A stretch of 64,000 nt of DNA from Mesorhizobium sp. AR02. Lineage in GTDB: Bacteria > Pseudomonadota > Alphaproteobacteria > Rhizobiales > Rhizobiaceae. The notes under the pieces are model-generated. The model made no database searches and was not told the origin of the DNA. It saw only the letters and a list, made by a program, of their open reading frames with translations. Numbering within the stretch: the first letter of the stretch is position 1; every line of letters begins with the position of its first letter. The position numbers were made by a program, and so were the translations under genes. The DNA lies in NCBI RefSeq assembly GCF_024746835.1, contig NZ_CP080531.1, forward strand, positions 7,088,001-7,152,000, written 5' to 3'. Below are positions 1 to 64,000 of this stretch, piece by piece.

Positions 1-43
1 CGGTTCTGTAGTTGTTGCACCCCGATGAAAACGAGGACCAGTA

Positions 44-1051
44 ATGGCGACCAAGAACATCGACCATGCCTTCACCGCCCGCTCCAAAACGGGCGGCGCC
101 CTTGAGCCGACCTATTCCGGCGCGCTGTCGTTCATGCGGCGCAAATACACCAAGGACGTGAAGGGCGCGGACGCGGTGGTGTGGGGCATTCCGTTCGACG
201 CCGCCGTCACCAACCGGCCAGGCGCCCGTTTCGGGCCGCAGGCGATCCGCCACGCCTCGGCGATCCTCGACAATGACCCGCAGTACCCGTTCTCGCGCGA
301 TCTGTTCGAGCATCTCGCGGTGGTCGACTATGGCGACTGCCTGCTGGATTCCGGCAACCATCAGAAGACGCCCGGCACGATCGAGCGCGAAGCGGCCAAG
401 ATCCTGAAATCAGGCGCTTTCCTTTTGACGCTCGGCGGCGACCATTTCGTCACCTGGCCGCTGCTCAAGGCGCATGCCGCCATCCACGGACCGCTCGCTC
501 TGGTGCAGTTCGACGCGCATCAGGACACGTGGGAGGATGACGGCAAGCGCATCGACCACGGATCCTTCGTCGGCCGCGCGGTCAAGGAAGGCATCATCGA
601 CCCCGATCGGTCGATCCAGATCGGCATCCGCACCCACGCGCCCGACACGTTCGGCATCAAGATCCTCTACGGCCACGAAATCGAGGAGATGCGTGCGTCC
701 GACATCGCCTACGCCATCGTCGACCGCACCGGCGGCAAGAAGACGTACCTCACCTTCGACATCGATTGCCTCGACCCGGCCTATGCGCCCGGAACCGGCA
801 CGCCGGTGGCCGGCGGACCGTCTTCGGCGAAGATCCTGTCGACGCTGCGGCAGCTCAACCAGATCGATATTGTCGGCGCCGATGTCGTGGAGGTTGCGCC
901 GGCCTATGATCACGCCGATATAACGGCGATCGCCGGCTCGATGGTGGCCATGCAGTATCTCGGCCTGCTGGCGGAGCGGAAGGCACGGCAGGAAGAGATG
1001 AACAACGGCAATCACAACGGTGCCGCCGTGAATCATGGTAACGGCATATAG
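44..1051 (+). CDS. speB: Agmatinase (ureohydrolase family)
   Basis: Cytoplasmic hydrolase expected to convert agmatine to putrescine and urea. The 335-aa protein has the complete binuclear-manganese signature of the arginase/agmatinase family: GGDH at residues 131-134, DAHQD at 157-161 and FDIDCLDP around 238-245, with Asp239 and Asp241 as metal ligands. Length fits a slightly extended rhizobial agmatinase; the last 25 residues (Asn/His/Gly-rich) lie beyond the catalytic fold. The ATG is preceded by a GAGGA ribosome-binding site. The gene ends 30 bp before argC in the same direction, so the two may share a transcript. Related enzymes (guanidinobutyrase, proclavaminate amidinohydrolase) cannot be excluded from motifs alone. 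Confidence 0.88.
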   Translation: MATKNIDHAFTARSKTGGALEPTYSGALSFMRRKYTKDVKGADAVVWGIPFDAAVTNRPGARFGPQAIRHASAILDNDPQYPFSRDLFEHLAVVDYGDCLLDSGNHQKTPGTIEREAAKILKSGAFLLTLGGDHFVTWPLLKAHAAIHGPLALVQFDAHQDTWEDDGKRIDHGSFVGRAVKEGIIDPDRSIQIGIRTHAPDTFGIKILYGHEIEEMRASDIAYAIVDRTGGKKTYLTFDIDCLDPAYAPGTGTPVAGGPSSAKILSTLRQLNQIDIVGADVVEVAPAYDHADITAIAGSMVAMQYLGLLAERKARQEEMNNGNHNGAAVNHGNGI

Positions 1052-1081
1052 TCTTGAGATATCAGGGAATTTGATCAGGCA

Positions 1082-2008
1082 ATGAAACCGAAAATCTTCA
1101 TCGACGGCGAGCACGGCACCACCGGCCTGCAGATCCGGGCGCTGCTTGCCGAGCGTGGCGACCTGGAGATCATTTCCATTCCCGCCGAGCGCCGCAAGGA
1201 GACGGCGGCGCGCGCCGAATTCCTCAATGCCGCCGATATCGCGATCCTGTGTCTGCCGGACGATGCGGCGAAGGAGAGCGTCTCGCTGATCGCCAACGAC
1301 ACCACCAAGGTCATCGATGCGTCGACCGCGCATCGCGTCGCCGAAGGCTGGGCCTATGGCTTCGCCGAAATGGACAAGGATCAGGCCAAGACCATCGCCT
1401 CGGCCAAGCGTATCGCCAATCCCGGCTGCTGGCCGCAAGGACCGATCGCGACGCTGCGGCCGCTGGTCACCGCCGGGCTGCTGCCGGCCGATTTTCCGAT
1501 CACCGTCAACGGCATTTCGGGCTATTCGGGCGGCGGCCGCCCGATGATCGAGGATTACGTCGCCAAGGGCGAGGACGCCTCGGAGTTCCTGCCCTATGGT
1601 CTCACCCTGCAGCACAAGCACGTGCCGGAACTGCGGGCCTATGCGAAGCTGTCGCATGATCCGATCATGCAGCCGGCGGTCGGCAATTTCGCCCAGGGCA
1701 TGATCACCGTGGTGCCGCTGCAGCTCGGCGGCCTCGACCATGTGCCGACGGGTGCGGAGCTTCATGCGGCCATTGCCGACCATTTTGCCGCCATCAAGGG
1801 CGGCGTGGTCGAGGTGGCACCCTATGCGCATCTGGAGCGCATGCCGGAGATCGATCCCGAGATCTACAACGGCACCAACCGCATGAAGGTCTATGTCTTT
1901 GCTAACGACAAACGCGCGCAGGCGCTGCTGCTGGCGGTCTACGACAATCTCGGCAAGGGTGCCTCGGGTGCTGCCGTCCAGAACATGGACCTGATGCTCG
2001 GGCTTTGA
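1082..2008 (+). CDS. argC: N-acetyl-gamma-glutamyl-phosphate reductase, short type
   Basis: Third enzyme of arginine biosynthesis: NADPH-dependent reduction of N-acetylglutamyl phosphate to the semialdehyde. The 308-aa length matches the short (type 2) ArgC common in alphaproteobacteria. The nucleotide-binding start DGEHGTTG is at residues 8-15 and the catalytic cysteine sits in NPGCWP (Cys116). The YSGGGRP stretch near residue 145 is typical of the family. The stop codon overlaps by one base the ATG of the following kinase gene (TGATG), which suggests translational coupling. It follows agmatinase, so arginine-related genes are grouped here. Confidence 0.93.
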   Translation: MKPKIFIDGEHGTTGLQIRALLAERGDLEIISIPAERRKETAARAEFLNAADIAILCLPDDAAKESVSLIANDTTKVIDASTAHRVAEGWAYGFAEMDKDQAKTIASAKRIANPGCWPQGPIATLRPLVTAGLLPADFPITVNGISGYSGGGRPMIEDYVAKGEDASEFLPYGLTLQHKHVPELRAYAKLSHDPIMQPAVGNFAQGMITVVPLQLGGLDHVPTGAELHAAIADHFAAIKGGVVEVAPYAHLERMPEIDPEIYNGTNRMKVYVFANDKRAQALLLAVYDNLGKGASGAAVQNMDLMLGL

Positions 2009-2847
2009 TGGACGCACCAGCCTTCCCGGCGCGCTGGAAAATCAGCGCGCCCGAACTCATTGCCGAAACCTTTTCAAGCCGCATATGGAAAGTGCGACGC
2101 CAAGACGGCTCACCGGCCGTCGTCAAGGCGCTCAAGCCTTTCGACGATGTTGCCGACGAATTGCGTGGCGAACATCTTCTCGCCTGGCGGCGCGGCGAAG
2201 GCGCGGTGCGGCTGCTTGGCCGCGACGGCCACAGCATGCTGCTCGAATATGCCGGCGACACCCTGCTTACGCGGGTTCTCGATGAACAGGGCGACAACGC
2301 TGCGACCGCGATCGCGGCCGAGGTGATGGCAAGGCTGCTCTCGCCTGGGAAAGACCCCTACCCGCCCGAGCTTCAGCCACTCAGGGAGCGTTTTTCGAGC
2401 CTGTTCAAGAAGGCGAAAACCGACCGCGACGACAGCGACGACAGCCTCTATGTCGAGGCCGCCACCATCGCCGAACGGTTGCTGGAAAATCCGCACGATA
2501 TCAGGCCGCTGCATGGCGATCTCCATCACGACAACATCCTGCACGGGCCGCGCGGCTGGCTGGTGATCGACCCGAAGGGCGTGCTCGGCGATCCCGGCTT
2601 CGATGCCGCCAATATGTTCTACAACCCGCTTGATCGGGATGCGCTTTGCCTCGATCCCCTGCGGATCGCGCACATGGCCGAAGTCTTTGCCAGCACACTG
2701 GGGCAATCACCGGCAGCGATACTGGACCACGCCATCGCCTATGGCTGCCTGTCCGCGGCCTGGCACCACGAGGACGACAATGCAGTCGAGGAGAACCGCG
2801 AATTGTCGATCGCCGAGGCGATCCGGGCGGTGCGGGCAGGTTTTTGA
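2008..2847 (+). CDS. Aminoglycoside phosphotransferase-like kinase, APH(6)/hydroxyurea type
   Basis: A 279-aa small-molecule kinase of the APH fold. The catalytic loop HGDLHHDN (residues 159-166) and the metal-binding IDPKG motif (Asp178) are intact, and the following GDPGFDAANMFYNP matches the streptomycin 6-phosphotransferase/hydroxyurea-phosphotransferase subgroup. Members of this subgroup are common in chromosomes and most have no known substrate, so resistance should not be assumed. I chose ATG 2008, which overlaps the argC stop as TGATG; a TTG one codon earlier is also open. The coupling to argC hints at a housekeeping metabolic role, but this is inference. Confidence 0.8.
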   Translation: MDAPAFPARWKISAPELIAETFSSRIWKVRRQDGSPAVVKALKPFDDVADELRGEHLLAWRRGEGAVRLLGRDGHSMLLEYAGDTLLTRVLDEQGDNAATAIAAEVMARLLSPGKDPYPPELQPLRERFSSLFKKAKTDRDDSDDSLYVEAATIAERLLENPHDIRPLHGDLHHDNILHGPRGWLVIDPKGVLGDPGFDAANMFYNPLDRDALCLDPLRIAHMAEVFASTLGQSPAAILDHAIAYGCLSAAWHHEDDNAVEENRELSIAEAIRAVRAGF

Positions 2848-2925
2848 TCAAGCGAGGGCATTGGTAAACACTTATTTACCATGTTGGACTACTGAGATGT
2901 CCTGGCTCCCACCCAAGGATTCCTC

Positions 2926-3249
2926 ATGGTTAGCGCGATCTCGGGTTCTTCCTCCGCAACCCAGTATTCCTCGTCCAGTTCCTCGAGCAATGCAGCCCAG
3001 GAGGCCGCGCTCGAAAAGCAGATCCAGGACCTGGAAGACCAGGCCAAGGCGATCACCGATGAGGTCAAGGCCGCCCAGGTGCGGCAGGATATCGCCGTTG
3101 CCCAGGCCAAGCTTGACGCGCTCAGAGCCGCCGACGCCGACAAGGCAGCGAAAGCCGCTCAGAGCCAGTCAACACCATCCGCCGCCGCTGTGCGCCAGGC
3201 GGAATTCGACGGCGAGAAAACCACGCAGTCCAACGAATTCTGGATGTGA
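2926..3249 (+). CDS. Small coiled-coil protein, FlxA-like
   Basis: A 107-aa hydrophilic protein with no signal peptide. Residues 1-22 are almost all Ser/Ala/Gln; residues 23-75 form a strongly predicted coiled coil with repeated Ala/Lys/Gln/Asp heptads, and the tail is Ser/Gln-rich, ending in FWM. It resembles FlxA-like proteins, but the composition is so biased that the family link is weak. No function can be assigned. A stem-loop at 3275-3291 follows it and could end its transcript. It stands alone between the kinase and an insertion sequence. Confidence 0.6.
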   Translation: MVSAISGSSSATQYSSSSSSSNAAQEAALEKQIQDLEDQAKAITDEVKAAQVRQDIAVAQAKLDALRAADADKAAKAAQSQSTPSAAAVRQAEFDGEKTTQSNEFWM

Positions 3250-3274
3250 CGGGCCGATAGGCTCGATCAGTTCA

Positions 3275-3291
3275 CCGTTTCACGGAAACGG
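3275..3291 (+). terminator. Stem-loop after the coiled-coil gene
   Basis: CCGTTTC (3275-3281) and GAAACGG (3285-3291) form a 7-bp perfect stem with a 3-nt ACG loop, 25 bp past the stop codon. A loose T-rich stretch (TGTTCTTTT, 3298-3306) follows. It could be a weak intrinsic terminator. Confidence 0.45.
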
Positions 3292-3300
3292 CGGACTGTT

Positions 3301-3316
3301 CTTTTCCTGGAATTGC
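3301..3316. repeat. Partial copy of a dispersed palindromic repeat
   Basis: In reverse complement this reads GCAATTCCAGGAAAAG, identical over 16 bases to 57633-57648 and nearly identical to 10282-10301. The insertion sequence at 3322-4823 starts just beside it, in the CTAG that follows. Confidence 0.6.
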
Positions 3317-3321
3317 TCTAG

Positions 3322-4823
3322 CAGGCTGTTGAAGAAGTGCTGGCGCGGTTGTTTGGAGCGTGATTCACTTCTCCCCGGATGATTTGGGGATTTGTGGATG
3401 CGCGGCTCGGACGAACGGACAGGCTCTCTGTTTTCGTATGTCGATCTTGAGGCGCGGGTTCGACGTGATCATCCGCTGCGGGTGATACGGGAGATCGTTA
3501 ACGCGGCTCTTGTCGCGATGGATGGCGATTTTGCGGTGCTTTATCCGCCCGGGCTCGGCCGTCCGTCGATCGCACCGGAACGTTTGCTGCGTGCGATGCT
3601 GCTGCAGGCCTTCTACGGCATTCGCTCGGAGCGCCAGTTGATGGAGCGGATGGAGTTCGATCTCCTGTTTCGCTGGTTCGTGGGGCTTGGTGTTGACGAT
3701 CCGGCCTGGGATCATTCGAGCTTCACCAAGAACCGGGATCGGCTGTTGGAAGGTGAGATCGCGGCAAAGTTTCTGCGCGCTGTGCTGGCGCAGCCAAAGG
3801 TGAAGCGGCTTTTGTCGTCGGATCACTTCTCGGTGGACGGGACGCTGATCGAGGCCTGGGCTTCGATCAAGAGCTTCCGCCGCAAAGACGGAGACGACAA
3901 CGGTCCGGATGGAGCAGGTCGCAATGCCGAGCGTGGCTTTCATAAGGAGAAGCGCTCCAACGACACACACCAGAGCACGAGCGACCCGCAGGCGCGGCTC
4001 TACAAGAAGGGCGACGGGCAGCCGGCGAAGCTCTGCTACATGGGGCATGCGCTGATGGAGAACCGCCATGGGCTGGCGGTCGATGGCGGCATCACCCAGG
4101 CCACGGGCACGAGCGAGCGTGATGCCGCGCTCGCCATGTTGGACCGCAGACCGTCGCGGCGGCGCATCACACTGGGTGCCGACAAGGCCTATGACGTGCG
4201 CGCTTTCATCAGGGATCTGCGCGAGCGCAAGATCACGCCGCACATCGCCATCGACGGCCATCTGAGCAAAACCGGCAAGCCTCGCGTGACGGCGATCGAT
4301 GGTCGCACGCGCTCCCATGCCGGCTATGCGGTCAGCCAGCGCTGCCGCAAGCGGATCGAAGAAGTGTTTGGCTGGATCAAGGCCTCGGCCGGCATGGCCA
4401 AGGTCAAGCTGCGAGGATGCGCCCGTGTGGGCGCGGCCTTCACCTTGAACCTGGCGGCCTACAATCTGGTCCGCTTGCCCAAGCTGCTGGCAGCGCCGGT
4501 ATGAGCCTCACCGGCCGCTGGCGGATTGTCGCGATGCCCGACTATGTCGAGGACTATCGCGACATGATGGAGCCCGCCTACATTGAGTTCGCGGCCGATG
4601 GCTCCGGGGAATTCGCCTTCGGCTGCGTCACCGGGCAGATCATCGGCGCGGGCGACGGCAACGATGTCGCCTTCTCCTGGCAAGGCAATGACGAAATGGA
4701 CGAAGCCCAGGGCAATGGCTGGGCTGAAATCCAACCAGACGGCTCCATCAACGGACAAATCTGCTTCCATGGCGGCGACGAAGCTGACTTCGTCGCTCGC
4801 AAGTGCACTTCTTCAACAGCCTG
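3322..4823 (+). mobile_element. Complete IS (IS5/IS1182-like) with a passenger gene
   Basis: A 1.50-kb insertion sequence. Terminal inverted repeats of 19 bp are perfect: CAGGCTGTTGAAGAAGTGC at 3322-3340 and its reverse complement at 4805-4823. CTAG flanks both ends (3318-3321 and 4824-4827) and is most simply a 4-bp target duplication; because CTAG is itself palindromic, the repeats could also be read as 23 bp. The element holds an intact transposase and a second gene that reads out through the right inverted repeat. It lies 3 bp from the ctaA stop codon and beside a dispersed repeat. Family placement (DUF772 plus DDE_Tnp_1) rests on the transposase sequence. Confidence 0.9.
3392..4504 (+). 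CDS. DDE transposase (DUF772 / DDE_Tnp_1 type)
   Basis: A 370-aa transposase, apparently full length. The N-terminal DUF772-like region (residues about 15-110) contains LRAMLLQAFYGIRSERQLMER and FRWFVGLG. The RNase-H-like catalytic part follows with D in FSVDGTLIEAW, D in GADKAYD and E in RCRKRIEEVFGWIK. A basic insertion rich in Lys/Asp/Gly (residues about 160-200) separates the first two catalytic blocks, usual for this group. No frameshift or internal stop is visible, so the element may still be mobile. The stop overlaps the next ORF as ATGA. Confidence 0.92.
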   Translation: MWMRGSDERTGSLFSYVDLEARVRRDHPLRVIREIVNAALVAMDGDFAVLYPPGLGRPSIAPERLLRAMLLQAFYGIRSERQLMERMEFDLLFRWFVGLGVDDPAWDHSSFTKNRDRLLEGEIAAKFLRAVLAQPKVKRLLSSDHFSVDGTLIEAWASIKSFRRKDGDDNGPDGAGRNAERGFHKEKRSNDTHQSTSDPQARLYKKGDGQPAKLCYMGHALMENRHGLAVDGGITQATGTSERDAALAMLDRRPSRRRITLGADKAYDVRAFIRDLRERKITPHIAIDGHLSKTGKPRVTAIDGRTRSHAGYAVSQRCRKRIEEVFGWIKASAGMAKVKLRGCARVGAAFTLNLAAYNLVRLPKLLAAPV

Positions 4824-4827
4824 CTAG
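4501..4827 (+). CDS. IS passenger protein of unknown function
   Basis: A 108-aa protein whose ATG overlaps the transposase stop (ATGA at 4501-4504), so it is probably translated by coupling. Its core (MSLTGRWRIVAMP, FAADGSGEFAFGCVTGQI, FSWQGNDEMDEAQGNGWAE, GQICFHGGDEADFVARK) looks like a widespread small uncharacterised protein family that also occurs alone in chromosomes; that is from memory. The last residues, CTSSTAC, are encoded by the right inverted repeat, and the stop TAG (4825-4827) lies in the flanking CTAG, so the target site seems to supply the stop codon. It is the least explained part of the element. Confidence 0.75.
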   Translation: MSLTGRWRIVAMPDYVEDYRDMMEPAYIEFAADGSGEFAFGCVTGQIIGAGDGNDVAFSWQGNDEMDEAQGNGWAEIQPDGSINGQICFHGGDEADFVARKCTSSTAC

Positions 4828-4830
4828 GGA

Positions 4831-5922
4831 TCAGCTCCTGAGCGCGATCTCTTGCGGCAAGGGGTAAGCCCCTTTTGTGCCCCGCCAGTGCGCGGCGGCA
4901 AAGCCCAGCACGATCAGTGCAAAGCCCTGATGGGTGAGCGCCATGTGCAACGGCACATGCATCAGCAGCGTGCCAATGCCGATCGAGGCCTGCACCAGCA
5001 CCAGCACAAACAACAGCGTCGCGCGGCGGGCATGGGTTGAGCCCGGCAGCCGCCGACGCGTGGCGATCATGTGCCAGAGCGCGACGGCGAAGACCGTATA
5101 AGCGCCGAGCCGGTGGACGAACTGCACCGTCTTCGGGCTTTCGAAGAAATTGCGCCATGCCGGCTCGAGGATCAGCAGATCGCCCGGAATGATCTTGCCG
5201 TCCATCAGCGGCCAGGTGTTGTAGCTCAAGCCGGCGTCGAGCCCGGCGACCAGACCGCCGAGATAGATCTGGATCAGCGCCAGAAGCACGATGAAGCCGG
5301 CCAGCCGCTGCGTCGAACGATCGGCCGCAGGCTCCGAATGCGGCGCCAGCCCACGCGCGACGACCATGGTGGCGGTGAAGATCAACGCCGCCAGCGTCAG
5401 GTGCGTCGCCAGCCGGTACTGGCTGACGGAAACCCGGTCGACCAGGCCGGAGGCGACCATCCACCAGCCGATGGCGCCCTGCAGGCCGCCCAGAAGCAGA
5501 ATGCCGACCAGCTTTGGCCCAAGGCCGCGCTCGATGCGGCGCGTTACCCAGAAGACCAGCAGCGGCAAGGCAAAGACCAGGCCGACGCTGCGCGCCAACA
5601 GACGGTGCGCCCACTCCCACCAGAAGATCGACTTGAACGCCTCGATGCTCATGCCCTTGTTGAGCTCGGTGTATTGCGGGATCTGCTGATAGCGCTGGAA
5701 TTCCTCTTGCCACTCGGCGTCGTTGAGCGGCGGGATGACGCCGTGGATCGGCTGCCATTCGGTGATCGACAGGCCGGACTCGGTAAGTCGCGTGGCGCCG
5801 CCGACCAGAACCAGCGCAAACAGCACCAGCAGCACGGCGTAAAGCCAGCCGCGCACAAGTGCGCGGTTGTGCAGGTCACGGTCGCGGGCAACGTATGGCG
5901 CGGCAGCTGATATGGCAGCCAT
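4831..5922 (-). CDS. ctaA: Heme A synthase, COX15/CtaA type 2
   Basis: Inner-membrane enzyme that oxidises heme O to heme A for cytochrome c oxidase. The 363-aa protein has eight hydrophobic segments and the family blocks [18 protein letters not shown] (near residue 40), [12 protein letters not shown] (around 100), the mid-protein RLATHLTLA and C-terminal [14 protein letters not shown], which provide the heme-ligand histidines. Length is normal for the alphaproteobacterial/mitochondrial form. The insertion sequence ends 3 bp beyond its stop codon without touching the gene. No other cytochrome oxidase assembly gene is next to it. Confidence 0.95.
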
Positions 5923-6075
5923 GATCTTGTCCCGTCCGGTTCAATGTCGCGGATTGGTGAACCATCGCACCCGTGCTGGCAAGACCGTGCAGCGCGGCAC
6001 GCCGTCGCGCCTGATGTCGCGGGTTGCGCGTGTCTTGCGTTCGGCCTAAGCGATAGCAATCAACGAGGCCAAGCC

Positions 6076-6291
6076 ATGCCCATTCGCCTGAAAAAGCTGA
6101 TCGGAATGTTCCTGCTGGTGGCACTGGTCATCATCTATGCGCTGGTCGCGTCGATCTTCGCGGTCGCCCGGCTGTCGGAATCGGGTCCGTTGGTGCAATT
6201 CCTGTTCTTCCTGTTCAGCGGCCTGCTCTGGGTGCTGCCGGCGATGGGCATCATCAAATGGCTGATGCTGGAGCCGCGGGTCAAGCGCTGA
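6076..6291 (+). CDS. DUF2842 membrane protein
   Basis: A 71-aa protein with two transmembrane helices (about residues 8-30 and 41-62) and a basic start and end (MPIRLKK, LEPRVKR). Sequence and length match the DUF2842 family of alphaproteobacterial small membrane proteins, function unknown. I start at ATG 6076, preceded by ACGAGG; an upstream in-frame start at 5944 would add a low-complexity Arg-rich stretch with no membrane-protein character. It is divergent from ctaA, with which it is often associated in this group. Confidence 0.8.
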   Translation: MPIRLKKLIGMFLLVALVIIYALVASIFAVARLSESGPLVQFLFFLFSGLLWVLPAMGIIKWLMLEPRVKR

Positions 6292-6384
6292 AACCCAGCC
6301 TACGATCCCTGTGAAAACGCGATCGTGATTCATCAGCCAACGAGCAAAGGACTATCCTGACGGCGCTCACCTGGGGAGGCCGGC

Positions 6385-6789
6385 ATGCTGAAAGGGATGT
6401 TCGCGGGGCTGATCTTGCTGTTCGCCTCGCTCGCCGCTTCGATCGCCGCGGCCGAAACCATCAACGTCTCGGACGACCATGGCGGCAGCGTCGCCGCCTA
6501 CAGCCAGCGCTGGAAGGCGTTGGCGGCACGCGGCGTCAATGTGCGCATCGTCGGCAAGTGCCAATCCGCCTGCACGGTGCTGCTCGGCTATATCCCCCGC
6601 GGCCACATATGCGTGATGCCGGCGGCGAGTTTCGGCTTCCACCTCGCCCACCGCACCGACATGACCGGCGTGTTGTGGAACGCTTACGCATCCGACATCC
6701 GCGGCTGGATCAACGCGCATGGCGGGTTGACGGCAAACTTCAAATGGATGAGCGCGCCGGATACCTACCGCTACTTCCACAAATGCTGA
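6385..6789 (+). CDS. Secreted protein with ClpP/COG3904-like fold, uncharacterised
   Basis: A 134-aa protein with a Sec signal peptide (residues 1-23, ending AAA-ETI). The mature part has the order seen in COG3904-like periplasmic proteins distantly related to ClpP: GGSVAAYSQRWKALAARGVNVRIVGKCQSACTVLLG then RGHICVMPAASFGFHLAHRTD. The Ser of QSAC is where a catalytic serine would be and the His of GFHLAH where a histidine would be; activity is unproven. Cysteines (C59, C63, C76 region and C134) could form disulfides. A GGGGAGG-type site precedes the ATG. It stands alone. Confidence 0.6.
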   Translation: MLKGMFAGLILLFASLAASIAAAETINVSDDHGGSVAAYSQRWKALAARGVNVRIVGKCQSACTVLLGYIPRGHICVMPAASFGFHLAHRTDMTGVLWNAYASDIRGWINAHGGLTANFKWMSAPDTYRYFHKC

Positions 6790-6840
6790 AACGTTGCGGA
6801 TGTTCGCTAGGTCGATCGTCGATACCGGGCCAGACAGTCG

Positions 6841-7899
6841 TCAGATGGTGACGACCATCTTGCCGGCATTGGCGAGCGGCGTCGTCACACCCGACAGCAT
6901 GGTGCGGATGTGGGCGAGATTCTGGTAGCGGCCATTGATTGAAATGCGCGGCAAGGCATGCAGGAAGCCGGCATGCTCGGCGCGCAGCACGCCATGGCGG
7001 GTGGTCACGGCGGAGACATAGCCGGCGTCACGGACAAAGCCGACTTCGCGGCAGCCGACAGCGCTGGCATAGCCATAAGGATAGGCGAAATGGTGCGGCT
7101 CCCTGCCGAGTTCGGTCCGCAACATGTCCCTTACAGCGCCGATCTCGTGTCGCGCATCGGCCTCTGAAAGCCGCTTCAGATTGCTATGGTTGATCGTGTG
7201 AGCGCCGATCGTCACCAGCGGATGCGCGGCGACACTGCGGATCTCATCCCAGTTCATCAGTGTCCGCAGGCGCGGGGCGTCCGCGTCGACGCCCTTTGAA
7301 CTGGCGAGATCGCGCAGCACGGTCCGCAAATCCTCCTCGCGGACCTCGGTGGCCAAGTAGGCGTGCAGCCGGGCTATGGCCTGGGTTTTCCTGGCGGGGG
7401 TCGCGCAATCGATTACTGCGGGACCATTCGAGGTCGCGAGCGTCAGGCGGTCGCATGCGTTGACGATGTCCTCGGCAACATCCCACCACAGATCGGCGGT
7501 GCCGTCGATCAGCCCCGGCGCGACATAGATGGTGATCGGCGCGCCGTGCTTTTCCAGCACCGGCAGGGCCTCTGTCATGTTGTCACGATAGGCATCGTCG
7601 GCGGTGATGGTGGCGAACCGGCCGCCCTTGCCCCCTGCCTTGATGCGCTCCACCGCCTCGTCCATCGAGACGAAGGCATAGCCGTCCGCCTTCATATCGG
7701 CGATCACGGCGTCGAGGAAACTGGGCGCGATGTTGAGGTGCCGGTTGACGCTGTCGGGCTTTTCCGGTGTCGCCGTCACGCGGTGCAACATCAGGATGGC
7801 GCCGATGCCGCCGACAAACGGCCTGGCCAGCGGTGCGAGGCCGGTATAGCGGGCGACGTTGAGCGCCAGTTTCCGGATTGCCTCCCCACCGTCGATCAT
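6841..7899 (-). CDS. Polysaccharide deacetylase family protein
   Basis: A 352-aa carbohydrate esterase 4-like protein. The first metal motif, usually TFDDGY, reads TADDAY here (Asp101-Asp102 kept, Phe and Gly replaced by Ala). The second motif is intact as GAHTINHSN and the FAYPYG block is present. It lacks a clear signal peptide. It is divergent from a CelD/BcsL-type acetyltransferase with 91 bp between them, a pairing common around rhizobial surface polysaccharide loci, so it probably modifies a surface glycan or its precursor. The altered first motif leaves some doubt about activity. Confidence 0.82.
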   Translation of the reverse strand: MIDGGEAIRKLALNVARYTGLAPLARPFVGGIGAILMLHRVTATPEKPDSVNRHLNIAPSFLDAVIADMKADGYAFVSMDEAVERIKAGGKGGRFATITADDAYRDNMTEALPVLEKHGAPITIYVAPGLIDGTADLWWDVAEDIVNACDRLTLATSNGPAVIDCATPARKTQAIARLHAYLATEVREEDLRTVLRDLASSKGVDADAPRLRTLMNWDEIRSVAAHPLVTIGAHTINHSNLKRLSEADARHEIGAVRDMLRTELGREPHHFAYPYGYASAVGCREVGFVRDAGYVSAVTTRHGVLRAEHAGFLHALPRISINGRYQNLAHIRTMLSGVTTPLANAGKMVVTI

Positions 7900-7990
7900 T
7901 CATTCACCTTTTGCGCCTAGGCTGATCCAAGCACGGAACACGCCTGAGCGCTCCCCCAAATCGGGATCAATACGCCTTAAGGATTGAGGT

Positions 7991-9241
7991 ATGGTTGACG
8001 CAATGGCGTCATTTGACGGCAATCGGCTCGCGGCGACCGAAGCTTCGCAACGAGCGCTGCCGAAGGATGCAGCGCAGCTGTCGGTCTCCGTTGCCGCAGC
8101 CGAAGGGCTCGCGGCCTATGCGGGGTTCTGCCGCTCGGCGCTCCATGCGCCGGCACAGGGCGCGACATGGATCCTGAACTGGGCCGCGCAACTCAAACCC
8201 GATCTCCTCGTCGTAACGCTCTCTCTCGAAGGCAAGCCGGTCTTCGCGTTGGCGCTGGAGGTCGTAAGCCAGGGGCCGTTCCGGGTTGCCCGTTTCATGG
8301 GCGGCCGCCACGCCAACGGCAATTTCGCCGCCGCCGACCCGCAATGGCTGGCCAGGGCGGATAGTGCGGCCGTCCGCTCGATGTTTGCGGCCATTGCCAG
8401 GGCCCGCCCCGATATCGATCTCATCGCACTGGAACGGTTGCTGCCCGATCTCGACGGCATCGCCAATCCGCTCGCATCGCTCGATCACTTTGCCAGCCCC
8501 AATCTTTCGCTGGCCGTCGATCTTGCCGGTGGCTTCGATGCCTTGCTGCTGCGCGCCAGCGGCAAGCGCAAACGCAAGAAGCATCGATCGCAGACGCGCA
8601 AGTTCGAGGCCGTCGGCAGCCACCGGCGCATCGAGGCGCGCAGCGCGGACGAGGTGGAGAGATTGCTCGACGCCTTCTTCGAGATGAAGGAGCATCGCTT
8701 TCGCAAGATGGGCATTGCCAACGTTTTTGGTGACGATCAGACACGCGCCTTCTTCCGGGGGCTGTTCACGCAAGCCCTGGCCGAGGACAAGCCTTCTTTC
8801 GTGCTGCATGGACTGGAGGTCGCCGGCAAGCTGCGCGCCATCACCGGGTCGAGCCGTTCTGGGAAACGCCTGATCTGCGAATTCGGCGCGATTGCCGAGG
8901 ACGATCTCGCGCACAGCAGTCCCGGCGATTTTCTGTTCTTCGACAACATCCAGGAAGCCTGCGAGACCGGCTTTGCTGTCTATGATTTCTCCGTTGGCGA
9001 CGAGCCCTACAAGCGGCAATGGTGCGATATCGAAACCCGGCATTTCGAGGTGCTGGTGCCGCTGACGCTCAAGGGCCGCGCGCTGGCACAGACGCTTCGC
9101 CAGGGCGCGCGGCTGAAGGCTTTCGTCAAGAACAGCCCGACAATCTGGAAACTGACCAAGATGCTGCGCCGCAAGGCCGCCGGACAGGCAGCGCCCGTGG
9201 CTGGCGAGGACGACAGCGACAACGATGCCCGACGGGATTGA
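7991..9241 (+). CDS. GNAT-type acyltransferase, CelD/BcsL (BioF2-like) family
   Basis: A 416-aa protein of the Acetyltransf_6 group, a double GNAT fold linked in rhizobia to cellulose and exopolysaccharide synthesis. The typical central block is present: KRKRKKHRSQTRKFE near residue 195, then FFEMKEHRFRKMGIANVFGD and, in the second half, DFSVGDEPYKRQWCDIETRHFEVLVPLTLKG. The N-terminal third is more variable. Two starts are close, ATG 7991 and ATG 8003; I use the first. It is divergent from the polysaccharide deacetylase. Substrate unknown. Confidence 0.78.
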   Translation: MVDAMASFDGNRLAATEASQRALPKDAAQLSVSVAAAEGLAAYAGFCRSALHAPAQGATWILNWAAQLKPDLLVVTLSLEGKPVFALALEVVSQGPFRVARFMGGRHANGNFAAADPQWLARADSAAVRSMFAAIARARPDIDLIALERLLPDLDGIANPLASLDHFASPNLSLAVDLAGGFDALLLRASGKRKRKKHRSQTRKFEAVGSHRRIEARSADEVERLLDAFFEMKEHRFRKMGIANVFGDDQTRAFFRGLFTQALAEDKPSFVLHGLEVAGKLRAITGSSRSGKRLICEFGAIAEDDLAHSSPGDFLFFDNIQEACETGFAVYDFSVGDEPYKRQWCDIETRHFEVLVPLTLKGRALAQTLRQGARLKAFVKNSPTIWKLTKMLRRKAAGQAAPVAGEDDSDNDARRD

Positions 9242-9386
9242 TCTCGGCTGGGCCTATAGTCCTGGTAAGGTCAGCTTTGTCGTAATCGATCGAATAGCGA
9301 GCGCCAGCCCGTGGTACAAATCTGTTGCGAAATCCAATTGGTCGGCATTATCTATGCGGCGTTTCAAATAGTAATGTGAGGTATCA

Positions 9387-10232
9387 ATGCTTTGGTCGCC
9401 CGCAGAGCACATGCTCTATTCAGCAACTAGGCTGACGACCCTTGACGCCGGAGGCCTCACAACCGGTTATGGGACCGGTTTTTTCTATAAGATTTTTTTC
9501 GACGGCGGCGCCAAGTTTTCGGTCGGCATCGTGACAAACAAGCACGTGATCAAAGGCGCTTACGCTCTGCGCTTCCAAATGCATCTAGGCGAAGATGGTC
9601 CGTCTGGAGCGGTGAGAGAAATAGGCTTGATACTCGACCAGGAGGCTATCGTCTTTCACCCGACGGCTGACCTTTGCTACTTGGTTATAACAGACCTCCT
9701 CCACCGATTCGGCCAAGAGGGTTTGGCTCTCTTCTATGCCGTCCTTGAAGCTAAAGAGTTGCCAACCGATACCGAGTGGGCTGACTTTGACGCAATTGAG
9801 GGCGTTACGATGGTGGGGTGCCCAAACGGCCTCTACGACGAGGCCAATGCTCTCCCCATCACCAGAACAGGTTTCACTGCAAGCCATCCGGCAAAGCTTT
9901 ACAATGGCAAGGCGGAATTTATGGTGGACATGGCTTGTTATCCTGGTTCGTCAGGCTCGCCGATTTTCCTTTTCGATCGAGGTGCACCGCATTTCGATAA
10001 ATTCGCAGGACACTTCAAATTCGGTAACGCGATTCGGCACAAATTGCTCGGTATCCTCTACAGTGGGCCAACCATCACCACCGAAGGGACAATCACGCTT
10101 GCGAAGCAGCCGACGTTTGCAATCACGTCTATGATGCATCTAGGTACGGCTATCCGTTCATCTGAGCTGCTTGTGATTGAAGAAGCTCTTCGCGGTAAAA
10201 TCGCTGCTTACAGATCGGGCTTGTCACAGTGA
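9387..10232 (+). CDS. Trypsin-like serine protease, isolated
   Basis: A 281-aa protein without signal peptide, so probably cytoplasmic. A chymotrypsin-fold triad can be traced: His53 in VTNKHVIKG, Asp95 in HPTADLCYLVI and Ser189 in CYPGSSGSPIF, which replaces the usual GDSGGP. No PDZ or other added domain is present. Codon use is more A/T-rich than its neighbours and it is flanked by noncoding spacers, which suggests acquisition by transfer. Such stand-alone cytoplasmic trypsin-like proteins occur in stress and defence settings, but nothing next to it identifies a partner. Confidence 0.7.
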   Translation: MLWSPAEHMLYSATRLTTLDAGGLTTGYGTGFFYKIFFDGGAKFSVGIVTNKHVIKGAYALRFQMHLGEDGPSGAVREIGLILDQEAIVFHPTADLCYLVITDLLHRFGQEGLALFYAVLEAKELPTDTEWADFDAIEGVTMVGCPNGLYDEANALPITRTGFTASHPAKLYNGKAEFMVDMACYPGSSGSPIFLFDRGAPHFDKFAGHFKFGNAIRHKLLGILYSGPTITTEGTITLAKQPTFAITSMMHLGTAIRSSELLVIEEALRGKIAAYRSGLSQ

Positions 10233-10281
10233 TCCTTTGCGCCAAGGAAACCCTCGATCGGCATTGCTGAAGCGAGTGCCA

Positions 10282-10301
10282 CACACTTTTCCCGGAATTG
10301 C
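10282..10301. repeat. Copy of a dispersed palindromic repeat
   Basis: In reverse complement, GCAATTCCGGGAAAAGTGTG, matching 57633-57652 at 19 of 20 bases and sharing 15 of 16 with 3301-3316. It lies in the convergent spacer between the protease and the GntR gene, a typical position for rhizobial intergenic repeats. Confidence 0.6.
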
Positions 10302-10309
10302 GCCAGCCG

Positions 10310-11023
10310 TCAGAACTTGAGAGCTTCCCTGAGCGCTGGGCCGGCCCTGACGCGCAGATCGAGATCAGCCTCGATGTGATCGATGTGGTGCAGCATCAGC
10401 TGGCTCGCTCGCTCGCAATCGGCGTTTTCCAGCGCGCCGACAATTTCCGTGTGCTCGCTGTGCCCGCAGGCTGACACGCCGGATCGCCCATAAAGGGCGA
10501 TGACAAGCGAGGAGCGTGCAACCAGTTCCTCCATGAAGCGCTGCAGGATGGCATTGCCGGCGACGGAGGCCAGCAGCAGATGGAAATCGCCGGACGCCTT
10601 GATTTCGGAACGCCGCGCGTTCGGGCCGTGCTCGGCGATGAAGCGGCCCTCCTCGTCGAGTTGCGCCTTGAAGGCGACGATGTCGGCTGATGTGACACGC
10701 CCGCAGGCGGCAATGGCAATGCCGGGTTCGATCAACCGGCGCGAGGCGAAGACCTGGCGTGCCTCCTCGGGCGACGGGTTGGCGACGAAGGCGCCGCGGT
10801 TGCGCTCGGTGCGCACCAGGCCTTCGAAGGACAGCATCTGCAAGGCCGCGCGAGCGACAGTGCGCGAGACGTCGAACAGCGTGCCGACCTCGCCTTCCGA
10901 CAGTTTGGTGCCCGGCGCCAGCCGACGATCGACTATGGCGTCGCGCAGCTGGTCGCGGATCGCCTGGGCGCGATCCTGCGTGGCGCTGTCGGTGGCGGAA
11001 TAGATCTGGTCGGCGATGTTCAT
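10310..11023 (-). CDS. GntR-family repressor with FCD ligand domain
   Basis: A 237-aa DNA-binding regulator. Residues about 18-85 form the winged helix (LRDAIVDRRLAPGTKLSEGEVGTLFDVSRTVARAALQML, then FVANPSPEEARQVF); residues 95-225 form the all-helical FCD effector domain with the usual metal-binding histidines (FHLLLA, HSEHTEIVGAL, HHIDHIEADL). It is divergent from the ABC transporter operon beginning at 11283, so it most likely controls that operon in response to its transported substrate and probably also itself. The shared 259-bp spacer holds two palindromes that could be its operators. Confidence 0.88.
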   Translation of the reverse strand: MNIADQIYSATDSATQDRAQAIRDQLRDAIVDRRLAPGTKLSEGEVGTLFDVSRTVARAALQMLSFEGLVRTERNRGAFVANPSPEEARQVFASRRLIEPGIAIAACGRVTSADIVAFKAQLDEEGRFIAEHGPNARRSEIKASGDFHLLLASVAGNAILQRFMEELVARSSLVIALYGRSGVSACGHSEHTEIVGALENADCERASQLMLHHIDHIEADLDLRVRAGPALREALKF

Positions 11024-11101
11024 GGCGATGTTCCCGCACCCTTCTAACGCGACTCATCCTTGTCGTACGAGAGGCAAAGTGGACACGAAGGCAAAAAAGA
11101 T

Positions 11102-11120
11102 TGCATACGATTCTTATGCA
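11102..11120. promoter_or_regulatory. Inverted repeat, candidate operator 1
   Basis: TGCATA (11102-11107) and TATGCA (11115-11120) are separated by 7 nt. The repeat lies between the divergent GntR gene and ABC operon and is a plausible repressor site. Confidence 0.45.
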
Positions 11121-11143
11121 GATCGCGCACAATCGCCCATTAT

Positions 11144-11158
11144 TTGTGCAATGCACAA
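11144..11158. promoter_or_regulatory. Perfect 15-bp palindrome, candidate GntR operator
   Basis: TTGTGCA-A-TGCACAA (11144-11158) is perfectly symmetrical around one base. Length and the TTGT...ACAA ends fit FadR/FCD-type GntR operators. It is 125 bp upstream of the ABC ATPase start and 121 bp upstream of the regulator start. Confidence 0.6.
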
Positions 11159-11282
11159 GATGGCTCGCCTGATAGGCAATGATCGGGAATCCTGATTTTT
11201 CAGACAATTCAAATGCTTGGCCGGTCGCTCCAATATTGGCACGCATGATGCATTGGTTAATGCGACCAAAAGGGAAGCCTGA

Positions 11283-12371
11283 ATGTCCAAAGCCGCCGAG
11301 ATCGACATCGTGTCCGTTTCGAAAATCTATGGAACGACGACCGCCGTCGAGGACATCAGCCTGAAGATACCGGCGGGCACCTATTGCTGCCTGCTCGGTC
11401 CCTCCGGCTGCGGCAAGACCTCGACGCTGCGCATGATCGCCGGCCACGAAAGCATTTCGTCCGGCGATGTCCGGCTCGGCAACACCGTCGTCACCGACCT
11501 GCCGCCGGCCAAGCGCGGCACGGCGATGATGTTCCAGTCCTACGCGCTGTTTCCGCATCTCGACCTCATCGACAACGTCGCCTTCAGCCTGAAGATGAAG
11601 GGCGTCGACAAGGAAAAGCGCCGCGCCAAGGCGCTCGACATGCTCAAACTGATGCAGATGGAGGCCTATGCGACGCGCCGTCCGGCGCAGCTTTCCGGCG
11701 GCCAGCAGCAGCGCGTCGCGCTCGCCCGCGCGCTAATCACCGATCCCGAGGCGCTGCTGCTCGACGAGCCGCTGTCGGCACTCGACCCGTTCCTGAAAAT
11801 CCGCATGCGCGCCGAGCTGAAGAAATTGCAGACCTCGCTCGGCATCACCTTCGTCCATGTCACCCACAGCCAGGAGGAGGCGATGGCCTTGGCGGACCTG
11901 ATCGTGGTGATGAATGACGGCCGCATTGAACAGGCGGCACCGCCGCGCGACGTGTTCGAGCGGCCGGCCACGGCCTTCGTCGCGCGCTTCATGGGCGACC
12001 ACAATGTCATCTCCGGCCGGGTCACCGGCGCGCGCGACGGCATGGTCGTGTTCGACGTCAATGGCGGTGGTTCGCTTGCCGCCAGCGGCCACCGCCAAGA
12101 GGCGGGTACGCCGATCGACATCGCCATCCGCACCGACCATGTGCGCATCGGCGACGCGCGCTCGCCCGGCCTCGGCTTCACCGGCATCGTCTCCAACATC
12201 GAGTATCGCGGCGCCACCGTGAAGCTTTCCGTCACCGGCGCCGGCATCGACGATTTCACCGTCATCGTCGACGATTCCGACTTCTTCGCCAAACCCGTCG
12301 CCATCGGCGACGCCGTGCCGCTGGCCTGGGATCCGCAAGACGCGATCGTCCTCGGCCGCCTTCATTCATGA
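11283..12371 (+). CDS. ABC transporter ATP-binding protein, PotA-like
   Basis: Energising subunit of a spermidine/putrescine-type importer; 362 aa. Walker A GPSGCGKT at residues 39-46, Q-loop in MFQSYALFPH, signature LSGGQQQR, Walker B LLLDEPLSALD, and a C-terminal TOBE-like regulatory domain (about 240-362) typical of PotA/FbpC proteins. It is the first gene of an operon: ATPase, binding protein, two permeases, a racemase-like enzyme and a GNAT protein. The divergent GntR regulator and the racemase suggest a nitrogen compound such as a hydantoin or an amino-acid derivative rather than a polyamine; this is inference. Confidence 0.9.
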   Translation: MSKAAEIDIVSVSKIYGTTTAVEDISLKIPAGTYCCLLGPSGCGKTSTLRMIAGHESISSGDVRLGNTVVTDLPPAKRGTAMMFQSYALFPHLDLIDNVAFSLKMKGVDKEKRRAKALDMLKLMQMEAYATRRPAQLSGGQQQRVALARALITDPEALLLDEPLSALDPFLKIRMRAELKKLQTSLGITFVHVTHSQEEAMALADLIVVMNDGRIEQAAPPRDVFERPATAFVARFMGDHNVISGRVTGARDGMVVFDVNGGGSLAASGHRQEAGTPIDIAIRTDHVRIGDARSPGLGFTGIVSNIEYRGATVKLSVTGAGIDDFTVIVDDSDFFAKPVAIGDAVPLAWDPQDAIVLGRLHS

Positions 12372-12405
12372 AATCAACCAAGCAAAACAAGACAGGGGAA
12401 TAGAC

Positions 12406-13695
12406 ATGACAAAAACCATCGAAACGAAGACCGGCATTTCGCGCCGCTCGCTGCTCAAGACGGGTGCGGCCGCCGTCGGCCTCGCCGCCGGCTCGGGCGT
12501 CATCACGGGCTTCCCGACCATCTGGGCGCAGTCCAACATCACGCTGCGCCAGTTCGGCACCGGCGTGTCGAACCTCAACGCCATTGCCGACAAGTGCAAG
12601 GCAGACCTTGGCATCACGCTGGAGATGACGGCGACCGATTCCGACGCCGCCGCGCAACGCGCCGTGACCCAGCCCGACAGCTACGACATCGCCGACATCG
12701 AATACTGGATCTGCAAGAAGGTGTTCCCCACCGGCGTGCTGCAGCCGATGGATGTCAGCAAGCTGAAATATTACGACGAGCTGGTGCCGCTGTTCAAAAC
12801 CGGCAAACTCACCCCCGACAGCGTCATTGCCCAGGGCACAGCGCCGCATACCGTCGGCTTCGTCGAGGCGCAGGACTCCAAGACCTTCGCCAAGGCGCCG
12901 ACCAACTGGTTCACCATGGTGCCGACCATCTACAATGCCGACACGCTGGGCATCCGCCCCGACCTTGTCGGCCGCGACATCACAAGCTGGGCCGACATCA
13001 TGGACCCGGCCTTCAAGGGCAAGACCGCCATCCTCAACATCCCGTCCATCGGCATCATGGACGCCGCCATGATCATGGAAGCCAGCGGCAACATCAAATA
13101 TGCCGACAAGGGCAACATGACCAAGGACGAGATCGACAAGACGATCGACTTTTTGATCAAGGCCAAGCAGGGCGGCCAGTTCCGCGCCTTCTGGAAGTCC
13201 TTCGACGAGAGCGTCAATCTGATGGCGTCGGGCGAAGTGGTCATCCAGTCCATGTGGTCGCCGGCGGTCGCCGCCGTGCGCTCCAAGGGCATTCCTTGCC
13301 GCTTCCAGCCGCTCAAGGAAGGCTACCGCTCATGGGGCGGTGGTCTTGGCCTTGCCGCCCACCTCAAGGGCGCCGAGCTCGACGCTGCCTACGAATACAT
13401 CAACTGGTACACGTCGGGCTGGGTCGGTGGCTACCTCAACCGCCAGGGCTACTACTCGGCCAACATGGTCTCGGCCAAGAAGTTCATGACCGAGGACGAG
13501 TGGGGCTACTGGATCGAGGGCAAGCCGGCCAAGGGCGAGATCAAGGCGCCGGACGGCACCGTCATGGAAAAGGCCGGCGCCGTGCGCGATGGCGGCTCCT
13601 TCGAGGAGCGCATGGGCAAGGTCGCCTGCTGGAACTCGGTGATGGACGAGGACCGCTACATGGTGAAGCGCTGGAACGAGTTCATCGCGGCGTAA
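12406..13695 (+). CDS. Periplasmic substrate-binding protein with Tat signal
   Basis: A 429-aa solute-binding protein of the PotD/extracellular binding protein family 1-like group. Residues 9-40 form a Tat signal (SRRSLLKTGAAAVGLAAGSG, cleavage after WAQ), so it is exported folded. Central blocks ADIEYWICKKVFPTGVLQPMDVSK and WFTMVPTIYNADTLGI resemble polyamine/iron-type binding proteins. It starts 34 bp after the ATPase with AGGGGA upstream, unusual only in that the ATPase gene precedes it. A stem-loop behind it may protect its mRNA so that it is made in excess over the permeases. Ligand unknown. Confidence 0.88.
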   Translation: MTKTIETKTGISRRSLLKTGAAAVGLAAGSGVITGFPTIWAQSNITLRQFGTGVSNLNAIADKCKADLGITLEMTATDSDAAAQRAVTQPDSYDIADIEYWICKKVFPTGVLQPMDVSKLKYYDELVPLFKTGKLTPDSVIAQGTAPHTVGFVEAQDSKTFAKAPTNWFTMVPTIYNADTLGIRPDLVGRDITSWADIMDPAFKGKTAILNIPSIGIMDAAMIMEASGNIKYADKGNMTKDEIDKTIDFLIKAKQGGQFRAFWKSFDESVNLMASGEVVIQSMWSPAVAAVRSKGIPCRFQPLKEGYRSWGGGLGLAAHLKGAELDAAYEYINWYTSGWVGGYLNRQGYYSANMVSAKKFMTEDEWGYWIEGKPAKGEIKAPDGTVMEKAGAVRDGGSFEERMGKVACWNSVMDEDRYMVKRWNEFIAA

Positions 13696-13716
13696 GGGGA
13701 ACAAGCGCCCTCCTCT

Positions 13717-13746
13717 ACCCCTTCTCCCCTTGCAGGGAGAAGGGGT
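13717..13746 (+). terminator. Intercistronic stem-loop after the binding-protein gene
   Basis: ACCCCTTCTCCC (13717-13728) pairs perfectly with GGGAGAAGGGGT (13735-13746), loop 6 nt. It lies between the binding-protein and permease genes with no T-run, so an mRNA-stabilising or attenuating role is likelier than full termination. Confidence 0.55.
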
Positions 13747-13785
13747 AACGCGGCTCAGGCCGCATCGCCAAAACCGAGAGCCTAG

Positions 13786-14697
13786 ATGACAGTCGCGCTC
13801 GAACACCCCGCAATCGCCGCCGCGAAACCAGTCCGACGCCGCCGCTTCTCCATCGGTGCCGTCACGCCCTACCTCCAGTCGGCTCCACTGGCGCTGATCC
13901 TCGGTGCGTTCCTGCTTTTGCCCATCATCATGATCGTCGTCGTGTCCTTCTGGGACTATGACTTCGCCGCCATGTATCCGGACTTTCTCACCACCAACTA
14001 TTCTGACGTACTGGGCTCCTGGGTCACCTGGAAGACCTATCTCAACACCATCAAATTCGCGGCCATCGTCTGGGCGCTGACCTTGTTCATCGGCTTCTGG
14101 GTCGCCTATTTCCTTGCCTTCCACATCCGCACCACGGCCATGCAGATGGTGCTGTTCCTGGTCTGCACCGTGCCGTTCCTGACCTCCAACATCATCCGCA
14201 TGATCTCGTGGATCCCGGTGCTCGGCCGCAACGGGTTGATCAACTCGACGCTGGTGCACATGGGGCTGGTGCCAAAGCCGATCGAATGGCTGCTCTACTC
14301 CGAATTCGCGGTCGTGCTGGCGATGGTGCATCTCTATACGCTGTTCATGGTAACGCCGATCTTCAACACGCTGATGCGCATCGACCGCTCGCTGGTCGAG
14401 GCCGCGCGCGATGCCGGCGCCTCCGGCTGGCAGGTGCTTTGGAACGTCATCATCCCGCTGGCCAAGCCAGGCATGGCGATCGGCACCATCTTCGTCGTCA
14501 CGCTGGTGATGGCCGACTTCTCCACCGTGCAGGTGATGTCGGGCGGCCAGAGCGCGTCGGTGGCGCTGATGATGAAGAACCAGATGTCGCTGCTGCAGTA
14601 TCCGGCCGCCGCCGCCAACGCCGTGGTGCTTTTGGTGCTGGTGCTCTTGATGGTCGCCGGCATCCTGCGCATCGTCGACATCCGCAGGGAGCTTTGA
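13786..14697 (+). CDS. ABC transporter permease, PotB-like
   Basis: A 303-aa inner-membrane permease with six predicted helices. The binding-protein-dependent transport signature EAARDAGASGWQVLWNVIIPLAKPG (the EAA loop, residues about 205-230) contacts the ATPase. The N-terminal 25 residues are cytoplasmic and basic. It follows the binding-protein gene after a 90-bp spacer containing a stem-loop and is followed after 1 bp by the second permease. The two form the membrane channel of the importer. Confidence 0.9.
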   Translation: MTVALEHPAIAAAKPVRRRRFSIGAVTPYLQSAPLALILGAFLLLPIIMIVVVSFWDYDFAAMYPDFLTTNYSDVLGSWVTWKTYLNTIKFAAIVWALTLFIGFWVAYFLAFHIRTTAMQMVLFLVCTVPFLTSNIIRMISWIPVLGRNGLINSTLVHMGLVPKPIEWLLYSEFAVVLAMVHLYTLFMVTPIFNTLMRIDRSLVEAARDAGASGWQVLWNVIIPLAKPGMAIGTIFVVTLVMADFSTVQVMSGGQSASVALMMKNQMSLLQYPAAAANAVVLLVLVLLMVAGILRIVDIRREL

Positions 14698-14698
14698 C

Positions 14699-15517
14699 GT
14701 GAGCCACGAAAAACGCACCCTCGAATTCTACGTGCTGGCGGCCTTCTTCGCGCTGTTCGTGCTGTTCCTCTACGGCCCGCTGTCGGCGATCCTGATCCTC
14801 TCCTTCCAGGGCGAGACCGGCGGCCTCACCTTCCCGCTCAACGGCGTGTCGCTGCACTGGTTCGCCAATCTGTTCGAGCGCCAGGCGGTCGGCGATTTCG
14901 GCGGCAGCTTCAAGCGCTCGCTGGTGCTGGGTTTGATGGTGATGGTCGTCACTGTCATCGTGTCGCTGCTCGCCGGCCTTGCCTTCCGCCAGAAATTTCG
15001 CGGCGCCACCGCGCTGTTCTATTTGGCGGTCGCCAGTCTCGTCGTGCCCTCCATCATCATCTCGCTGGGCATCGGCGTCGTCTTCCAGCAGGTCGGCTTG
15101 CGCCCAGCCTGGTATACGTCGGCCTTCGGCGCGCATCTGACCTGGACCTTGCCGTTCGGCGTGCTCATCATGTTCGCCGTCTTCAACCGTTTCTCGCCAG
15201 CATACGAGGAGGCCGCGCGCGATCTTGGCGCCACCTCCTGGCAGACCTTCGTCCATGTCGTGTTGCCGATGATCGCGCCGAGCCTGATCGGCGTCGGCCT
15301 GTTCGGCTTCACGCTCTCCTATGACGAGTTCGCCCGCACGCTGATGACATCGGGCACCTTCAACACGCTGCCGCTCGAGATCTATGGCATGACCACCAAT
15401 GTCACCACGCCGGTGCTCTACGCGCTGGGCACGGTGACCACCGTGTTTTCCTTCCTGGTGATTCTGGCGACGCTGGGCGCCATCCTCTATGTCGGCCGCC
15501 GCCGGGCGAGAGCGTGA
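14699..15517 (+). CDS. ABC transporter permease, PotC-like
   Basis: A 272-aa inner-membrane permease, partner of the preceding one. It starts with GTG one base after the previous stop; its EAA loop is EEAARDLGATSWQTFVHVVLPMIAPS (residues about 175-200). Six hydrophobic segments are visible, and the C-terminus is Arg-rich (YVGRRRARA). The stop codon overlaps the GTG of the racemase-like gene, so translation is coupled. Confidence 0.9.
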   Translation: MSHEKRTLEFYVLAAFFALFVLFLYGPLSAILILSFQGETGGLTFPLNGVSLHWFANLFERQAVGDFGGSFKRSLVLGLMVMVVTVIVSLLAGLAFRQKFRGATALFYLAVASLVVPSIIISLGIGVVFQQVGLRPAWYTSAFGAHLTWTLPFGVLIMFAVFNRFSPAYEEAARDLGATSWQTFVHVVLPMIAPSLIGVGLFGFTLSYDEFARTLMTSGTFNTLPLEIYGMTTNVTTPVLYALGTVTTVFSFLVILATLGAILYVGRRRARA

Positions 15518-16266
15518 CCGTGCAGATCCTGGTGGTGAACCCCAACACGACGGCCAGCATGACAGAGACCATCGGCGCGGCGGCGCGCGCGGTCGCCGGC
15601 GCCTGGACCGAAATCATCCCCGTCACTTCGTCGACGGGGCCTGCCTCGATCGAAGGCTATTATGACGAAGCGCTGGCCGTGCCGGGCCTTTTGATGGAGA
15701 TCGCCGCCGGCGAGCGGCGCGGCGCGCAGGCGGCGATCATCGCCTGTTTCGACGACACCGGCCTCGACGCCGCGCGGGCCATGGCCGCCATTCCCGTCAT
15801 CGGCATCTGCGAGGCGGCGCTCAGCATGGCCTCCTTCATCGCCCAACGCTTCACCGTCGTAACCACCACTGAACGCTCGCGCGTGCCGGTGGAGGGGCTG
15901 GTGCAGCGCTATGGCATGGCGGGACGGGCGCGTGTGCGGGCCGCCGACATTCCGGTGCTGGCGCTTGAAGATCCGGCATCGGGCGCAATCGGCAAGCTGC
16001 GCGACGAGATCGCTCGCGCCGTGGAGGAAGACCGCGCCGAAGCCATCGTGCTTGGCTGCGCCGGCATGGCCGACCTTGCCCACCAGTTGCAGGCGGATTT
16101 CGGACTGCCTGTCATCGACGGTGTCGGCGCCGCGATCAAGCAGGCCGAAGCGTTGATTGCGCTGGGCTTGTCGACATCGAAGCGCGGTGCCTATGCCAGC
16201 CCGCTGGCCAAGCCCTATCGTGGTATGCTGAAATCGTTCGCGCCGGGAGCTGTCGCCGCGGAGTGA
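15514..16266 (+). CDS. Aspartate/glutamate-hydantoin racemase family protein
   Basis: A 250-aa cofactor-independent racemase-like protein. It begins with the family motif ILVVNPNTTASMTETI, and the two catalytic cysteines of the Asp/Glu/hydantoin racemase fold are present, in IIACFDDTGLDAAR and VLGCAGMADL. The GTG start overlaps the permease stop (GTGA), placing it inside the transport operon, so the imported solute is probably its substrate or a precursor of it. Hydantoin racemase is the nearest named activity; allantoin racemase and maleate-isomerase-like roles are alternatives. Confidence 0.82.
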   Translation: MTVQILVVNPNTTASMTETIGAAARAVAGAWTEIIPVTSSTGPASIEGYYDEALAVPGLLMEIAAGERRGAQAAIIACFDDTGLDAARAMAAIPVIGICEAALSMASFIAQRFTVVTTTERSRVPVEGLVQRYGMAGRARVRAADIPVLALEDPASGAIGKLRDEIARAVEEDRAEAIVLGCAGMADLAHQLQADFGLPVIDGVGAAIKQAEALIALGLSTSKRGAYASPLAKPYRGMLKSFAPGAVAAE

Positions 16267-16271
16267 GCACC

Positions 16272-17108
16272 ATGAAACCGATCATCCGCGCGCTGTCGCT
16301 GGCGGAATTGGCCGACCTCATCGACTGGGCGGCTGACGAGGGCTGGAACCCCGGTCTTTACGACGCGGCGATGTTCCAGGCGGCGGATCCGGAGGGGTTC
16401 ATCGGTGCCTTTGTCGGCGACGACATGGTCGCCGCGATCTCGGCGGTGGCCTATGGGCACGATTTTGGTTTCATCGGCCTCTACATCTGCCGTCCGGACA
16501 TGCGCGGCAAGGGCTACGGCAAGGCGGTGTGGACCGCGGGCATGGACAGGCTGGCCGGGCGCACCGTCGGACTCGATGGCGTCGAAGAGCAGCAGGCCAA
16601 CTACCGGAGCAAAGGGTTCAAGCCGATCTACGAGACCATCCGCTACAGCGGGCGCCCTGCGGCCCTGCCCGTCGACACCGGGCGGCTTCGCATGGTGACC
16701 GCGGAGCCGGGGCCCGACATCACCTGGTACGACGCGCTTTGCTTTCCCGCGCCCCGGCGCTCCTTCCTGCAGCAATGGCTGCAGCCGCCACATCATGCCC
16801 TGGCGGCGATCACATCGCGGGGAACGGCCGGCTATGCGGTGGCCCGCCCCTGCCGCAGCGGCTTCAAGGTCGGCCCGCTCTTCGCCGACGATGTGCAGAC
16901 CGCACTCGAATTGCTCGGGGCGCTGGCGAGCGCGTGCGACGGCGGCGAATTGAACATCGACGCCCCGGCCACCCAGGTAGACTTCATCGCGGCGCTCGAG
17001 GCGGCAGGTTTCTCACCGACCTTCAGCACCACCCGCATGTACAAAGGCACGCCGCCCAAGCTCGATGCCAAGAGGATATTCGGCGTGACGACGCTGGAGC
17101 TGGGATAG
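16272..17108 (+). CDS. GNAT N-acetyltransferase with a second acetyltransferase-like domain
   Basis: A 278-aa protein. Residues 1-130 are a GNAT domain with the acetyl-CoA loop seen as RPDMRGKGYGKAVW; the second half (about 140-278, ending RMYKGTPPKLDAKRIFGVTTLELG) matches the YitH-type C-terminal domain. I chose ATG 16272, which has GGAG 8 nt upstream, over a GTG at 16263 that overlaps the racemase stop. It is the last gene of the ABC operon. Substrate unknown. Confidence 0.8.
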   Translation: MKPIIRALSLAELADLIDWAADEGWNPGLYDAAMFQAADPEGFIGAFVGDDMVAAISAVAYGHDFGFIGLYICRPDMRGKGYGKAVWTAGMDRLAGRTVGLDGVEEQQANYRSKGFKPIYETIRYSGRPAALPVDTGRLRMVTAEPGPDITWYDALCFPAPRRSFLQQWLQPPHHALAAITSRGTAGYAVARPCRSGFKVGPLFADDVQTALELLGALASACDGGELNIDAPATQVDFIAALEAAGFSPTFSTTRMYKGTPPKLDAKRIFGVTTLELG

Positions 17109-17137
17109 GCCGAGCGCCTCGCCGAACAGCGATTCTG

Positions 17138-19438
17138 TCAGGCCGCGGAGCGCCGGCCCGGCGTGCCCGGCGGCTCGTGGCCAAGCGGCGTCACCAGCGT
17201 CAGGTCGGGGTAGCCGCTCTCGATCAACTTGACCGCGGCCTTCGTCACCTCGTCGTCCGGCTCGAGCATGGACAGGAACACTTCCGTGGCATCGCCGCCC
17301 AGGCGGCTGATGCCTTGCGCATCGGCCGGCCCGCATTCGACCACTACGAGATCATAGGCGGTGGTCAGCGACTGCATGATGATCGGCAGCCGGTCGGCGG
17401 CGCGCATGGCGCGGACCGGATCGGCGGTGCCGACGGGAATGACGTGACAGTCGGAATAGAGATCGGCATGGATCACATCGCTGAACTGCGCCTGCGAAGC
17501 GAGCAGATCGGTGATGCCCGGGAAAAGCCCGCTGTCCAACATCGGCCTCGAGGCGGCGCCCGAGGCGGTCAGGTCGAGCAACAGGACGCGCAGGCCGGCG
17601 TCGGACACCTCGCGTGCCACCAGGATCGCCGATGCGGCTGCCTCGTCGCCTTCGGGCGACACGAATATGGCGCGCGCGGCCCCGCTGGCGATCAGCTTTT
17701 CCGCGGCCTTCTCGATGTCGATCTCACCGAGCACCGAGCGTGGCCGCTGGACCTCTACGACAGGCTCCGGCTCGGAGACCGATTCGGCTTCCGCGACAGG
17801 CTCAGCCTTGGCCACAGGTTCGGTCGCGGCAACAGGTTCGGGCTCGGCAACGGGCTGCGGCTGCACCATCTCGGAATCCATGACCGTTTCGGGCCATGGC
17901 GTCTCGGCGGCACGATTGGCGAATTCGCTGGCGACGGCCGGCTCCAGACGGACAGATGGCTCCAGGGGAGCAGCCGGCTCCTGCCGGGCAGTTGCCGGCA
18001 TCGCCACTTCGTCGATCGGCGCAAAACGGGCACCCGTGGCCGGGCGCATGGCGCGGCCCGAGAAGAGTTCCTTGAGCAGCGTGAAGACCGCCGCCAGCAG
18101 AAGCGAAGCCGCGGCGGCTGCACCAACGATCGGCCCGACCTTGGGGAAATACGGCTCGGAGGGAACCGAAGCCGGTGAGGAGACACGGGCGTCGACCGGC
18201 ACATAGTTGCGGTCCTGACGCGAAGCTGCCTCGCGGTAGTTGGTCAGATAGAGTTCGAGCTGCTGGCGCTTGGCGGCGGCATCGCGCTGCAGCGCGTCGA
18301 GACCGACCTGCTCGTTGCCGGCCTGCGCCGATGCTGCCTTCAGTTGATTGACGTCGGAGATGAGCTGGCTCTCGCGCGCCTTGGCTGCGTCGGCCTGCAT
18401 CACCAGGCCCTTCATGACCTTCTGGGCTTCGCTGCGGATCTGCGCGTCGAGATCGGCCAGTCGTGATTTCGCGGCGCGAACGCGCGGATGGTTGTCGAGC
18501 ATTGTCGTCGACAGATCGGCGATGGTCGCGCGCAGCTCGACCTGCCGCTCCCGCAGACGCTGGATCAGGTCGGACGACAGCACTTCCGGCAGTGAGTCAA
18601 GCGAGCCGCCATTCTGCAGCGCCTTGCGCACGCTGTCGGCTGTGCCTTCGGCCGCGGCGCGATTGGCGCGCACCCGCGACAATTCGGTCGACAGCTCGGC
18701 CAGCTGCTGGGTGGCCAGGGTGGCATTGTTGCCGCCCATCAACAGGTCTGATTGGCCGCGGTAGGCCGCGACCTTGGCCTCGGCATCCCTGACCTGTTTC
18801 GACAGGTCGGCGATCTCAGGCGCCAGAAAGTCCGCGGCGGCGCTGTTCGATTCGCTCTTGGCCGCGCCCTGCCCGGCAATATAGGCAGCGGCAATGGCAT
18901 CGGGGATGGCGGCGGCGAACTTGGGATCCTCGGAGGAGAACTCGATGGCAATGATGCGGGTCTTTTCAACGCCAAAGACGTTGAGCTTCTCGCGCATCTT
19001 CTTCAGGACACGCTCGTCGAGAGGAACATCCGTCGGGTCGTTCTTAAGCCCAAGGAGGACCAGCACGCGGCTCAGGTACGACATGTTGATCGCTTCGTCG
19101 AACTCAGGCAGTCGCGACAGGCCGAGTTTCTCCGCCACCTGCTTGAGGATTTCGTTGGACGAAATGATCTGGACCTGGGTGGCGACGCCCTGCTCGTCGA
19201 GGATCGGCTTGTCACCGTCATTGTTGCTGCCGGCCGGACGGGTGTAGACGGATTCACGCGGGGCGATTTCGATCTGCGTCTGGGCCTTGTAATGCTTTGT
19301 CGCGAACGATGCGAAGGCAAACGCCAGGCCCGTCACCACCAGGACGAAGAGCAATATGCGCAGCCAGTTCCTCGCCAGGCTGGCGAAGAGCTGCCTGAGG
19401 TCGACGTCGACATCTGCGGCCGCGGACTGAACGGACAT
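17138..19438 (-). CDS. ExoP/Wzc-like polysaccharide co-polymerase with degenerate kinase domain
   Basis: A 766-aa inner-membrane protein that should control chain length and export of exopolysaccharide. Residues about 13-110 form a Wzz domain with a first membrane helix near 30-50; a long periplasmic coiled coil follows (about 200-400) and a second helix near 435-455. Residues about 475-565 are a low-complexity linker with many EPVA-type repeats. The C-terminal BY-kinase-like domain lacks a Walker A (SPEGDEAAAS in place of GxxxxGKST), has an altered Walker A' (LLLDLTASG) and a Glu in Walker B (VVVECGPA), and there is no tyrosine cluster. It is divergent from the export lipoprotein gene. Confidence 0.86.
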   Translation of the reverse strand: MSVQSAAADVDVDLRQLFASLARNWLRILLFVLVVTGLAFAFASFATKHYKAQTQIEIAPRESVYTRPAGSNNDGDKPILDEQGVATQVQIISSNEILKQVAEKLGLSRLPEFDEAINMSYLSRVLVLLGLKNDPTDVPLDERVLKKMREKLNVFGVEKTRIIAIEFSSEDPKFAAAIPDAIAAAYIAGQGAAKSESNSAAADFLAPEIADLSKQVRDAEAKVAAYRGQSDLLMGGNNATLATQQLAELSTELSRVRANRAAAEGTADSVRKALQNGGSLDSLPEVLSSDLIQRLRERQVELRATIADLSTTMLDNHPRVRAAKSRLADLDAQIRSEAQKVMKGLVMQADAAKARESQLISDVNQLKAASAQAGNEQVGLDALQRDAAAKRQQLELYLTNYREAASRQDRNYVPVDARVSSPASVPSEPYFPKVGPIVGAAAAASLLLAAVFTLLKELFSGRAMRPATGARFAPIDEVAMPATARQEPAAPLEPSVRLEPAVASEFANRAAETPWPETVMDSEMVQPQPVAEPEPVAATEPVAKAEPVAEAESVSEPEPVVEVQRPRSVLGEIDIEKAAEKLIASGAARAIFVSPEGDEAAASAILVAREVSDAGLRVLLLDLTASGAASRPMLDSGLFPGITDLLASQAQFSDVIHADLYSDCHVIPVGTADPVRAMRAADRLPIIMQSLTTAYDLVVVECGPADAQGISRLGGDATEVFLSMLEPDDEVTKAAVKLIESGYPDLTLVTPLGHEPPGTPGRRSAA

Positions 19439-19695
19439 GCATCCCTACTCCGAAACTGGGTCAGGATGCACCGTAAACAACTATGGTAACTCAGCCGTTA
19501 AGATCGCGGTAATACTCCGTTAGGGATTACTGCAGGCACCCAAGAAAATCGATAAAAATGGCAAAACCCTTGCCGGCGCGAGCCGTATCGGCCGGCTCCT
19601 TTACCCGGCCATTAACCCTAACAGGATGATAACGGACCCGATCCCAGATGTTTGCTGCGACGCCGCAGCGGCCAGTCGAAGGTACGTATCCGGTC

Positions 19696-20259
19696 ATGAA
19701 AAGCACTGCTCCCCTCTTTCACGCTCTGCTTGCCGTATCGATGCTCGCCGGCTGCTCCAGCTACCGGCCGACGCCGGCTGCCTTCCACGAAGTCCTTGAC
19801 CAGCCCTATCGTCTCGGCGCCGGCGACCGCATCCGCGTCACGGTGTTCGAGCAGGACGGACTGACCAACACCTACAGTGTCGACCAGTCCGGCTACCTCT
19901 CCTTTCCGCTTGTCGGTGCCATACCGGCGCGTGGCCACACCGCGCAGCAGATGGAAAAGGAGATCGCCGACAAATTGCGGCAAGGCTATCTGCGCGATCC
20001 CGATGTCTCGGTCGAGATCGATCGCTACCGGCCGATCTTCGTCATGGGCGAAGTGGGAGCTGCCGGCCAGTATTCCTATGTGCCCGGCCTGACCGTGCAG
20101 AAGGCCATCGCCATTGCCGGCGGCTTCTCGCCGCGCGCCAACCAGGAAAGCGTCGACATCACCCGCGACATCAACGGCAAGGTGATGACCGGCCGCGTGG
20201 TCACATCCGATCCGCTGCTGCCCGGAGATACCGTTTACGTCCGCGAACGCCTGTTCTGA
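19696..20259 (+). CDS. Polysaccharide export lipoprotein (Wza/ExoF-like)
   Basis: A 187-aa secreted lipoprotein forming or gating the outer-membrane export channel. The chosen ATG 19696 gives a signal peptide with the lipobox LAGC; an upstream start at 19648 would put 16 extra residues before it. The Poly_export domain starts at YRLGAGDRIRVTVFEQ and one SLBB-like domain follows (IFVMGEVGAAGQYSYVPGLTVQKAIAIAGGF). It is shorter than Wza and lacks its C-terminal helix, as usual for the small alphaproteobacterial form. It is divergent from the ExoP-like gene and 10 bp before the glycosyltransferase. Confidence 0.86.
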   Translation: MKSTAPLFHALLAVSMLAGCSSYRPTPAAFHEVLDQPYRLGAGDRIRVTVFEQDGLTNTYSVDQSGYLSFPLVGAIPARGHTAQQMEKEIADKLRQGYLRDPDVSVEIDRYRPIFVMGEVGAAGQYSYVPGLTVQKAIAIAGGFSPRANQESVDITRDINGKVMTGRVVTSDPLLPGDTVYVRERLF

Positions 20260-20269
20260 CAGACACCAC

Positions 20270-21400
20270 GTGGCGGACAAGCTCAGGATCGTCCACTGCT
20301 TTCGTTCACCCGTCGGAGGAATTTTCCGGCATGTGCGCGACCTGACGGAAGCGCAGGTCGCCGCCGGTCATGTGGTCGGGATCGTCTGCGATTCGACCAC
20401 CGGCGGCGAATTCGAGGAGCGCCTGTTCGAGCAGATGAAGGATATGCTGGCGCTCGGCATCCATCGCACGCCGATGCAGCGCCATGTCGGCCCGGGCGAT
20501 CTCGCCTCGGCCCGGCGCACCTACAGGATCATCAAGGAATTGCGGCCGGACGTGTTGCACGGGCACGGCGCCAAGGGTGGCGCTTATGCCCGTCTGTTCG
20601 GCTCATTGTTGCGGGTATCAAGGTCTCGCGTAGCCCGCCTTTATTCGCCGCATGGCGGCTCCCTCCACTATGACGAAACGACAGCCACCGGGAAGCTGTT
20701 CTTCGCGCTGGAGCGCTCCATGGCGCGCTTCACCGATTGCCTGCTGTTCGTCTCGGACTATGAGCGGCGAACCTATCGCAGGAAGGTGGGCGAGCCGCCG
20801 ATCCCGAACACGCTCGTCTACAACGGACTGCGCGCCGTCGAATTCGAACCGGTCATCATCGCATCCGATGCGGCTGATCTGCTCTATATCGGCATGATGC
20901 GGGACCTGAAGGGACCCGACATCTTCATCGATGCCCTGGTCGCCGCCGGTCCCCGGCTTGGCCGGGCGCTGAGCGCGGTTATGGTCGGCGACGGTGACGA
21001 CCTGCCGCGCTACCACGCGCAAGTGGAGCGCCTGGGGCTTCAAGGCCATGTCCGCTTCTTACCGCCAATGCCGGCCAGAGAAGCCTTCGCGCTGGCGGCG
21101 CTGGTGGTCGTTCCATCCCGCGCGGAAGCCATGCCCTATATCGTGCTGGAGGCCCTTGCCGCGGCAAGACCCATGATCGCCACCTCCGTCGGCGGCATAC
21201 CGGAGATTTTCGGTGCCGGCTCCCCTGCCCTGATCCGCCCCGATCCGGTCGAACTCGCCGACAAGATGAGCGAGGCGCTGGCCGACCTTGCCGCCTACAG
21301 CAAACTGATGCCCGACGGCGCCGGCCTCAGGGCACGCTTCGGCGCCGACGTCATGGCCGCGGAAATCGAGAAGGCCTATTTCGCCGCGCTCGACAGGTAA
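20270..21400 (+). CDS. Glycosyltransferase family 4
   Basis: A 376-aa GT-B glycosyltransferase. The N-terminal acceptor domain contains VGGIFRHVRDLTEAQVAAGH and HGHGAKGGAYARL; the C-terminal nucleotide-sugar domain contains the E-x7-E region VVVPSRAEAMPYIVLEALAAARPMIATSVGGIPEI. The start is GTG 20270, 10 bp after the export lipoprotein, without a strong ribosome-binding site. Position in the cluster makes it an exopolysaccharide repeat-unit enzyme; the sugar transferred cannot be told. Confidence 0.87.
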   Translation: MADKLRIVHCFRSPVGGIFRHVRDLTEAQVAAGHVVGIVCDSTTGGEFEERLFEQMKDMLALGIHRTPMQRHVGPGDLASARRTYRIIKELRPDVLHGHGAKGGAYARLFGSLLRVSRSRVARLYSPHGGSLHYDETTATGKLFFALERSMARFTDCLLFVSDYERRTYRRKVGEPPIPNTLVYNGLRAVEFEPVIIASDAADLLYIGMMRDLKGPDIFIDALVAAGPRLGRALSAVMVGDGDDLPRYHAQVERLGLQGHVRFLPPMPAREAFALAALVVVPSRAEAMPYIVLEALAAARPMIATSVGGIPEIFGAGSPALIRPDPVELADKMSEALADLAAYSKLMPDGAGLRARFGADVMAAEIEKAYFAALDR

Positions 21401-21489
21401 CCCCCAAGCCTTTCCAAAGCCACGTGTTGTTTCAAGGGTTTCTTAGCTCTCTTTTGCTATTCACCCTGGGGAAGCTTGCGGACTGTTCC

Positions 21490-23025
21490 ATGAATGAGAT
21501 CGATCCCGCGCGCCGCTTTTCACCTGAAGCGGTGCGTAAATTCGACGGCCCTACCGATGGCAATGCGCCCGGCGGCATGAATGACGTTGCCCGACAGGTC
21601 GCATCGCAATACCGGCGCGATACGATGTCGCCGATCATGGTCAGCGGCGTCCTGCGCATGGTCGAATTCGGGGTGCTGTTCCTTTCGGGGCTGTGCGTCT
21701 ATTTCTACTATGTCGGGTTCTTCAATTACCTCGCCTGGCAATATCCGGTGACGATGGCCGCCGCGTCGTTTCTCGCCGTGGTGCTGCTCGATGTCACCGA
21801 CTGCTACCAGGTCGTCTCCCTGATGCGGCCGATCGCCAATTTTGGCCGGATCCTGTTGGCCTGGGCCGGCGCTTTTGCGCTGATGGCGTTGACGGCCTTT
21901 GCCATGAAGATGTCGGAAGACTATTCGCGGCTGTTGTTCGGCACCTGGTTCGTCGTCGGCTTCGTCCTCCTCTTCGGCCTCAGGCTGGTGATGTCGAGAC
22001 TGATCCGGCGCTGGGCACGCGATGGCCGCATGGAGCGGCGCGCCGTCATCGTCGGCGGCGGCAAGGCGGCGGAAGTCCTGATCCGCTCGGTCGAGAAGCA
22101 GCCTTACAACGACATCCGCATCTGCGGCATCTTCGATGACCGCTCAGACAAGCGCTCGCCGCCGATCGTCGCCGGCTATCCCAAGCTCGGCACCATTTCG
22201 GAACTGATCGAGTTCGCCCGCATCGCCCGCATCGACATGCTGATCGTGTCGCTGCCGCTGACCGCCGAAACGCGCGTGCTGCAGCTGTTGAAGAAGCTGT
22301 GGGTGCTGCCGGTCGACATCCGGCTGTCGGCGCATTCCAACGCGTTGCAGTTCCGTCCGCGCGCCTATTCCTTTATCGGCTCGGTGCCGATGCTCGACAT
22401 CTTCGACAAGCCGATCAATGACTGGGATTCGGTCGCCAAGCGCGCCTTCGATATCGTTTTCTCGCTAATCGGCATCATCGTCTTCTCGCCGGTGATGCTG
22501 GCGACCGCGATCGCCATCAAGCTCGACAGCAAGGGACCGGTGCTGTTCAAGCAAAAGCGGCACGGCTTCAATAACGAGATCATCGAGGTCTACAAGTTCC
22601 GCTCGATGTACACCGACCGGTCGGATCCGACCGCCAAGCAGACCGTGACCAAGAATGATCCGCGCGTCACCCGCGTCGGCCGCTTCATCCGCAAGACCTC
22701 GATCGACGAACTGCCGCAGTTCGTCAATTCGCTGCTGGGCTCGCTGTCGCTGATCGGCCCGCGCCCGCATGCGATCGCCGCGCAGTCGCACAACCTTCTC
22801 TACAACGAGGTGGTCGACGGCTATTTCGCCCGCCACAAGGTCAAGCCCGGCGTCACCGGTTGGGCGCAGATCAACGGCTGGCGTGGCGAGATGGACACCA
22901 ACGAGAAGATCCGCATGCGGACGGAATACGACCTCTACTACATCGAGAACTGGTCACTGCTGTTCGATCTCAGAATCCTGTTCCTGACGCCGATCCGGCT
23001 GCTCAACACGGAAAACGCCTATTGA
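21490..23025 (+). CDS. Undecaprenyl-phosphate sugar-1-phosphate transferase (WcaJ/ExoY type)
   Basis: Polyprenol-linked initiating enzyme of exopolysaccharide synthesis, 511 aa from ATG 21490. Four N-terminal helices (about residues 50-160), a CoA-binding-like Rossmann domain (RAVIVGGGKAAEVLIRSVEK) and a C-terminal bacterial sugar-transferase domain (FKQKRHGFNNEIIEVYKFRSMYTD, RVGRFIRKTSIDELPQF, SLIGPRPHA, KPGVTGWAQINGWRGE) are in the usual order. A GTG at 21424 would add 22 residues but has no ribosome-binding site. The stop overlaps the TTG start of the next gene. Confidence 0.9.
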   Translation: MNEIDPARRFSPEAVRKFDGPTDGNAPGGMNDVARQVASQYRRDTMSPIMVSGVLRMVEFGVLFLSGLCVYFYYVGFFNYLAWQYPVTMAAASFLAVVLLDVTDCYQVVSLMRPIANFGRILLAWAGAFALMALTAFAMKMSEDYSRLLFGTWFVVGFVLLFGLRLVMSRLIRRWARDGRMERRAVIVGGGKAAEVLIRSVEKQPYNDIRICGIFDDRSDKRSPPIVAGYPKLGTISELIEFARIARIDMLIVSLPLTAETRVLQLLKKLWVLPVDIRLSAHSNALQFRPRAYSFIGSVPMLDIFDKPINDWDSVAKRAFDIVFSLIGIIVFSPVMLATAIAIKLDSKGPVLFKQKRHGFNNEIIEVYKFRSMYTDRSDPTAKQTVTKNDPRVTRVGRFIRKTSIDELPQFVNSLLGSLSLIGPRPHAIAAQSHNLLYNEVVDGYFARHKVKPGVTGWAQINGWRGEMDTNEKIRMRTEYDLYYIENWSLLFDLRILFLTPIRLLNTENAY

Positions 23026-24281
23026 GCGCGATTTCCCACGAGCTGCCACTGGGCGCGGTCAACGCCAAGCTGATCGCGCTGATTTCTTCCAGTGCGGTGG
23101 TGTTCGGCATCCTTCTGTCCGGCTTCGTCATCAGCGAGCCGGCGCCTTACGAAATCTACATGGCCGGGCTGATCGCCATCTGGGCGCTCTTCGGCTTGCG
23201 GATTTCGCGCGCGGCCATGCCGCTGCTGGTGCTGCTGGTGACGATGAACATTGGCGGCATGATTTCCATGACGCAGATGGCGGACCTCGCCTTCACGCCG
23301 CTCTATCTCTCCGTATCGCTGTTTCTCGCCTTCAGCGCGGTGTTCTTCGCATCCGTCACCGCCACGCAGCCAGGCCTCTACCGGCTGATCTTCAATGCCT
23401 ATGCCGTCTCGGCGGTGGCGACCTCGCTGCTCGGCATAGCAGGCTATTTTCACGCCTTTCCCGGCGCCGAAATGTTCACCAAATACGATCGCGCCGCCGG
23501 CGCCTTCCAGGACCCGAACGTTTTTGGGCCTTTCCTGGTGCTGCCCGGCATCTATCTGCTCTATCTGATCCTGACAGGTTCGGTCTCGCGCATGCCGCTG
23601 CTGGCGGTGCCGCTGCTGACCATCACATTGGGCATCTTCTTCTCCTTCTCGCGCGGCGCCTGGGGCATGTTCGCCGTGTCGGCGGTGCTGCTCACCGGCT
23701 GCCTGTTCCTGCAAAGCGCCAGCGGCAAGTTCCGGCTGCGCGTGGTGATCATGACCATCGCCGCACTGTCCTTGCTGACGATCGCCATCATTGTCATCCT
23801 GCAGCTGCCCGGGGTGTCGGAGATGTTCGCCAACCGCGCGCATCTCGAACAGAGCTATGACACCGCCCGCCTCGGGCGCTTCGCCCGCTATGGAATCGGC
23901 TTCCAGATGGCGATGGAGCGTCCGTTCGGCATCGGGCCGCTGGTCTTCGGCAAGATGTTCGGCGAGGACACGCACGACATCTGGCTGAAAATGCTGATGG
24001 ATTATGGCTGGCTCGGCTTCGTGTCGTTCCTGACGCTCGTCGGCTGGACCATAGCAGCCGGGTTCCGCATCCTGCTGCGCGACCGGCCGTGGCAGCCTTA
24101 TCTCCTGTGCGCCTATGTCGCCTTCATCGGCAATATCGGGCTCGGCACCTTCATCGACATCGACCACTGGCGTCATATGTATCTGCTGCTCGGCCTGATC
24201 TGGGGTGCGATCGCGCTGGAATACCGCCATCAGCGGCTGTTGCAGCCGGCATTTCCGGGCGTATCGCCGATCGCGCGATAA
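23022..24281 (+). CDS. O-antigen ligase / Wzy-like polysaccharide polymerase
   Basis: A 419-aa polytopic membrane protein with 10-12 hydrophobic helices and the Wzy_C region near FSFSRGAWGMFAVSAVL, with a large loop containing RFARYGIGFQMAMERPFGIGP and THDIWLKMLMDYGWLGF, as in O-antigen ligases and ExoQ-type polymerases. I use TTG 23022, which overlaps the previous stop (TTGA), because the next ATG would remove the first helix. It ends the export and assembly operon and is followed by a tRNA gene 54 bp later. Confidence 0.85.
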   Translation: MSAISHELPLGAVNAKLIALISSSAVVFGILLSGFVISEPAPYEIYMAGLIAIWALFGLRISRAAMPLLVLLVTMNIGGMISMTQMADLAFTPLYLSVSLFLAFSAVFFASVTATQPGLYRLIFNAYAVSAVATSLLGIAGYFHAFPGAEMFTKYDRAAGAFQDPNVFGPFLVLPGIYLLYLILTGSVSRMPLLAVPLLTITLGIFFSFSRGAWGMFAVSAVLLTGCLFLQSASGKFRLRVVIMTIAALSLLTIAIIVILQLPGVSEMFANRAHLEQSYDTARLGRFARYGIGFQMAMERPFGIGPLVFGKMFGEDTHDIWLKMLMDYGWLGFVSFLTLVGWTIAAGFRILLRDRPWQPYLLCAYVAFIGNIGLGTFIDIDHWRHMYLLLGLIWGAIALEYRHQRLLQPAFPGVSPIAR

Positions 24282-24335
24282 ACGCCGAATTTCGGTTGAC
24301 CCGAACGGGGTTATCACGATACATCGCGACCGGTC

Positions 24336-24412
<77 letters not shown>

Positions 24413-24428
24413 TTTTACAACAAAGGAC

Positions 24429-24578
24429 TTATCCCCAAAGTCCTGCCGAGCAGATGCCGCAGACAAGCGCCCAGGGTAACAAGCGGGGTATAGTCGCTGG
24501 CTCTCGCTTCGCCCGGCAATCCTGAATGATATCCGAATCAGCCAGCGGCACCTTGCCTTTCTTGATGGCCTGACTCAA
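24429..24578 (-). CDS. Possible 49-aa membrane-anchored small protein
   Basis: A TTG-started ORF on the minus strand with GAGGAG 6 nt upstream. It would encode 49 aa: a basic/acidic N-terminal part (MSQAIKKGKVPLADSDIIQDCRAKR) and a hydrophobic C-terminal segment (LLPWALVCGICSAGLWG). It occupies most of the spacer between the tRNA and the ATPase gene. The good ribosome-binding site and composition support it, but short length and TTG start do not; no family recognised. Confidence 0.35.
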   Translation of the reverse strand: MSQAIKKGKVPLADSDIIQDCRAKREPATIPRLLPWALVCGICSAGLWG

Positions 24579-24634
24579 AGTTGGCTCCTCTGCACGGTCG
24601 GGGATGCCATCCGCAGCAGACCGGGGGATGGTGT

Positions 24635-25975
24635 ATGCTCAGAAGACTTCATTTCGAAAACTTCAAATCATGGCGTGAAGCGACTGTCGATTTCGCTCCG
24701 ATTACCGCCTTCTTCGGCGCGAACTCGTCTGGCAAAAGCAGTATCATCCAGTTCCTGTTGATGCTGAAGCAAACGAAGGACTCGCCCGACCGGAACCTGG
24801 CTCTCGATTTTGGTGGTGACGACTCCCTGGTCGACTTGGGATCTTTCCCAGCCGCGGTCTACCGACACGATCTGGAATCGCGAATCCGTTGGAAACTTGA
24901 TTGGTCGGCCAAGGACGAGATCAAGATTTCAGACCCGTCGGGAAAGCGAATTGACGTTCTTTTGCGAGGCAATGACCTCTCCATTTCATCGGAGGTTGGT
25001 CTTCGCAATCAAGCCGTTGTCGCAGAAGATCTGTCATACGATTTCTCGGGAGCGCACTTCGAACTCAAACGAGATCCTAACAGATCCGAGTTTCATCTGA
25101 GTGCATCAGGCGCCGACTTCCGCTTCATACGCGTTCCCGGCCGAGTGTGGACGTTGCCGGCCCCCACCAAGTCTCATGCATTTCCCGATCAGGCTCGAAC
25201 CTATTATCAAAACTCGCAGTTCCTGAGTGAGTTCGAAACTGCGTATGTCCAGCAGATGGACGAAATCGTCCATCTGGGACCTCTGCGTGACTTCCCGAAG
25301 CGACAATACATTTGGGCCGGTTCCACGCCGGTCGATGTCGGACGCCGGGGCGAGCGGACAATCGACGCGATTCTGGCGGCCACAGCACACAACGAGGAGC
25401 GCAACGTCAAACCCAAGTCGCGCCTACGACCGTTTCAGGAGATGGTCGCTTGGTGGCTCAAAGAAATGGGCCTCATTGAGAGCTTCGAGGTAAAGGAAGT
25501 TGCGGCAGGATCAGGCCTATATCGCGCCTTCGTCCGACGCGACTCGAAATCTGCCGAGACGCTGATAACAGACGTCGGCTTCGGCATCTCGCAAATATTG
25601 CCCGCTCTCGTCTTGCTCTACTACGCTCCCAAAGGATCCACAGTGATTCTTGAGCAGCCGGAAATTCATCTCCATCCGGCCGTTCAATCCGCTTTTGCAG
25701 ACGTGATCATCACGGCGAGCAAAGTTCGTGGCATACAAATTATTATCGAGAGTCATAGCGAACATATTCTCCAACGGATTCTGCGCAGAATTGCCGAAGG
25801 TGCCAAATCAAATTACCCCGAATTGACGCCCCGAGACGTCAAGATGTACTTCACACAATCAAAGAATGGCGCGTCGTCGTTGGAACCACTTGAGGTTAAC
25901 CTCTTTGGCTCCATCGAAAATTGGGCAATTATCGGCTTGACGTACCAAGGAATTAAGTCCTATGATTCGTGGTGA
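24635..25975 (+). CDS. AAA_15/DUF3696-type ATPase, 3' end replaced by IS insertion
   Basis: An ABC/OLD-type ATPase of 446 codons as it stands. Walker A GANSSGKSS is at residues 28-36, signature-like DVGFGISQILP near 335, Walker B VILEQPEIHLHP near 355 and the ESHSEH switch near 380. I start at ATG 24635, preceded by GGGGGA. Residues 1-430 are native; codon 430 is at the junction and the last 16 residues (AIIGLTYQGIKSYDSW) come from the left inverted repeat of the element. The original end, beginning PPDFFGD, is at 28581-28665, and joining the two after removing one target copy gives 457 residues. The lost piece resembles the DUF3696 tail. Originally it formed an operon with the PIN-like gene. 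Confidence 0.85.
   Translation: MLRRLHFENFKSWREATVDFAPITAFFGANSSGKSSIIQFLLMLKQTKDSPDRNLALDFGGDDSLVDLGSFPAAVYRHDLESRIRWKLDWSAKDEIKISDPSGKRIDVLLRGNDLSISSEVGLRNQAVVAEDLSYDFSGAHFELKRDPNRSEFHLSASGADFRFIRVPGRVWTLPAPTKSHAFPDQARTYYQNSQFLSEFETAYVQQMDEIVHLGPLRDFPKRQYIWAGSTPVDVGRRGERTIDAILAATAHNEERNVKPKSRLRPFQEMVAWWLKEMGLIESFEVKEVAAGSGLYRAFVRRDSKSAETLITDVGFGISQILPALVLLYYAPKGSTVILEQPEIHLHPAVQSAFADVIITASKVRGIQIIIESHSEHILQRILRRIAEGAKSNYPELTPRDVKMYFTQSKNGASSLEPLEVNLFGSIENWAIIGLTYQGIKSYDSW
25916..25923. repeat. Target-site duplication, left copy
   Basis: GAAAATTG at 25916-25923, repeated exactly at 28573-28580 on the other side of the element. Eight bp is the expected duplication for IS1595-family transposition. 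Confidence 0.93.
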
Positions 25976-26150
25976 CAGGCCGGCACTAGGTGAGCGTTTG
26001 ATTGATGTCACACCTGAAATGATTGATGCGGGATTGGACGAGTTCCGCCAGCATCAATATGACGGTGATGTGCGGCACATGTTAGAGTCGATCTACCGCG
26101 CGATGGCTTATGCAAGCTTCTCGGCTTCGGCCACCAGCCCTTCTAGATAA
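25962..26150 (+). CDS. Small passenger protein, unknown function
   Basis: A 62-aa ORF starting 39 bp inside the left end, with AAGGAA upstream of its ATG. It overlaps the 14-nt tail of the truncated ATPase frame. The centre, LIDVTPEMIDAGLDEFRQH...MLESIYRAMAYAS, resembles many small rhizobial and phage-like hypothetical proteins with a VTPEMI...VYRAM pattern. Its last 43 bp overlap, tail to tail, the gene on the opposite strand. No function can be given. Confidence 0.55.
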   Translation: MIRGDRPALGERLIDVTPEMIDAGLDEFRQHQYDGDVRHMLESIYRAMAYASFSASATSPSR

Positions 26151-26755
26151 GTGACGTTTAGTTCGGCTACGGCGACCGGGGACGTTGATTGGAGTGGAAC
26201 ACCAAGATGGTGGGTCGGGGGATTGTATGTTCGGTCGCCCCTTGCACTTATGGGAACCAGAACTGTGGTCGATGGTGTACGCCGAACTTTAACGGGTTTC
26301 CCATCAAGAGATGTCACTCGCAAGTCGGCAGGTGGCGGGCCTCCCACAAACCCGATCGCTGTTGCGAAATTAGTCATGACAACATCGCGAAACGGTCCGC
26401 CGTCAAGGCGGATGGAATTGCTGTCGCCCTCGCCGGAAATACCGATGTCGTGTCGTTCAGGTTCGAGATGCACGGCAGAGCCGAGCCCGTGTTCATCGTC
26501 GTTTCTAGCTTCAAACATATATTGAAGCAGGGGGTCGCTTTTGCGGACTTGTTTCTTGGATCCAAGCCATTGCATCGACTGTGGCGATCCCTTTGCCCCT
26601 TGCTCCAGAACGGTATAAACGTTCTTGGAGGATGTCAGGACCACATACCAACTATCAGAGAAGTCATCAAAAGTGCGACTGGACCGCAATGCGGCCAGCG
26701 CCTTTTGCGCAACGCGAAGTCGCCCCTTAGCTTTTTCTACAGCGGACTGGTTCAT
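26108..26755 (-). CDS. Passenger protein with HEPN-like RNDDEH motif
   Basis: A 215-aa protein. Start ATG 26755 has AGGAG 8 nt upstream; longer versions would run through that site. The N-terminal half is helical (KGRLRVAQKALAALRSS, SWYVVLTSSKNVYTVLEQG) and ends in LLQYMFEARNDDEHGL, with Arg84 and His89 spaced as in the RX4H motif of HEPN ribonucleases. The C-terminal half is beta-rich and ends in a short helix (YLEGLVAEAEKLA). An HEPN-type nuclease or toxin is possible but rests on one motif and predicted helices. Its start codon overlaps that of a divergent small ORF (CATG). Confidence 0.72.
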   Translation of the reverse strand: MNQSAVEKAKGRLRVAQKALAALRSSRTFDDFSDSWYVVLTSSKNVYTVLEQGAKGSPQSMQWLGSKKQVRKSDPLLQYMFEARNDDEHGLGSAVHLEPERHDIGISGEGDSNSIRLDGGPFRDVVMTNFATAIGFVGGPPPADLRVTSLDGKPVKVRRTPSTTVLVPISARGDRTYNPPTHHLGVPLQSTSPVAVAELNVTYLEGLVAEAEKLA

Positions 26756-26918
26756 GACAGAATCTCCTAAAGACAAAGACCAGGATAAGGCCGACGAGCG
26801 CCGCGACGAGTTGGCGAAGCGCGTCTTGAATACGCCGCCACAGCCCAAGCACGGCAAGCCAAACGAAAAGAAATCAGCGAACGGAAAGCGCGATGAGCCT
26901 CATTCAAAGAGAGATTGA
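26754..26918 (+). CDS. Very small charged passenger protein
   Basis: A 54-aa ORF, nearly all charged and Pro residues (MTESPKDKDQDKADERRDELAKRVLNTPPQPKHGKP...). The VLNTPPQPKH stretch is seen in many tiny hypothetical proteins of rhizobia and their mobile DNA. It starts inside the CATG shared with the gene on the other strand and has no good ribosome-binding site, so the start is uncertain. It overlaps the next ORF by 26 bp. Confidence 0.45.
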   Translation: MTESPKDKDQDKADERRDELAKRVLNTPPQPKHGKPNEKKSANGKRDEPHSKRD

Positions 26919-27123
26919 CCGGATTCGCGCTGCAATTGCCGTAGGTGGCGATCGTGCCGGTGAACTCTATGCCGCCCAGCAAGCCCTTGAGTGGGCACTG
27001 GAGCCGGGCGGCATAAAGTCGCCTTACGCCATGATCACTGGCACTCAGGAAGGCTCAGCAGGTTATCCCGCACCGTCGAATCCCGCGTGGTGCGGATGTG
27101 CTTCCGGTGCCCAGCGGGGCTGA
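26893..27123 (+). CDS. Small passenger protein, unknown function
   Basis: A 76-aa ORF (MSLIQREIDRIRAAIAVGGDRAGELYAAQQALEWAL...) with a helical first half and a Gly/Pro/Ser-rich second half. Upstream AAAGCG is only a fair ribosome-binding site. It overlaps the preceding small ORF and, tail to tail, the DUF3892 gene by 88 bp; the final residues may be unconstrained readthrough. The first 55 residues look protein-like. Function unknown. Confidence 0.45.
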   Translation: MSLIQREIDRIRAAIAVGGDRAGELYAAQQALEWALEPGGIKSPYAMITGTQEGSAGYPAPSNPAWCGCASGAQRG

Positions 27124-27322
27124 CAACGATTACGTTGGCTTCTATGGTCCCGACCCTAACGTAAAAATCTTCGTGGTCTGGGCCGCTGCTTTCGATCCGA
27201 GCGATAACCACCTCGACGGGCAGTTTCCACGGGATTCCAGCATCGCCAACGTGGGTTATGTGCTCGACGGAACTGTCGCGATTAGGCTTGTTGATGCACT
27301 TGATTTGAAAACGTCCTGCCAT
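27035..27322 (-). CDS. DUF3892 protein
   Basis: A 95-aa protein closely fitting DUF3892: it begins RFQIKCINKPNRDSSVEHITHVGDAG, has the FYVRVGTIEANVIVVSP centre and ends with the family's NLLSLPECQ. DUF3892 proteins are small, of unknown role, and often found near mobile or conflict-related genes. It lies between the small ORFs and the transposase, in the transposase direction. Its 5' side contains a 14-bp inverted repeat (27346-27359 / 27406-27419) and a strong hairpin (27431-27461). Confidence 0.8.
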   Translation of the reverse strand: MAGRFQIKCINKPNRDSSVEHITHVGDAGIPWKLPVEVVIARIESSGPDHEDFYVRVGTIEANVIVVSPAGHRKHIRTTRDSTVRDNLLSLPECQ

Positions 27323-27345
27323 GTTAGAAAAAGTCCTTGTGTGGG

Positions 27346-27419
27346 GCCACAGGACGGCTTGACGGAATCACCGGTAGGTTTAGTTTGGCGATTGAACATG
27401 TGCCTAGCCGTCCTGTGGC
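27346..27419. repeat. 14-bp inverted repeat upstream of the DUF3892 gene
   Basis: GCCACAGGACGGCT (27346-27359) is the exact reverse complement of 27406-27419, with 46 bp between. It could fold as a long stem in RNA, be a regulatory site, or be the ends of a tiny nested element. No coding function is evident. Confidence 0.6.
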
Positions 27420-27430
27420 TGGGTTGCATC

Positions 27431-27461
27431 AAACGGCGGTGACTACGAATCACCGCCGTTT
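27431..27461 (-). terminator. Strong hairpin between transposase and DUF3892 genes
   Basis: AAACGGCGGTGA (27431-27442) and TCACCGCCGTTT (27450-27461) form a perfect 12-bp stem with a 7-nt loop. Read on the minus strand it would end transcription arriving from the transposase gene (stop at 27570) before the DUF3892 gene. Confidence 0.6.
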
Positions 27462-27569
27462 CCAACTTTAAGGCCAAATCAACCGTGGAGTCCCCCGTTT
27501 CAGGGTTTCCCACACGGTTTTTTGTTCCCTTTTCGTTTCCTTAAACGGAGAAGCTTTCGCGCCTTCTGC

Positions 27570-28505
27570 TTAGGCGTGACTGGCTTCGTCAACCCGCCGA
27601 TAGGTCAGACGTTTGCCGACCATGCCCTTGATGGCACGTTCGCAGCGCTCGGTGTCGGTGACGCCAAGGCCGACGCGGTTGTTGTAACGGAAATCGAACT
27701 CGGCAAGGTAGCGGTGCAGATGAGCTTCGCTCACCTGATGATACACGCCATTGATGCCGCGCTTAAGGATCGAAAAGAAGTTCTCGGCGGTATTGATGTG
27801 CATGAAACTGCCAAGGCGGACATACTCATTTGCCGAATGGTTCACGGTGCCATGGCTGGCGTATTCCTTGCCGATCTTCGGATAGACGGTGCTCTCGTCA
27901 GTCATAAATGCACTGGCGCGGTCGGCGGTGGTCACGATGATCGGGCGCACCGTTTCGGCGGTCACATTGGCAATATGGAATGAGGCAACGCGCCCGTCAC
28001 GCTCGACCAGCGAAAGGACGGGTTTCTTTGGAGCGGGCTTGCGGTGGGCGCGGTTCTTTGCCTTGCCGCCGACATAGGCTTCGTCAACCTCGACAACCTT
28101 GTTCTTGCCGCCAAGCGGACCGGACGACTTAGGATCGTCGCGCATGGCTTCACGAAGGCGATGGCAGAGGAACCAAGCGCTTTCGTAGGTGATGCCAAGC
28201 ATGCGGTGCATCTGGTGAGCGGACATGCCTTTCTTCGATGCGGTCAACAGGTGCATCGCGGCAAGCCAGACGTTGATCTTGATGTGGCTGCGCTCCATCA
28301 GGGTGCCAACCGTCACGGAGAATGGCTTGCGGCATTCCTTGCACTTGTAGACGCCCGGACGAGTGGACTTGCCCTGAAGCTTGGTAATGCGGTCCGGATT
28401 GGCATTGCCACAATGCGGGCAGTTCGGACCATGGGGCCAATGAAGGCTCTCAAGGTGTTCGCGGGCCTTGTTCTCGTCAGTGTAGATCGGGTCGGTGAGT
28501 TTCAT
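27570..28505 (-). CDS. IS1595-family transposase
   Basis: A 311-aa transposase, complete. An N-terminal zinc ribbon (C29, C32, C55, C58: CPHC...CKEC) is followed by a helix-turn-helix region (SAHQMHRMLGITYESAWFLCHRLREAM) and the catalytic domain with EVDEAYVGG, ADRASAFMTDES and NTAENFFSILKR, the D-D-N/E pattern of the ISXO2-like group. The start ATG at 28505 is only 2 nt from a 9-bp hairpin that contains its AGAGG ribosome-binding site, so translation is probably held low. No defects seen, so it could still be active. Confidence 0.93.
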   Translation of the reverse strand: MKLTDPIYTDENKAREHLESLHWPHGPNCPHCGNANPDRITKLQGKSTRPGVYKCKECRKPFSVTVGTLMERSHIKINVWLAAMHLLTASKKGMSAHQMHRMLGITYESAWFLCHRLREAMRDDPKSSGPLGGKNKVVEVDEAYVGGKAKNRAHRKPAPKKPVLSLVERDGRVASFHIANVTAETVRPIIVTTADRASAFMTDESTVYPKIGKEYASHGTVNHSANEYVRLGSFMHINTAENFFSILKRGINGVYHQVSEAHLHRYLAEFDFRYNNRVGLGVTDTERCERAIKGMVGKRLTYRRVDEASHA

Positions 28506-28507
28506 GG

Positions 28508-28532
28508 GATTGCCTCTGAATTTGAGGCAATC
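28508..28532 (-). promoter_or_regulatory. Hairpin hiding the transposase ribosome-binding site
   Basis: GATTGCCTC (28508-28516) and GAGGCAATC (28524-28532) pair perfectly, loop 7 nt. On the minus-strand mRNA the AGAGG ribosome-binding site lies in this stem, directly before the ATG. Confidence 0.55.
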
Positions 28533-28548
28533 TTATCAAAGTGAGCCG

Positions 28549-28572
28549 TGGTACGTCAAGCCGATAATTGCC
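28549..28572. repeat. Right terminal inverted repeat of the IS1595 element
   Basis: Exact reverse complement of 25924-25947 over 24 bp. It is followed at 28573-28580 by the second copy of the GAAAATTG target duplication. Confidence 0.95.
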
Positions 28573-28580
28573 GAAAATTG

Positions 28581-28665
28581 GCCGCCCGATTTCTTCGGTG
28601 ACCAATTCGGCGAGATTGCCGCTCGGGATAAGGCGGCAATTCTGAAACGAATGAGCGGATCGTGA
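28581..28665 (+). pseudogene. Detached 3' end of the ATPase gene
   Basis: The 85 nt after the right target duplication continue the ATPase frame: the first base completes the Trp codon, then 27 residues starting PPDFFGDQFGEIAARD and the stop TGA at 28663-28665. No start codon remains in front of it. The WPPDFFGD stretch resembles the C-terminal signature of DUF3696-type ATPases. Its stop overlaps the GTG of the PIN-like gene. Confidence 0.88.
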
Positions 28666-29174
28666 TAGTTGTCGACGAGAACGTGCCGATCGTCGCCAAT
28701 GAGGCGACGAAATCGGCAACTCAACGACTTGCGCCGCAAGCAGACGATGCCTGCATCCTCGCTTCGATCAATCGGTTGGAGGAGATCGTGAAAGGCGAGA
28801 TCGTGCTGCTGGACGAGGCAGGCGCTGTGATGTCGGCTTATCGAGCCAAACTCAGCGGGAGTGGCATGCCTGGCACCGGAGATGCGTTCTTGCGGCATCT
28901 GTCAGATCGCCAATACGATCCATCCAAAGTTCGCATCGTGCCGCTGGAGGAAAACGCTGCGCGGGTCTACACCGCTTTTCCTGCCGACGAGGCACTAAAG
29001 AAATTTGATAAGGCCGATCGAAAATTTGTAGCCTTGGCTGCATCGGTTGCCGGCTCTCCAATAGTCAATTCCGTTGACAGCGACTATTCCCATCATAGCC
29101 AGGCTCTCATCAACGCCGGAATTGTCGTCGAGGAATTGTGCCCGCAATGCCTGAAAGCTCCGCCTGCGAATTGA
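28662..29174 (+). CDS. PIN-like protein, former operon partner of the ATPase
   Basis: A 170-aa protein. Its GTG overlaps the ATPase's original stop (GTGA at 28662-28665). Acidic residues fall where PIN-domain nucleases have theirs: Asp5 in MIVVDENVPIVANE, Glu40/Glu41 in INRLEEI, Asp119 in ADRKFVALA and Asp139/Asp141 in NSVDSDY. A GTGDAFLRHL segment and the ELCP end recur in a family of uncharacterised proteins I associate with ATPase neighbours (from memory). It is probably the effector of a two-gene system with the ATPase. With the ATPase gene interrupted 2.65 kb upstream, its expression is now uncertain. Confidence 0.75.
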   Translation: MIVVDENVPIVANEATKSATQRLAPQADDACILASINRLEEIVKGEIVLLDEAGAVMSAYRAKLSGSGMPGTGDAFLRHLSDRQYDPSKVRIVPLEENAARVYTAFPADEALKKFDKADRKFVALAASVAGSPIVNSVDSDYSHHSQALINAGIVVEELCPQCLKAPPAN

Positions 29175-29369
29175 AAGCCAGGCGCGGTTCTTGAGCAACG
29201 GTCAGAGGGTCCTCTGCTGAATTTCCGGTGCCCGAACTAAAGAAAATCAGCGACTTAGCCCGACAGTCCTGACCAATTGATCGCTCCAAAACTGGTCAGG
29301 GTATTTGTCTGGTAGCCGCACAGGCATTGTTTCACATTGGATGACCGATTTTCCGGTAAGGTGGGGAAG

Positions 29370-30224
29370 ATGCAGAAGCTTGTTACAGTCAAAAATTCTG
29401 TTGTCGAGCTGCTTTCCGTCGGCGTTTTCGGGGCGATGTCAGGAGCGGTTATCTTTGCTTTCTTGGCCGACAGAATCGCATCGACGGCTGAATATGCGAC
29501 GTTGCTAAGTGGCTTCGGTGGTGCGGTCTTGGGATCCGGTATGAGCGCATTCGTGGCTCTCGTGCTTGCAAGGCAGACATCGAAGGAAACTCTGGACAGG
29601 GACATTCGAGCTCGAAACGCCGAGCAGCAATCTTACGCTCTCCGCCTGATGGTGAAGGCGTCCTTGATCTTAAGCGATGTTGTTGCCATCCAGCGGTCAA
29701 TCGATTCGTCACTTTCAGACGCGAACGACCGGAATCTGACATCGCAACCTCTATGGAAGCGTATTCTGCCGATTGTTGGAAGCTACCAGCTTTATGACGT
29801 CGATGCTGCTGAGTTGTCGCCTCTGATCGCCGCAAAAAACAGTGGCCTTATGCAGTCTGCCGTCACGCTTTTCATGCAGCATCGAAACCTGATCGAGGTG
29901 GTCAAGGTGTACAGCGAAAAACGGGATCTCGTTAAGAGTTACATTACGCATCACATCACGGCCGCAGACGGCGTTATCACGTCGGGATTGACAGAGGCAG
30001 ACGTCTCTCGTTTGGCGCCACTGGAGATGGAACTTGAGAGCCTCGCCAAAGGCATCCGCGAGATGATCCCTAACCTTATCAGCCTGGGAGAACAGGTTAC
30101 CTATGGCATCGGACCGGCGATGAGGAAATTTTATGAGAACAGTGAGTTCCCTGTTTTCGCACCAATAGCTCCATCCGGGCAGCCCGCCGACCCGCCAACA
30201 GCCACTGCCGCGGTGGCAGATTGA
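29370..30224 (+). CDS. Uncharacterised membrane protein
   Basis: A 284-aa protein from ATG 29370, which has GGGGAAG upstream; an in-frame TTG at 29337 adds 11 residues. Two transmembrane helices lie near the N-terminus (LSVGVFGAMSGAVIFAFLADRI and LLSGFGGAVLGSGMSAFVALVLA); the rest is a mainly helical soluble domain of about 210 residues and a Pro/Ala-rich tail. No family recognised. A/T-richer codon use and position suggest it belongs to the accessory block after the tRNA, 195 bp beyond the PIN-like gene. Confidence 0.6.
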   Translation: MQKLVTVKNSVVELLSVGVFGAMSGAVIFAFLADRIASTAEYATLLSGFGGAVLGSGMSAFVALVLARQTSKETLDRDIRARNAEQQSYALRLMVKASLILSDVVAIQRSIDSSLSDANDRNLTSQPLWKRILPIVGSYQLYDVDAAELSPLIAAKNSGLMQSAVTLFMQHRNLIEVVKVYSEKRDLVKSYITHHITAADGVITSGLTEADVSRLAPLEMELESLAKGIREMIPNLISLGEQVTYGIGPAMRKFYENSEFPVFAPIAPSGQPADPPTATAAVAD

Positions 30225-30332
30225 CCTGCCTGCGGCTGATCGAGAATGTTGGCTGCCCCGCTCTGCAGGCCCGTGACACGGCCAAGCTTGCCGGCTTCCC
30301 AGCAAACACGCCTCTATGATGATAAGTGTCAC

Positions 30333-30794
30333 CTAACCCTGGCAGACATCGACCCATTCAGCACCGATAATCTCGGCCATCCGCTGCGGTGCAATCCGTA
30401 CCGCCGCGTTGGTGGCGCCTGCCGCAGGCACCACCTCGTTGAATTCGCGCAGCGACACGTCGCAGTAGACCGGCAGCGGCGACGGCAGGCCGAAGGGGCA
30501 GACACCGCCGACCGGATGGCTCGTGGCGGCGACGACTTCCTCCGCGTCCAGCATGCGCGGTTTGCCGCCGAACTGGTCCTTGAACTTGCGGTTGTCCAGC
30601 CTGGCGATGCCGCTGGTGACGACCAGCATGGTGCGCTCGCCGACGCGCAGGCAGATGGTTTTGGCGATTTGCGCCGGCAGCACGCCATGCGCCTCCGCCG
30701 CCAGCGTCACCGTCGCCGAGCTCGCCTGCGTGACGATGACCTCGATATCGGGCGCATGGGCGGCGAAGAAGGCACGAACAGAGTCCAGGCTCAT
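30333..30794 (-). CDS. YbaK/EbsC-type aminoacyl-tRNA deacylase
   Basis: A 153-aa single-domain editing protein related to YbaK and ProX, expected to hydrolyse mischarged tRNA. The family core is complete: AEAHGVLPAQIAKTICLRVG with the catalytic-site lysine, FGGKPRMLDAEEV, and HPVGGVCPFGLPSPLPVYCDVSL. I start at ATG 30794; an in-frame TTG upstream adds seven residues. It marks the return to core genome after the accessory block. Which tRNA it edits is unknown. Confidence 0.88.
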   Translation of the reverse strand: MSLDSVRAFFAAHAPDIEVIVTQASSATVTLAAEAHGVLPAQIAKTICLRVGERTMLVVTSGIARLDNRKFKDQFGGKPRMLDAEEVVAATSHPVGGVCPFGLPSPLPVYCDVSLREFNEVVPAAGATNAAVRIAPQRMAEIIGAEWVDVCQG

Positions 30795-30929
30795 ATCAGA
30801 AAACCCACGATTCAAAGCCGACGCACGGCGGATGCAATTGGCGCAGATTTGGATGCCGCAGGTATAAACACGTGCGATCTGTAAATCGGCAAGTCCGGCC
30901 TGCCTGATAACGCCGTGGTGTCAACAAGA

Positions 30930-30956
30930 AACCCGCCAAGCGGGCCTTGGCGGGTT
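30930..30956 (-). terminator. Intrinsic terminator of the HTH gene
   Basis: AACCCGCCAAG (30930-30940) and CTTGGCGGGTT (30946-30956) form an 11-bp perfect stem, loop 5 nt. On the minus strand it is followed by TTCTTGTTG, and it lies 23 bp past the HTH gene's stop. Confidence 0.75.
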
Positions 30957-30978
30957 CTCCTGCATGCCTGGTGCTGGT

Positions 30979-31263
30979 CTAGGCCAGGGGTCGGCCCTGT
31001 GCGGCCGGCGTCGGTGTGGCGGAAGCGATGAGAGTGTCCTGAGGCATGCGAAGCGCGGATGCAATACGACGCAGCTTCGACGGATCGGCCGCCCGGCCGT
31101 TCTCCATATCCTCGATCTCCTCGACCGACAGGCCGCAGGTCAGGGAAAGCTCTTCCACGCTGTATCCGCGGGTTTCCCGCATGGCTCTGAGGGTGGTGTA
31201 ATCCGGCCCGATCTCGCTGGCGAACGGTTCGGAGAGGGCATGGCTTTTTGCATTGTTGGGCAT
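30979..31263 (-). CDS. Xre-type helix-turn-helix regulator
   Basis: A 94-aa DNA-binding protein from ATG 31263 (GGAG 7 nt upstream). The HTH_3 domain spans about residues 25-80: YTTLRAMRETRGYSVEELSLTCGLSVEEIEDMENGRAADPSKLRRIASAL. The N-terminal tail is short and disordered, and the C-terminus is Thr/Ala/Pro-rich. It stands alone with its own terminator; no partner toxin gene is next to it. Target genes unknown. Confidence 0.8.
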   Translation of the reverse strand: MPNNAKSHALSEPFASEIGPDYTTLRAMRETRGYSVEELSLTCGLSVEEIEDMENGRAADPSKLRRIASALRMPQDTLIASATPTPAAQGRPLA

Positions 31264-31539
31264 TGGCAACTCCGGTGGCTGAAAGCGTTTGATCAAAATG
31301 GAGTGTTGCCTGAGACGAGCAGGAACATGCCCGCTCGCCAGCGATTTGCCAAGAGCCAAAGGCCGTCACGCTATCGTGAACCGAATGCCTGCGAGGCGAT
31401 CTCACCCGCGCCATCAAGTTCTTTTGAACACCCCGGCACCTTTTTGCCCGGAGGTTTCAGCCCACCTGTTCGTTGTTCTGATGCGCCGGCGTGAAAGCCA
31501 TCCGGTTCCAGCCGGCCCGTTCCCAGAAGGATCTCTGCA

Positions 31540-32154
31540 ATGAACTTCAAGACATTCATGGTCGTGCTCGGCGCGATCTCCAGCCTTTCCGTCGCTGCTG
31601 CAGGCGGCGCTCAAGCGGCGGACCCTTTGCGCGTGCGCGGCACGGTGGTCAGTTTCGAGCCATCGCTGCTGACCGTTAAAACCCGCCAGGGCGATACATC
31701 GGCGATCAAGCTCAATACCGGCTGGAAGATCTCCGGCGTCGCCAGCGCCTCTGAAAAGGACATCAAGCAGGGCGATTTCCTCGGCATCGCCTCCGTCTCG
31801 AAATCGGATGGCGGCAGCGGCGCCCTGGAAGTGGTGATTTTCCCCGCCGCCTTGAAAGGCACTGGCGAGGGAGACCGTCCCTGGGACCTGCAGCCGAACA
31901 GCCGCATGACCAATGGCACCGTGGCCGACGTCACCGACATAAGCGGGCGCGCCGTGACGCTGACCTACGACAACGGGCAGACCAAGAAGATTTCGATCCC
32001 CGACAGCACGCCCGTCGTGACCTTCGCCCCGGCCACGCCAACCGATCTCAAGCCGGGCGCGACGATCTTCGTTACCGCCCAGCGTGAGGCTGACGGAACG
32101 CTGAGTTCCAGCCGCGTCGTGGTGGGAAACAATGGCGTGATCCCGCCGATGTAG
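31540..32154 (+). CDS. Secreted protein with DUF5666-like repeats
   Basis: A 204-aa exported protein: signal peptide residues 1-26 (cleaved after AQA), then two similar beta-rich units starting RVRGTVVSFEPSLLTVKTRQGD (about residue 31) and TNGTVADVTDISGRAVTLTYDNGQ (about 124), each like DUF5666 small-barrel domains. Relatives are sometimes labelled metal ABC transporter permease in databases, which this soluble protein is not. No role can be assigned. It is single and followed by a G/C-rich spacer with several short palindromes. Confidence 0.7.
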   Translation: MNFKTFMVVLGAISSLSVAAAGGAQAADPLRVRGTVVSFEPSLLTVKTRQGDTSAIKLNTGWKISGVASASEKDIKQGDFLGIASVSKSDGGSGALEVVIFPAALKGTGEGDRPWDLQPNSRMTNGTVADVTDISGRAVTLTYDNGQTKKISIPDSTPVVTFAPATPTDLKPGATIFVTAQREADGTLSSSRVVVGNNGVIPPM

Positions 32155-32348
32155 CCAAAACAGGCGGCAAGAGCCGGCTTTTCGGCCCTCGCAAAGATGT
32201 GACGGAAGCCGGCTTCCTTAGAAACAGTCCAGAAACAAAATTCTACAATCGGGAAATACTGACGAAAAAAACCAGGAGCGTAATCCGATACGCGGCAGCC
32301 GGGCTATCGACCCGATCTACATCTGCCTGCGAAAGAAGGAAACGATCC

Positions 32349-32549
32349 ATGAAGAAATCCCTCCTCTCGGCCCTCGGGCTTGCAGCTGCAGTTGCTTTCA
32401 CTGTGCCGATGATCGGTGCAACCAGCGCAGAAGCCGCCCCGATGGCAAAGCATCATCATCACCGTCACCACCATCATCATCGCCACCATCACTGGCACCA
32501 CCACCATCATCATCACCACCACGTGAAGAAGATGGTGAAGAAGGCCTAA
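32349..32549 (+). CDS. Secreted His-rich metal-binding-type peptide
   Basis: A 66-aa protein from ATG 32349 with AAGGAA upstream; the longer upstream frame is not protein-like. Residues 1-30 are a signal peptide (ending AEA). The mature 36 residues contain about 21 His, mixed with Arg, Trp and Lys (AKHHHHRHHHHHRHHHWHH... then VKKMVKKA). Such a peptide should bind Ni, Zn or Cu in the periplasm or outside. A 17-bp stem-loop lies just beyond its stop. The CAC/CAT repeats look like replication slippage under selection for His. Confidence 0.75.
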   Translation: MKKSLLSALGLAAAVAFTVPMIGATSAEAAPMAKHHHHRHHHHHRHHHWHHHHHHHHHVKKMVKKA

Positions 32550-32565
32550 GCATACCGACTGCCAA

Positions 32566-32609
32566 CGAGAAGACTGGCCTTGGCTTCTTGTTCAAGGCTG
32601 GTCTTCTCG
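32566..32609 (+). terminator. Long stem-loop after the His-rich gene
   Basis: CGAGAAGACTGGCCTTG (32566-32582) pairs with CAAGGCTGGTCTTCTCG (32593-32609) over 17 bp including two G-U wobbles, loop 10 nt. There is no T-run, so it may protect the mRNA 3' end as much as end transcription. Confidence 0.6.
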
Positions 32610-32811
32610 TGGTTGTGCACTGCCAGCCCGACTTCAAACCGAGCCTGTCGAATTTCGCCTGACGATCCTGCTGGCCCAGGATTTTCGGCGCCGATACCGC
32701 GACGACAAGCGAAATCTTTCACGCGGCGCCAAATCGCGATACGGCAAGGCATGTTGCTGACCGGTGCACCGCGCCGGATAGGGCGTTCGCGAACAGGGCC
32801 AGGTATCCCCG

Positions 32812-33801
32812 ATGACGGCCAAGGCCGATATCTCCCGGACAGACCGCATTGCCCTGTCGGTCGCCCGATTGTGGCTCACGCTTCGCCACCCCGCCCTTGT
32901 CGTGCGTTTCTTCCTGAAACTGGGCTATCTGCCCAATCCGGCCGCGCCCGTGCGCTACCATGAGCTGTTGCTCTGGCGAAAGATCCTCGACCGCAACCCG
33001 CTGTTCGTGACGCTGACCGACAAGCTGGCGGCCAAGGCCTATATCCGCGGCGCCTGCCCCGAACTCGCCTTGCCACGCACGCTCTGGTCCGGGCGCGACC
33101 CTGCCGACATTCCTCTCGACCTGCTGGCCGGCGATGTCATCGTCAAGACAAACCACGGCTGCGCGATGAACATATTCGTTGCCAATGGCGCCCCCAATCA
33201 CGGCCTCATCGTCGCCAAGACGAGGCACTGGCTGAGAAAACGCTATGGCCGCCGCAATGGCGAATGGGCCTATTGGCCTGTCGTTCCCACCGTTTTCGTG
33301 GAAGAGCGGCTGGCGCTCTCCGGCGCAAGGATAGCAACCGACATCAAAGTGCATGTCTGCGGCGGTGAGGTAACGCATGCCTGGGTCGAGGATAAAGCCG
33401 CGAAGCGTTCGCTGCTTTTGGACCGGGACGCCAATCCATTGCCCGGGCGCGACCCGGACTATCCCCACGAGGATCAGGCGGTGCCCGTCAATGCGCAGCT
33501 TCTGGACTATGTTCGCCAGGCGGTATCGATCGCGCCAACCATCGCCGGCAACCTCGACTATATCCGCATCGACTTCCTGGTCACCGACCATTGTCTCTAC
33601 GCCGGCGAGATCGTCGTCTATCCCGGCGCCGGCTATGGCACCACCACCAATCCGGCGTTCGCCGGCGAAATCGAACGGCTCTGGCGGCTCGACCAATCCG
33701 CCTTCCTGCGCCGCCCCCACAAAGGGGTTGTGCGCCTCTATGCCGACGCGCTCCGCGCCAGATGCCGGGCCGGCATCGCAAATGACGACGTCGGGGCCTA
33801 G
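32812..33801 (+). CDS. TupA-like ATP-grasp protein
   Basis: A 329-aa protein of the ATPgrasp_TupA family, named after a teichuronopeptide synthesis protein. Recognisable blocks are FVTLTDKLAAKAYIRG (about 70), GDVIVKTNHGCAMN (about 115, phosphate-binding Lys), PTVFVEERL (about 165), DIKVHVCGGEV and NLDYIRIDFLVTD (metal-site Asp). Family members are found with surface-polysaccharide genes and presumably attach an amino acid to a sugar. Here there is no other glycan gene next to it. It ends 4 bp inside the convergent DUF883-like gene. Confidence 0.8.
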   Translation: MTAKADISRTDRIALSVARLWLTLRHPALVVRFFLKLGYLPNPAAPVRYHELLLWRKILDRNPLFVTLTDKLAAKAYIRGACPELALPRTLWSGRDPADIPLDLLAGDVIVKTNHGCAMNIFVANGAPNHGLIVAKTRHWLRKRYGRRNGEWAYWPVVPTVFVEERLALSGARIATDIKVHVCGGEVTHAWVEDKAAKRSLLLDRDANPLPGRDPDYPHEDQAVPVNAQLLDYVRQAVSIAPTIAGNLDYIRIDFLVTDHCLYAGEIVVYPGAGYGTTTNPAFAGEIERLWRLDQSAFLRRPHKGVVRLYADALRARCRAGIANDDVGA

Positions 33802-34103
33802 CGCCGGCTGAACAGCAGGCTGGCGACCAGGCCGAGCACCACAAGGCCAACGGCGGCGGCCGCCGCCGGATGGTCGCGGGCCGATTTCTCGATCACCCTG
33901 CCCTGTTTGCGAATTGCCGGCATCGCATCCCGCAGACGCCCTGCAAGATCGGAATACGTGTCGAGAGCGGCATCGCGGCCGTCTTCATAGTAAGCGCCGC
34001 CACGCTTTGACACGGCCTTGCGCAACGCCGCGAGTTCCCTCGAGAGGGCCGCGACCTGCTTTTCGAGGTCGATGTCCGAAAGGGTTGAAAATGATGCCAT
34101 CAT
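33798..34103 (-). CDS. Membrane-anchored helical protein, ElaB/YqjD/DUF883-like
   Basis: A 101-aa protein: a long amphipathic helix (LSDIDLEKQVAALSRELAALRKAVSKRG), a second helix (YSDLAGRLRDAMPAIRKQGRVIEKSARDHP) and one C-terminal transmembrane helix ending FSRR, the layout of ElaB/YqjD inner-membrane, ribosome-associated proteins. Two adjacent ATGs (34103, 34100) are both near AAGGAA; I use the first. A 15-bp tandem duplication lies just upstream in its 5' leader. Confidence 0.68.
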   Translation of the reverse strand: MMASFSTLSDIDLEKQVAALSRELAALRKAVSKRGGAYYEDGRDAALDTYSDLAGRLRDAMPAIRKQGRVIEKSARDHPAAAAAVGLVVLGLVASLLFSRR

Positions 34104-34113
34104 GCGTTTCCTT

Positions 34114-34142
34114 GTCTTGCAGAAGGATGTCTTGCAGAAGGA
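34114..34142. repeat. 15-bp tandem duplication in the leader of the DUF883-like gene
   Basis: GTCTTGCAGAAGGA occurs at 34114-34127 and again at 34129-34142, one base apart, 10 bp upstream of the start codon. The duplicated segment is read as leader RNA on the minus strand. Confidence 0.8.
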
Positions 34143-34205
34143 AACGTAACGCCTCACCCCAAGTCGGGTTCCGGTCTTGAGGCTTCAAAGCACCTTTGGC
34201 GGCGG

Positions 34206-34745
34206 TCAGCGCACCTGGTCGAGCAGGCGCTTGCATTCCAGCAGGTCGAACAGCGCCTCCTGCAGCAGCGCGCGATTGTCACGCGAGAGTTTCGACGCGT
34301 CCGGCGGAACCGGACCTTCCTCATCGCTCTTGCCCAGGCCGAAAAAGCGGCGGCTGGGCTTGACCCTTGGCTGGCCAACCAGCTCATCATCGCCGCCGCG
34401 CGGCTGCGCTGCCGGCGTCAGCGGCACCTGGTCGGCCTGCTTTCGCTGCGAGATCGCCTCGACGGCGGCCATATCGCCATTGCCGATGGCGACGAGGAAA
34501 TGATTGCCGTTTTCGCGCAGCAGCTTCTGCACGCCCTTGATGGTGTAGCCCTGGTCGTAAAGCATGTGGCGGATGCCCTTGATCAGCTCGACATCCTGCG
34601 GCCGGTAATAGCGGCGGCCGCCGCCGCGCTTCATCGGCTTGATCTGGTTGAAGCGTGTCTCCCAGAAGCGCAGCACATGCTGCGGCAGGTCGAGATCTTC
34701 GGCGACCTCGCTGATGGTGCGGAAGGCGTCAGGGCTCTTGTCCAT
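34206..34745 (-). CDS. MerR-family transcriptional regulator
   Basis: A 179-aa regulator from ATG 34745. The winged helix-turn-helix is at the N-terminus ([68 protein letters not shown]); the C-terminal part is variable, with a basic patch [11 protein letters not shown] and a final coiled coil. No conserved cysteines for metal sensing. It follows ihfA in the plsX-fabH-ihfA-merR order that is conserved in rhizobia. The effector is unknown. Confidence 0.88.
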
Positions 34746-34959
34746 GGGCGAAATCCTCACGCTGGAGCGTGACCCGGAACGGTATTCAGCGAGATCAGGC
34801 TTCAACAAAGAGAGAAGCTCATTCCATTTGCGCGGAATGAATCATACACCAAACACCAATCCGGCCATACTGCCGAATCGGGCCTTATTTCAGCGGTTTG
34901 TGAAGCAATATTCAAGCCCGGCGTCATGGCGGGGCCGGTTTTCAACCGGACAATGTAGG

Positions 34960-35283
34960 TTATTTGCCGCCCTTGGCCTTGCTGTTCTGATGAGAGCGCA
35001 AGATGCGGTTCTTCAACACGTTCGACGATTTGAAGGTCATCACCCTGCGCGGCAGGATCGGCACCTCTTCACCGGTCTTGGGATTGCGCCCGATGCGCTC
35101 ATTCTTGGAGCGGACGTGGAATGTCGCGAAGGACGAAAGCTTGACCGTCTCGCCACGAACGATGGCTTCGCAGATTTCGTCCAGCACAGCTTCGACGAGT
35201 TCGGCGGATTCAGTGCGCGACAGACCGACCTTTCGATAGACGGCCTCCGCCAGGTCGGCACGCGTAAGTGTCTTTCCCCCCAT
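34960..35283 (-). CDS. ihfA: Integration host factor, alpha subunit
   Basis: A 107-aa DNA-bending protein of the HU/IHF fold. The DNA-contact arm signature [27 protein letters not shown] is intact, including the Pro that intercalates into DNA. The start [23 protein letters not shown] is typical of alphaproteobacterial IHF-alpha. It partners with IHF-beta, not in this window. It lies 102 bp downstream of fabH. Confidence 0.95.
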
Positions 35284-35385
35284 GCGACCGTCCCATCAGC
35301 TCAAACATAAAATTCGGCACAACAACGGCTGAGCCTAAGTAATTGATCCGGCAAGGTCAAGGACCGAAACCGGGCCGTTCGGCAC

Positions 35386-36357
35386 TTACCAGCGAACCAG
35401 AACAGCACCCCAGGTGAAGCCGCCGCCCATCGCTTCCAGGAGGACCAGGTCGCCCTTCTTGATGCGGCCATCGGCAACGGCCACCGACAGCGCCAGCGGC
35501 ACGGAAGCAGCCGAGGTGTTACCGTGCAAATCGACGGTAACCACCACCTTTTGTTCTGCAATCCCGAGCTTCTTGGCCGAAGCGTCAATAATTCGTTTAT
35601 TGGCCTGATGCGGCACGAACCAGTCGAGATCGTCGGCTGATATGCCGGCGGCCGAGAAGGTCGCCTCGATGACATCGGTGATCATGCCGACCGCGTGCTT
35701 GAAGACTTCGCGGCCTTCCATCCTGAGGTGGCCGACGGTTCCTGTCGTGGATGGTCCGCCGTCGACAAAAAGCTTGTCCTTGTGCACGCCGTCAGAGCGC
35801 AGGCTGGCGGCCAGAACGCCGCGGTCGGCAATCGTGCCGGCCCCCTCGCCTGCTTCCAGGACCAGTGCGCCGGCGCCGTCGCCGAACAGCACGCAGGTCG
35901 AACGGTCGCTCCAGTCGAGGATGCGCGAGAACGTCTCCGAGCCGATCACCAGCACGCGTTTGGCCAGGCCGCCACGGATGTAGAGATCGGCAGTCGTCAC
36001 CGCATAGACGAAGCCCGAGCACACCGCCTGCATGTCGAAGGCAAAGCCGTGATGCATGCCGAGCCGGTTCTGGATCTCGACCGCGGTGGCCGGGAATGTG
36101 TTGTTGGGCGTCGACGTCGCCAGCACGATCAGGTCGATGTCATCAGGCGTCAGCCCGGCATCGGCAAGGGCGGCGCGGGCCGCGGCCTCCCCAAGCGAAG
36201 CCGTCGTCTCGTCATCGGCCGCGATATGACGCTGGCGGATGCCGGTGCGCTGGGCGATCCACTCATCCGAGGTCTCGACCATGCCCTCGAAATCGGCATT
36301 CTTCATGATGCGGCGGGGCAGCGCGGCGCCCGTGCCGCGCACGACTGATCTGATCAA
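35386..36357 (-). CDS. fabH: 3-oxoacyl-ACP synthase III
   Basis: Condensing enzyme that starts fatty acid synthesis from acetyl-CoA and malonyl-ACP. The 323-aa protein has the Cys-His-Asn triad: Cys in [12 protein letters not shown], His in [13 protein letters not shown] and Asn in [14 protein letters not shown]. Length and order are standard for FabH. It begins 9 bp after plsX ends and the two are almost certainly cotranscribed. Confidence 0.96.
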
Positions 36358-36366
36358 AGTTCTTTC

Positions 36367-37437
36367 CTATTCCTTCGCGTCGGTAACGACGTCGGATTTC
36401 CGGGATGACAATGCATGCGGGTTGCGCGCATGAAACAGGTCCAGGTCGGCTTCGATGCGGTCGAGCAGATTGTTGCGCACCATGTCGTAGCCGAGCTCGA
36501 TCGCCGCGGCAAAACCGTCCGAATCAGCACCGCCGTGGCTTTTGACGACGATGCCGTTCAGCCCCAGGAAGACGCCGCCGTTGGAGCGGCCGACATCCAT
36601 CTTTTCGCGCAGGCGATCGAAGGCGCCCTTGGCGAAAACATAGCCGATCTTGGCCATCAGCGTGCGGCTCATAGCGGCACGCAGATACCCTGCGATCTGG
36701 CGCGCGGTGCCTTCGGCCGTCTTCAGCGCGATGTTGCCGGCGAAGCCTTCCGTCACCACCACGTCGACCGTGCCCTTGCCGATATCGTCGCCTTCGACAA
36801 AGCCATGATAGTTCATCGAGGCCATGTTGGCCTCGCGCAGCATGCGTCCCGCTTCCTTGACCTCTTCCTGGCCCTTGATCTCTTCCACGCCGACATTGAG
36901 CAGGCCGACGGTGGGCCGGGCGATGCCGAAGACGGAGCGCGCCATGCCGGTGCCGAGAATGGCAAAATCAATGAGCTGGTGCGCATCGGCACCAATGGTG
37001 GCGCCGACGTCCAGAACCACGCTTTCGCCGCGCAATGTCGGCCACAATGCCGCGATCGCCGGGCGCTCGATGGTGGCCATGGTGCGCAGGCAGAATTTCG
37101 ACATCGCCATCAACGCGCCGGTGTTGCCGGCGGAGATGCAGGCGTCCGCGGCGCCCGACTTGACCGCTTCGACCGCCTTCCACATCGACGACTTCCAGCG
37201 GCCATGGCGCAGCGCCTGGCTCGGCTTGTCGTCCATCCTGACCGCGATCTCGCAGTGGAAGAATTCGCTCACCTCGGCCAATTTGGGAAACTTGGCCAGT
37301 TCTGGGCGCACCAGCTCCTCACGCCCGTAGATGACGAAGCGGATGTCGGGACGGCGGGTGGCGACCGTCATGAGCGCCGGAATGACCACGGCTGGTCCGT
37401 GATCGCCGCCCATGGCATCGATGGAAATCCTGATCAC
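36367..37437 (-). CDS. plsX: Phosphate acyltransferase PlsX
   Basis: Makes acyl-phosphate from acyl-ACP for phospholipid synthesis at the membrane. The 356-aa sequence has the conserved start [19 protein letters not shown] and the blocks [29 protein letters not shown] and [27 protein letters not shown]. It is followed closely by fabH and preceded by a DUF177 gene 113 bp upstream, without rpmF between them. Confidence 0.96.
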
Positions 37438-37550
37438 GCGGTATTCATCTCACGGTTATGCGGCAGGTCGCTTTAGTGATCGCGAAGGTTCGGCGAAAAT
37501 AGCGGTTTTGGGTTTTCACACAACCGACTTTTCCGTCGCGGGCGAGGTTT

Positions 37551-38099
37551 TCAGGATTTTCCCAGCAAGGATCGCAGTTTTTGCTGAAATTCATTCTCCA
37601 CCCCTTCAGTCTCACCGCCGGCATCCAGCGACGCGCCCGCCTTGCGTGGATAGGGGTCGATCGCCAATCCGAAGAACTGTTCGGCAAGCGCCCCGACATC
37701 GATGATGTCACCGGAGAATGTTTCGGGACTGTCAGGGCCGTCCGCATCGAGCAGGATCTCGCCACCGCCTTCGAATCCCTGCCGCCCAAGCTTGGACTCC
37801 TCGGGCAGCAGCAGCGCCTCGACCGGCTCGTCGATATGCGCCTGGACGGGATCGAGCGTGACGATGCAGGCCTGCGTGATATCGGCCTCGACACGGCCGC
37901 TGACCTTGACGCCATTGCGCTTCCAGGACGTCACAAGAAGTTCAGCGCGATAGGCTTCGACCGATAGCAGTTCGTGCTCCTCGGCAAGTGCCGCGCGCTG
38001 GGCGGCGTCGGCCTCGATCACCACCGGCAGGCCCTTCTGCGGCAGACGGGCGACATTCGCGAAAAAGGAAACTGGGCTTTGCGGATCAGCATGTTTCAT
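37551..38099 (-). CDS. DUF177 (YceD-like) protein
   Basis: A 182-aa protein from ATG 38099, which has GGGAGG upstream and overlaps the previous stop as TGATG. It has the YceD/DUF177 layout: beta-rich N-terminal part, central VSGRVEADITQACIVTLDPVQAHIDEPVE (with the conserved C-V-T-L), the acidic stretch and IDVGALAEQFFGLAIDPYPRKAG. In bacteria the family is linked to 23S rRNA or lipid-gene operons; here it precedes plsX as usual. Confidence 0.87.
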   Translation of the reverse strand: MKHADPQSPVSFFANVARLPQKGLPVVIEADAAQRAALAEEHELLSVEAYRAELLVTSWKRNGVKVSGRVEADITQACIVTLDPVQAHIDEPVEALLLPEESKLGRQGFEGGGEILLDADGPDSPETFSGDIIDVGALAEQFFGLAIDPYPRKAGASLDAGGETEGVENEFQQKLRSLLGKS

Positions 38100-38644
38100 C
38101 AAGCACCTCCCTTGGCGAGCGGAAACGCCACCGTGCCGGAAACGATTGATTCGGACGGCTGCGCGGCCAACTGCCGACAGGCGTCGGCGACATAGTCGGC
38201 CAATTGCGGCGCCTCCGGCCATGTGCCGGCATCGGGCCGGACATTGCGAGCAAGAGCCGCGATCAGCCCGTCGCGATCGTTTCTTTCCAACGCGTCATCA
38301 TAGGCGGCGGTGCGGCCATAAAACATCTTCGCCAGTTTCTTCATGCGTTTGGGCACGCCGACGTCACCAATGCCCAGCTCCCGCAGCGAATGGTCGACGT
38401 CGAGGAAGAACTCGTCGATCAGCACCTGGGCGATCTCCTGCGCCACACCGTCCTCGCCGCGCAAGCGATGCTGGAACAGGAACATATGCAGCGAAAGCAT
38501 CTCGAAACGGCCGAGCGGCGTGTCCAGCACATTCCAGTGGGAATAAAATACACTCTGCCGCGCCGCCGCCACGATTTGTGCGTAAAGCGCGTCCGTGATG
38601 GCGCGGTTGGCGTGGCGTTCGCGACCAAAAAGGCGCTGGAACAT
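38099..38644 (-). CDS. Ubiquinol-cytochrome c chaperone (Cbp3) family protein
   Basis: A 181-aa protein from ATG 38644. The block FYSHWNVLDTPLGRFEMLSLHMFLFQHRL and the later DHSLRELGIGDVGVPKRMKKLAKMFYGR are typical of the bacterial relatives of mitochondrial Cbp3/UQCC1, which assists cytochrome bc1 assembly. It is the first gene of the operon leading through DUF177 to plsX and is divergent from bamE with 114 bp between them. Confidence 0.88.
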   Translation of the reverse strand: MFQRLFGRERHANRAITDALYAQIVAAARQSVFYSHWNVLDTPLGRFEMLSLHMFLFQHRLRGEDGVAQEIAQVLIDEFFLDVDHSLRELGIGDVGVPKRMKKLAKMFYGRTAAYDDALERNDRDGLIAALARNVRPDAGTWPEAPQLADYVADACRQLAAQPSESIVSGTVAFPLAKGGA

Positions 38645-38758
38645 GGGGATGGTCTCCGGGGACCGTTTGTTGAATTGGCCTTGTTGCATCGGCAAGCAAG
38701 CTGGTTTACCGGTTTTGCGGCCCAGCGCAAGTTGCGGCGATATAATGGAGAATTGTTG

Positions 38759-39274
38759 TTGCGCGCGCTGAATTTCAAGTCGACCTTCTCGTCCAGGCCC
38801 GCCGGCGCGATCTCGCTGCTGCTCGTCGTATCGGCGCTCTCGGCATGTCATACCAACAAGATGTTCGGCGACCTCAGTCCGAGCGAGACGCTCACGCAAG
38901 GCTATGTCTACGACCAGCAGGCCGTCGATTCGGTGCCCGTCGGCTCCAGCCGCGAGCAGGTGCTTCTGGCGCTTGGCACGCCGTCGACCACGGCGACTTT
39001 CGACAATGAGGCGTTTTATTACATCTCGCAAACGCGCAAGCGCTATGTCGCCTTCGACAAGCCCAGGCTGGTCGACCAGAAAGTGCTGGCGGTCTATTTC
39101 GGCGCCGATGGCCGCGTCACCCAGATCGCCAATTATGGCTTGAAGGACGGCAAGATTTTCGACTTCATCTCGCGCACCACGCCGACTGGCGGCAAGGACC
39201 AGAACTTCCTCAGCCAAATCATCAACGGCGCCAGCAAGCTGGCGCCCGGCATCCCCGGCGGCGGCACTCCCTGA
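38759..39274 (+). CDS. bamE: Outer-membrane assembly lipoprotein BamE
   Basis: Small lipoprotein of the beta-barrel assembly machine (SmpA/OmlA domain); 171 aa. No ATG fits: the frame opens at three consecutive TTG codons (38753, 38756, 38759) behind GGAG at 38747-38750, and 38759 has the best spacing. A signal peptide follows, with lipobox LSAC. The domain is seen in YVYDQQAVDSVPVGSSREQVLLALGTPSTTATFDNEAFYYIS. An intrinsic terminator follows at 39326-39355. Confidence 0.88.
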   Translation: MRALNFKSTFSSRPAGAISLLLVVSALSACHTNKMFGDLSPSETLTQGYVYDQQAVDSVPVGSSREQVLLALGTPSTTATFDNEAFYYISQTRKRYVAFDKPRLVDQKVLAVYFGADGRVTQIANYGLKDGKIFDFISRTTPTGGKDQNFLSQIINGASKLAPGIPGGGTP

Positions 39275-39325
39275 TCCATCAGACTCTGCTTCCCCACGGG
39301 GAAAGCGGCATATCTCAGGCGACCG

Positions 39326-39355
39326 AAAACCCGTGGGAGCGATCTCACGGGTTTT
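39326..39355 (+). terminator. Intrinsic terminator after bamE
   Basis: AAAACCCGTG (39326-39335) pairs with CACGGGTTTT (39346-39355), followed by TGTTTGG. The loop region GGAGCGATCT recurs, inverted, in the terminator at 41016-41045. Confidence 0.85.
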
Positions 39356-39432
39356 TGTTTGGCCAAGGCAGGCCCGGCTTGCCAGCAATGGGGCAAGCCC
39401 GTATCCAAATCCCCGGGCTTTGGGGTTTGAAA

Positions 39433-39978
39433 ATGAGCAGTGGCGAACGTGTAACATCGGACGGCTGGATGGCCACGGGAACACCCGATCGGCAGACCGT
39501 GACACCTGATTGGCTTGCCATCGATCCTCCGGCAATCGACGGCGTCAGGATCAAGGAAATCAGGCCGGTCGCGACGTCCAACGGCTATCTCACCGAGGTT
39601 TTCCGGGACGAGTGGGATCTCGATCGATTGCCCGTCGGCCAGGTCTTCCAGCGCACGATGTATCCGGGTGCGGTGACCGGCTGGCACGCACACAAGGTCA
39701 CGCAGGATCGGCTTTTCTGTTGTGTCGGCAGTGTGCGCATATCGCTCTATGACGGCCGAAAGGCTTCGCCCAGCTTCGGCACGGTCTGGCACAAGATCGT
39801 CGGCGCGTTGCGGCCGGCGATCGTCGTCATCCCGCCCGGCGTGTGGCATGGCGTGACGGCTCTCGGACCAGAGATCGCCCTGCTGCTCAACCTCGTCGAC
39901 AAGGCCTATGCGTACGACGCGCCGGACCATTGGCGCCTGCCGCCGGACACGGATCACATCCCCTATAGACTGGTGTAG
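39433..39978 (+). CDS. RmlC-like cupin (dTDP-sugar epimerase-related)
   Basis: A 181-aa protein from ATG 39433. The cupin barrel resembles dTDP-4-dehydrorhamnose 3,5-epimerase: GVRIKEIRPVATSNGYLTEVFRDEWDL, then VFQRTMYPGAVTGWHAHKVTQDRLFCCVGSVRISLYDGRKASPS and IPPGVWHGVTALGPEIALLLNLVDKAY. The His-x-His (WHAHKV) and later WHGV fit a metal or catalytic centre. It ends one base before the glycosyltransferase start, so both probably act on the same sugar. Confidence 0.78.
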   Translation: MSSGERVTSDGWMATGTPDRQTVTPDWLAIDPPAIDGVRIKEIRPVATSNGYLTEVFRDEWDLDRLPVGQVFQRTMYPGAVTGWHAHKVTQDRLFCCVGSVRISLYDGRKASPSFGTVWHKIVGALRPAIVVIPPGVWHGVTALGPEIALLLNLVDKAYAYDAPDHWRLPPDTDHIPYRLV

Positions 39979-39979
39979 C

Positions 39980-40987
39980 GTGGATCGATCCGGCCAGTCC
40001 GATGCAACCGGGCAGACCGCGCCGCTCGTCTCGGTGGTGATTGCAACCCACAACCGCCCCGCCGCCTTGCGACAGGCGTTGCGCAGCGTGCTGGGCCAGA
40101 CCTTGCAGGACTTCGAAATTCTGGTGATTGGCGATGCCTGTCGCCCCGACACGGCGGCGCTCATCGCCGAATTCGCCGATCCGCGCATCGTCTATGTCGA
40201 CCTGCCGGTCAATTTCGGCGAGCAATCCGGCCCCAACAATATCGGCTTCGCCAGGGCACGTGGCCGGTTCGTCGCCTTGCTCAACCATGACGACCTCTGG
40301 TTTCCGGACCATCTCGCGGCGATGACCGGCTGGATCGATGCGACCGGCGCCGATATCATCATCGCTCGCGGCGCCATCATCGAACCTGCGCGGATGAAAG
40401 GCGATCCTCTCAAGACCTTAATCTACGGGATGGGCAAAGGCGGGTTTTACGATCCCGTCATCACAGCCGGATACGGATCGGCACAGATGGCCAGGCGGGC
40501 ATCGCTGGGCTGGCTCGGCCCCTGGCGCCCTGCCAGCGAGTGCCCCTGCGAAAGTTCGCAGGACTGGCTCTTCCGAGCCTGGCGAAAGGGGGCCGTGATC
40601 GCGACCATGCCACACCTGACGGTGCTCAGTATCTTCTCCGGCCAGCGCAGTGGCAGCTATGTCGAAGACACGGCGGTGGAGCAGGAAGAACTCGCCAGCG
40701 GCATGCGTATGCCGAACGACCTGCGCATCAAAATCCTTGCTGCGGCGGCGGCCCCTTCTCGCCTGAAGAAATTCAGCTATCTGAAACGCAGGCTTTGGGC
40801 CGCGTGCGGGATCCATCCGAGATCCGTCGAGTTTCGCCGCAAGTACGGACGTGGTTCCTGTGTTCCCAGGCTGCGTGAGATACGCGGCCTGCCGCCTATG
40901 CCAGAACGGGAACCGGGACTGGATGACTTGCTGGCCCGCTACCGCAAGCTCGCCGAGAGCGACGGAGCCAAGCCGAACGGTGGCTGA
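39980..40987 (+). CDS. Glycosyltransferase family 2
   Basis: A 335-aa GT-A glycosyltransferase from GTG 39980, one base past the cupin stop. The N-terminus has VSVVIATHNRPAALRQALRSVLGQTLQDFEILVIGDACRPD and the nucleotide-sugar metal motif as LLNHDDLWFPDHL. The C-terminal third, with basic and Tyr-rich stretches, is specific to this subgroup. With the cupin gene it forms a two-gene module enclosed by two similar terminators. Substrate unknown. Confidence 0.86.
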   Translation: MDRSGQSDATGQTAPLVSVVIATHNRPAALRQALRSVLGQTLQDFEILVIGDACRPDTAALIAEFADPRIVYVDLPVNFGEQSGPNNIGFARARGRFVALLNHDDLWFPDHLAAMTGWIDATGADIIIARGAIIEPARMKGDPLKTLIYGMGKGGFYDPVITAGYGSAQMARRASLGWLGPWRPASECPCESSQDWLFRAWRKGAVIATMPHLTVLSIFSGQRSGSYVEDTAVEQEELASGMRMPNDLRIKILAAAAAPSRLKKFSYLKRRLWAACGIHPRSVEFRRKYGRGSCVPRLREIRGLPPMPEREPGLDDLLARYRKLAESDGAKPNGG

Positions 40988-41015
40988 AGCACCGTGCCTG
41001 ATCCAAGACAAACAA

Positions 41016-41045
41016 AAACCCACGGGGATCGCTCCCCGCGGGTTT
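41016..41045. terminator. Bidirectional terminator between GT2 and hppA genes
   Basis: A 13-bp stem with one A-C mismatch (41016-41028 with 41033-41045), loop TCGC. T-runs occur on both sides in the appropriate strands, so it can end both the GT2 and the convergent hppA transcripts. In reverse complement it is very like the bamE terminator at 39326-39355. Confidence 0.8.
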
Positions 41046-41064
41046 CATGTGTCAACTGCTCAGC

Positions 41065-43206
41065 TCAGCCGTGCGCGAGCACGGCCAGCAGCAGGAGCGC
41101 CACGATGTTGGTGATCTTGATCGCCGGATTGACCGCCGGACCGGCGGTATCCTTGTAGGGATCGCCCACCGTATCGCCGGTCACCGAAGCCTTGTGCGCC
41201 TCGGAGCCCTTCAGGTGCTTGACGCCGTCCTTGTCGACAAAGCCGTCCTCGAAGGACTTTTTCGCATTGTCCCAGGCGCCGCCGCCCGAGGTCATCGAGA
41301 TGGCGACGAACAGGCCGTTGACGATGACGCCGAGCAGCGAGGCGCCGAGGGCGGCGAAGGCGGACGCCTTCGAACCCGAGATCAAAAGCACGCCGAAATA
41401 GACGACGAGCGGCGCCAGCACCGGCAGCAGCGACGGGATGATCATCTCCCGGATCGCCGCCTTGGTCAGAATGTCGACCGCACGCGCATAATTCGGCTTG
41501 GAGGTGCCGGCCATGATGCCCGGATCTTCACGGAACTGCTTGCGCACTTCCTCGACGATCGAGCCTGCCGCACGTCCGACAGCAGTCATGGCAATGCCGC
41601 CGAACAGGTAGGGGATGAGGCCGCCGAAGATCAGGCCGGCGACGACGTAGGGGTTGGAGAGGTCGAAGGAAACCTCGCCCATGCCCTGGAAGTAGGGATA
41701 TTTGTCGCCATTGGCGGCGAAGAACTTCAGGTCATTCGAATAGGCTGCGAACAGCACCAGCGCGCCGAGGCCGGCCGAGCCGATGGCATAGCCCTTGGTC
41801 ACCGCCTTGGTGGTGTTGCCGACCGCGTCGAGCGCGTCGGTCGAGTGACGCACTTCCTTGGGCAGGCCGGCCATTTCGGCAATGCCGCCGGCATTGTCGG
41901 TGACCGGGCCGAAGGCGTCGAGCGCAACGATCATGCCGGCAAGGCCGAGCATCGTCGTCACCGCGATCGCCGTGCCGAAGAGACCTGCGAGTTGATAGGT
42001 CGAGATGATACCGCCGACGATGACGATGGCCGGCAACGCCGTCGATTCCAGCGAGACCGCGAGGCCCTGGATGACGTTGGTGCCGTGACCGGTCACCGAC
42101 GCCTGGGCGATCGAGTTCACCGGACGCTTGCCTGTGCCTGTGTAGTATTCGGTAATCACCACGATGAGGCCGGTCACCACGAGGCCGATCAGGCCGCAGA
42201 TGAACGTGTTCTTGCCGGTGATGATCATGCCGGCAACGGTGCCGATCTCGCCCCAGCCGACTGTAGCGGACGTGGCGATGCCGAGGCCGACGATCGACAG
42301 CAGGCCGGTCACGATCAGGCCCTTGTAGAGCGCGCCCATGATCGAGCCGTTCGAACCGAGCTTGACGAAGAAGGTGCCGACGATCGAGGTCAGGATGCAG
42401 GCGCCGCAGATGGCGAGCGGATACAGCATCGCAGTCTGCAGAGCGGCGGTACCGCCGAAGAAGATGGCGGCGAGCACCATGGTGGCAACGACCGTCACGG
42501 CATAGGTTTCGAACAGATCGGCGGCCATGCCGGCGCAATCGCCGACATTGTCGCCGACATTGTCGGCGATGGTGGCCGGATTGCGCGGATCATCTTCCGG
42601 GATACCGGCTTCAACCTTGCCGACGAGATCGCCGCCGACGTCGGCACCCTTGGTGAAGATGCCGCCGCCGAGACGGGCGAAGATCGAGATCAGCGAAGCG
42701 CCGAAGCCGAGCGAGACCAGCGAGTCGATGACGATGCGGTCATTGGGCTGCAGGCCCATCGGGCCGGTCAGGATCAGGTAGTAGATCGACACGCCGAGCA
42801 GCGCCAGACCGGCAACCAGCATGCCGGTGATGGCGCCCGACTTGAAGGCGATGTCGAGACCGGCGGCGAGGCTGTTGGAGGCCGCCTGTGCCGTGCGCAC
42901 ATTGGCCCGCACCGAAACGTGCATGCCGATGAAGCCGGCGGCGCCCGACAGGACAGCGCCGATCAGGAAGCCGATCGCGGCGGTGATCGAAAGCAGCCAC
43001 CAGGCGAGCAAGAGCACCACCACGCCGACGATGGCGATGGTGGTGTACTGGCGCGCCAGATAGGCTTGCGCGCCTTCGCGGATGGCGGCAGAGATTTCCT
43101 GCATGCGTGCATTGCCCTGATCGGACGCAAGGACCGACCGTGTCGCCCAGATGGCGTAAAGGACAGAAAGCAAGCCGCAGGCGATGACGGCGTAAAGTAT
43201 GGTCAT
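41065..43206 (-). CDS. hppA: K+-independent membrane-bound proton pyrophosphatase
   Basis: Membrane pump that couples pyrophosphate hydrolysis to proton export; 713 aa with about 16 helices. The substrate loop [35 protein letters not shown] and the matching [14 protein letters not shown] are intact. The residue after GNTT is Lys ([10 protein letters not shown]), the marker of the K+-independent class (Ala in the K+-dependent class). Length is normal. It is a single gene with its own terminator at 41016-41045. Confidence 0.96.
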
Positions 43207-43469
43207 TGCCGAATTTTCCTCGATTGCTGGCCCAAAAGAACCCCTCCCTGGGCCGTTGAGACAAAGACCGGAATCCGCGCACGGAATCCACCTCTTCGCA
43301 TCGGTGTATGCGAAACAGGGCTCGGAACGTCAAGATATTGTTCGGTTTTTGCCCGGCTTTCGCCCAAAAGACAAAAGCCGTGACAGCCCTGCCTGCATGG
43401 CCCTTGATTTAGATCGATTGAAATGACGCAAGGGGATCATGCCAACAAAACCATCGGCTTCCCTGGGGA

Positions 43470-44219
43470 CTACTGCGCCTCGCGTCCCATCCGCCGCGCC
43501 GCATAGCGCTCGACCGCCGACAGTCCGTCATAGATCAGCACGGCAAGGGCCGCCACGATCAGGCCGCCCTGCAGGATGAAGGCGAGATTGTTGGACAGCA
43601 GGCCGGCGATAATCACCTCGCCTAGCGTCTTGGCAGCCACCGTCGAGCCGATGGTGGCGGTGGCAAGGCCGATGACAACCGACAACCGGATACCGCCCAG
43701 GATGATCGGTGAGCTGAGCGGCAACTCGACCTTGGTGAGCCTTTGCCAGCCGGTCATGCCGGCGCCACGCGCAGCCTCCATCACATTGGCCGGCAGCGTC
43801 GTCAGCCCGGTCAGCGCGTTCTCGAAGATCGGCAGCAGGCCATAGAGAAACAGCGCGATCAGCGTCGGCCATTCGCCGAAGCCTACTGCCGGGACGGCAA
43901 GCGCCAGCACCGCCACCGGCGGAAAGGTCTGGCCAATGTTGACCAGGCTACGCGACAGCGGCAGGAATTCCGCACCAGCGGGCCTCGTGACCAGGATGGC
44001 AAGCGCGACGGCAACGATGGTTGCAGCCACCGTGGCGATCAGCACGGTGCCCAGATGCAGCAGCGTCAAGGTCAGCAGGCTGCCCTGATTGTAGATCACC
44101 GGCGCATTGTTCTCCGTCAACGGTTTCAGCAACGGCTCGAACCAGCCGGGGTTGGTGAGGAAGGCGACGAGCAGCACTGCAAGGGCAAGTCGCAGCAGCG
44201 CCGGCAGCCAGGCTTTCAT
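43470..44219 (-). CDS. Osmoprotectant-type ABC transporter permease (second)
   Basis: A 249-aa permease from ATG 44219, which overlaps the ATPase stop (ATGA). It has five or six helices and the transport-loop sequence MEAARGAGMTGWQRLTKVELPLSSPIILGGIRLS of the OpuC/YehW type. It is the last gene of a four-gene operon (binding protein, permease, ATPase, permease). The substrate is most likely a compatible solute such as glycine betaine or choline. Confidence 0.88.
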   Translation of the reverse strand: MKAWLPALLRLALAVLLVAFLTNPGWFEPLLKPLTENNAPVIYNQGSLLTLTLLHLGTVLIATVAATIVAVALAILVTRPAGAEFLPLSRSLVNIGQTFPPVAVLALAVPAVGFGEWPTLIALFLYGLLPIFENALTGLTTLPANVMEAARGAGMTGWQRLTKVELPLSSPIILGGIRLSVVIGLATATIGSTVAAKTLGEVIIAGLLSNNLAFILQGGLIVAALAVLIYDGLSAVERYAARRMGREAQ

Positions 44220-45154
44220 GCCGGCCTCGCCGCGCGCTTGACCAGCCCGTCCACCGTGACCCGGCCGAGCGGCGTGCCGTCGGCACCTTTCACCGGCAGC
44301 GCCGGCCGGCCCGACCACAACAGCTCGGCCAACGCGTCGCGCTGGCTGGCTTCGCCGGGGATGGCTTCGCCATCGGCGGTGCCATTCTCCACGGCGTCGC
44401 GAACACGTCCGAGCGACAGCAGCCTGAAGGGTCTTTCGCTGGCGCCGACGAGCGTCTCGACGAAGCTGCTGGCCGGGTTTGCCAGGATCTCGGCGGGTTT
44501 GGCGTATTGCACGAGCTTGCCGGCATCCATGACGGCGATCTTGTCGCCCATATGCACGGCCTCTTCCATATCGTGGGTGACAAGGATGATGGTGGTGCCG
44601 AAGCGCTTCTGGATCGCCAGCAGGTCTTCCTGCGCCTTGGTGCGGATGATCGGGTCGAGCGCGCCGAACGGCTCGTCCATCAAAAGCACGTTGGGCTCGG
44701 CGGCGAGCGCGCGGGCAACGCCGACGCGCTGCTGCTGGCCGCCGGACAGTTCGTGCGGGTAGCGCGGCCCGTAAGCCTGCGGATCAAGCTGGTAGAGCGT
44801 CATCAGTTCATCGACGCGGGCGTCGATGCGGTCCTTGTCCCAGCCGAGCAGCACCGGCACGGTGGCGATGTTCTGCGCCACGGTTCGATGCGGAAACAGG
44901 CCGTGGCCCTGGATGGCATAGCCGATGCTGCGGCGCAGTTCGTAACCGGGCACAGAGCGATTGTCGGCGCCGTCGAGCTTGATGATGCCTGATGTCGGCT
45001 CGACCAGCCGGTTGATCATGCGCAGCAGCGTCGTCTTGCCCGAGCCGGATGTGCCGACAATGACGCATACCGTGCGCGGCTCGATGACCATCGATACGTC
45101 GTTGACCACCGTTGTCGCGTCATAAACCTTGGTGATGCCTTCGATCTCGATCAT
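44216..45154 (-). CDS. Osmoprotectant-type ABC transporter ATP-binding protein
   Basis: A 312-aa ATPase of the OpuCA/ProV/YehX group. Walker A GTSGSGKTT is near residue 34, the Q-loop in GYAIQGHGLFPH, signature ELSGGQQQRVGVARALA and Walker B VLLMDEPFGALD. The C-terminal part has a single CBS-like remnant (FRLLSLGRVRDAV...GRPALPVKGADGTPLGRVTVDGLVKR). Its start overlaps the end of the upstream permease by 4 nt, and its end overlaps the next permease. Confidence 0.92.
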   Translation of the reverse strand: MIEIEGITKVYDATTVVNDVSMVIEPRTVCVIVGTSGSGKTTLLRMINRLVEPTSGIIKLDGADNRSVPGYELRRSIGYAIQGHGLFPHRTVAQNIATVPVLLGWDKDRIDARVDELMTLYQLDPQAYGPRYPHELSGGQQQRVGVARALAAEPNVLLMDEPFGALDPIIRTKAQEDLLAIQKRFGTTIILVTHDMEEAVHMGDKIAVMDAGKLVQYAKPAEILANPASSFVETLVGASERPFRLLSLGRVRDAVENGTADGEAIPGEASQRDALAELLWSGRPALPVKGADGTPLGRVTVDGLVKRAARPA

Positions 45155-46314
45155 GCCGTTTCAACCCTGCGCTTGGTGGCAGTCATTTCGATCACCGCAT
45201 CGAGGATGATGGCGGCGGCGAAGGCGAGCGCGACCGTCGGCACGGCGCCGAGCAGCACCAGGTCCATCGCCGTCTGGCCGACGCCCTGGAAGACGAACAC
45301 GCCGAAGCCGCCACCGCCAATGAGAGCGGCGATGGTGGCGAGGCCGATGTTCTGCACCAGCACGATGCGGATGCCGGTCAGGATCACCGGAAAGGCCAGC
45401 GGAAACTCGACGCCGAACAGGCGCTGGCGGTCGGTCATGCCCATGCCGCGCGCAGCGTCGTTGGCAGCACGCGGCACGCCGGCAAGACCGACCACGGTGT
45501 TGGCCACCACCGGCAGCAGCGAATAGAGGAACAGGGCCACGAAGGCGGGTGCGGTACCAATGCCGCGAATGCCGAGCGCGGCCGCCCCCGGCACATGCGT
45601 AGCGACCCAGCCGAGCGGCGCGATCAGCAGGCCAAACAGCGCGATCGAGGGAATGGTTTGGATGATGTTGAGCACGTTGAGCACGCCGGCGCGCAGCCTT
45701 TCGACGCGGTGGCAGAGGATGCCGAGCGGCAGGCCGACGATCACCGCGGCGGCCAGCGAACCGAGCGCCAGCGTCACATGCTTGGAGCCTTCGGCCCAGA
45801 AACTGTCGGCGCGGTTGAAATATTCCTTCAGGATCGACAGATTGTCCCAGCTTCCAGACATCAACAGCAGGCCGATCGCCAAAGCCGCGACGATAAGCAC
45901 GCCAACTCGCGCCACGGGCGACAGGTTCAGCCTTGTCAGCACATCGGCCAGCAAAAGCGTAAAGGCAAAAATGAGGATCCAGAAACCGGAGGCTGGCGAT
46001 ACTCTGGCGAAGGTGTTGCCGGCCGGCGTCAAGAATGTGCCGGCGACGCCGATGAGGAGCGCGAGCGCTGCAAGCGCGACGACGCCAGCGGCGAGGCGCA
46101 GCACGAGCGGTGTCCTGAACAGTGCAATGAGCGCTGCAGCGACGATGATGGCGAGCAGCAACCATCCTGTCGTTGCCGGCAACGCCTCGAGAATCGAACG
46201 TGCCTGACCCGGAACGATGCGGTTGGCGCGGAACGTGGCAAAGGGGGCGAGGAACGCCGCATAGGCCGCGATCGCGGCAATGACCACGCCGAGCTTGTCG
46301 AAGCGGATATTCAC
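45151..46314 (-). CDS. Osmoprotectant-type ABC transporter permease (first, long form)
   Basis: A 387-aa permease, longer than the usual 210-260 aa: residues 1-175 hold five extra hydrophobic segments before the canonical permease domain (about 180-375), the architecture of YehY. The transport loop NDAARGMGMTDRQRLFGVEFPLAFPVILTGIR contacts the ATPase. It follows the binding-protein gene by 55 bp. Confidence 0.88.
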   Translation of the reverse strand: MNIRFDKLGVVIAAIAAYAAFLAPFATFRANRIVPGQARSILEALPATTGWLLLAIIVAAALIALFRTPLVLRLAAGVVALAALALLIGVAGTFLTPAGNTFARVSPASGFWILIFAFTLLLADVLTRLNLSPVARVGVLIVAALAIGLLLMSGSWDNLSILKEYFNRADSFWAEGSKHVTLALGSLAAAVIVGLPLGILCHRVERLRAGVLNVLNIIQTIPSIALFGLLIAPLGWVATHVPGAAALGIRGIGTAPAFVALFLYSLLPVVANTVVGLAGVPRAANDAARGMGMTDRQRLFGVEFPLAFPVILTGIRIVLVQNIGLATIAALIGGGGFGVFVFQGVGQTAMDLVLLGAVPTVALAFAAAIILDAVIEMTATKRRVETA

Positions 46315-46369
46315 GCCCTCCCCCGTCGGTCGTTCCGGCGCGCCATGCGAGCGGCGCGCCGGAATCGTC

Positions 46370-47281
46370 CTACTTCAGAAAGCCGTTCTTCTTCAGGAAG
46401 TCCTCGGCGACGCCCTTGACCGGCTCGCCGCCGACCTGCACGCGGCCGTTCAGTTCCTGCAGCGTGACGAGGTCGAGCTTGGCGAAGACTGGCTTCAGCA
46501 GCGTCTCGATCTCAGGATGTTCCTTGAGCACGGATTCGCGGATGATCGGCGCCGGCTGGTAGACCGGCTGAACGCCCTTGTCGTCCTCGAGCACGACCAG
46601 GCCGGACGGCGCGATGCCACCGTCGGTGCCATAGACCATGGCGGCGTTGGCACCGCTGGTCTGGTTGGCCGCAGCGGCGATGGTCGCCGCCGTATCGCCA
46701 CCGGAGAGCGTGATCAGCTGCTCGGGCTTCAGCTTGAAGCCATAGGTGGTCTGGAAGGCCGGCAGTGCTGCCGCCGAATTGACGAACTCGGCCGAGGCCG
46801 CCAGCACCACCTTGCCGCCGCCGGCGACGTATTTGCCGAAGTCCGACAGCGTGGCGAGCTTGTTGGTATCAGTCACTTCCTTGCGCAGCGCGATCGCCCA
46901 GGTGTTGTTGGCCGGCGCCGGCGACAGCCAGACGATCTTGTTGGCGTCATAGTCGAGCTTCTTGGCCGTCTCATAGGCCTTGGCGGCATCCTTCCAGACT
47001 GGGTCATCGGCCTTCTCGAAGAAGAAGGCGGCGTTGCCGGTGTATTCGGGATAGATGTCGATCTCGCCGGCGGTGATCGCCTTGCGCACCACCGGCGTGC
47101 CGCCGAGCTGGATGCGGTCAGTGGTCTTGATGTTGTTGGCGTTGAGAACGAGTTGGATGATGTTGCCGAGCACGCCACCCTCGGTATCGATCTTCGAGGA
47201 GACGACCACCTGGGCACTGGCGGAAGCCGCCGTGATGGCCAGCGCCAATGCCGCGCTGGCGAAAACCTTGACTGAAAACAT
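46370..47281 (-). CDS. Osmoprotectant-type substrate-binding protein
   Basis: A 303-aa periplasmic protein (OpuAC family) from ATG 47281, with AAGGGG upstream. Signal peptide residues 1-23 end in ASA. The mature part has VVVSSKIDTEGGVLGNIIQLVLNANNIKT, EIDIYPEYTGNAAFFF and GADGGIAPSGLVVLEDDKGVQPVYQPAPI-type blocks seen in YehZ/OsmX proteins (the binding cage tyrosines in IYPEYTGN). First gene of the four-gene operon. Confidence 0.9.
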   Translation of the reverse strand: MFSVKVFASAALALAITAASASAQVVVSSKIDTEGGVLGNIIQLVLNANNIKTTDRIQLGGTPVVRKAITAGEIDIYPEYTGNAAFFFEKADDPVWKDAAKAYETAKKLDYDANKIVWLSPAPANNTWAIALRKEVTDTNKLATLSDFGKYVAGGGKVVLAASAEFVNSAAALPAFQTTYGFKLKPEQLITLSGGDTAATIAAAANQTSGANAAMVYGTDGGIAPSGLVVLEDDKGVQPVYQPAPIIRESVLKEHPEIETLLKPVFAKLDLVTLQELNGRVQVGGEPVKGVAEDFLKKNGFLK

Positions 47282-47462
47282 TGTGAAAACCCCTTGCTGT
47301 GAACCGGAATGCGGTTGGCCGCATATGAGCATGGCTTCAACGGCCAGTCGGGGCACACGGTTTCATAACAATAGGTACAGACGCAATAATTTTGTTTCGG
47401 ATCGGCAAATTCAACCGAAGCAATCCTGACAGCATCATGCCAAGTCGACAGCAGTTCGAGGA

Positions 47463-48680
47463 TCAGGCGCTCGCCTTGCGCAGAGCCGTCATCTTGAGCG
47501 CACCGAGTGCGACGAAGCACAGAACGGTGACCGGAAAGATCATCCAGTTCAGCATCTCCCAGCCCCAGGCGTTGTAGACCATGCCCGACAGCAGCGACGC
47601 GCAAGCGACGGAACCGAACAGGGCGAAGTCGTGGAAGCCCTGCACCTTGCCCTTTTCCGACGGCCGGTAGCTTGCCGCCACCATGGCGGTGGCGCCGATG
47701 AAGCTGAAATTCCAGCCAAGGCCGAGCAGGATCAGCGACGTCCAGAATTGCCACAGCGCCAGGCCCGACAAGGCAACGGCACCACAACCGATCAATAGCA
47801 GGAGGCCGGTGGCGACAATGCGCTCGGCGCCGAAGCGATGGATCAGCGAGCCGGTGAAGAAGCTCGGCGCGAACATCGCCATGACGTGCCAGGAGATGCC
47901 CAGCGTCGCATCATCCTCTGACAGGCCGCAGCCGACCATGGCCAGCGGTGCGCCGGTCATGACGAAGCTCATCAGCGCATAGCTGCCGACGGCACAAAAC
48001 AGCGCGGCGACGAAGCGCGGTTTGGTGACGATTTCGGACAGGGGTCTGGCATCACCGTCGGCAATGTCGACCTTGCCCACCGCCTTCGCCGGCAGCCGCA
48101 GAAACGACAGGATGATGGCGCCCACGGCTGCCAGCGGCAAGATGGAGGCGAACGACCCGGCAAACATCACCGGCGCGAACAATTCACGGGTGAAGATGAC
48201 GATCTGCGGCCCAAGGATGGCGGTGACGATGCCGCCGGCCAGCACGAAGGAGATGGCGCGCGCCTTGAACTGCGGCGGCGCGTTGTCGGCGGCGGCGAAG
48301 CGGAACTGCTGGACGAAAGCACCACCGATGCCGATCACGAGCAGCGCGAAAGCGAACAACCAGAAACTGCCGTGGAAAAGCGCCAATGTTGCAATCAGGC
48401 CGCCAAGCGCGGTGACGACGGTTCCAGTCATGAAGCCGCCGCGCTGGCCCAGCCTGCGGATGATGGCCGCGGCGGGCAAAGCGCCGAGCGCCACGCCAAG
48501 GTTGAAGCCGGTGATCGGCGCCGTCGCCAGCGATTTGTCGGGACCGAGCAGATATTGCCCGGCCAGTGCGCCCATGGAGATGGCGATGGGTGCCGCCGAG
48601 CCGATAATCGCCTGCGAGGCGGCGAGGATCAGCGCGGTGCGCCGCGCATCCTTAGGCGCCTCGACGGCGATGGCCGTCAC
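47463..48680 (-). CDS. MFS transporter
   Basis: A 405-aa major facilitator protein with twelve predicted helices. The loop between helices 2 and 3 reads [16 protein letters not shown], a version of the MFS signature, and a long central loop (about 190-215) divides the two halves. Substrate cannot be inferred. Its start overlaps the nusB stop by 4 nt, so it is translated from the end of the riboflavin-nusB operon; a link to riboflavin export or uptake is possible but unproven. Confidence 0.86.
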
Positions 48681-49177
48681 GATGCGTCCTTGCCGCGCCC
48701 CTCGCCGCGCACCCGGCGTGACACGCGGTCGAGCACGGCATTGACCAGCTTCGGCTCGTCTTCCTCGTAGAAGGCCTTGGCGATGTCGACATATTCCGAA
48801 ACGATCACCGCTACCGGCACGTCTTCGCGCTTCATTAGTTCATAGACGCCGGCGCGCATGATGGCGCGCAGCGTCGAATCGAGCCTCGACAGCGGCCAGT
48901 CATCGGTCAGCGCCTGGCGGATGACCGGATCGATGGTCTTCTGGTTCTCGACGACGCCGGTCAGGATGGCGCGGAACCATTGGGCATCCGCCTCGCGGTA
49001 GAGCGCGCCGTCGACTTCCTTGCCAAGGCGAAACGCCTCATATTCGGCGGTGATCTCGAAGACGCCGCTGCCGGCGACATCCATCTGATAGAGCGCCTGC
49101 ACGGCGGCCAGACGGGCGGCGCCGCGCTTGTTGGCGTGGCGCACCGCGGGCTGTCCGGGCGAAGCGGGTTCGCTCAC
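48677..49177 (-). CDS. nusB: Transcription antitermination protein NusB
   Basis: A 166-aa RNA-binding antitermination factor for rRNA operons. It starts at GTG 49177, overlapping the ribH stop (GTGA). Conserved parts are [49 protein letters not shown] and [31 protein letters not shown]. Location behind ribH is the classic arrangement. Confidence 0.95.
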
Positions 49178-49668
49178 GATCGCGCTCCCAGTTGTTCCTT
49201 GAGCGCGATCATGGTCAGCGCCGCGCGCGCGGCAAAGCCGCCCTTGTCGCCTTCCGAGCGCTTGGCCCGCGTCCATGCCTGTGCATCGTTTTCGGTGGTC
49301 AGGATGCCGTTGCCGATGCAGACCGAGTCCTGCACGGACAGGTCCATCAGCGCGCGGCTGGATTCATTGGCGACGATGTCGAAATGATAGGTGTCGCCGC
49401 GAACGACGGTGCCGAGCGCAACGAAGCCGTCGTAGTTGGTGCCGCCTTCCGCTGCGCCGTCCAGCGCGAAGGTGATCACTGCGGGAATTTCGAGCGAACC
49501 TGGAACGGTGACGACGTCGTAGGTCGCGCCCGCTTCATCAAGCGCGCTTGTGGCGCCGTCGAGCAGCGCGTCGGCAAGGTCGTCGTGAAAGCGCGCTTCG
49601 ACAATGAGCAGATGCGCCTTCGCCTTCGGACGAATGAAGGCTTTGCCGTGTTGGGATGTGCCTGCCAT
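49174..49668 (-). CDS. ribH: 6,7-dimethyl-8-ribityllumazine synthase
   Basis: Penultimate riboflavin enzyme, 164 aa from ATG 49668 (GGAG upstream). Active-site blocks are [43 protein letters not shown] (catalytic His) and [17 protein letters not shown]. Residues 1-20 are a basic, probably disordered tail. It forms icosahedral or smaller shells in the cytoplasm. Confidence 0.96.
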
Positions 49669-49777
49669 AAAAATCTCCGGGGGGGTTGCCGGTGACTTAG
49701 GCCGAAGCCGGATTGATCGCAAGCGGAAGATTGTGGGAGGTGCCAGAGGTCCGTTGAACTTAACGGATTTGCGGTGC

Positions 49778-49981
49778 TCAAACGCCGATAGCTTGACGGT
49801 AGCGACGCACCGTATCCCGCAGACGATCGTTCACCGGTTGCCGATTGATCAGGGCTTCAACGAAGACCCTGCGGTCCTTGGTCGACAGATTGAGCTGCTG
49901 ATGCTCCTCGTTGTTCGCATCGGTCTGTGCTTCACGCTTCGGCTTTTTTCCTCGCGTGGAACTTATTTTGTCCTTAGCCAT
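49778..49981 (-). CDS. Small protein with TacA/DUF1778-antitoxin-like tail
   Basis: A 67-aa protein starting at ATG 49981, which overlaps the ribE stop as TGATG. The first 30 residues are Lys/Glu-rich and lack the ribbon-helix-helix of TacA antitoxins. The rest ([32 protein letters not shown]) looks like the toxin-binding tail of DUF1778 antitoxins (usually LS..D...F..ALLNPP.PN..LR...RRY). No acetyltransferase toxin gene is nearby. It may be a solitary antitoxin fragment or an unrelated regulator; family assignment is tentative. Confidence 0.6.
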
Positions 49982-50598
49982 CAAAGCCCCTCTTTCGCCG
50001 CCTCGGCAAGCCGCGCGGCGTAGCGGGCCATGGTGTCGATCTCGAGATTGACGCGGTCGCCGGCCTTGCGCTCGCCCCAGGTGGTGACGGTCAGCGAATG
50101 GTGGATCAACAGCACGTCGAAGCGGGTGCCTTCGACCTTGTTGACCGTGAGCGAGGTGCCGTCGAGCGCGACAGAACCCTTTGGCGCGATGAATTTCGCC
50201 AGATGGCGCGGCGCCTCCAGCGTGAAACGCACCGCATCGCCCTCATCCTTGCGCTCGACGATCTCGGCGGTTCCATCGACGTGTCCTGAAACGATGTGGC
50301 CGCCGAGCTCATCGCCGATCTTCAGCGCCCGTTCGAGATTGACCTTGCTGCCGGATTTCCACATCGAGGCCGTGGTCAACCGCAAGGCCTCTTCCCAGGC
50401 CTCGACCTCGAACCAGCGCGCGTTCGAGCCATGGTCGGGCAAAGCCGTGACCGTCAGGCAGACACCGCCGCACGAAATCGAGGCGCCGATAGCGATGCTC
50501 TCGGGATCATAGGCGGTGTCGATGCGCAGGCCGACGCCTTCGCTCAACGGCTTGACGGCCGCCACGGTGCCGATATCGGTGACAATTCCGGTAAACAT
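49981..50598 (-). CDS. ribE: Riboflavin synthase alpha chain
   Basis: A 205-aa enzyme that dismutates dimethylribityllumazine to riboflavin. It has two homologous lumazine-binding barrels: MFTGIVTDIGTVAAV... with SISCGGVCLTVTAL (about 1-95) and GGHIVSGHVDGTAEIVERKDEGD... with GSVALDGTSLTVNKVEG (about 96-190). It lies 12 bp after ribD. Confidence 0.96.
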   Translation of the reverse strand: MFTGIVTDIGTVAAVKPLSEGVGLRIDTAYDPESIAIGASISCGGVCLTVTALPDHGSNARWFEVEAWEEALRLTTASMWKSGSKVNLERALKIGDELGGHIVSGHVDGTAEIVERKDEGDAVRFTLEAPRHLAKFIAPKGSVALDGTSLTVNKVEGTRFDVLLIHHSLTVTTWGERKAGDRVNLEIDTMARYAARLAEAAKEGL

Positions 50599-50610
50599 CG
50601 ATGCTGATCC

Positions 50611-51741
50611 CTAGAGGTCTCTTACCCACTCGGCGTAGCCGTCTTCGCCGAACCGCATCTCGCGCAGCTTGCGAAATCCAGCCGGGATATGGTCAGCGTC
50701 GATCGGCGATGCAATGCCGTCCTCGCCGATCGCTTCCGGCCCCTGGAACAGCACGATACGATCGACCAGCCCATCGGCCAGGAAAGCGCTGGCCACCCTG
50801 GCGCCGCCCTCGACCAGCACGCTTGCCATGCCGAGTGCCGCCAGATCCTCGAGCAGTTCCGGCAATGCCACCCCGCCTTCATGCGTTTCGGTGCCGATGA
50901 AGCGCACGCCGGCGCGTTCGAGCGCCGCCCGCCGCTGCGGATCGGCCTCCAGGCAAGCGGCGACGTAGAGCGGCACGCGATCCACGCCCGAAGCCAGTTT
51001 CGAAGTCTCCGGCAGCCTGATCTGCCGGTCGAGCACGATGCGGGCAGGCGAGCGGTTCTCCAGCCCCGGCAGGCGGACCGTGAGCGCCGGATCATCCTCC
51101 AGCGCCGTGCCGATACCGATCAGAATGGCGTCGGCCTCGGCCCGCATCAGGTAGACTTCGCGGCGGGCGATATCGCCTGTAATCGCAACCTGGCCGGCGC
51201 CTTCCCTGCCGATCTTGCCGTCGCTGGAAAGCGCAAGCTTCAGAATCACTTCCGGGCGCTTTCTGAGCGACCGAATGAGATAACCGGCCATCTGCTCGGC
51301 GGCTTCGCCCGCCAACACCTTCTCCACCACCTCGATACCGGCGGCGCGCAGGATGGCATAGCCCTTGCCGGAGACGCGCGGATCGGGATCGCTGGCAGCC
51401 CCCACGACGCGTGCAACGCCGGCATTGACCAGCGCATTGGCGCAAGGCGGGGTGCGGCCGTGATGAGCGCAGGGCTCCAAAGTGACGTAAGCCGTAGCGC
51501 CACGCGCCAGCTCGCCGGCCTCGGCCAACGCCTCGGTCTCGGCATGCGGCCGGCCGCCGACGGCGGTGACACCGGTGCCGACGATCATCGGCCCCGCGCC
51601 ATCATCGCGCACGATGATCGTTCCCACGGATGGGTTGGTCGAGGTCCGGCCCGCATTCCTGCGCGACAGCCGCAGGGCCGCGGCCATGAAACGGCGGTCA
51701 AGGGCCGCTTGCTCGGCCCCGCTCAGTTGCGATGCTGCCAT
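50611..51741 (-). CDS. ribD: Bifunctional riboflavin deaminase/reductase
   Basis: A 376-aa enzyme. The N-terminal deaminase domain has the zinc motif HAETEAL and PCAHHGRTPPCANAL; the C-terminal NADPH reductase domain includes LKLALSSDGKIG and VLVEGGARVASAFL. It starts 2 bp after nrdR ends, so there is no room for an FMN riboswitch directly upstream; riboflavin control must come from elsewhere. Confidence 0.95.
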   Translation of the reverse strand: MAASQLSGAEQAALDRRFMAAALRLSRRNAGRTSTNPSVGTIIVRDDGAGPMIVGTGVTAVGGRPHAETEALAEAGELARGATAYVTLEPCAHHGRTPPCANALVNAGVARVVGAASDPDPRVSGKGYAILRAAGIEVVEKVLAGEAAEQMAGYLIRSLRKRPEVILKLALSSDGKIGREGAGQVAITGDIARREVYLMRAEADAILIGIGTALEDDPALTVRLPGLENRSPARIVLDRQIRLPETSKLASGVDRVPLYVAACLEADPQRRAALERAGVRFIGTETHEGGVALPELLEDLAALGMASVLVEGGARVASAFLADGLVDRIVLFQGPEAIGEDGIASPIDADHIPAGFRKLREMRFGEDGYAEWVRDL

Positions 51742-51743
51742 GC

Positions 51744-52226
51744 TCAGCCGGCTTCCTCTTCACTACTCTTGTCTTCGTCGCCCTTCAGCTCGCCCAGCAG
51801 CTCGTGGAAATCCTTGGCCTCGCGGAAATTGCGGTAGACCGAGGCAAAACGCACATAGGCGACGTCATCGAGCGATTTCAGCGCTTCCATGACCAGCTTG
51901 CCGACCTCACCGGAAGCCACTTCCGTCTCGCCGGAGCTTTCGAGCTGGCGCACGATGCCGGTCACGGCGCGATCGATGCGCTCGGGATCGACATTGCGCT
52001 TGCGCACCGCGATCTCGACCGAGCGCAGCAGCTTGTCGCGGTCGAACGGCACTTTCCGGCCCGACTTCTTGACCACGACCAGATCGCGCAACTGGACGCG
52101 TTCAAAGGTGGTGAAACGGCCGCCGCAATCGGGGCAGACACGCCGCCTGCGGATCGCCGCGCCGTCCTCGGCGGGGCGCGAATCCTTCACCTGCGTATCT
52201 TCGGACTGGCAATAGGGACAGCGCAT
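51744..52226 (-). CDS. nrdR: Transcriptional repressor NrdR
   Basis: A 160-aa regulator of ribonucleotide reductase genes. The zinc ribbon ([45 protein letters not shown]) and the ATP-cone domain ([30 protein letters not shown]) are both complete. It begins the nrdR-ribD-ribE-ribH-nusB gene string. Confidence 0.97.
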
Positions 52227-52305
52227 GAAAAGCCTTGGGTTCGCGAATCTGGTGAGGCGAAAGGCTTAGAGCCTTTCCGGTTCGGGTTGAAGCAGTTCCG
52301 TTTCT

Positions 52306-52635
52306 TCAGAGATAGCGAGGCGCGAGGAAGATTGCCAGCGCGGCAACCAGCCAGACGGCGATGCCGCCGACAACAGCCAGGCGATAGTCGACCTTGTCAA
52401 TGAACAGCCAGCAGGCGCCGAGGAAAGCAAGATAGGCGGGAATTGTCTTCATACCGGCAAGGCAGGCATCGCGGAAACCGCCCGGATCACCCTTGGCACC
52501 CACGGCGAGCAAGGCAATGACGGCAAAGGTCGGCGCCAAAGGCAGTATCCCGGGCAGGACATTGCCCCGTCTGGACGCCCAGACGATCAGCGTCGTCACC
52601 AGTCCGCCGACCACACCCTTCCAGACAATGTCCAT
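52306..52635 (-). CDS. GlpM-family membrane protein
   Basis: A 109-aa protein with four predicted helices, matching the GlpM family in length and pattern (VWKGVVGGLVTTLIVWASRRGNVLPGILPLAPTFAVIAL, then FRDACLAGMKTIPAYLAFL). GlpM was linked to alginate production in Pseudomonas; its function in rhizobia is unknown. It has its own start region between a secreted protein gene and nrdR. Confidence 0.78.
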   Translation of the reverse strand: MDIVWKGVVGGLVTTLIVWASRRGNVLPGILPLAPTFAVIALLAVGAKGDPGGFRDACLAGMKTIPAYLAFLGACWLFIDKVDYRLAVVGGIAVWLVAALAIFLAPRYL

Positions 52636-52667
52636 CCGCGCCCCCTATTCCGACCCGGCGATCTGCG

Positions 52668-53249
52668 TCACGGCGCGACGTCCTTGGTCGGGAAGCCGCA
52701 GGATGTTCCGAGGTTGCGGTAGGCCTTGGTGAAGCCATCCATCGGGATGCTGGCGACAACGTTCTTGCCGAAAGTCACATCGAGCGAGATGACCTGGCGC
52801 ATGGCTCGCAGCAGCGCGAGACTGGTCTTGGCCTGATTGTCGACCGTCCAGCTCGGACGGCCGATGACGGCATCGTTGGAATAGACCGTTGCCGAAACCT
52901 TGACGCCGGGATCGCCGAACGTCGCCGCGATCTTCTTGCCGGTCGGCAGCTCCTTGTTGTCAACGGTGAGCATGATAGCCGGATAGGCATCGGGCGGCAG
53001 CGCATCGCCGGTTGAGATCGACAAGGTCAGCGTGCCCGAATTGCCATTTGCATCGAAGAACGCCGTCGAAGCCGCACACGTCTTGCTCGCATCCTGACCG
53101 GTGTCGAGCACATCGACGATGACTGTCCATTTGCCGAAGGTGCTGGTGGCAGGCATCTCCGGGGCTGGCTGCGTCTGCGCCGACGCGGACCCGCAAACGG
53201 CCAGCCAACCGACAGTGACGAGTGAGGCGAGACGAAAATTGCGCATCAT
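52668..53249 (-). CDS. Secreted protein, uncharacterised
   Basis: A 193-aa exported protein. Two adjacent ATGs follow GGAG; I use 53249. The signal peptide ends in ASA (about residue 25). The mature part resembles the invasion-associated locus B-type layout: FGKWTVIVDVLDTGQDASKTCAAST, PDAYPAIMLTVDNKELPTGKKIAATFG, then a C-terminal IPMDGFTKAYRNLGTSC. The Cys pair (in KTCAAS and GTSCGF) may be bridged. Function unknown. Confidence 0.6.
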   Translation of the reverse strand: MMRNFRLASLVTVGWLAVCGSASAQTQPAPEMPATSTFGKWTVIVDVLDTGQDASKTCAASTAFFDANGNSGTLTLSISTGDALPPDAYPAIMLTVDNKELPTGKKIAATFGDPGVKVSATVYSNDAVIGRPSWTVDNQAKTSLALLRAMRQVISLDVTFGKNVVASIPMDGFTKAYRNLGTSCGFPTKDVAP

Positions 53250-53345
53250 CAATTCTCCAGTTCCATGCGTCACCCGATCAGGGGTGACGCACCGCCGGCG
53301 AATAAGAGATGACGCTTCGCGCCCGGTCAATCGAGATAAGGATGG

Positions 53346-54659
53346 TCAACCGAGATAAGGATAGAGCGGAAAACGATCGGTCAGCGCCACGACCTTGGCC
53401 TTGACCGCCGCTTCGACCGCGGCATTGCCCTCGTCGGAATTGGCGACCTTCAGGCCGTCCAGAACTTCGGCGATCAGCTTGCCGATCTCGCGGAACTCGG
53501 CCTGGCCGAAGCCGCGCGTGGTGCCGGCCGGCGTGCCGAGGCGCACGCCCGAGGTGACGAAAGGCTTTTCCGGGTCGAAGGGGATGCCGTTCTTGTTGCA
53601 GGTGATGTTGGCGCGGCCAAGGGCTGCCTCGGCGCGCTTGCCGGTGGCGTTCTTGGGGCGCAAATCGACCAGCATCAGATGGTTGTCGGTGCCACCGGAG
53701 ACGATGTCGAGACCCGTCTCCTTGAGGCTCGAAGCCAGCGCCTTGGCGTTGGCGGCCACACTCTCGGCATAGACCTTGAAGCTCGGCTTCAGCGCCTCGC
53801 CAAAGGCCACCGCCTTGGCGGCGATGACATGCATCAGCGGGCCGCCTTGCAGGCCGGGGAACACCGCCGAGTTCATCTTCTTGGCAATGTCCTCGTCATT
53901 GCACAGGATCATGCCGCCACGCGGACCGCGCAGCGACTTGTGCGTGGTCGTCGTCACCACATGCGCGTGCGGCAGCGGCGACGGGTGCACGCCGCCGGCG
54001 ACGAGGCCGGCAATGTGCGCCATGTCGACCATCAGATAGGCGCCGACCGCATCGGCGATCTCGCGAAAGCGCTTCCAGTCCCAGATGCGCGAATAGGCGG
54101 TGCCGCCGGCCAGGATCAGCTTCGGCTTGGTCTCATGCGCGGTCTTCTCGATCGCGTCCATGTCGAGCAGATGGTCGTCCTTGCGCACGCCATAGGAAAC
54201 GACCTTGAACCACTTGCCGCTCATATTGACTGGCGAGCCATGGGTGAGATGGCCACCGGAATTGAGGTCGAGGCCCATGAAGGTGTCGCCGGGCTGTAGC
54301 AGCGCCAGGAACACCGCCTGGTTCATCTGACTGCCGGAGTTCGGCTGGACGTTGGCGAAATTGCAGCCAAACAGCTTCTTCGCCCGCTCGATGGCCAATT
54401 CCTCGGCCACGTCGACGAACTGGCAGCCGCCATAGTAGCGCTTGCCCGGATAGCCCTCGGCGTATTTGTTGGTCATGATCGACCCCTGCGCCTCGAGCAC
54501 CGCGCGGGAAACGATGTTCTCCGAGGCGATCAGCTCGATCTCGTGGCGCTGGCGACCGAGTTCGTTGCGGATGGCGCCGAAAATCTCCGGATCGGCGTCT
54601 TCCAGCGTGGTTTCGAAGAAGGATTCGAATTTGTTCGACGCTGCCGCTGCTGTTGCCAT
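53346..54659 (-). CDS. glyA: Serine hydroxymethyltransferase
   Basis: A 437-aa PLP enzyme interconverting serine and glycine with tetrahydrofolate. The PLP lysine is in [19 protein letters not shown], and [33 protein letters not shown] and [12 protein letters not shown] are intact. The start [15 protein letters not shown] is a typical rhizobial extension. It lies two genes upstream of nrdR, near its usual location in this group. Confidence 0.97.
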
Positions 54660-54853
54660 GGCCTGAAATCCTCCGGTTCGGGGGCAATGTGTTTATGCAT
54701 ATCGTTGCCCCAAAACCGCTGCACAGCTTTGGGCGACATGCATTGCCGCGCCATTAACACAGTTGTTTTCGACCCGCCACGTTTGCAGCGCGAAATTTGC
54801 TGGCCGGTTTGCGGCAGAGACTGCAAATCCACAGCCCCTGGGCATCGCAAGTC

Positions 54854-56497
54854 CTATTTCTGCGTCTGCCTGCCGTTCAAAAGGGCTTCCGTCAGGGTAA
54901 TCTCGGTGAACAGCGCCCGCGCTGTGTGATCATTGATCTCGCCGCGCTGAAGCATGGCGCGCAAGGCGTCACGCTCGGCGGCGATGCCGGCGAGCGTGAG
55001 ATCGATCTCAAGCCTTCCCGCCTCGCGCACCTCGGCGCGTGCTTCATTCGCCTCGTCGGACGCCGCGATGCGCCGCTGGTAGGCAGCGACAATGCCGTTG
55101 GCTGCGGCGAGCCTGACGCCTGGCACATCGCCCTCCTCTTCATCCGTCTGCGCGATGCTCTCAAGGCGGGCGATTGCCGCCTTCGCCGCGCCGACACGCG
55201 CCATGCGTTCCTCGGCATCGCCGGCATCTTCGCCGGGCTCGACCAGGCCGCGCGCAATCACCGGCAAGGCAAGGCTGGCGATCACCAGGGAGCAGATGAT
55301 GACGCCGGCGGCAAGGAAGATGACCAGGTCGCGCGCAGGGAATGGTGACCCGTCCTGCAGGGCCAGTGGCAGCGACAATATGCCAGCCAGCGTGATGGCA
55401 CCACGCACGCCGGCCACCGATCCGGCGAGCCGCACGCGCAGGCCGAACGGTTCGGCTTCGCGCTTGCCGAGCCGCGCCGCAAGCGTCGCCGCGATGTCGC
55501 CAATCCAGATCCAGACGAAGCGCAGGCCTATCAGGCAAAGGGTCAGCAGCAGAACCGTCAGGACCGGCTCCAAGAGCCAATGGCGGCTGGACAGTTCCGG
55601 CGGCACCTTGCGGATGATTTCGGGCAGCTGCAGGCCGAGCACGATAAACAGCGCGCCGTTGAAGACGAAGGAAAACGTCGTCCACAAGGAAATCGTCTGC
55701 ATGCGCGCCGAGACGCCGAGAAAGCGGAATATGCCGGTGCTTCCTGTCAGCAGGCCGGCGGTCACCGCCGCCAGGATGCCCGAGGCCCCGAAATGCTCGG
55801 CGCCGAGATAGGCAACGAAGGGCAGCAGGATGGTGATCAGCACCTGCGCCTCGGCCGGCACGCCGCCGATGCGGTTCAAGAGTTGCAGCGCCTTGGCGGC
55901 GACGAACAGCGCCGCAACGCCGGCCAGGATGCCGACCGCGACGGCATAGAGGAAGCTCAGCGAGGCGGCGGCAAAGGAAAAGCTGCCGGTCAATGCTGGC
56001 GCCACGGCAAAGCGGAACATGACCAGGCCCGACGCATCATTGAGTAGCGACTCGCCTTCCAGAATGTGCATCAGGCGCGCCGGGACGACGTTCCTGTCAA
56101 CGATCGAGGAGACGGCCACCGCATCGGTCGGCGACAGCACTGCCGCGAGCGCGAAGGCAACCACCAGCGGAATGCTCGGCACCAGCCAGTGCAAGGCATA
56201 GCCAAAGCCGACGATGGTGAAGAAGACAAGGCCGATGGCAAGGTCGAGGATCGGCCCGCGCAATGCCATCAGCTCACGCTTGGGTGCACCAAAAGCATCG
56301 CTGAACAGCAGCGGCGGAATGAACACCAGCAGGAACAGTTCCGGATCGATCTCGACATGGATGCCACGCACCGGCCAGGCAAGGGCGGCGCCTATGGCGA
56401 TCTGCAGGACCGGCAGCGGCACCCGCACCAGCCACACCAGCGCGCCGGAAACGGCGACGAAGACGAGCACGACGAGAATGAAGATGGCGGTTTGCAT
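54854..56497 (-). CDS. Na+/H+ antiporter, CPA1 family
   Basis: A 547-aa antiporter from ATG 56497. About twelve helices fill residues 1-400, with the ion-site helices LAAVLSPTDAVAVSSIV and ILEGESLLNDASGLVMFRFA. The C-terminal 130 residues form a soluble helical domain, as in NhaP/YjcE-type proteins, ending in a coiled coil. The upstream frame reaching 56692 is not protein-like. It is preceded by a 408-bp spacer shared with the divergent luxR gene. Confidence 0.88.
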   Translation of the reverse strand: MQTAIFILVVLVFVAVSGALVWLVRVPLPVLQIAIGAALAWPVRGIHVEIDPELFLLVFIPPLLFSDAFGAPKRELMALRGPILDLAIGLVFFTIVGFGYALHWLVPSIPLVVAFALAAVLSPTDAVAVSSIVDRNVVPARLMHILEGESLLNDASGLVMFRFAVAPALTGSFSFAAASLSFLYAVAVGILAGVAALFVAAKALQLLNRIGGVPAEAQVLITILLPFVAYLGAEHFGASGILAAVTAGLLTGSTGIFRFLGVSARMQTISLWTTFSFVFNGALFIVLGLQLPEIIRKVPPELSSRHWLLEPVLTVLLLTLCLIGLRFVWIWIGDIAATLAARLGKREAEPFGLRVRLAGSVAGVRGAITLAGILSLPLALQDGSPFPARDLVIFLAAGVIICSLVIASLALPVIARGLVEPGEDAGDAEERMARVGAAKAAIARLESIAQTDEEEGDVPGVRLAAANGIVAAYQRRIAASDEANEARAEVREAGRLEIDLTLAGIAAERDALRAMLQRGEINDHTARALFTEITLTEALLNGRQTQK

Positions 56498-56905
56498 GGC
56501 TCGATTCCGGCTGTTTGCGGGACCATGCGCAATCATCGGCGTCGCGTCCAGACAGCGCTGGCGGAGCGATGGCCGAGAGGACAGCAGAACGAGTGGCCAG
56601 CAAGAAGCCGATGCCAGAAAAAGGCCGGCACCTGGCGTCAGCGCAAGGCTGCCTAGGGGCACCAGGTGGCCGGCCGCACGCCGACCCCCCAACGGTCGGC
56701 GTGCCTATGCTGCGCGCCGGTGTCCAAACATTCGGGCATGAATGCCGGAAGCCAGCGCCGCTCCTTTTCTGGATAATCGAGCATAGTCCAGCATCAACCT
56801 CCCGATAGCGCGGGGTTGACAGGTGGCTTTCGCCGGGCGGCAGCCTTGCAGCTTATATAAGGCTGTGTCACGCTGCGTTACGGCTGGCGAGCGGGGGTTC
56901 GATCG
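56498..56905. other. 408-bp intergenic region between antiporter and luxR genes
   Basis: No convincing gene. Two structured elements are present: a perfect 11-bp hairpin, GCACGCCGACC (56676-56686) with 56694-56704, and an interrupted palindrome CAGCCTT (56841-56847) / AAGGCTG (56859-56865) just upstream of the LuxR start. TTGACA occurs at 56816-56821 with no good -10 at the usual spacing. Confidence 0.5.
56841..56865. promoter_or_regulatory. Interrupted palindrome upstream of luxR
   Basis: CAGCCTT and AAGGCTG, 7-bp arms with an 11-nt A/T-containing centre, ending 40 bp before the LuxR start codon. It may be an autoregulatory site, although lux boxes are usually 18-20 bp with a shorter spacer. 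Confidence 0.4.
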
Positions 56906-57631
56906 ATGCTGTCGCGGATCATGGCACATGCCGAACCGGCCCTGGCGTCGGCAACGGCCGAGGGCGCAAGCACCGCTTATTTCGCGGCGATGGAAAGTTT
57001 TGGCGCTTCCTATCTGCAGACCCGTCTCTACCGGAGGCCGTCAGCGACGCTGACTTCGGCCAGCCATTGGGCGGCCGGCGGCTTCATCACGCGGCTGGCG
57101 CCGGCGAACTGGCCGGGCAGCCCTGCCTTCGACTATGTCTGTTTCGAGTGCAACCCGTTGCTCGGCGCGATCCGCGAAAGCCGCACGCGCTACCGCTTCT
57201 CCGACTTTGCCCCGCGCGACCGCGCTGAGTTCGGCGTCTATTGGGAGGCGCTCAGCGAGGCCGGGATCAATGATGCGCTGTGTTCCACCTCCTACGGAGC
57301 GGATGGCGCCATAGCCTCGCTGCACCTCGGCTTCCACGAGCGCGACTTCACGGCAGACGAGAGCTTTGCCATCCAGATGGCCGGTCTCATGCTGACGGAA
57401 CGGCTGATGAGCCTGACAACGCCACCACCCGCCGCCGCCGTCCGGCTGACGGTGCGCGAGCGCGACAGCCTGGCGCTTGTCGCCGAAGGCAAGACGGATT
57501 GGGAAATCTCGGTCATCCTCGGCATTGCCGAAGCGACGGTGCGCTTCCATGTCGACAATGCCAGGCGCAAGCTCGGCGCCGTCAATCGCGCGCAAGCGGT
57601 GGCGCGGCTGGTCAATCAGCGGCTGATTTAA
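56906..57631 (+). CDS. LuxR-family regulator with autoinducer-binding domain (solo)
   Basis: A 241-aa regulator. Residues about 20-165 form an autoinducer-binding domain (FGASYLQTRLYRRP, FDYVCFECNPLL, ADGAIASLHLGFHERDF), and residues 178-241 the LuxR helix-turn-helix (LTVRERDSLALVAEGKTDWEISVILGIAEATVRFHVDNARRKLGAVNRAQAVARLV). No luxI-type synthase is in the window, so it is a LuxR solo that could read its own or foreign acyl-homoserine lactones or another ligand. Confidence 0.9.
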   Translation: MLSRIMAHAEPALASATAEGASTAYFAAMESFGASYLQTRLYRRPSATLTSASHWAAGGFITRLAPANWPGSPAFDYVCFECNPLLGAIRESRTRYRFSDFAPRDRAEFGVYWEALSEAGINDALCSTSYGADGAIASLHLGFHERDFTADESFAIQMAGLMLTERLMSLTTPPPAAAVRLTVRERDSLALVAEGKTDWEISVILGIAEATVRFHVDNARRKLGAVNRAQAVARLVNQRLI

Positions 57632-57705
57632 AGCAATTCCAGGAAAAGTGTGAAGCGGTTTTCCCGGGAAAAGCGCGTGGCGCTTTCCCTTGGGAATTGC
57701 GTCGA
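57630..57705. repeat. Full copy of a dispersed palindromic repeat
   Basis: Starts with AAAGCAATTCCAGGAAAAG and ends with GGGAATTGCGTC, roughly palindromic, with an inner GCGC stem. Shorter relatives lie at 3301-3316 and 10282-10301. It begins at the luxR stop codon. It resembles rhizobial RIME-type intergenic repeats. Confidence 0.65.
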
Positions 57706-57729
57706 AACAACCAACGTTCCCGCAAATAA

Positions 57730-57754
57730 AAAGGCCGCCCTTTGAGCGGCCTTT
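57730..57754. terminator. Terminator between luxR and ldtP genes
   Basis: AAAGGCCGC (57730-57738) pairs with GCGGCCTTT (57746-57754), loop 7 nt. On the minus strand it is followed by TTATTTGCG, a good terminator for ldtP; it can also stop luxR transcription. Confidence 0.82.
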
Positions 57755-57773
57755 CGCTATAATTATCAGACGC

Positions 57774-59027
57774 TTAGAGCGAAGATGTAATCTGCAGCTC
57801 GCTGGCGCCGTCAAGCGCGTAGACATCGTCGCGGAACTGGACGACGCCGGGTCCGGTCGACCAGGCCGAGAGATAGAGGAAGTGCACCGGCACCGGGTTG
57901 GTGACCTGGATCGGCGTGTTCTGGCCGGTCTTGATCGCTGCCTCGAAATGCTGGCGGTCCCAGCCGGGCGTGTCGCGCAGGACCCAGGTGACGAGATCGC
58001 GCACGTTCTGGACGCGCACGCAGCCGGAGGAATCGAAGCGCATCATCTTGCCGAACAGACTCTGCTGCGGCGTGTCGTGCATGTAGACACCGTCCGGGCT
58101 CGGAAAGTTGATCTTGACCGAGGCCATGGCGTTTTCCGAACCGGGATCCTGGCGGAACCGGTACTTGGCGGCATCGTCGGTCGACCAGTCCACGTTCATC
58201 GGATCGACTTCGCTGCCATCCGGCGCGAACAGGCGGATATGGCTGTTCTTCAAATAGTTGGGATCTTTCCGCATCAGCGGAATGATGTCCTTGCGCACGA
58301 TCGACACCGGCGCATTCCAGTACGGATTGACGATGATCTCGTTGATCTTGGAATTGACGATCGGGGTCTGGCGATCGATCTTGCCGACGATTGCGGTGTG
58401 GCGAAGCACGACGCGGTCGTTCTCCACCGCCTCGACCTGCGCCGCCGGAATGTCGACCAGCACATAACGGCTGCCCAGCGTACCGGCCTTCTCCTTCAGC
58501 CGCTGCAGATTGGTCTGCAGCTGGCCAAGCCGAATCTGCGCCGAAACGTTCATCGCCGCATAAGTGTATTTGCCCATCGCGCCGTCGGCGGGTAGGCCGT
58601 GGCGCAGTTGGAAGCGCTTGACCGCCGAGTCGACATAGGAATCGAAGGCCGTCGAAATGCCGGCGCTCTGCGACAGGTCGCCCGAAACCATCAGGCGCTT
58701 GCGCAACGGCACCACATCGGGATCGTCAACGCCGAGCTGCAGTTTCTTGGTGTCGGGAACCGGCTGCCAGCCGCCCTGCCCGGCGATGTTCTGATATTGC
58801 GCAACCGCCTGTTCGGTGAAAGCGACAGTCTGCGGGCTGAAGATCGGCAGCGTCGAGGCCACCTTGCCGCCTTCGCTGGCGCGGGCGTCGAACTGGTCGT
58901 CCCAATTGCCGCGGGCCGAGGATTTCAGGATATCCCCGATCACATCCTGCGCGTTCGCACGGCCGGCCACCATGGCGGCGGCGAGCAACGAAGCTCCGGA
59001 AAGGAAAAAACGGCGACTGGTTCTCAT
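57774..59027 (-). CDS. ldtP: L,D-transpeptidase, LdtP-like
   Basis: A 417-aa periplasmic cell-wall cross-linking enzyme of the YcbB/YkuD kind. The signal sequence SRRFFLSGASLLAAAMVAGRANA has a twin-Arg start. A peptidoglycan-binding repeat lies near residues 135-165 (STAFDSYVDSAVKRFQLRHGLPADGAMG), and the YkuD catalytic motif is near residue 340 (MHDTPQQSLFG...SSGCVRVQNVRDL, catalytic Cys). LdtR, whose homologue regulates an L,D-transpeptidase gene in Liberibacter and Sinorhizobium, is encoded directly upstream, which supports the name. I chose ATG 59027; ATG 59042 is also possible. Confidence 0.87.
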   Translation of the reverse strand: MRTSRRFFLSGASLLAAAMVAGRANAQDVIGDILKSSARGNWDDQFDARASEGGKVASTLPIFSPQTVAFTEQAVAQYQNIAGQGGWQPVPDTKKLQLGVDDPDVVPLRKRLMVSGDLSQSAGISTAFDSYVDSAVKRFQLRHGLPADGAMGKYTYAAMNVSAQIRLGQLQTNLQRLKEKAGTLGSRYVLVDIPAAQVEAVENDRVVLRHTAIVGKIDRQTPIVNSKINEIIVNPYWNAPVSIVRKDIIPLMRKDPNYLKNSHIRLFAPDGSEVDPMNVDWSTDDAAKYRFRQDPGSENAMASVKINFPSPDGVYMHDTPQQSLFGKMMRFDSSGCVRVQNVRDLVTWVLRDTPGWDRQHFEAAIKTGQNTPIQVTNPVPVHFLYLSAWSTGPGVVQFRDDVYALDGASELQITSSL

Positions 59028-59102
59028 GGACGTTCCAGACATAGGTAGCGGTTCGATCATTTGCTGCGTCGATCATCGGGCGATCTCGCCCGCACTCTAA
59101 AA

Positions 59103-59126
59103 TTGGCAATCTTAACAATTAGCCAA
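59103..59126. promoter_or_regulatory. Imperfect palindrome in the ldtP upstream region
   Basis: TTGGC (59103-59107) and GCCAA (59122-59126) frame an A/T-rich centre, 76 bp upstream of the ldtP start. Candidate LdtR site; based on symmetry and position only. Confidence 0.35.
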
Positions 59127-59564
59127 CCATGGCCCGTATCACGTTGGCGAGAAACGCACGAGGCGCGATACGGTTGCGGGTGGACGCATGGTCTTCACGA
59201 CAGCATCACTGCCACCCTCGGTTCCATTGGAATATGGCGGCAACGTGGCCTTGCGCCCAATTTGGGCCGCCCGGCAAGGCGAAATGAAAGGGGCGTGGTT
59301 TTTCGGCACCGAACCGTTGTTGTCTGCCACGACATCGATTGCTTAGATAGGGTCGATGTCTGCCGCTACACAACACGTATATTCCTAAGCGCGGATCAAC
59401 TGCGCCAGAGCGGGAAGAGTTCTGCTGGAGCCGCGCGGTCGCCCTGCTGTTCCAGAACTCCGCGAGGTAATTCAGACTGCAATCGGCGCTGCCAGTGCCC
59501 CTCAAAGTTCTGTCGACCAATGCCGTAGCCCGACACATGTCTGCAGCCAAATCCGAAAAGAAAA

Positions 59565-59588
59565 GGCCGGTGCTTTTCGGCACCGGCC
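59565..59588 (-). terminator. Intrinsic terminator of ldtR
   Basis: GGCCGGTGC (59565-59573) pairs with GCACCGGCC (59580-59588), loop 6 nt; on the minus strand TTTTCTTTTCGG follows. It lies 63 bp past the ldtR stop, so ldtP must have its own promoter. Confidence 0.88.
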
Positions 59589-59650
59589 CTGACTGAAGGT
59601 CGCTATTTCGGCCGCGCTTCTATGGCGCGGGCCAGATCTGATGCGGTGTC

Positions 59651-60166
59651 TTACATCCGGTATGCAATCGTATCGTTCCAGAAGCGGTCGAGCCGCTGCA
59701 GGGCGCGGTTCATCTGCTTGAACTCGTCGGTGTTGATGCCGCCGACCTGTTCGATCGAGCCGACATGGCGCTCATAGAGACCGGCGACGACGTCCGCGAC
59801 TTCGTTGCCCTTCGGGGTCAGCGAGACGCGGACCGAACGGCGGTCGATGCGCGAGCGCTGGTGGTTGATGAAGCCGAGATCGACCAGCTTCTTCAGATTG
59901 TAGGACACGTTCGAGCCGAGATAGTAGCCACGCGAGCGCAGCTCGCCGGCGGTCAGCTCGGAATTGCCGATGTTGAAGAGCAGCAGCGCCTGGATGGCAT
60001 TGATGTCGGAACGGCCGTTGCGGTCGAATTCGTCCTTGATCACATCAAGCAGGCGGCGGTGCAGCCGCTCGACGAGCTGCAGCGATTCCATGTACAGGGA
60101 ACGGATAGCCTCGCGGCGATCGTCAGATACGTTGGCGGTCTTCGCCGCCGGACGCGAATTGATCAT
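59651..60166 (-). CDS. ldtR: MarR-family regulator LdtR
   Basis: A 171-aa winged-helix regulator (GAGAGG 9 nt before ATG). The sequence INAIQALLLFNIGNSELTAGELRSRGYYLGSNVSYNLKKLVDLGFINHQRSRIDRRSVRVSLTPKG matches LdtR of Liberibacter asiaticus and Sinorhizobium meliloti, which controls an L,D-transpeptidase gene and stress and motility traits. The neighbouring ldtP is the expected target. It has its own terminator before ldtP. Confidence 0.9.
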   Translation of the reverse strand: MINSRPAAKTANVSDDRREAIRSLYMESLQLVERLHRRLLDVIKDEFDRNGRSDINAIQALLLFNIGNSELTAGELRSRGYYLGSNVSYNLKKLVDLGFINHQRSRIDRRSVRVSLTPKGNEVADVVAGLYERHVGSIEQVGGINTDEFKQMNRALQRLDRFWNDTIAYRM

Positions 60167-60404
60167 TGTCTTTGCCTCTCGTTTGTCGCCCTGGTGATTT
60201 TTTGTTTTTCACCTTGATCGCGACACTATCGAATACTCATAAAATTCGACTTAAACGCTAGGGCTAACAAGAGCTTACCGGTAAGAGGTTTCGAAAGAGG
60301 CTTAACGAACGGTCACCCGAGCAAGGATAATTAACCTAAAGGCTTAGGCAGATATCGCGGGGCTCAAAGCCGGCGTTTGCCAAGTCGCCAATGCCCTCAA
60401 CGGC

Positions 60405-60827
60405 TTAGTGCCGTACAGGGCGTTTCTGCAGCCAGATGACGACGCGAAAGACGACGTAGAGCAGCGCCACCGCCGCATGCGAGACGACGATCAGCAGCCG
60501 ATGGCCGAAAAGCTCGGGAAAACCGGCATACATCACGGTCTCGGTGACCGCGCAGATAAACCAGATCACTGGGCCCCAGGAGGCCAGCATCCACAAGCCC
60601 GCCGCGGCAAAGGGGAAAAACACGGCGAGCATCACCGCCGCCACCTGCCAGTGTACGGGCATCAGGTCGAAGCGCCAGAGCGGGCCCGGGTAGAAGCCGA
60701 TCAGCTTGATCCAGTACAGGATGCCGAACAGCAGGCAGTAGCCGGCGATGACGCGCTGGAACCAGGCGAAGATCACCTCGACCGTCGATGGCTGAAGCAC
60801 GACCCGTCTCGAAGTGACCTCGCTCAT
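60405..60827 (-). CDS. DUF6163 membrane protein
   Basis: A 140-aa protein with four predicted helices (GYCLLFGILYWIKLIGF, VAAVMLAVFFPFAAAGLWML, VIWFICAVTETVMYAG, LLIVVSHAAVALLYVVFRVVIWL). Order and length match DUF6163, an alphaproteobacterial family without known function. Its ATG overlaps the stop of the preceding hydrolase gene by 4 nt, so the two are coupled. Confidence 0.8.
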   Translation of the reverse strand: MSEVTSRRVVLQPSTVEVIFAWFQRVIAGYCLLFGILYWIKLIGFYPGPLWRFDLMPVHWQVAAVMLAVFFPFAAAGLWMLASWGPVIWFICAVTETVMYAGFPELFGHRLLIVVSHAAVALLYVVFRVVIWLQKRPVRH

Positions 60828-61867
60828 GCCAGGAGTTCCCGTTCACCGAGCGGGGCGAAATAGGCGTCGACATCCGCCTCGCCGACCGCATCGAGACTTG
60901 CCGGCCGCCATTGCGGCTTCGATCCCTTGTCGATGATGGCGGCGCGGATGCCTTCGTAGAAATCGTGGCCGGCAAGCATGCGGTCGAGGATGCGGAACTC
61001 CATCTTCATGCATTCGTCCATCGACAAGGTCTGCCCGGCGCTGATCTGCCGCCAGGCGACGCGAAGGCTGGTCGGAGAGCGCATGCGGATCGTCGCCAGC
61101 GTCTTTGCCGCGAACTCGTCGGTGCCTGCCGCGTGGTCCAGGCTATCGACGACATCCTGCAGCGACGGCTGGTTAAAATGGCGCGAGATCGCCTCCAGCG
61201 TCGGCCTGTCGGTCTCCCGCTTCGCCTGGACGAAGAAACCGCGCAACACCGATTCCGGATCGCCAGTCAGCGCCAGCCGATCAAGAAAGCTCGCCTGGTC
61301 TTCGGCCTTGATGGTGTGGGTGGCGAGCCCCGACCACAGCGCGTCGCCATAGCGGATGCGGTTGCCGGTCAGGGCCAGATACATGCCGAAAGAGCCGCCA
61401 AGGTCGGGCAGCAAATGGCTGGCGCCGACATCCGGGAAAAAGCCGATGCCGACCTCCGGCATGGCGAACTGGGCATTTTCGGTCATCACCCGATGCGAGC
61501 CGTGAAAGGAAATGCCGACGCCGCCGCCCATGACGATGCCGTCGATGAGGGCCACATAGGGTTTCTTGAAGCTGTTGATGCGGGCGTTCAGCCGGTACTC
61601 GTCGGCAAAGAACTCGACCGGCGGCTTTCCAGCCCGGCCGGCTTCATAGATGTGCAGGATGTCACCGCCTGCCGAAAACGCCCTGCCCTCGGCCTTGACG
61701 ACGACGACGTCCACGCCGTCGTCGCGCTCCCAGGCACGCAGGGCCTTGCTCAGCGCCTTGACCATGCCATGGGTGACGGCATTGAGCGCCTGCGGCCGCG
61801 TCAGCGTGACGACGCCGGCCCGGCCCAGATGTTCGAAGCGGATCTCGTCGCCGCCGCCAAAATCCAT
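60824..61867 (-). CDS. Enoyl-CoA hydratase/isomerase family, likely 3-hydroxyisobutyryl-CoA hydrolase
   Basis: A 347-aa protein from ATG 61867. The crotonase oxyanion segments VVKAEGRAFSAGGDILHIYE and GGGVGISFHGSHRVMTENAQFAMPEVGIGFFPDVGASHLL are intact; the Glu and Asp of the latter are the catalytic residues in HIBCH. Length (about 350, versus 260 for simple hydratases) and the C-terminal ECMKMEFRILDRML...GIRAAIIDKGSKPQWRP favour the valine-degradation hydrolase over an enoyl-CoA hydratase. Confidence 0.87.
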   Translation of the reverse strand: MDFGGGDEIRFEHLGRAGVVTLTRPQALNAVTHGMVKALSKALRAWERDDGVDVVVVKAEGRAFSAGGDILHIYEAGRAGKPPVEFFADEYRLNARINSFKKPYVALIDGIVMGGGVGISFHGSHRVMTENAQFAMPEVGIGFFPDVGASHLLPDLGGSFGMYLALTGNRIRYGDALWSGLATHTIKAEDQASFLDRLALTGDPESVLRGFFVQAKRETDRPTLEAISRHFNQPSLQDVVDSLDHAAGTDEFAAKTLATIRMRSPTSLRVAWRQISAGQTLSMDECMKMEFRILDRMLAGHDFYEGIRAAIIDKGSKPQWRPASLDAVGEADVDAYFAPLGERELLA

Positions 61868-62053
61868 CGTGAAAGAATCCCTCCCCCGCGCCGGCGGGAC
61901 TGAAGTGCTAAAGGCGGCGCATGGGTGCGTCAATGGCAGCAGCCTTTCCGCCGCGGTCTTTGCGACCGGCGGCGGCCGGTGCTACGAAGATCGCCGCCGT
62001 CGCAAACGACGCGCCGATATTGCGCGCGGACGGCTTCGGGGGGACAGTTGGCC

Positions 62054-62875
62054 ATGTCCGGATTTCTTCGTCGCGCGCTTTTGACGGTCGGGCTGGTGAT
62101 CGCCGGCCTTGCGCCGCGCGCTGCATTCGCCATCACGACCAACGATCTCTACCAGTCGCAGACCATCGTCACCGGCCAGGGCGAGGTGAACCGCCAGATA
62201 GGCTTCAGGGACTGCCTGGACCGGGTCCTGGTCAGGGTCTCAGGCGATCAGCGGCTGCCGAAAAAGCCGGAAATGCTGGCACTACGAGACAGGGCTGGCG
62301 ACTTCGTCGACACTTTCCGCTACCACGACCGGCTGGAAGGCATTCCGATCCATGACGAACAGGGCACGCACGACCGACCGCACGATCTGACCTGTCTCTA
62401 CAAGCCCGCCACGGTCGACAAGCTGCTGGCTTCGCTCGGCAGCAGGCCCTGGCTTGGCGAGCGACCAACGCTCGCCGTCTTTCTCACCACCGAACAGGGC
62501 GCTCGGCATTTCGTGCTCAGCGCCGAGGAGGAGCGTGGCGAGACGATGCGCGAGTCTTTCGCCAATGCCACCGGTCCGCTGTTGATGCATGTCGCATTTC
62601 CGAAGGCTGCGCAGATAGCCGACCTGGGCGAAAAAGCGCTGCGCACCGACGACATGGCAAGGCTGGACCTGCTGGCCAAACAGGTTGGTGGCGCGCAGGC
62701 GCTCGTCGGCAGCATCGTGTGGAGCGACAAAGAGCTCGGCTGGATCGCCGATTGGCGGCTGGCCAACAACGGCAAGACCTATCGCTGGCAGGTGCGTGGC
62801 GTCAGCTTCGACGTGGCGTTCCGCGTGGCAATCGGAGGCGCTGCACAGATTCTTTCGGGCAATGGCCAGCCTTGA
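62054..62875 (+). CDS. DUF2066 exported protein
   Basis: A 273-aa protein from ATG 62054. The signal peptide (residues 1-27, ending AFA) is followed by the DUF2066 pattern: LYQSQTIVTGQGEVNRQIGFRDCLDRVLVRVSGDQRLPKKPEM, LEGIPIHDEQGTHDRPHDLTCLYKPATVDKLLASLGSRPWLGERPTLAVFL. Function unknown. The longer frame upstream is Arg-rich non-protein. It precedes hemB by 111 bp. Confidence 0.83.
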   Translation: MSGFLRRALLTVGLVIAGLAPRAAFAITTNDLYQSQTIVTGQGEVNRQIGFRDCLDRVLVRVSGDQRLPKKPEMLALRDRAGDFVDTFRYHDRLEGIPIHDEQGTHDRPHDLTCLYKPATVDKLLASLGSRPWLGERPTLAVFLTTEQGARHFVLSAEEERGETMRESFANATGPLLMHVAFPKAAQIADLGEKALRTDDMARLDLLAKQVGGAQALVGSIVWSDKELGWIADWRLANNGKTYRWQVRGVSFDVAFRVAIGGAAQILSGNGQP

Positions 62876-62986
62876 GAGATCCACGCTGCCTCTCGGTAAA
62901 CGGGGCGAAGGAAAGCTGGCACAATCGTGTCGCATTGGTCAGCACCAAGGGCTCGTGGTAAAAGCCGCCGAACGAGAGTTTTGGCC

Positions 62987-64000
<1,014 letters not shown>

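Follow-up and report, generated by a model that had tools for sequence, protein, structure and literature searches.

The element and the interrupted gene

The window, i.e. the whole stretch of 64,000 nucleotides analysed, contains a plus-strand gene for a HEC-03B-type AAA ATPase, which is split by an inserted element of 2,649 bp. The 5' part of the gene (24635..25923) matches the PADLOC HEC-03B model with an E-value of 2.7e-175, covering profile positions 1-427 of 458, while the 3' remainder (28573..28665, plus strand) consists of 30 codons and a stop. A HEC-03A-type partner gene follows on the same strand (28662..29174, 170 aa; PADLOC HEC-03A, E 1e-28). The host locus matches both genes of HEC-03, a candidate defence system of PADLOC-DB, but HEC-03B is broken before its last ~30 residues, and the insertion has probably disabled the pair. 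Two plasmid homologues of the ATPase, annotated as DUF3696, run unbroken across the insertion point, reading ...GEIENWPENFFGD... where the two halves in the window read ...GSIE and ENWPPDFFGD...; the insertion is clean, as the earlier note had proposed. An empty site in a close relative was not found among 101 genomes, own genome included, where the best other ATPase match reached 35% over ~100 residues.

The element is bounded by perfect terminal inverted repeats of 24 bp, at 25924-25947 (plus strand) and 28549-28572 (minus strand), the former being the reverse complement of the latter (sequence GGCAATTATCGGCTTGACGTACCA). Directly outside both repeats lies the 8-bp target duplication GAAAATTG (25916-25923 and 28573-28580). 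An intact transposase of 311 aa is encoded on the minus strand (27570..28505); Pfam identifies it as DDE_Tnp_IS1595 (E 1.5e-35) with the zinc ribbon of the IS1595 family (4.7e-13), and against NCBIfam transpos_IS1595 it scores 189 bits, where the cut-off is 75. The boundaries, the transposase and the presence of passengers had all been read from the sequence in the earlier note, and all of them held. The transposase domain with its N-terminal zinc ribbon, the inverted repeats and the 8-bp duplication place the element in the IS1595 family, and the genes unrelated to transposition between its ends make it a transporter IS. The sections of PMC8101967 on the family give the 8-bp duplication as one of its features, and ISNwi and ISNha5 among its named subgroups. 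A composite of two insertions was considered and rejected, as a single pair of ends and a single duplication account for everything.

The left part of the element carries the other genes, distributed in two slots, A and B, with a conserved small accessory ORF of 54 aa (26754..26918, plus strand). Slot A contains a DUF3892 protein of 95 aa (27035..27322, minus strand; E 3.5e-13) and a 76-aa ORF (26893..27123, plus strand), matched in one other of 41 elements (L018, by eye). In slot B, a passenger of 215 aa, HEPN-like by motif only (26108..26755, minus strand), has as neighbours the divergent small gene and, on the other strand, a 62-aa ORF (25962..26150, plus strand), for which a similar ORF was found in 1 other of 41 elements compared.

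A lineage of cargo-bearing elements

Related elements were delimited by an end finder, requiring 24-bp ends and an exact 8-bp duplication. With up to 6 mismatches allowed, it gave no matches in one shuffle each of 11 element-positive relative loci; 7 mismatches were allowed for the 80 related loci, for a hold-out set of viral contigs (viral_contigs) and for other IS1595 subgroups. By this procedure 63 of the 80 related loci were delimited, with sizes between 1,875 and 4,627 bp. None of the 63 is passenger-free and none is shorter than 1.87 kb; in each of the 76 elements analysed, 900 bp or more remain outside the transposase match. Short elements can be recovered by the end finder, since three of the nine elements delimited in other IS1595 subgroups of the genus measure 1,187, 1,191 and 1,391 bp. 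The other six range from 2.1 to 4.8 kb, so that passengers also occur beyond this lineage.

Comparison of the members revealed that in most close pairs the DNA in common is limited to three places: the transposase, the core of the small gene, and the far end. Among 21 pairs whose transposases are 80% identical or more, 3 share a cargo ORF, and in one pair (L019 and L020, transposases 98.8% identical) matching DNA is confined to positions 1-1055 and to the stretch that begins within the small gene and reaches the far end. The feature in the window is an IS1595-family transporter IS of a known kind, from a lineage in which the accessory gene is fixed and the contents of two slots are exchanged. 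Its chassis would be made up of three conserved blocks (one end with the transposase; the accessory gene of ~50 aa; the far end), with the two variable slots between them. The transposase would move the whole unit into AT-rich targets, the target duplications being 78% AT in loci whose mean AT content is 39.5%, and the slots may be refilled by recombination within the conserved blocks.

Two expectations of the earlier note have to be qualified. A recent insertion is suggested by the perfect ends alone, and a near-identical copy is absent among the 101 relatives searched; likewise, the own genome yielded no other full-length copy, and among 72,556 plasmid records there is none that reaches 80% coverage of the element. 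The earlier note also held that its reading would fail if, in closely related genomes, ends and passengers were not found together elsewhere. Ends of the same type were found, but with many different passengers; as passengers are exchanged, a fixed pairing is not to be expected, and the test does not quite apply.

Nuclease-type cargo

HEPN ribonucleases are characterized by the motif R-x4-6-H, with a polar residue after the arginine. The 215-aa passenger of the window contains this motif as RNDDEHG (residues 84-90), and R84, N85 and H89 are invariant in six of six aligned relatives. The protein had no match in Pfam at E-values up to 1, nor in PDB by sequence, and its profile could not be aligned to, and has no similarity with, that of the other motif-bearing cargo. 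On the motif, we infer that it is a HEPN-type RNase.

Across the lineage, the motif RN-x3-H, whose exact form was picked after viewing the data, occurs in 29 of 154 cargo ORFs and in 6 of 527 flanking ORFs, a 25-fold enrichment per residue, where shuffling predicts 2.1 and 9.2, respectively. With two less strict forms of the motif the contrast was smaller (p 0.004 and 3e-7), and a weak excess (3/24 vs 2/116, p 0.035) was seen in the viral_contigs hold-out, comprising 36 loci, 7 of which, with short matches, were left out. On the transposase tree at least 17 changes of the motif label are required, 11 of them forced by well-supported branches; the label, assigned without three matches judged to be due to chance (L035, L062 and L065, all within the 29), is nevertheless somewhat clustered, only 6 of 500 shuffles being as low, and is therefore partly inherited. 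HEPN-type Pfam matches among 26 motif-bearing cargo proteins are few and weak: two to PF05168 (best E 0.0015), two each to HEPN_Cthe2314 and DUF4145, and one to the Csm6 HEPN. A PDB search with a set of other motif-bearing cargo proteins returned 11 weak matches, including a HEPN toxin at E 1.1.

Other protein families are found as well. Of 150 cargo ORFs, 9 contain DUF3800 and 7 PIN (PF01850), whereas each of the two turned up no more than once in the 134 flanking ORFs scanned (140 drawn from the 527, 6 left out); Panacea proteins are also among the cargo. Pfam gave no match at E 0.01 for at least 94 of the 150, which would make the lineage a source of unnamed candidates if the proposed functions are true. 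PADLOC, applied to 88 cargo ORFs alone, reported 86 families, and among the 25 listed these are mainly methylase models with one member, HEC-09 having two. The 88 ORFs derive from 92 chosen by script, minus 5 overlapping or small-gene ORFs, plus 1, with two start codons shifted inwards; the motif counts over 154 cargo and 527 flanking ORFs are complete, without these exclusions. Cargo proteins often resemble toxins that cut RNA, and the cargo may serve in toxicity, addiction or defence against phages, and so repay or enforce its own carriage.

Alternatively, the elements could be ordinary transporter IS which pick up genes at random and diverge by drift, with no selection for toxin or defence genes. 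Passengers are already known in IS1595 elements, according to the parts of PMC3129680 and PMC5704250 dealing with them, and the many cargo ORFs lacking a recognised domain are in line with this explanation, as are the passengers in other subgroups. The motif enrichment, the excess of DUF3800 and PIN over the flanks and the lack of any passenger-free element among the 63 argue against it, and we consider it rather unlikely. The preferred reading, to which we assign a probability of about 0.7, is that of a complete, probably still mobile IS1595 transporter IS, from a lineage with three blocks and two slots, which exchanges nuclease-type cargo, and whose insertion has probably disabled the candidate HEC-03 pair.

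Insertion sequences are usually regarded as free of cargo. Here all delimited members carry some, contrary to this view, and nuclease-type genes are exchanged between similar transposases; if the proposed functions are true, the lineage offers a small and testable system for studying the way in which genes for toxins and defence come into circulation. The IS1595-family transporter IS (tIS) were reportedly described by Siguier et al. in 2009, a study cited in PMC3129680. The element resembles the tIS in transposase, passengers, 8-bp duplication and AT-rich targets. With respect to tISCpe8 and MTnSag1, which, as portrayed in the relevant part of PMC5704250, encode only lincosamide resistance and a transposase, it has in addition a small gene that is conserved, a pair of slots with exchangeable contents, and cargo of nuclease type. 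Toxin-antitoxin modules also occur in Tn3-family transposons, which, according to PMC7157771, likewise carry PIN and HEPN toxin types with the transposition module and exchange them, but their transposase is unrelated, and the passenger in the window has no recognised antitoxin alongside. Tn7-like elements with defence cargo, according to PMC8649781, also bear cargo in nearly all cases (96%), and toxin-antitoxin and defence genes are over-represented in it; the elements described here are, in contrast, of 1.9-4.6 kb, with one transposase gene and few small cargo genes.

The small accessory gene and non-coding signals

The small gene is present in 69 of 76 delimited elements, counted with a profile iterated on those same elements, and has no match in 547 kb of flanking sequence. 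In 41 genomes of the same genus, the second control, the small gene has 32 matches. Of these, 24 are no more than 4 kb away from a match to an IS1595 transposase, second fragments of one transposase copy being left out, and 3 more lie beside transposase remnants. Differences by codon position (0.29/0.25/0.50) point to translation. A convincing family was not found in Pfam and NCBIfam.

The gene might be a general antitoxin or partner of the cargo, external to the transposition module. Overlaps between it and a cargo gene's end occur: one involves a 196-aa gene in L249, and in L044 and L059 the small gene follows, and overlaps, a PIN-like gene (by eye). However, it is kept when unrelated cargo families are swapped, it comes directly after the transposase in L040, L057 and L071, and in the window it diverges from the passenger, the two start codons overlapping in one CATG, as read from the sequence; such a role thus appears improbable. 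A tentative alternative, somewhat better placed although still short of even odds, is that this undescribed gene is a fixed machine part of an obligate-cargo lineage and an anchor (by homology and, in the branch of the window, by its start site) for the exchange of nuclease-toxin cassettes in the two slots, whose cargo would addict or defend the host; the elements would then be a toxin and defence shuttle among the smallest transposon classes.

Slot A also contains a conserved non-coding block (27346..27461, plus strand), with a 14-bp perfect inverted repeat (27346-27359 / 27406-27419), a promoter-like site and a terminator-type hairpin (27431-27461). It is common to the window, L009, L112, L113 and L119, and behaves like cargo, since a small number of elements have it and it is present in L119 as well, whose genome gave no IS1595 transposase. 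For the same reason, and because L009 has lost one pairing within the 14-bp repeat, it is very improbable that the block encodes a regulatory RNA on which transposition depends, in spite of a mean column identity of 83% over 170-bp stretches in four elements, a stable fold (z -4.4 on one strand, -5.8 on the other) and a hairpin pair altered on both sides in L113 (by eye). Rfam gave no hit above threshold, the one c-di-GMP riboswitch match (E 0.99, under the gathering score) being attributed to chance. A tRNA-like element at 27346-27419 was discarded, as ARAGORN reports only a tRNA-Pro (24336-24412) in the window, and so was an RNA-guided system, as nothing pointed to one apart from the stable hairpin of this block, which also occurs where the transposase was not found.

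Promoter-like sites, defined by consensus match only, are located at both ends: one at 25937..25966 (plus strand; -35 TTGACG within the repeat, -10 TATGAT just inside the element; 10/12 matches), the other, for the transposase, at 28530..28559 (minus strand; -35 TTGACG within the repeat, -10 TAAGAT; 9/12). Scans of the whole element gave no clear excess over shuffles for promoters (3 vs 1.4) or terminators (3 vs 2.9). At the transposase end 25 of 76 elements are promoter-like against 3.6 expected, and at the far end 15 of 76 against 1.9; the -35 box in the ends is the sole promoter or terminator signal supported across elements.

Ends, transposase and target of the element

The element in the window is bounded by perfect 24-bp terminal inverted repeats (25924-25947 and 28549-28572), is flanked on both sides by the duplication GAAAATTG and carries, on the minus strand, an IS1595-family transposase ORF (27570-28505) scoring above the curated cut-off. 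Ends and duplication, read directly in the window, and the type of the transposase are thus as the earlier note had claimed. The end finder, which requires an exact duplication, gave no hits on shuffled controls (one shuffle each of 11 loci with elements found). The genome containing the window measures 8.9 Mb. Its genus is probably Mesorhizobium, since identical coordinates are matched by a Mesorhizobium sp. B1-1-8 plasmid and by G027, a genome of the same genus.

The element interrupts a gene for an AAA ATPase; homologues of it on plasmids carry the annotation DUF3696. The portion 5' of the insertion aligns with positions 1-427 of the 458 in the PADLOC HEC-03B profile (E 2.7e-175), and a HEC-03A-type partner gene is located at 28662-29174 (PADLOC HEC-03A, E 1e-28). 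Insertion into an accessory ATPase gene, also proposed earlier, is borne out by homologues from one Azotobacter and one Aeromonas plasmid, which are uninterrupted at the target point; the partner gene of the Azotobacter homologue is 35% identical, over 167 positions, to the one in the window. Of the empty sites that the earlier note had suggested looking for in relatives, none was seen in a near relative, because no close ATPase homologue occurs among the 101 genomes searched, its own included, where the best other match is 35% identical over about 100 residues. We infer that the insertion disables the HEC-03-type pair. A tRNA-Pro (ggg) gene (24336-24412) lies immediately upstream of the locus; tRNA genes are a usual kind of island integration site.

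A lineage of passenger-bearing elements sharing a small gene

Related transposases were searched in genome_contigs and the best 80 of 211 loci were kept, elements being delimited by an exact 8-bp duplication and 24-bp ends with at most 7 mismatches. Sixty-three loci were delimited, with element lengths from 1,875 to 4,627 bp, and 17, several of them close to contig ends, were not. Addition of the window's element, of L009, a second element in the same genome (2,509 bp, duplication ATTATATT), and of 11 out of 20 fetched relatives produced a set of 76 elements, in each of which the DNA outside the transposase match amounts to 900 bp or more. In L009 (951-3459) the transposase is frameshifted into two ORFs, and the cargo ORF is open.

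As a control, 20 further IS1595 loci of the genus were analyzed; 10 were delimited, nine of them from other subgroups, with transposases 26-39% identical to the window's. Three of the nine (1,187, 1,191 and 1,391 bp) have no room for passengers and six measure 2.1-4.8 kb: the method therefore detects short elements, and passengers are not restricted to the window's lineage. The tenth, L249, is a third element in the window's genome; it is 3,537 bp long, is flanked by the duplication AAGGAGGA, encodes a transposase with 48% identity to the window's, and contains the small gene together with cargo unlike that of the other two. L240, L241 and L245 represent another IS1595 subgroup in the genus, 4.4-4.8 kb long, with ends CGGTCTTATGTAGCAAAAGCACCA or close and transposases about 32% identical to the window's. 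Passenger-bearing IS1595 elements are already known as transporter ISs, according to passages of PMC3129680 and PMC5704250. The duplications are 78% AT, against a loci mean of 39.5%; targets of tISCpe8 and MTnSag1 are likewise AT-rich in a table of PMC5704250.

The -35 hexamer TTGACG lies within both ends of the window's element, with -10 boxes 18 bp farther inward. Among the 76 elements, TTGAC is found in 62 transposase-side and 35 far ends, and promoter-like pairs number 25 (3.6 expected) and 15 (1.9 expected), respectively. Inward transcription is thus probably driven from each end of the window's element.

The small gene (26754-26918, plus strand, in the window) encodes a protein of about 50 aa, with a core like ARELexDEsxexFDxxLkkIakxPPpK, or DEvLrRlLnTPPkP in the window's branch. 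An iterated profile (E up to 0.01) detected it in 69 of the 76 elements, and gave no match in 547 kb of flanks from 63 loci. Across 41 same-genus genomes, an 18-member profile (E up to 1e-4) found 32 matches, 24 of them less than 4 kb from an IS1595 transposase match and three adjoining transposase remnants; of the other five, four showed no transposase match nearby and the fifth is 5.6 kb away from one. Differences at codon positions 1, 2 and 3 (0.29, 0.25 and 0.50; 52 pairs) fit, as expected, a translated gene. Pfam comparison of 18 members returned just four rows, one member apiece (E 0.016-0.072). The gene shares the strand of the transposase in 36 elements and is opposite to it in 33; in the window, its start overlaps that of the divergent passenger. 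Among the papers listed in a literature search, mostly outside subscription papers, no account of the small gene or of the cargo pattern was seen, and absence from print is not claimed.

Exchange of cargo between conserved blocks

The comparison of cargo among copies that the earlier note had called for was run by scoring common cargo ORFs of at least 95 aa matched across 60% of their length. Only 3 of 21 pairs with transposases at least 80% identical share such an ORF, and those ORFs are just 24-31% identical; the corresponding figures are 0/66 at 70-80% transposase identity, 7/380 at 60-70% and 35/2,308 at 40-60%. In L019 (a Rhodobacteraceae MAG) and L020 (Stappia), whose transposases are 98.8% identical, DNA matches cover positions 1-1055 and then resume within the small gene through the far end. 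Six of eight close pairs have three blocks in common: the transposase with its end, a core around the small gene, and the far end; no far-end match was detected for L122/L124, and L113/L120 have the first block only. L009 and L113 additionally have in common slot A, one of the two variable segments between the blocks. Cargo is probably exchanged by recombination inside the conserved blocks. The non-coding block of the window's slot A (27346-27461, inverted repeat and hairpin) also occurs at L119:1675-1806, in a genome where no IS1595 transposase was found.

Cargo content and the window's passenger

Among the matches listed for 150 cargo ORFs (for one part, 25 of 27 families), the recurrent Pfam families are DUF3800 (9), PIN (7), SocA_Panacea (3) and NYN (2), with single matches to HNH, GIY-YIG, Vsr, DNA methylase, GmrSD, IrrE-type, Schlafen AlbA_2 and HEPN; at least 94 ORFs have none. 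Among the matches listed, ordered by members, for 134 flank ORFs, no family occurs in more than three, and DUF3800 and PIN in at most one each.

RN-x3-H is a motif of the kind found in HEPN ribonucleases. It is present in 29 of 154 cargo ORFs (29 elements) versus 6 of 527 flank ORFs (Fisher p 1e-14), that is 9.4 versus 0.37 per 10,000 residues, with shuffled expectations of 2.1 and 9.2; this form was picked after the data were seen, and two looser forms give p 0.004 and 3e-7. The 29 ORFs fall into 19 BLAST clusters (150-ORF set). On a quick transposase tree, leaving out three hits judged to be chance, the motif label requires at least 17 changes, of which well-supported branches force 11; its clustering is mild, with 6 of 500 shuffles reaching as low a number. 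Of 29 loci tested in a hold-out set of viral contigs, 14 could be delimited, and every one of these has cargo ORFs; the motif, present in 3 of 24 cargo ORFs and in 2 of 116 from the flanks (p 0.035), weakly confirms the excess.

The window's passenger (26108-26755, minus strand, 215 aa) has RNDDEHG at residues 84-90, and R84, N85, D87 and H89 are kept in five relatives, 35-72% identical. One relative, L023, lies within a delimited element of the window's lineage, and another, L191, has by eye a small-gene-like remnant directly upstream; around a third (genome G051, 65% identical) no element was delimited within the 3.6 kb examined. Searches with the passenger matched nothing in Pfam or, by sequence, in the PDB, and its profile shows no similarity to that of other motif-bearing cargo; these results count against a HEPN assignment.

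The nearest functional parallel to the lineage is provided by the toxin-antitoxin transposons of the Tn3 family, which exchange toxin-antitoxin modules, with PIN and HEPN among the toxin headings of PMC7157771. By eye, L071 (5926-10552, 4.6 kb) carries ORFs like a cytosine methylase, a HSP90-type ATPase and a Vsr endonuclease adjoining the small gene, and two viral-contig elements of the same lineage, L198 (4928-9251) and L212 (4924-8568), carry DNA methyltransferase-like ORFs of 498 and 536 aa. Also recurrent, by eye, is a pair of cargo genes running in the transposase direction, the first for a protein of 240-300 aa and the second for a PIN-like protein (L044, L050, L054, L056, L059, L074, L203, L215).
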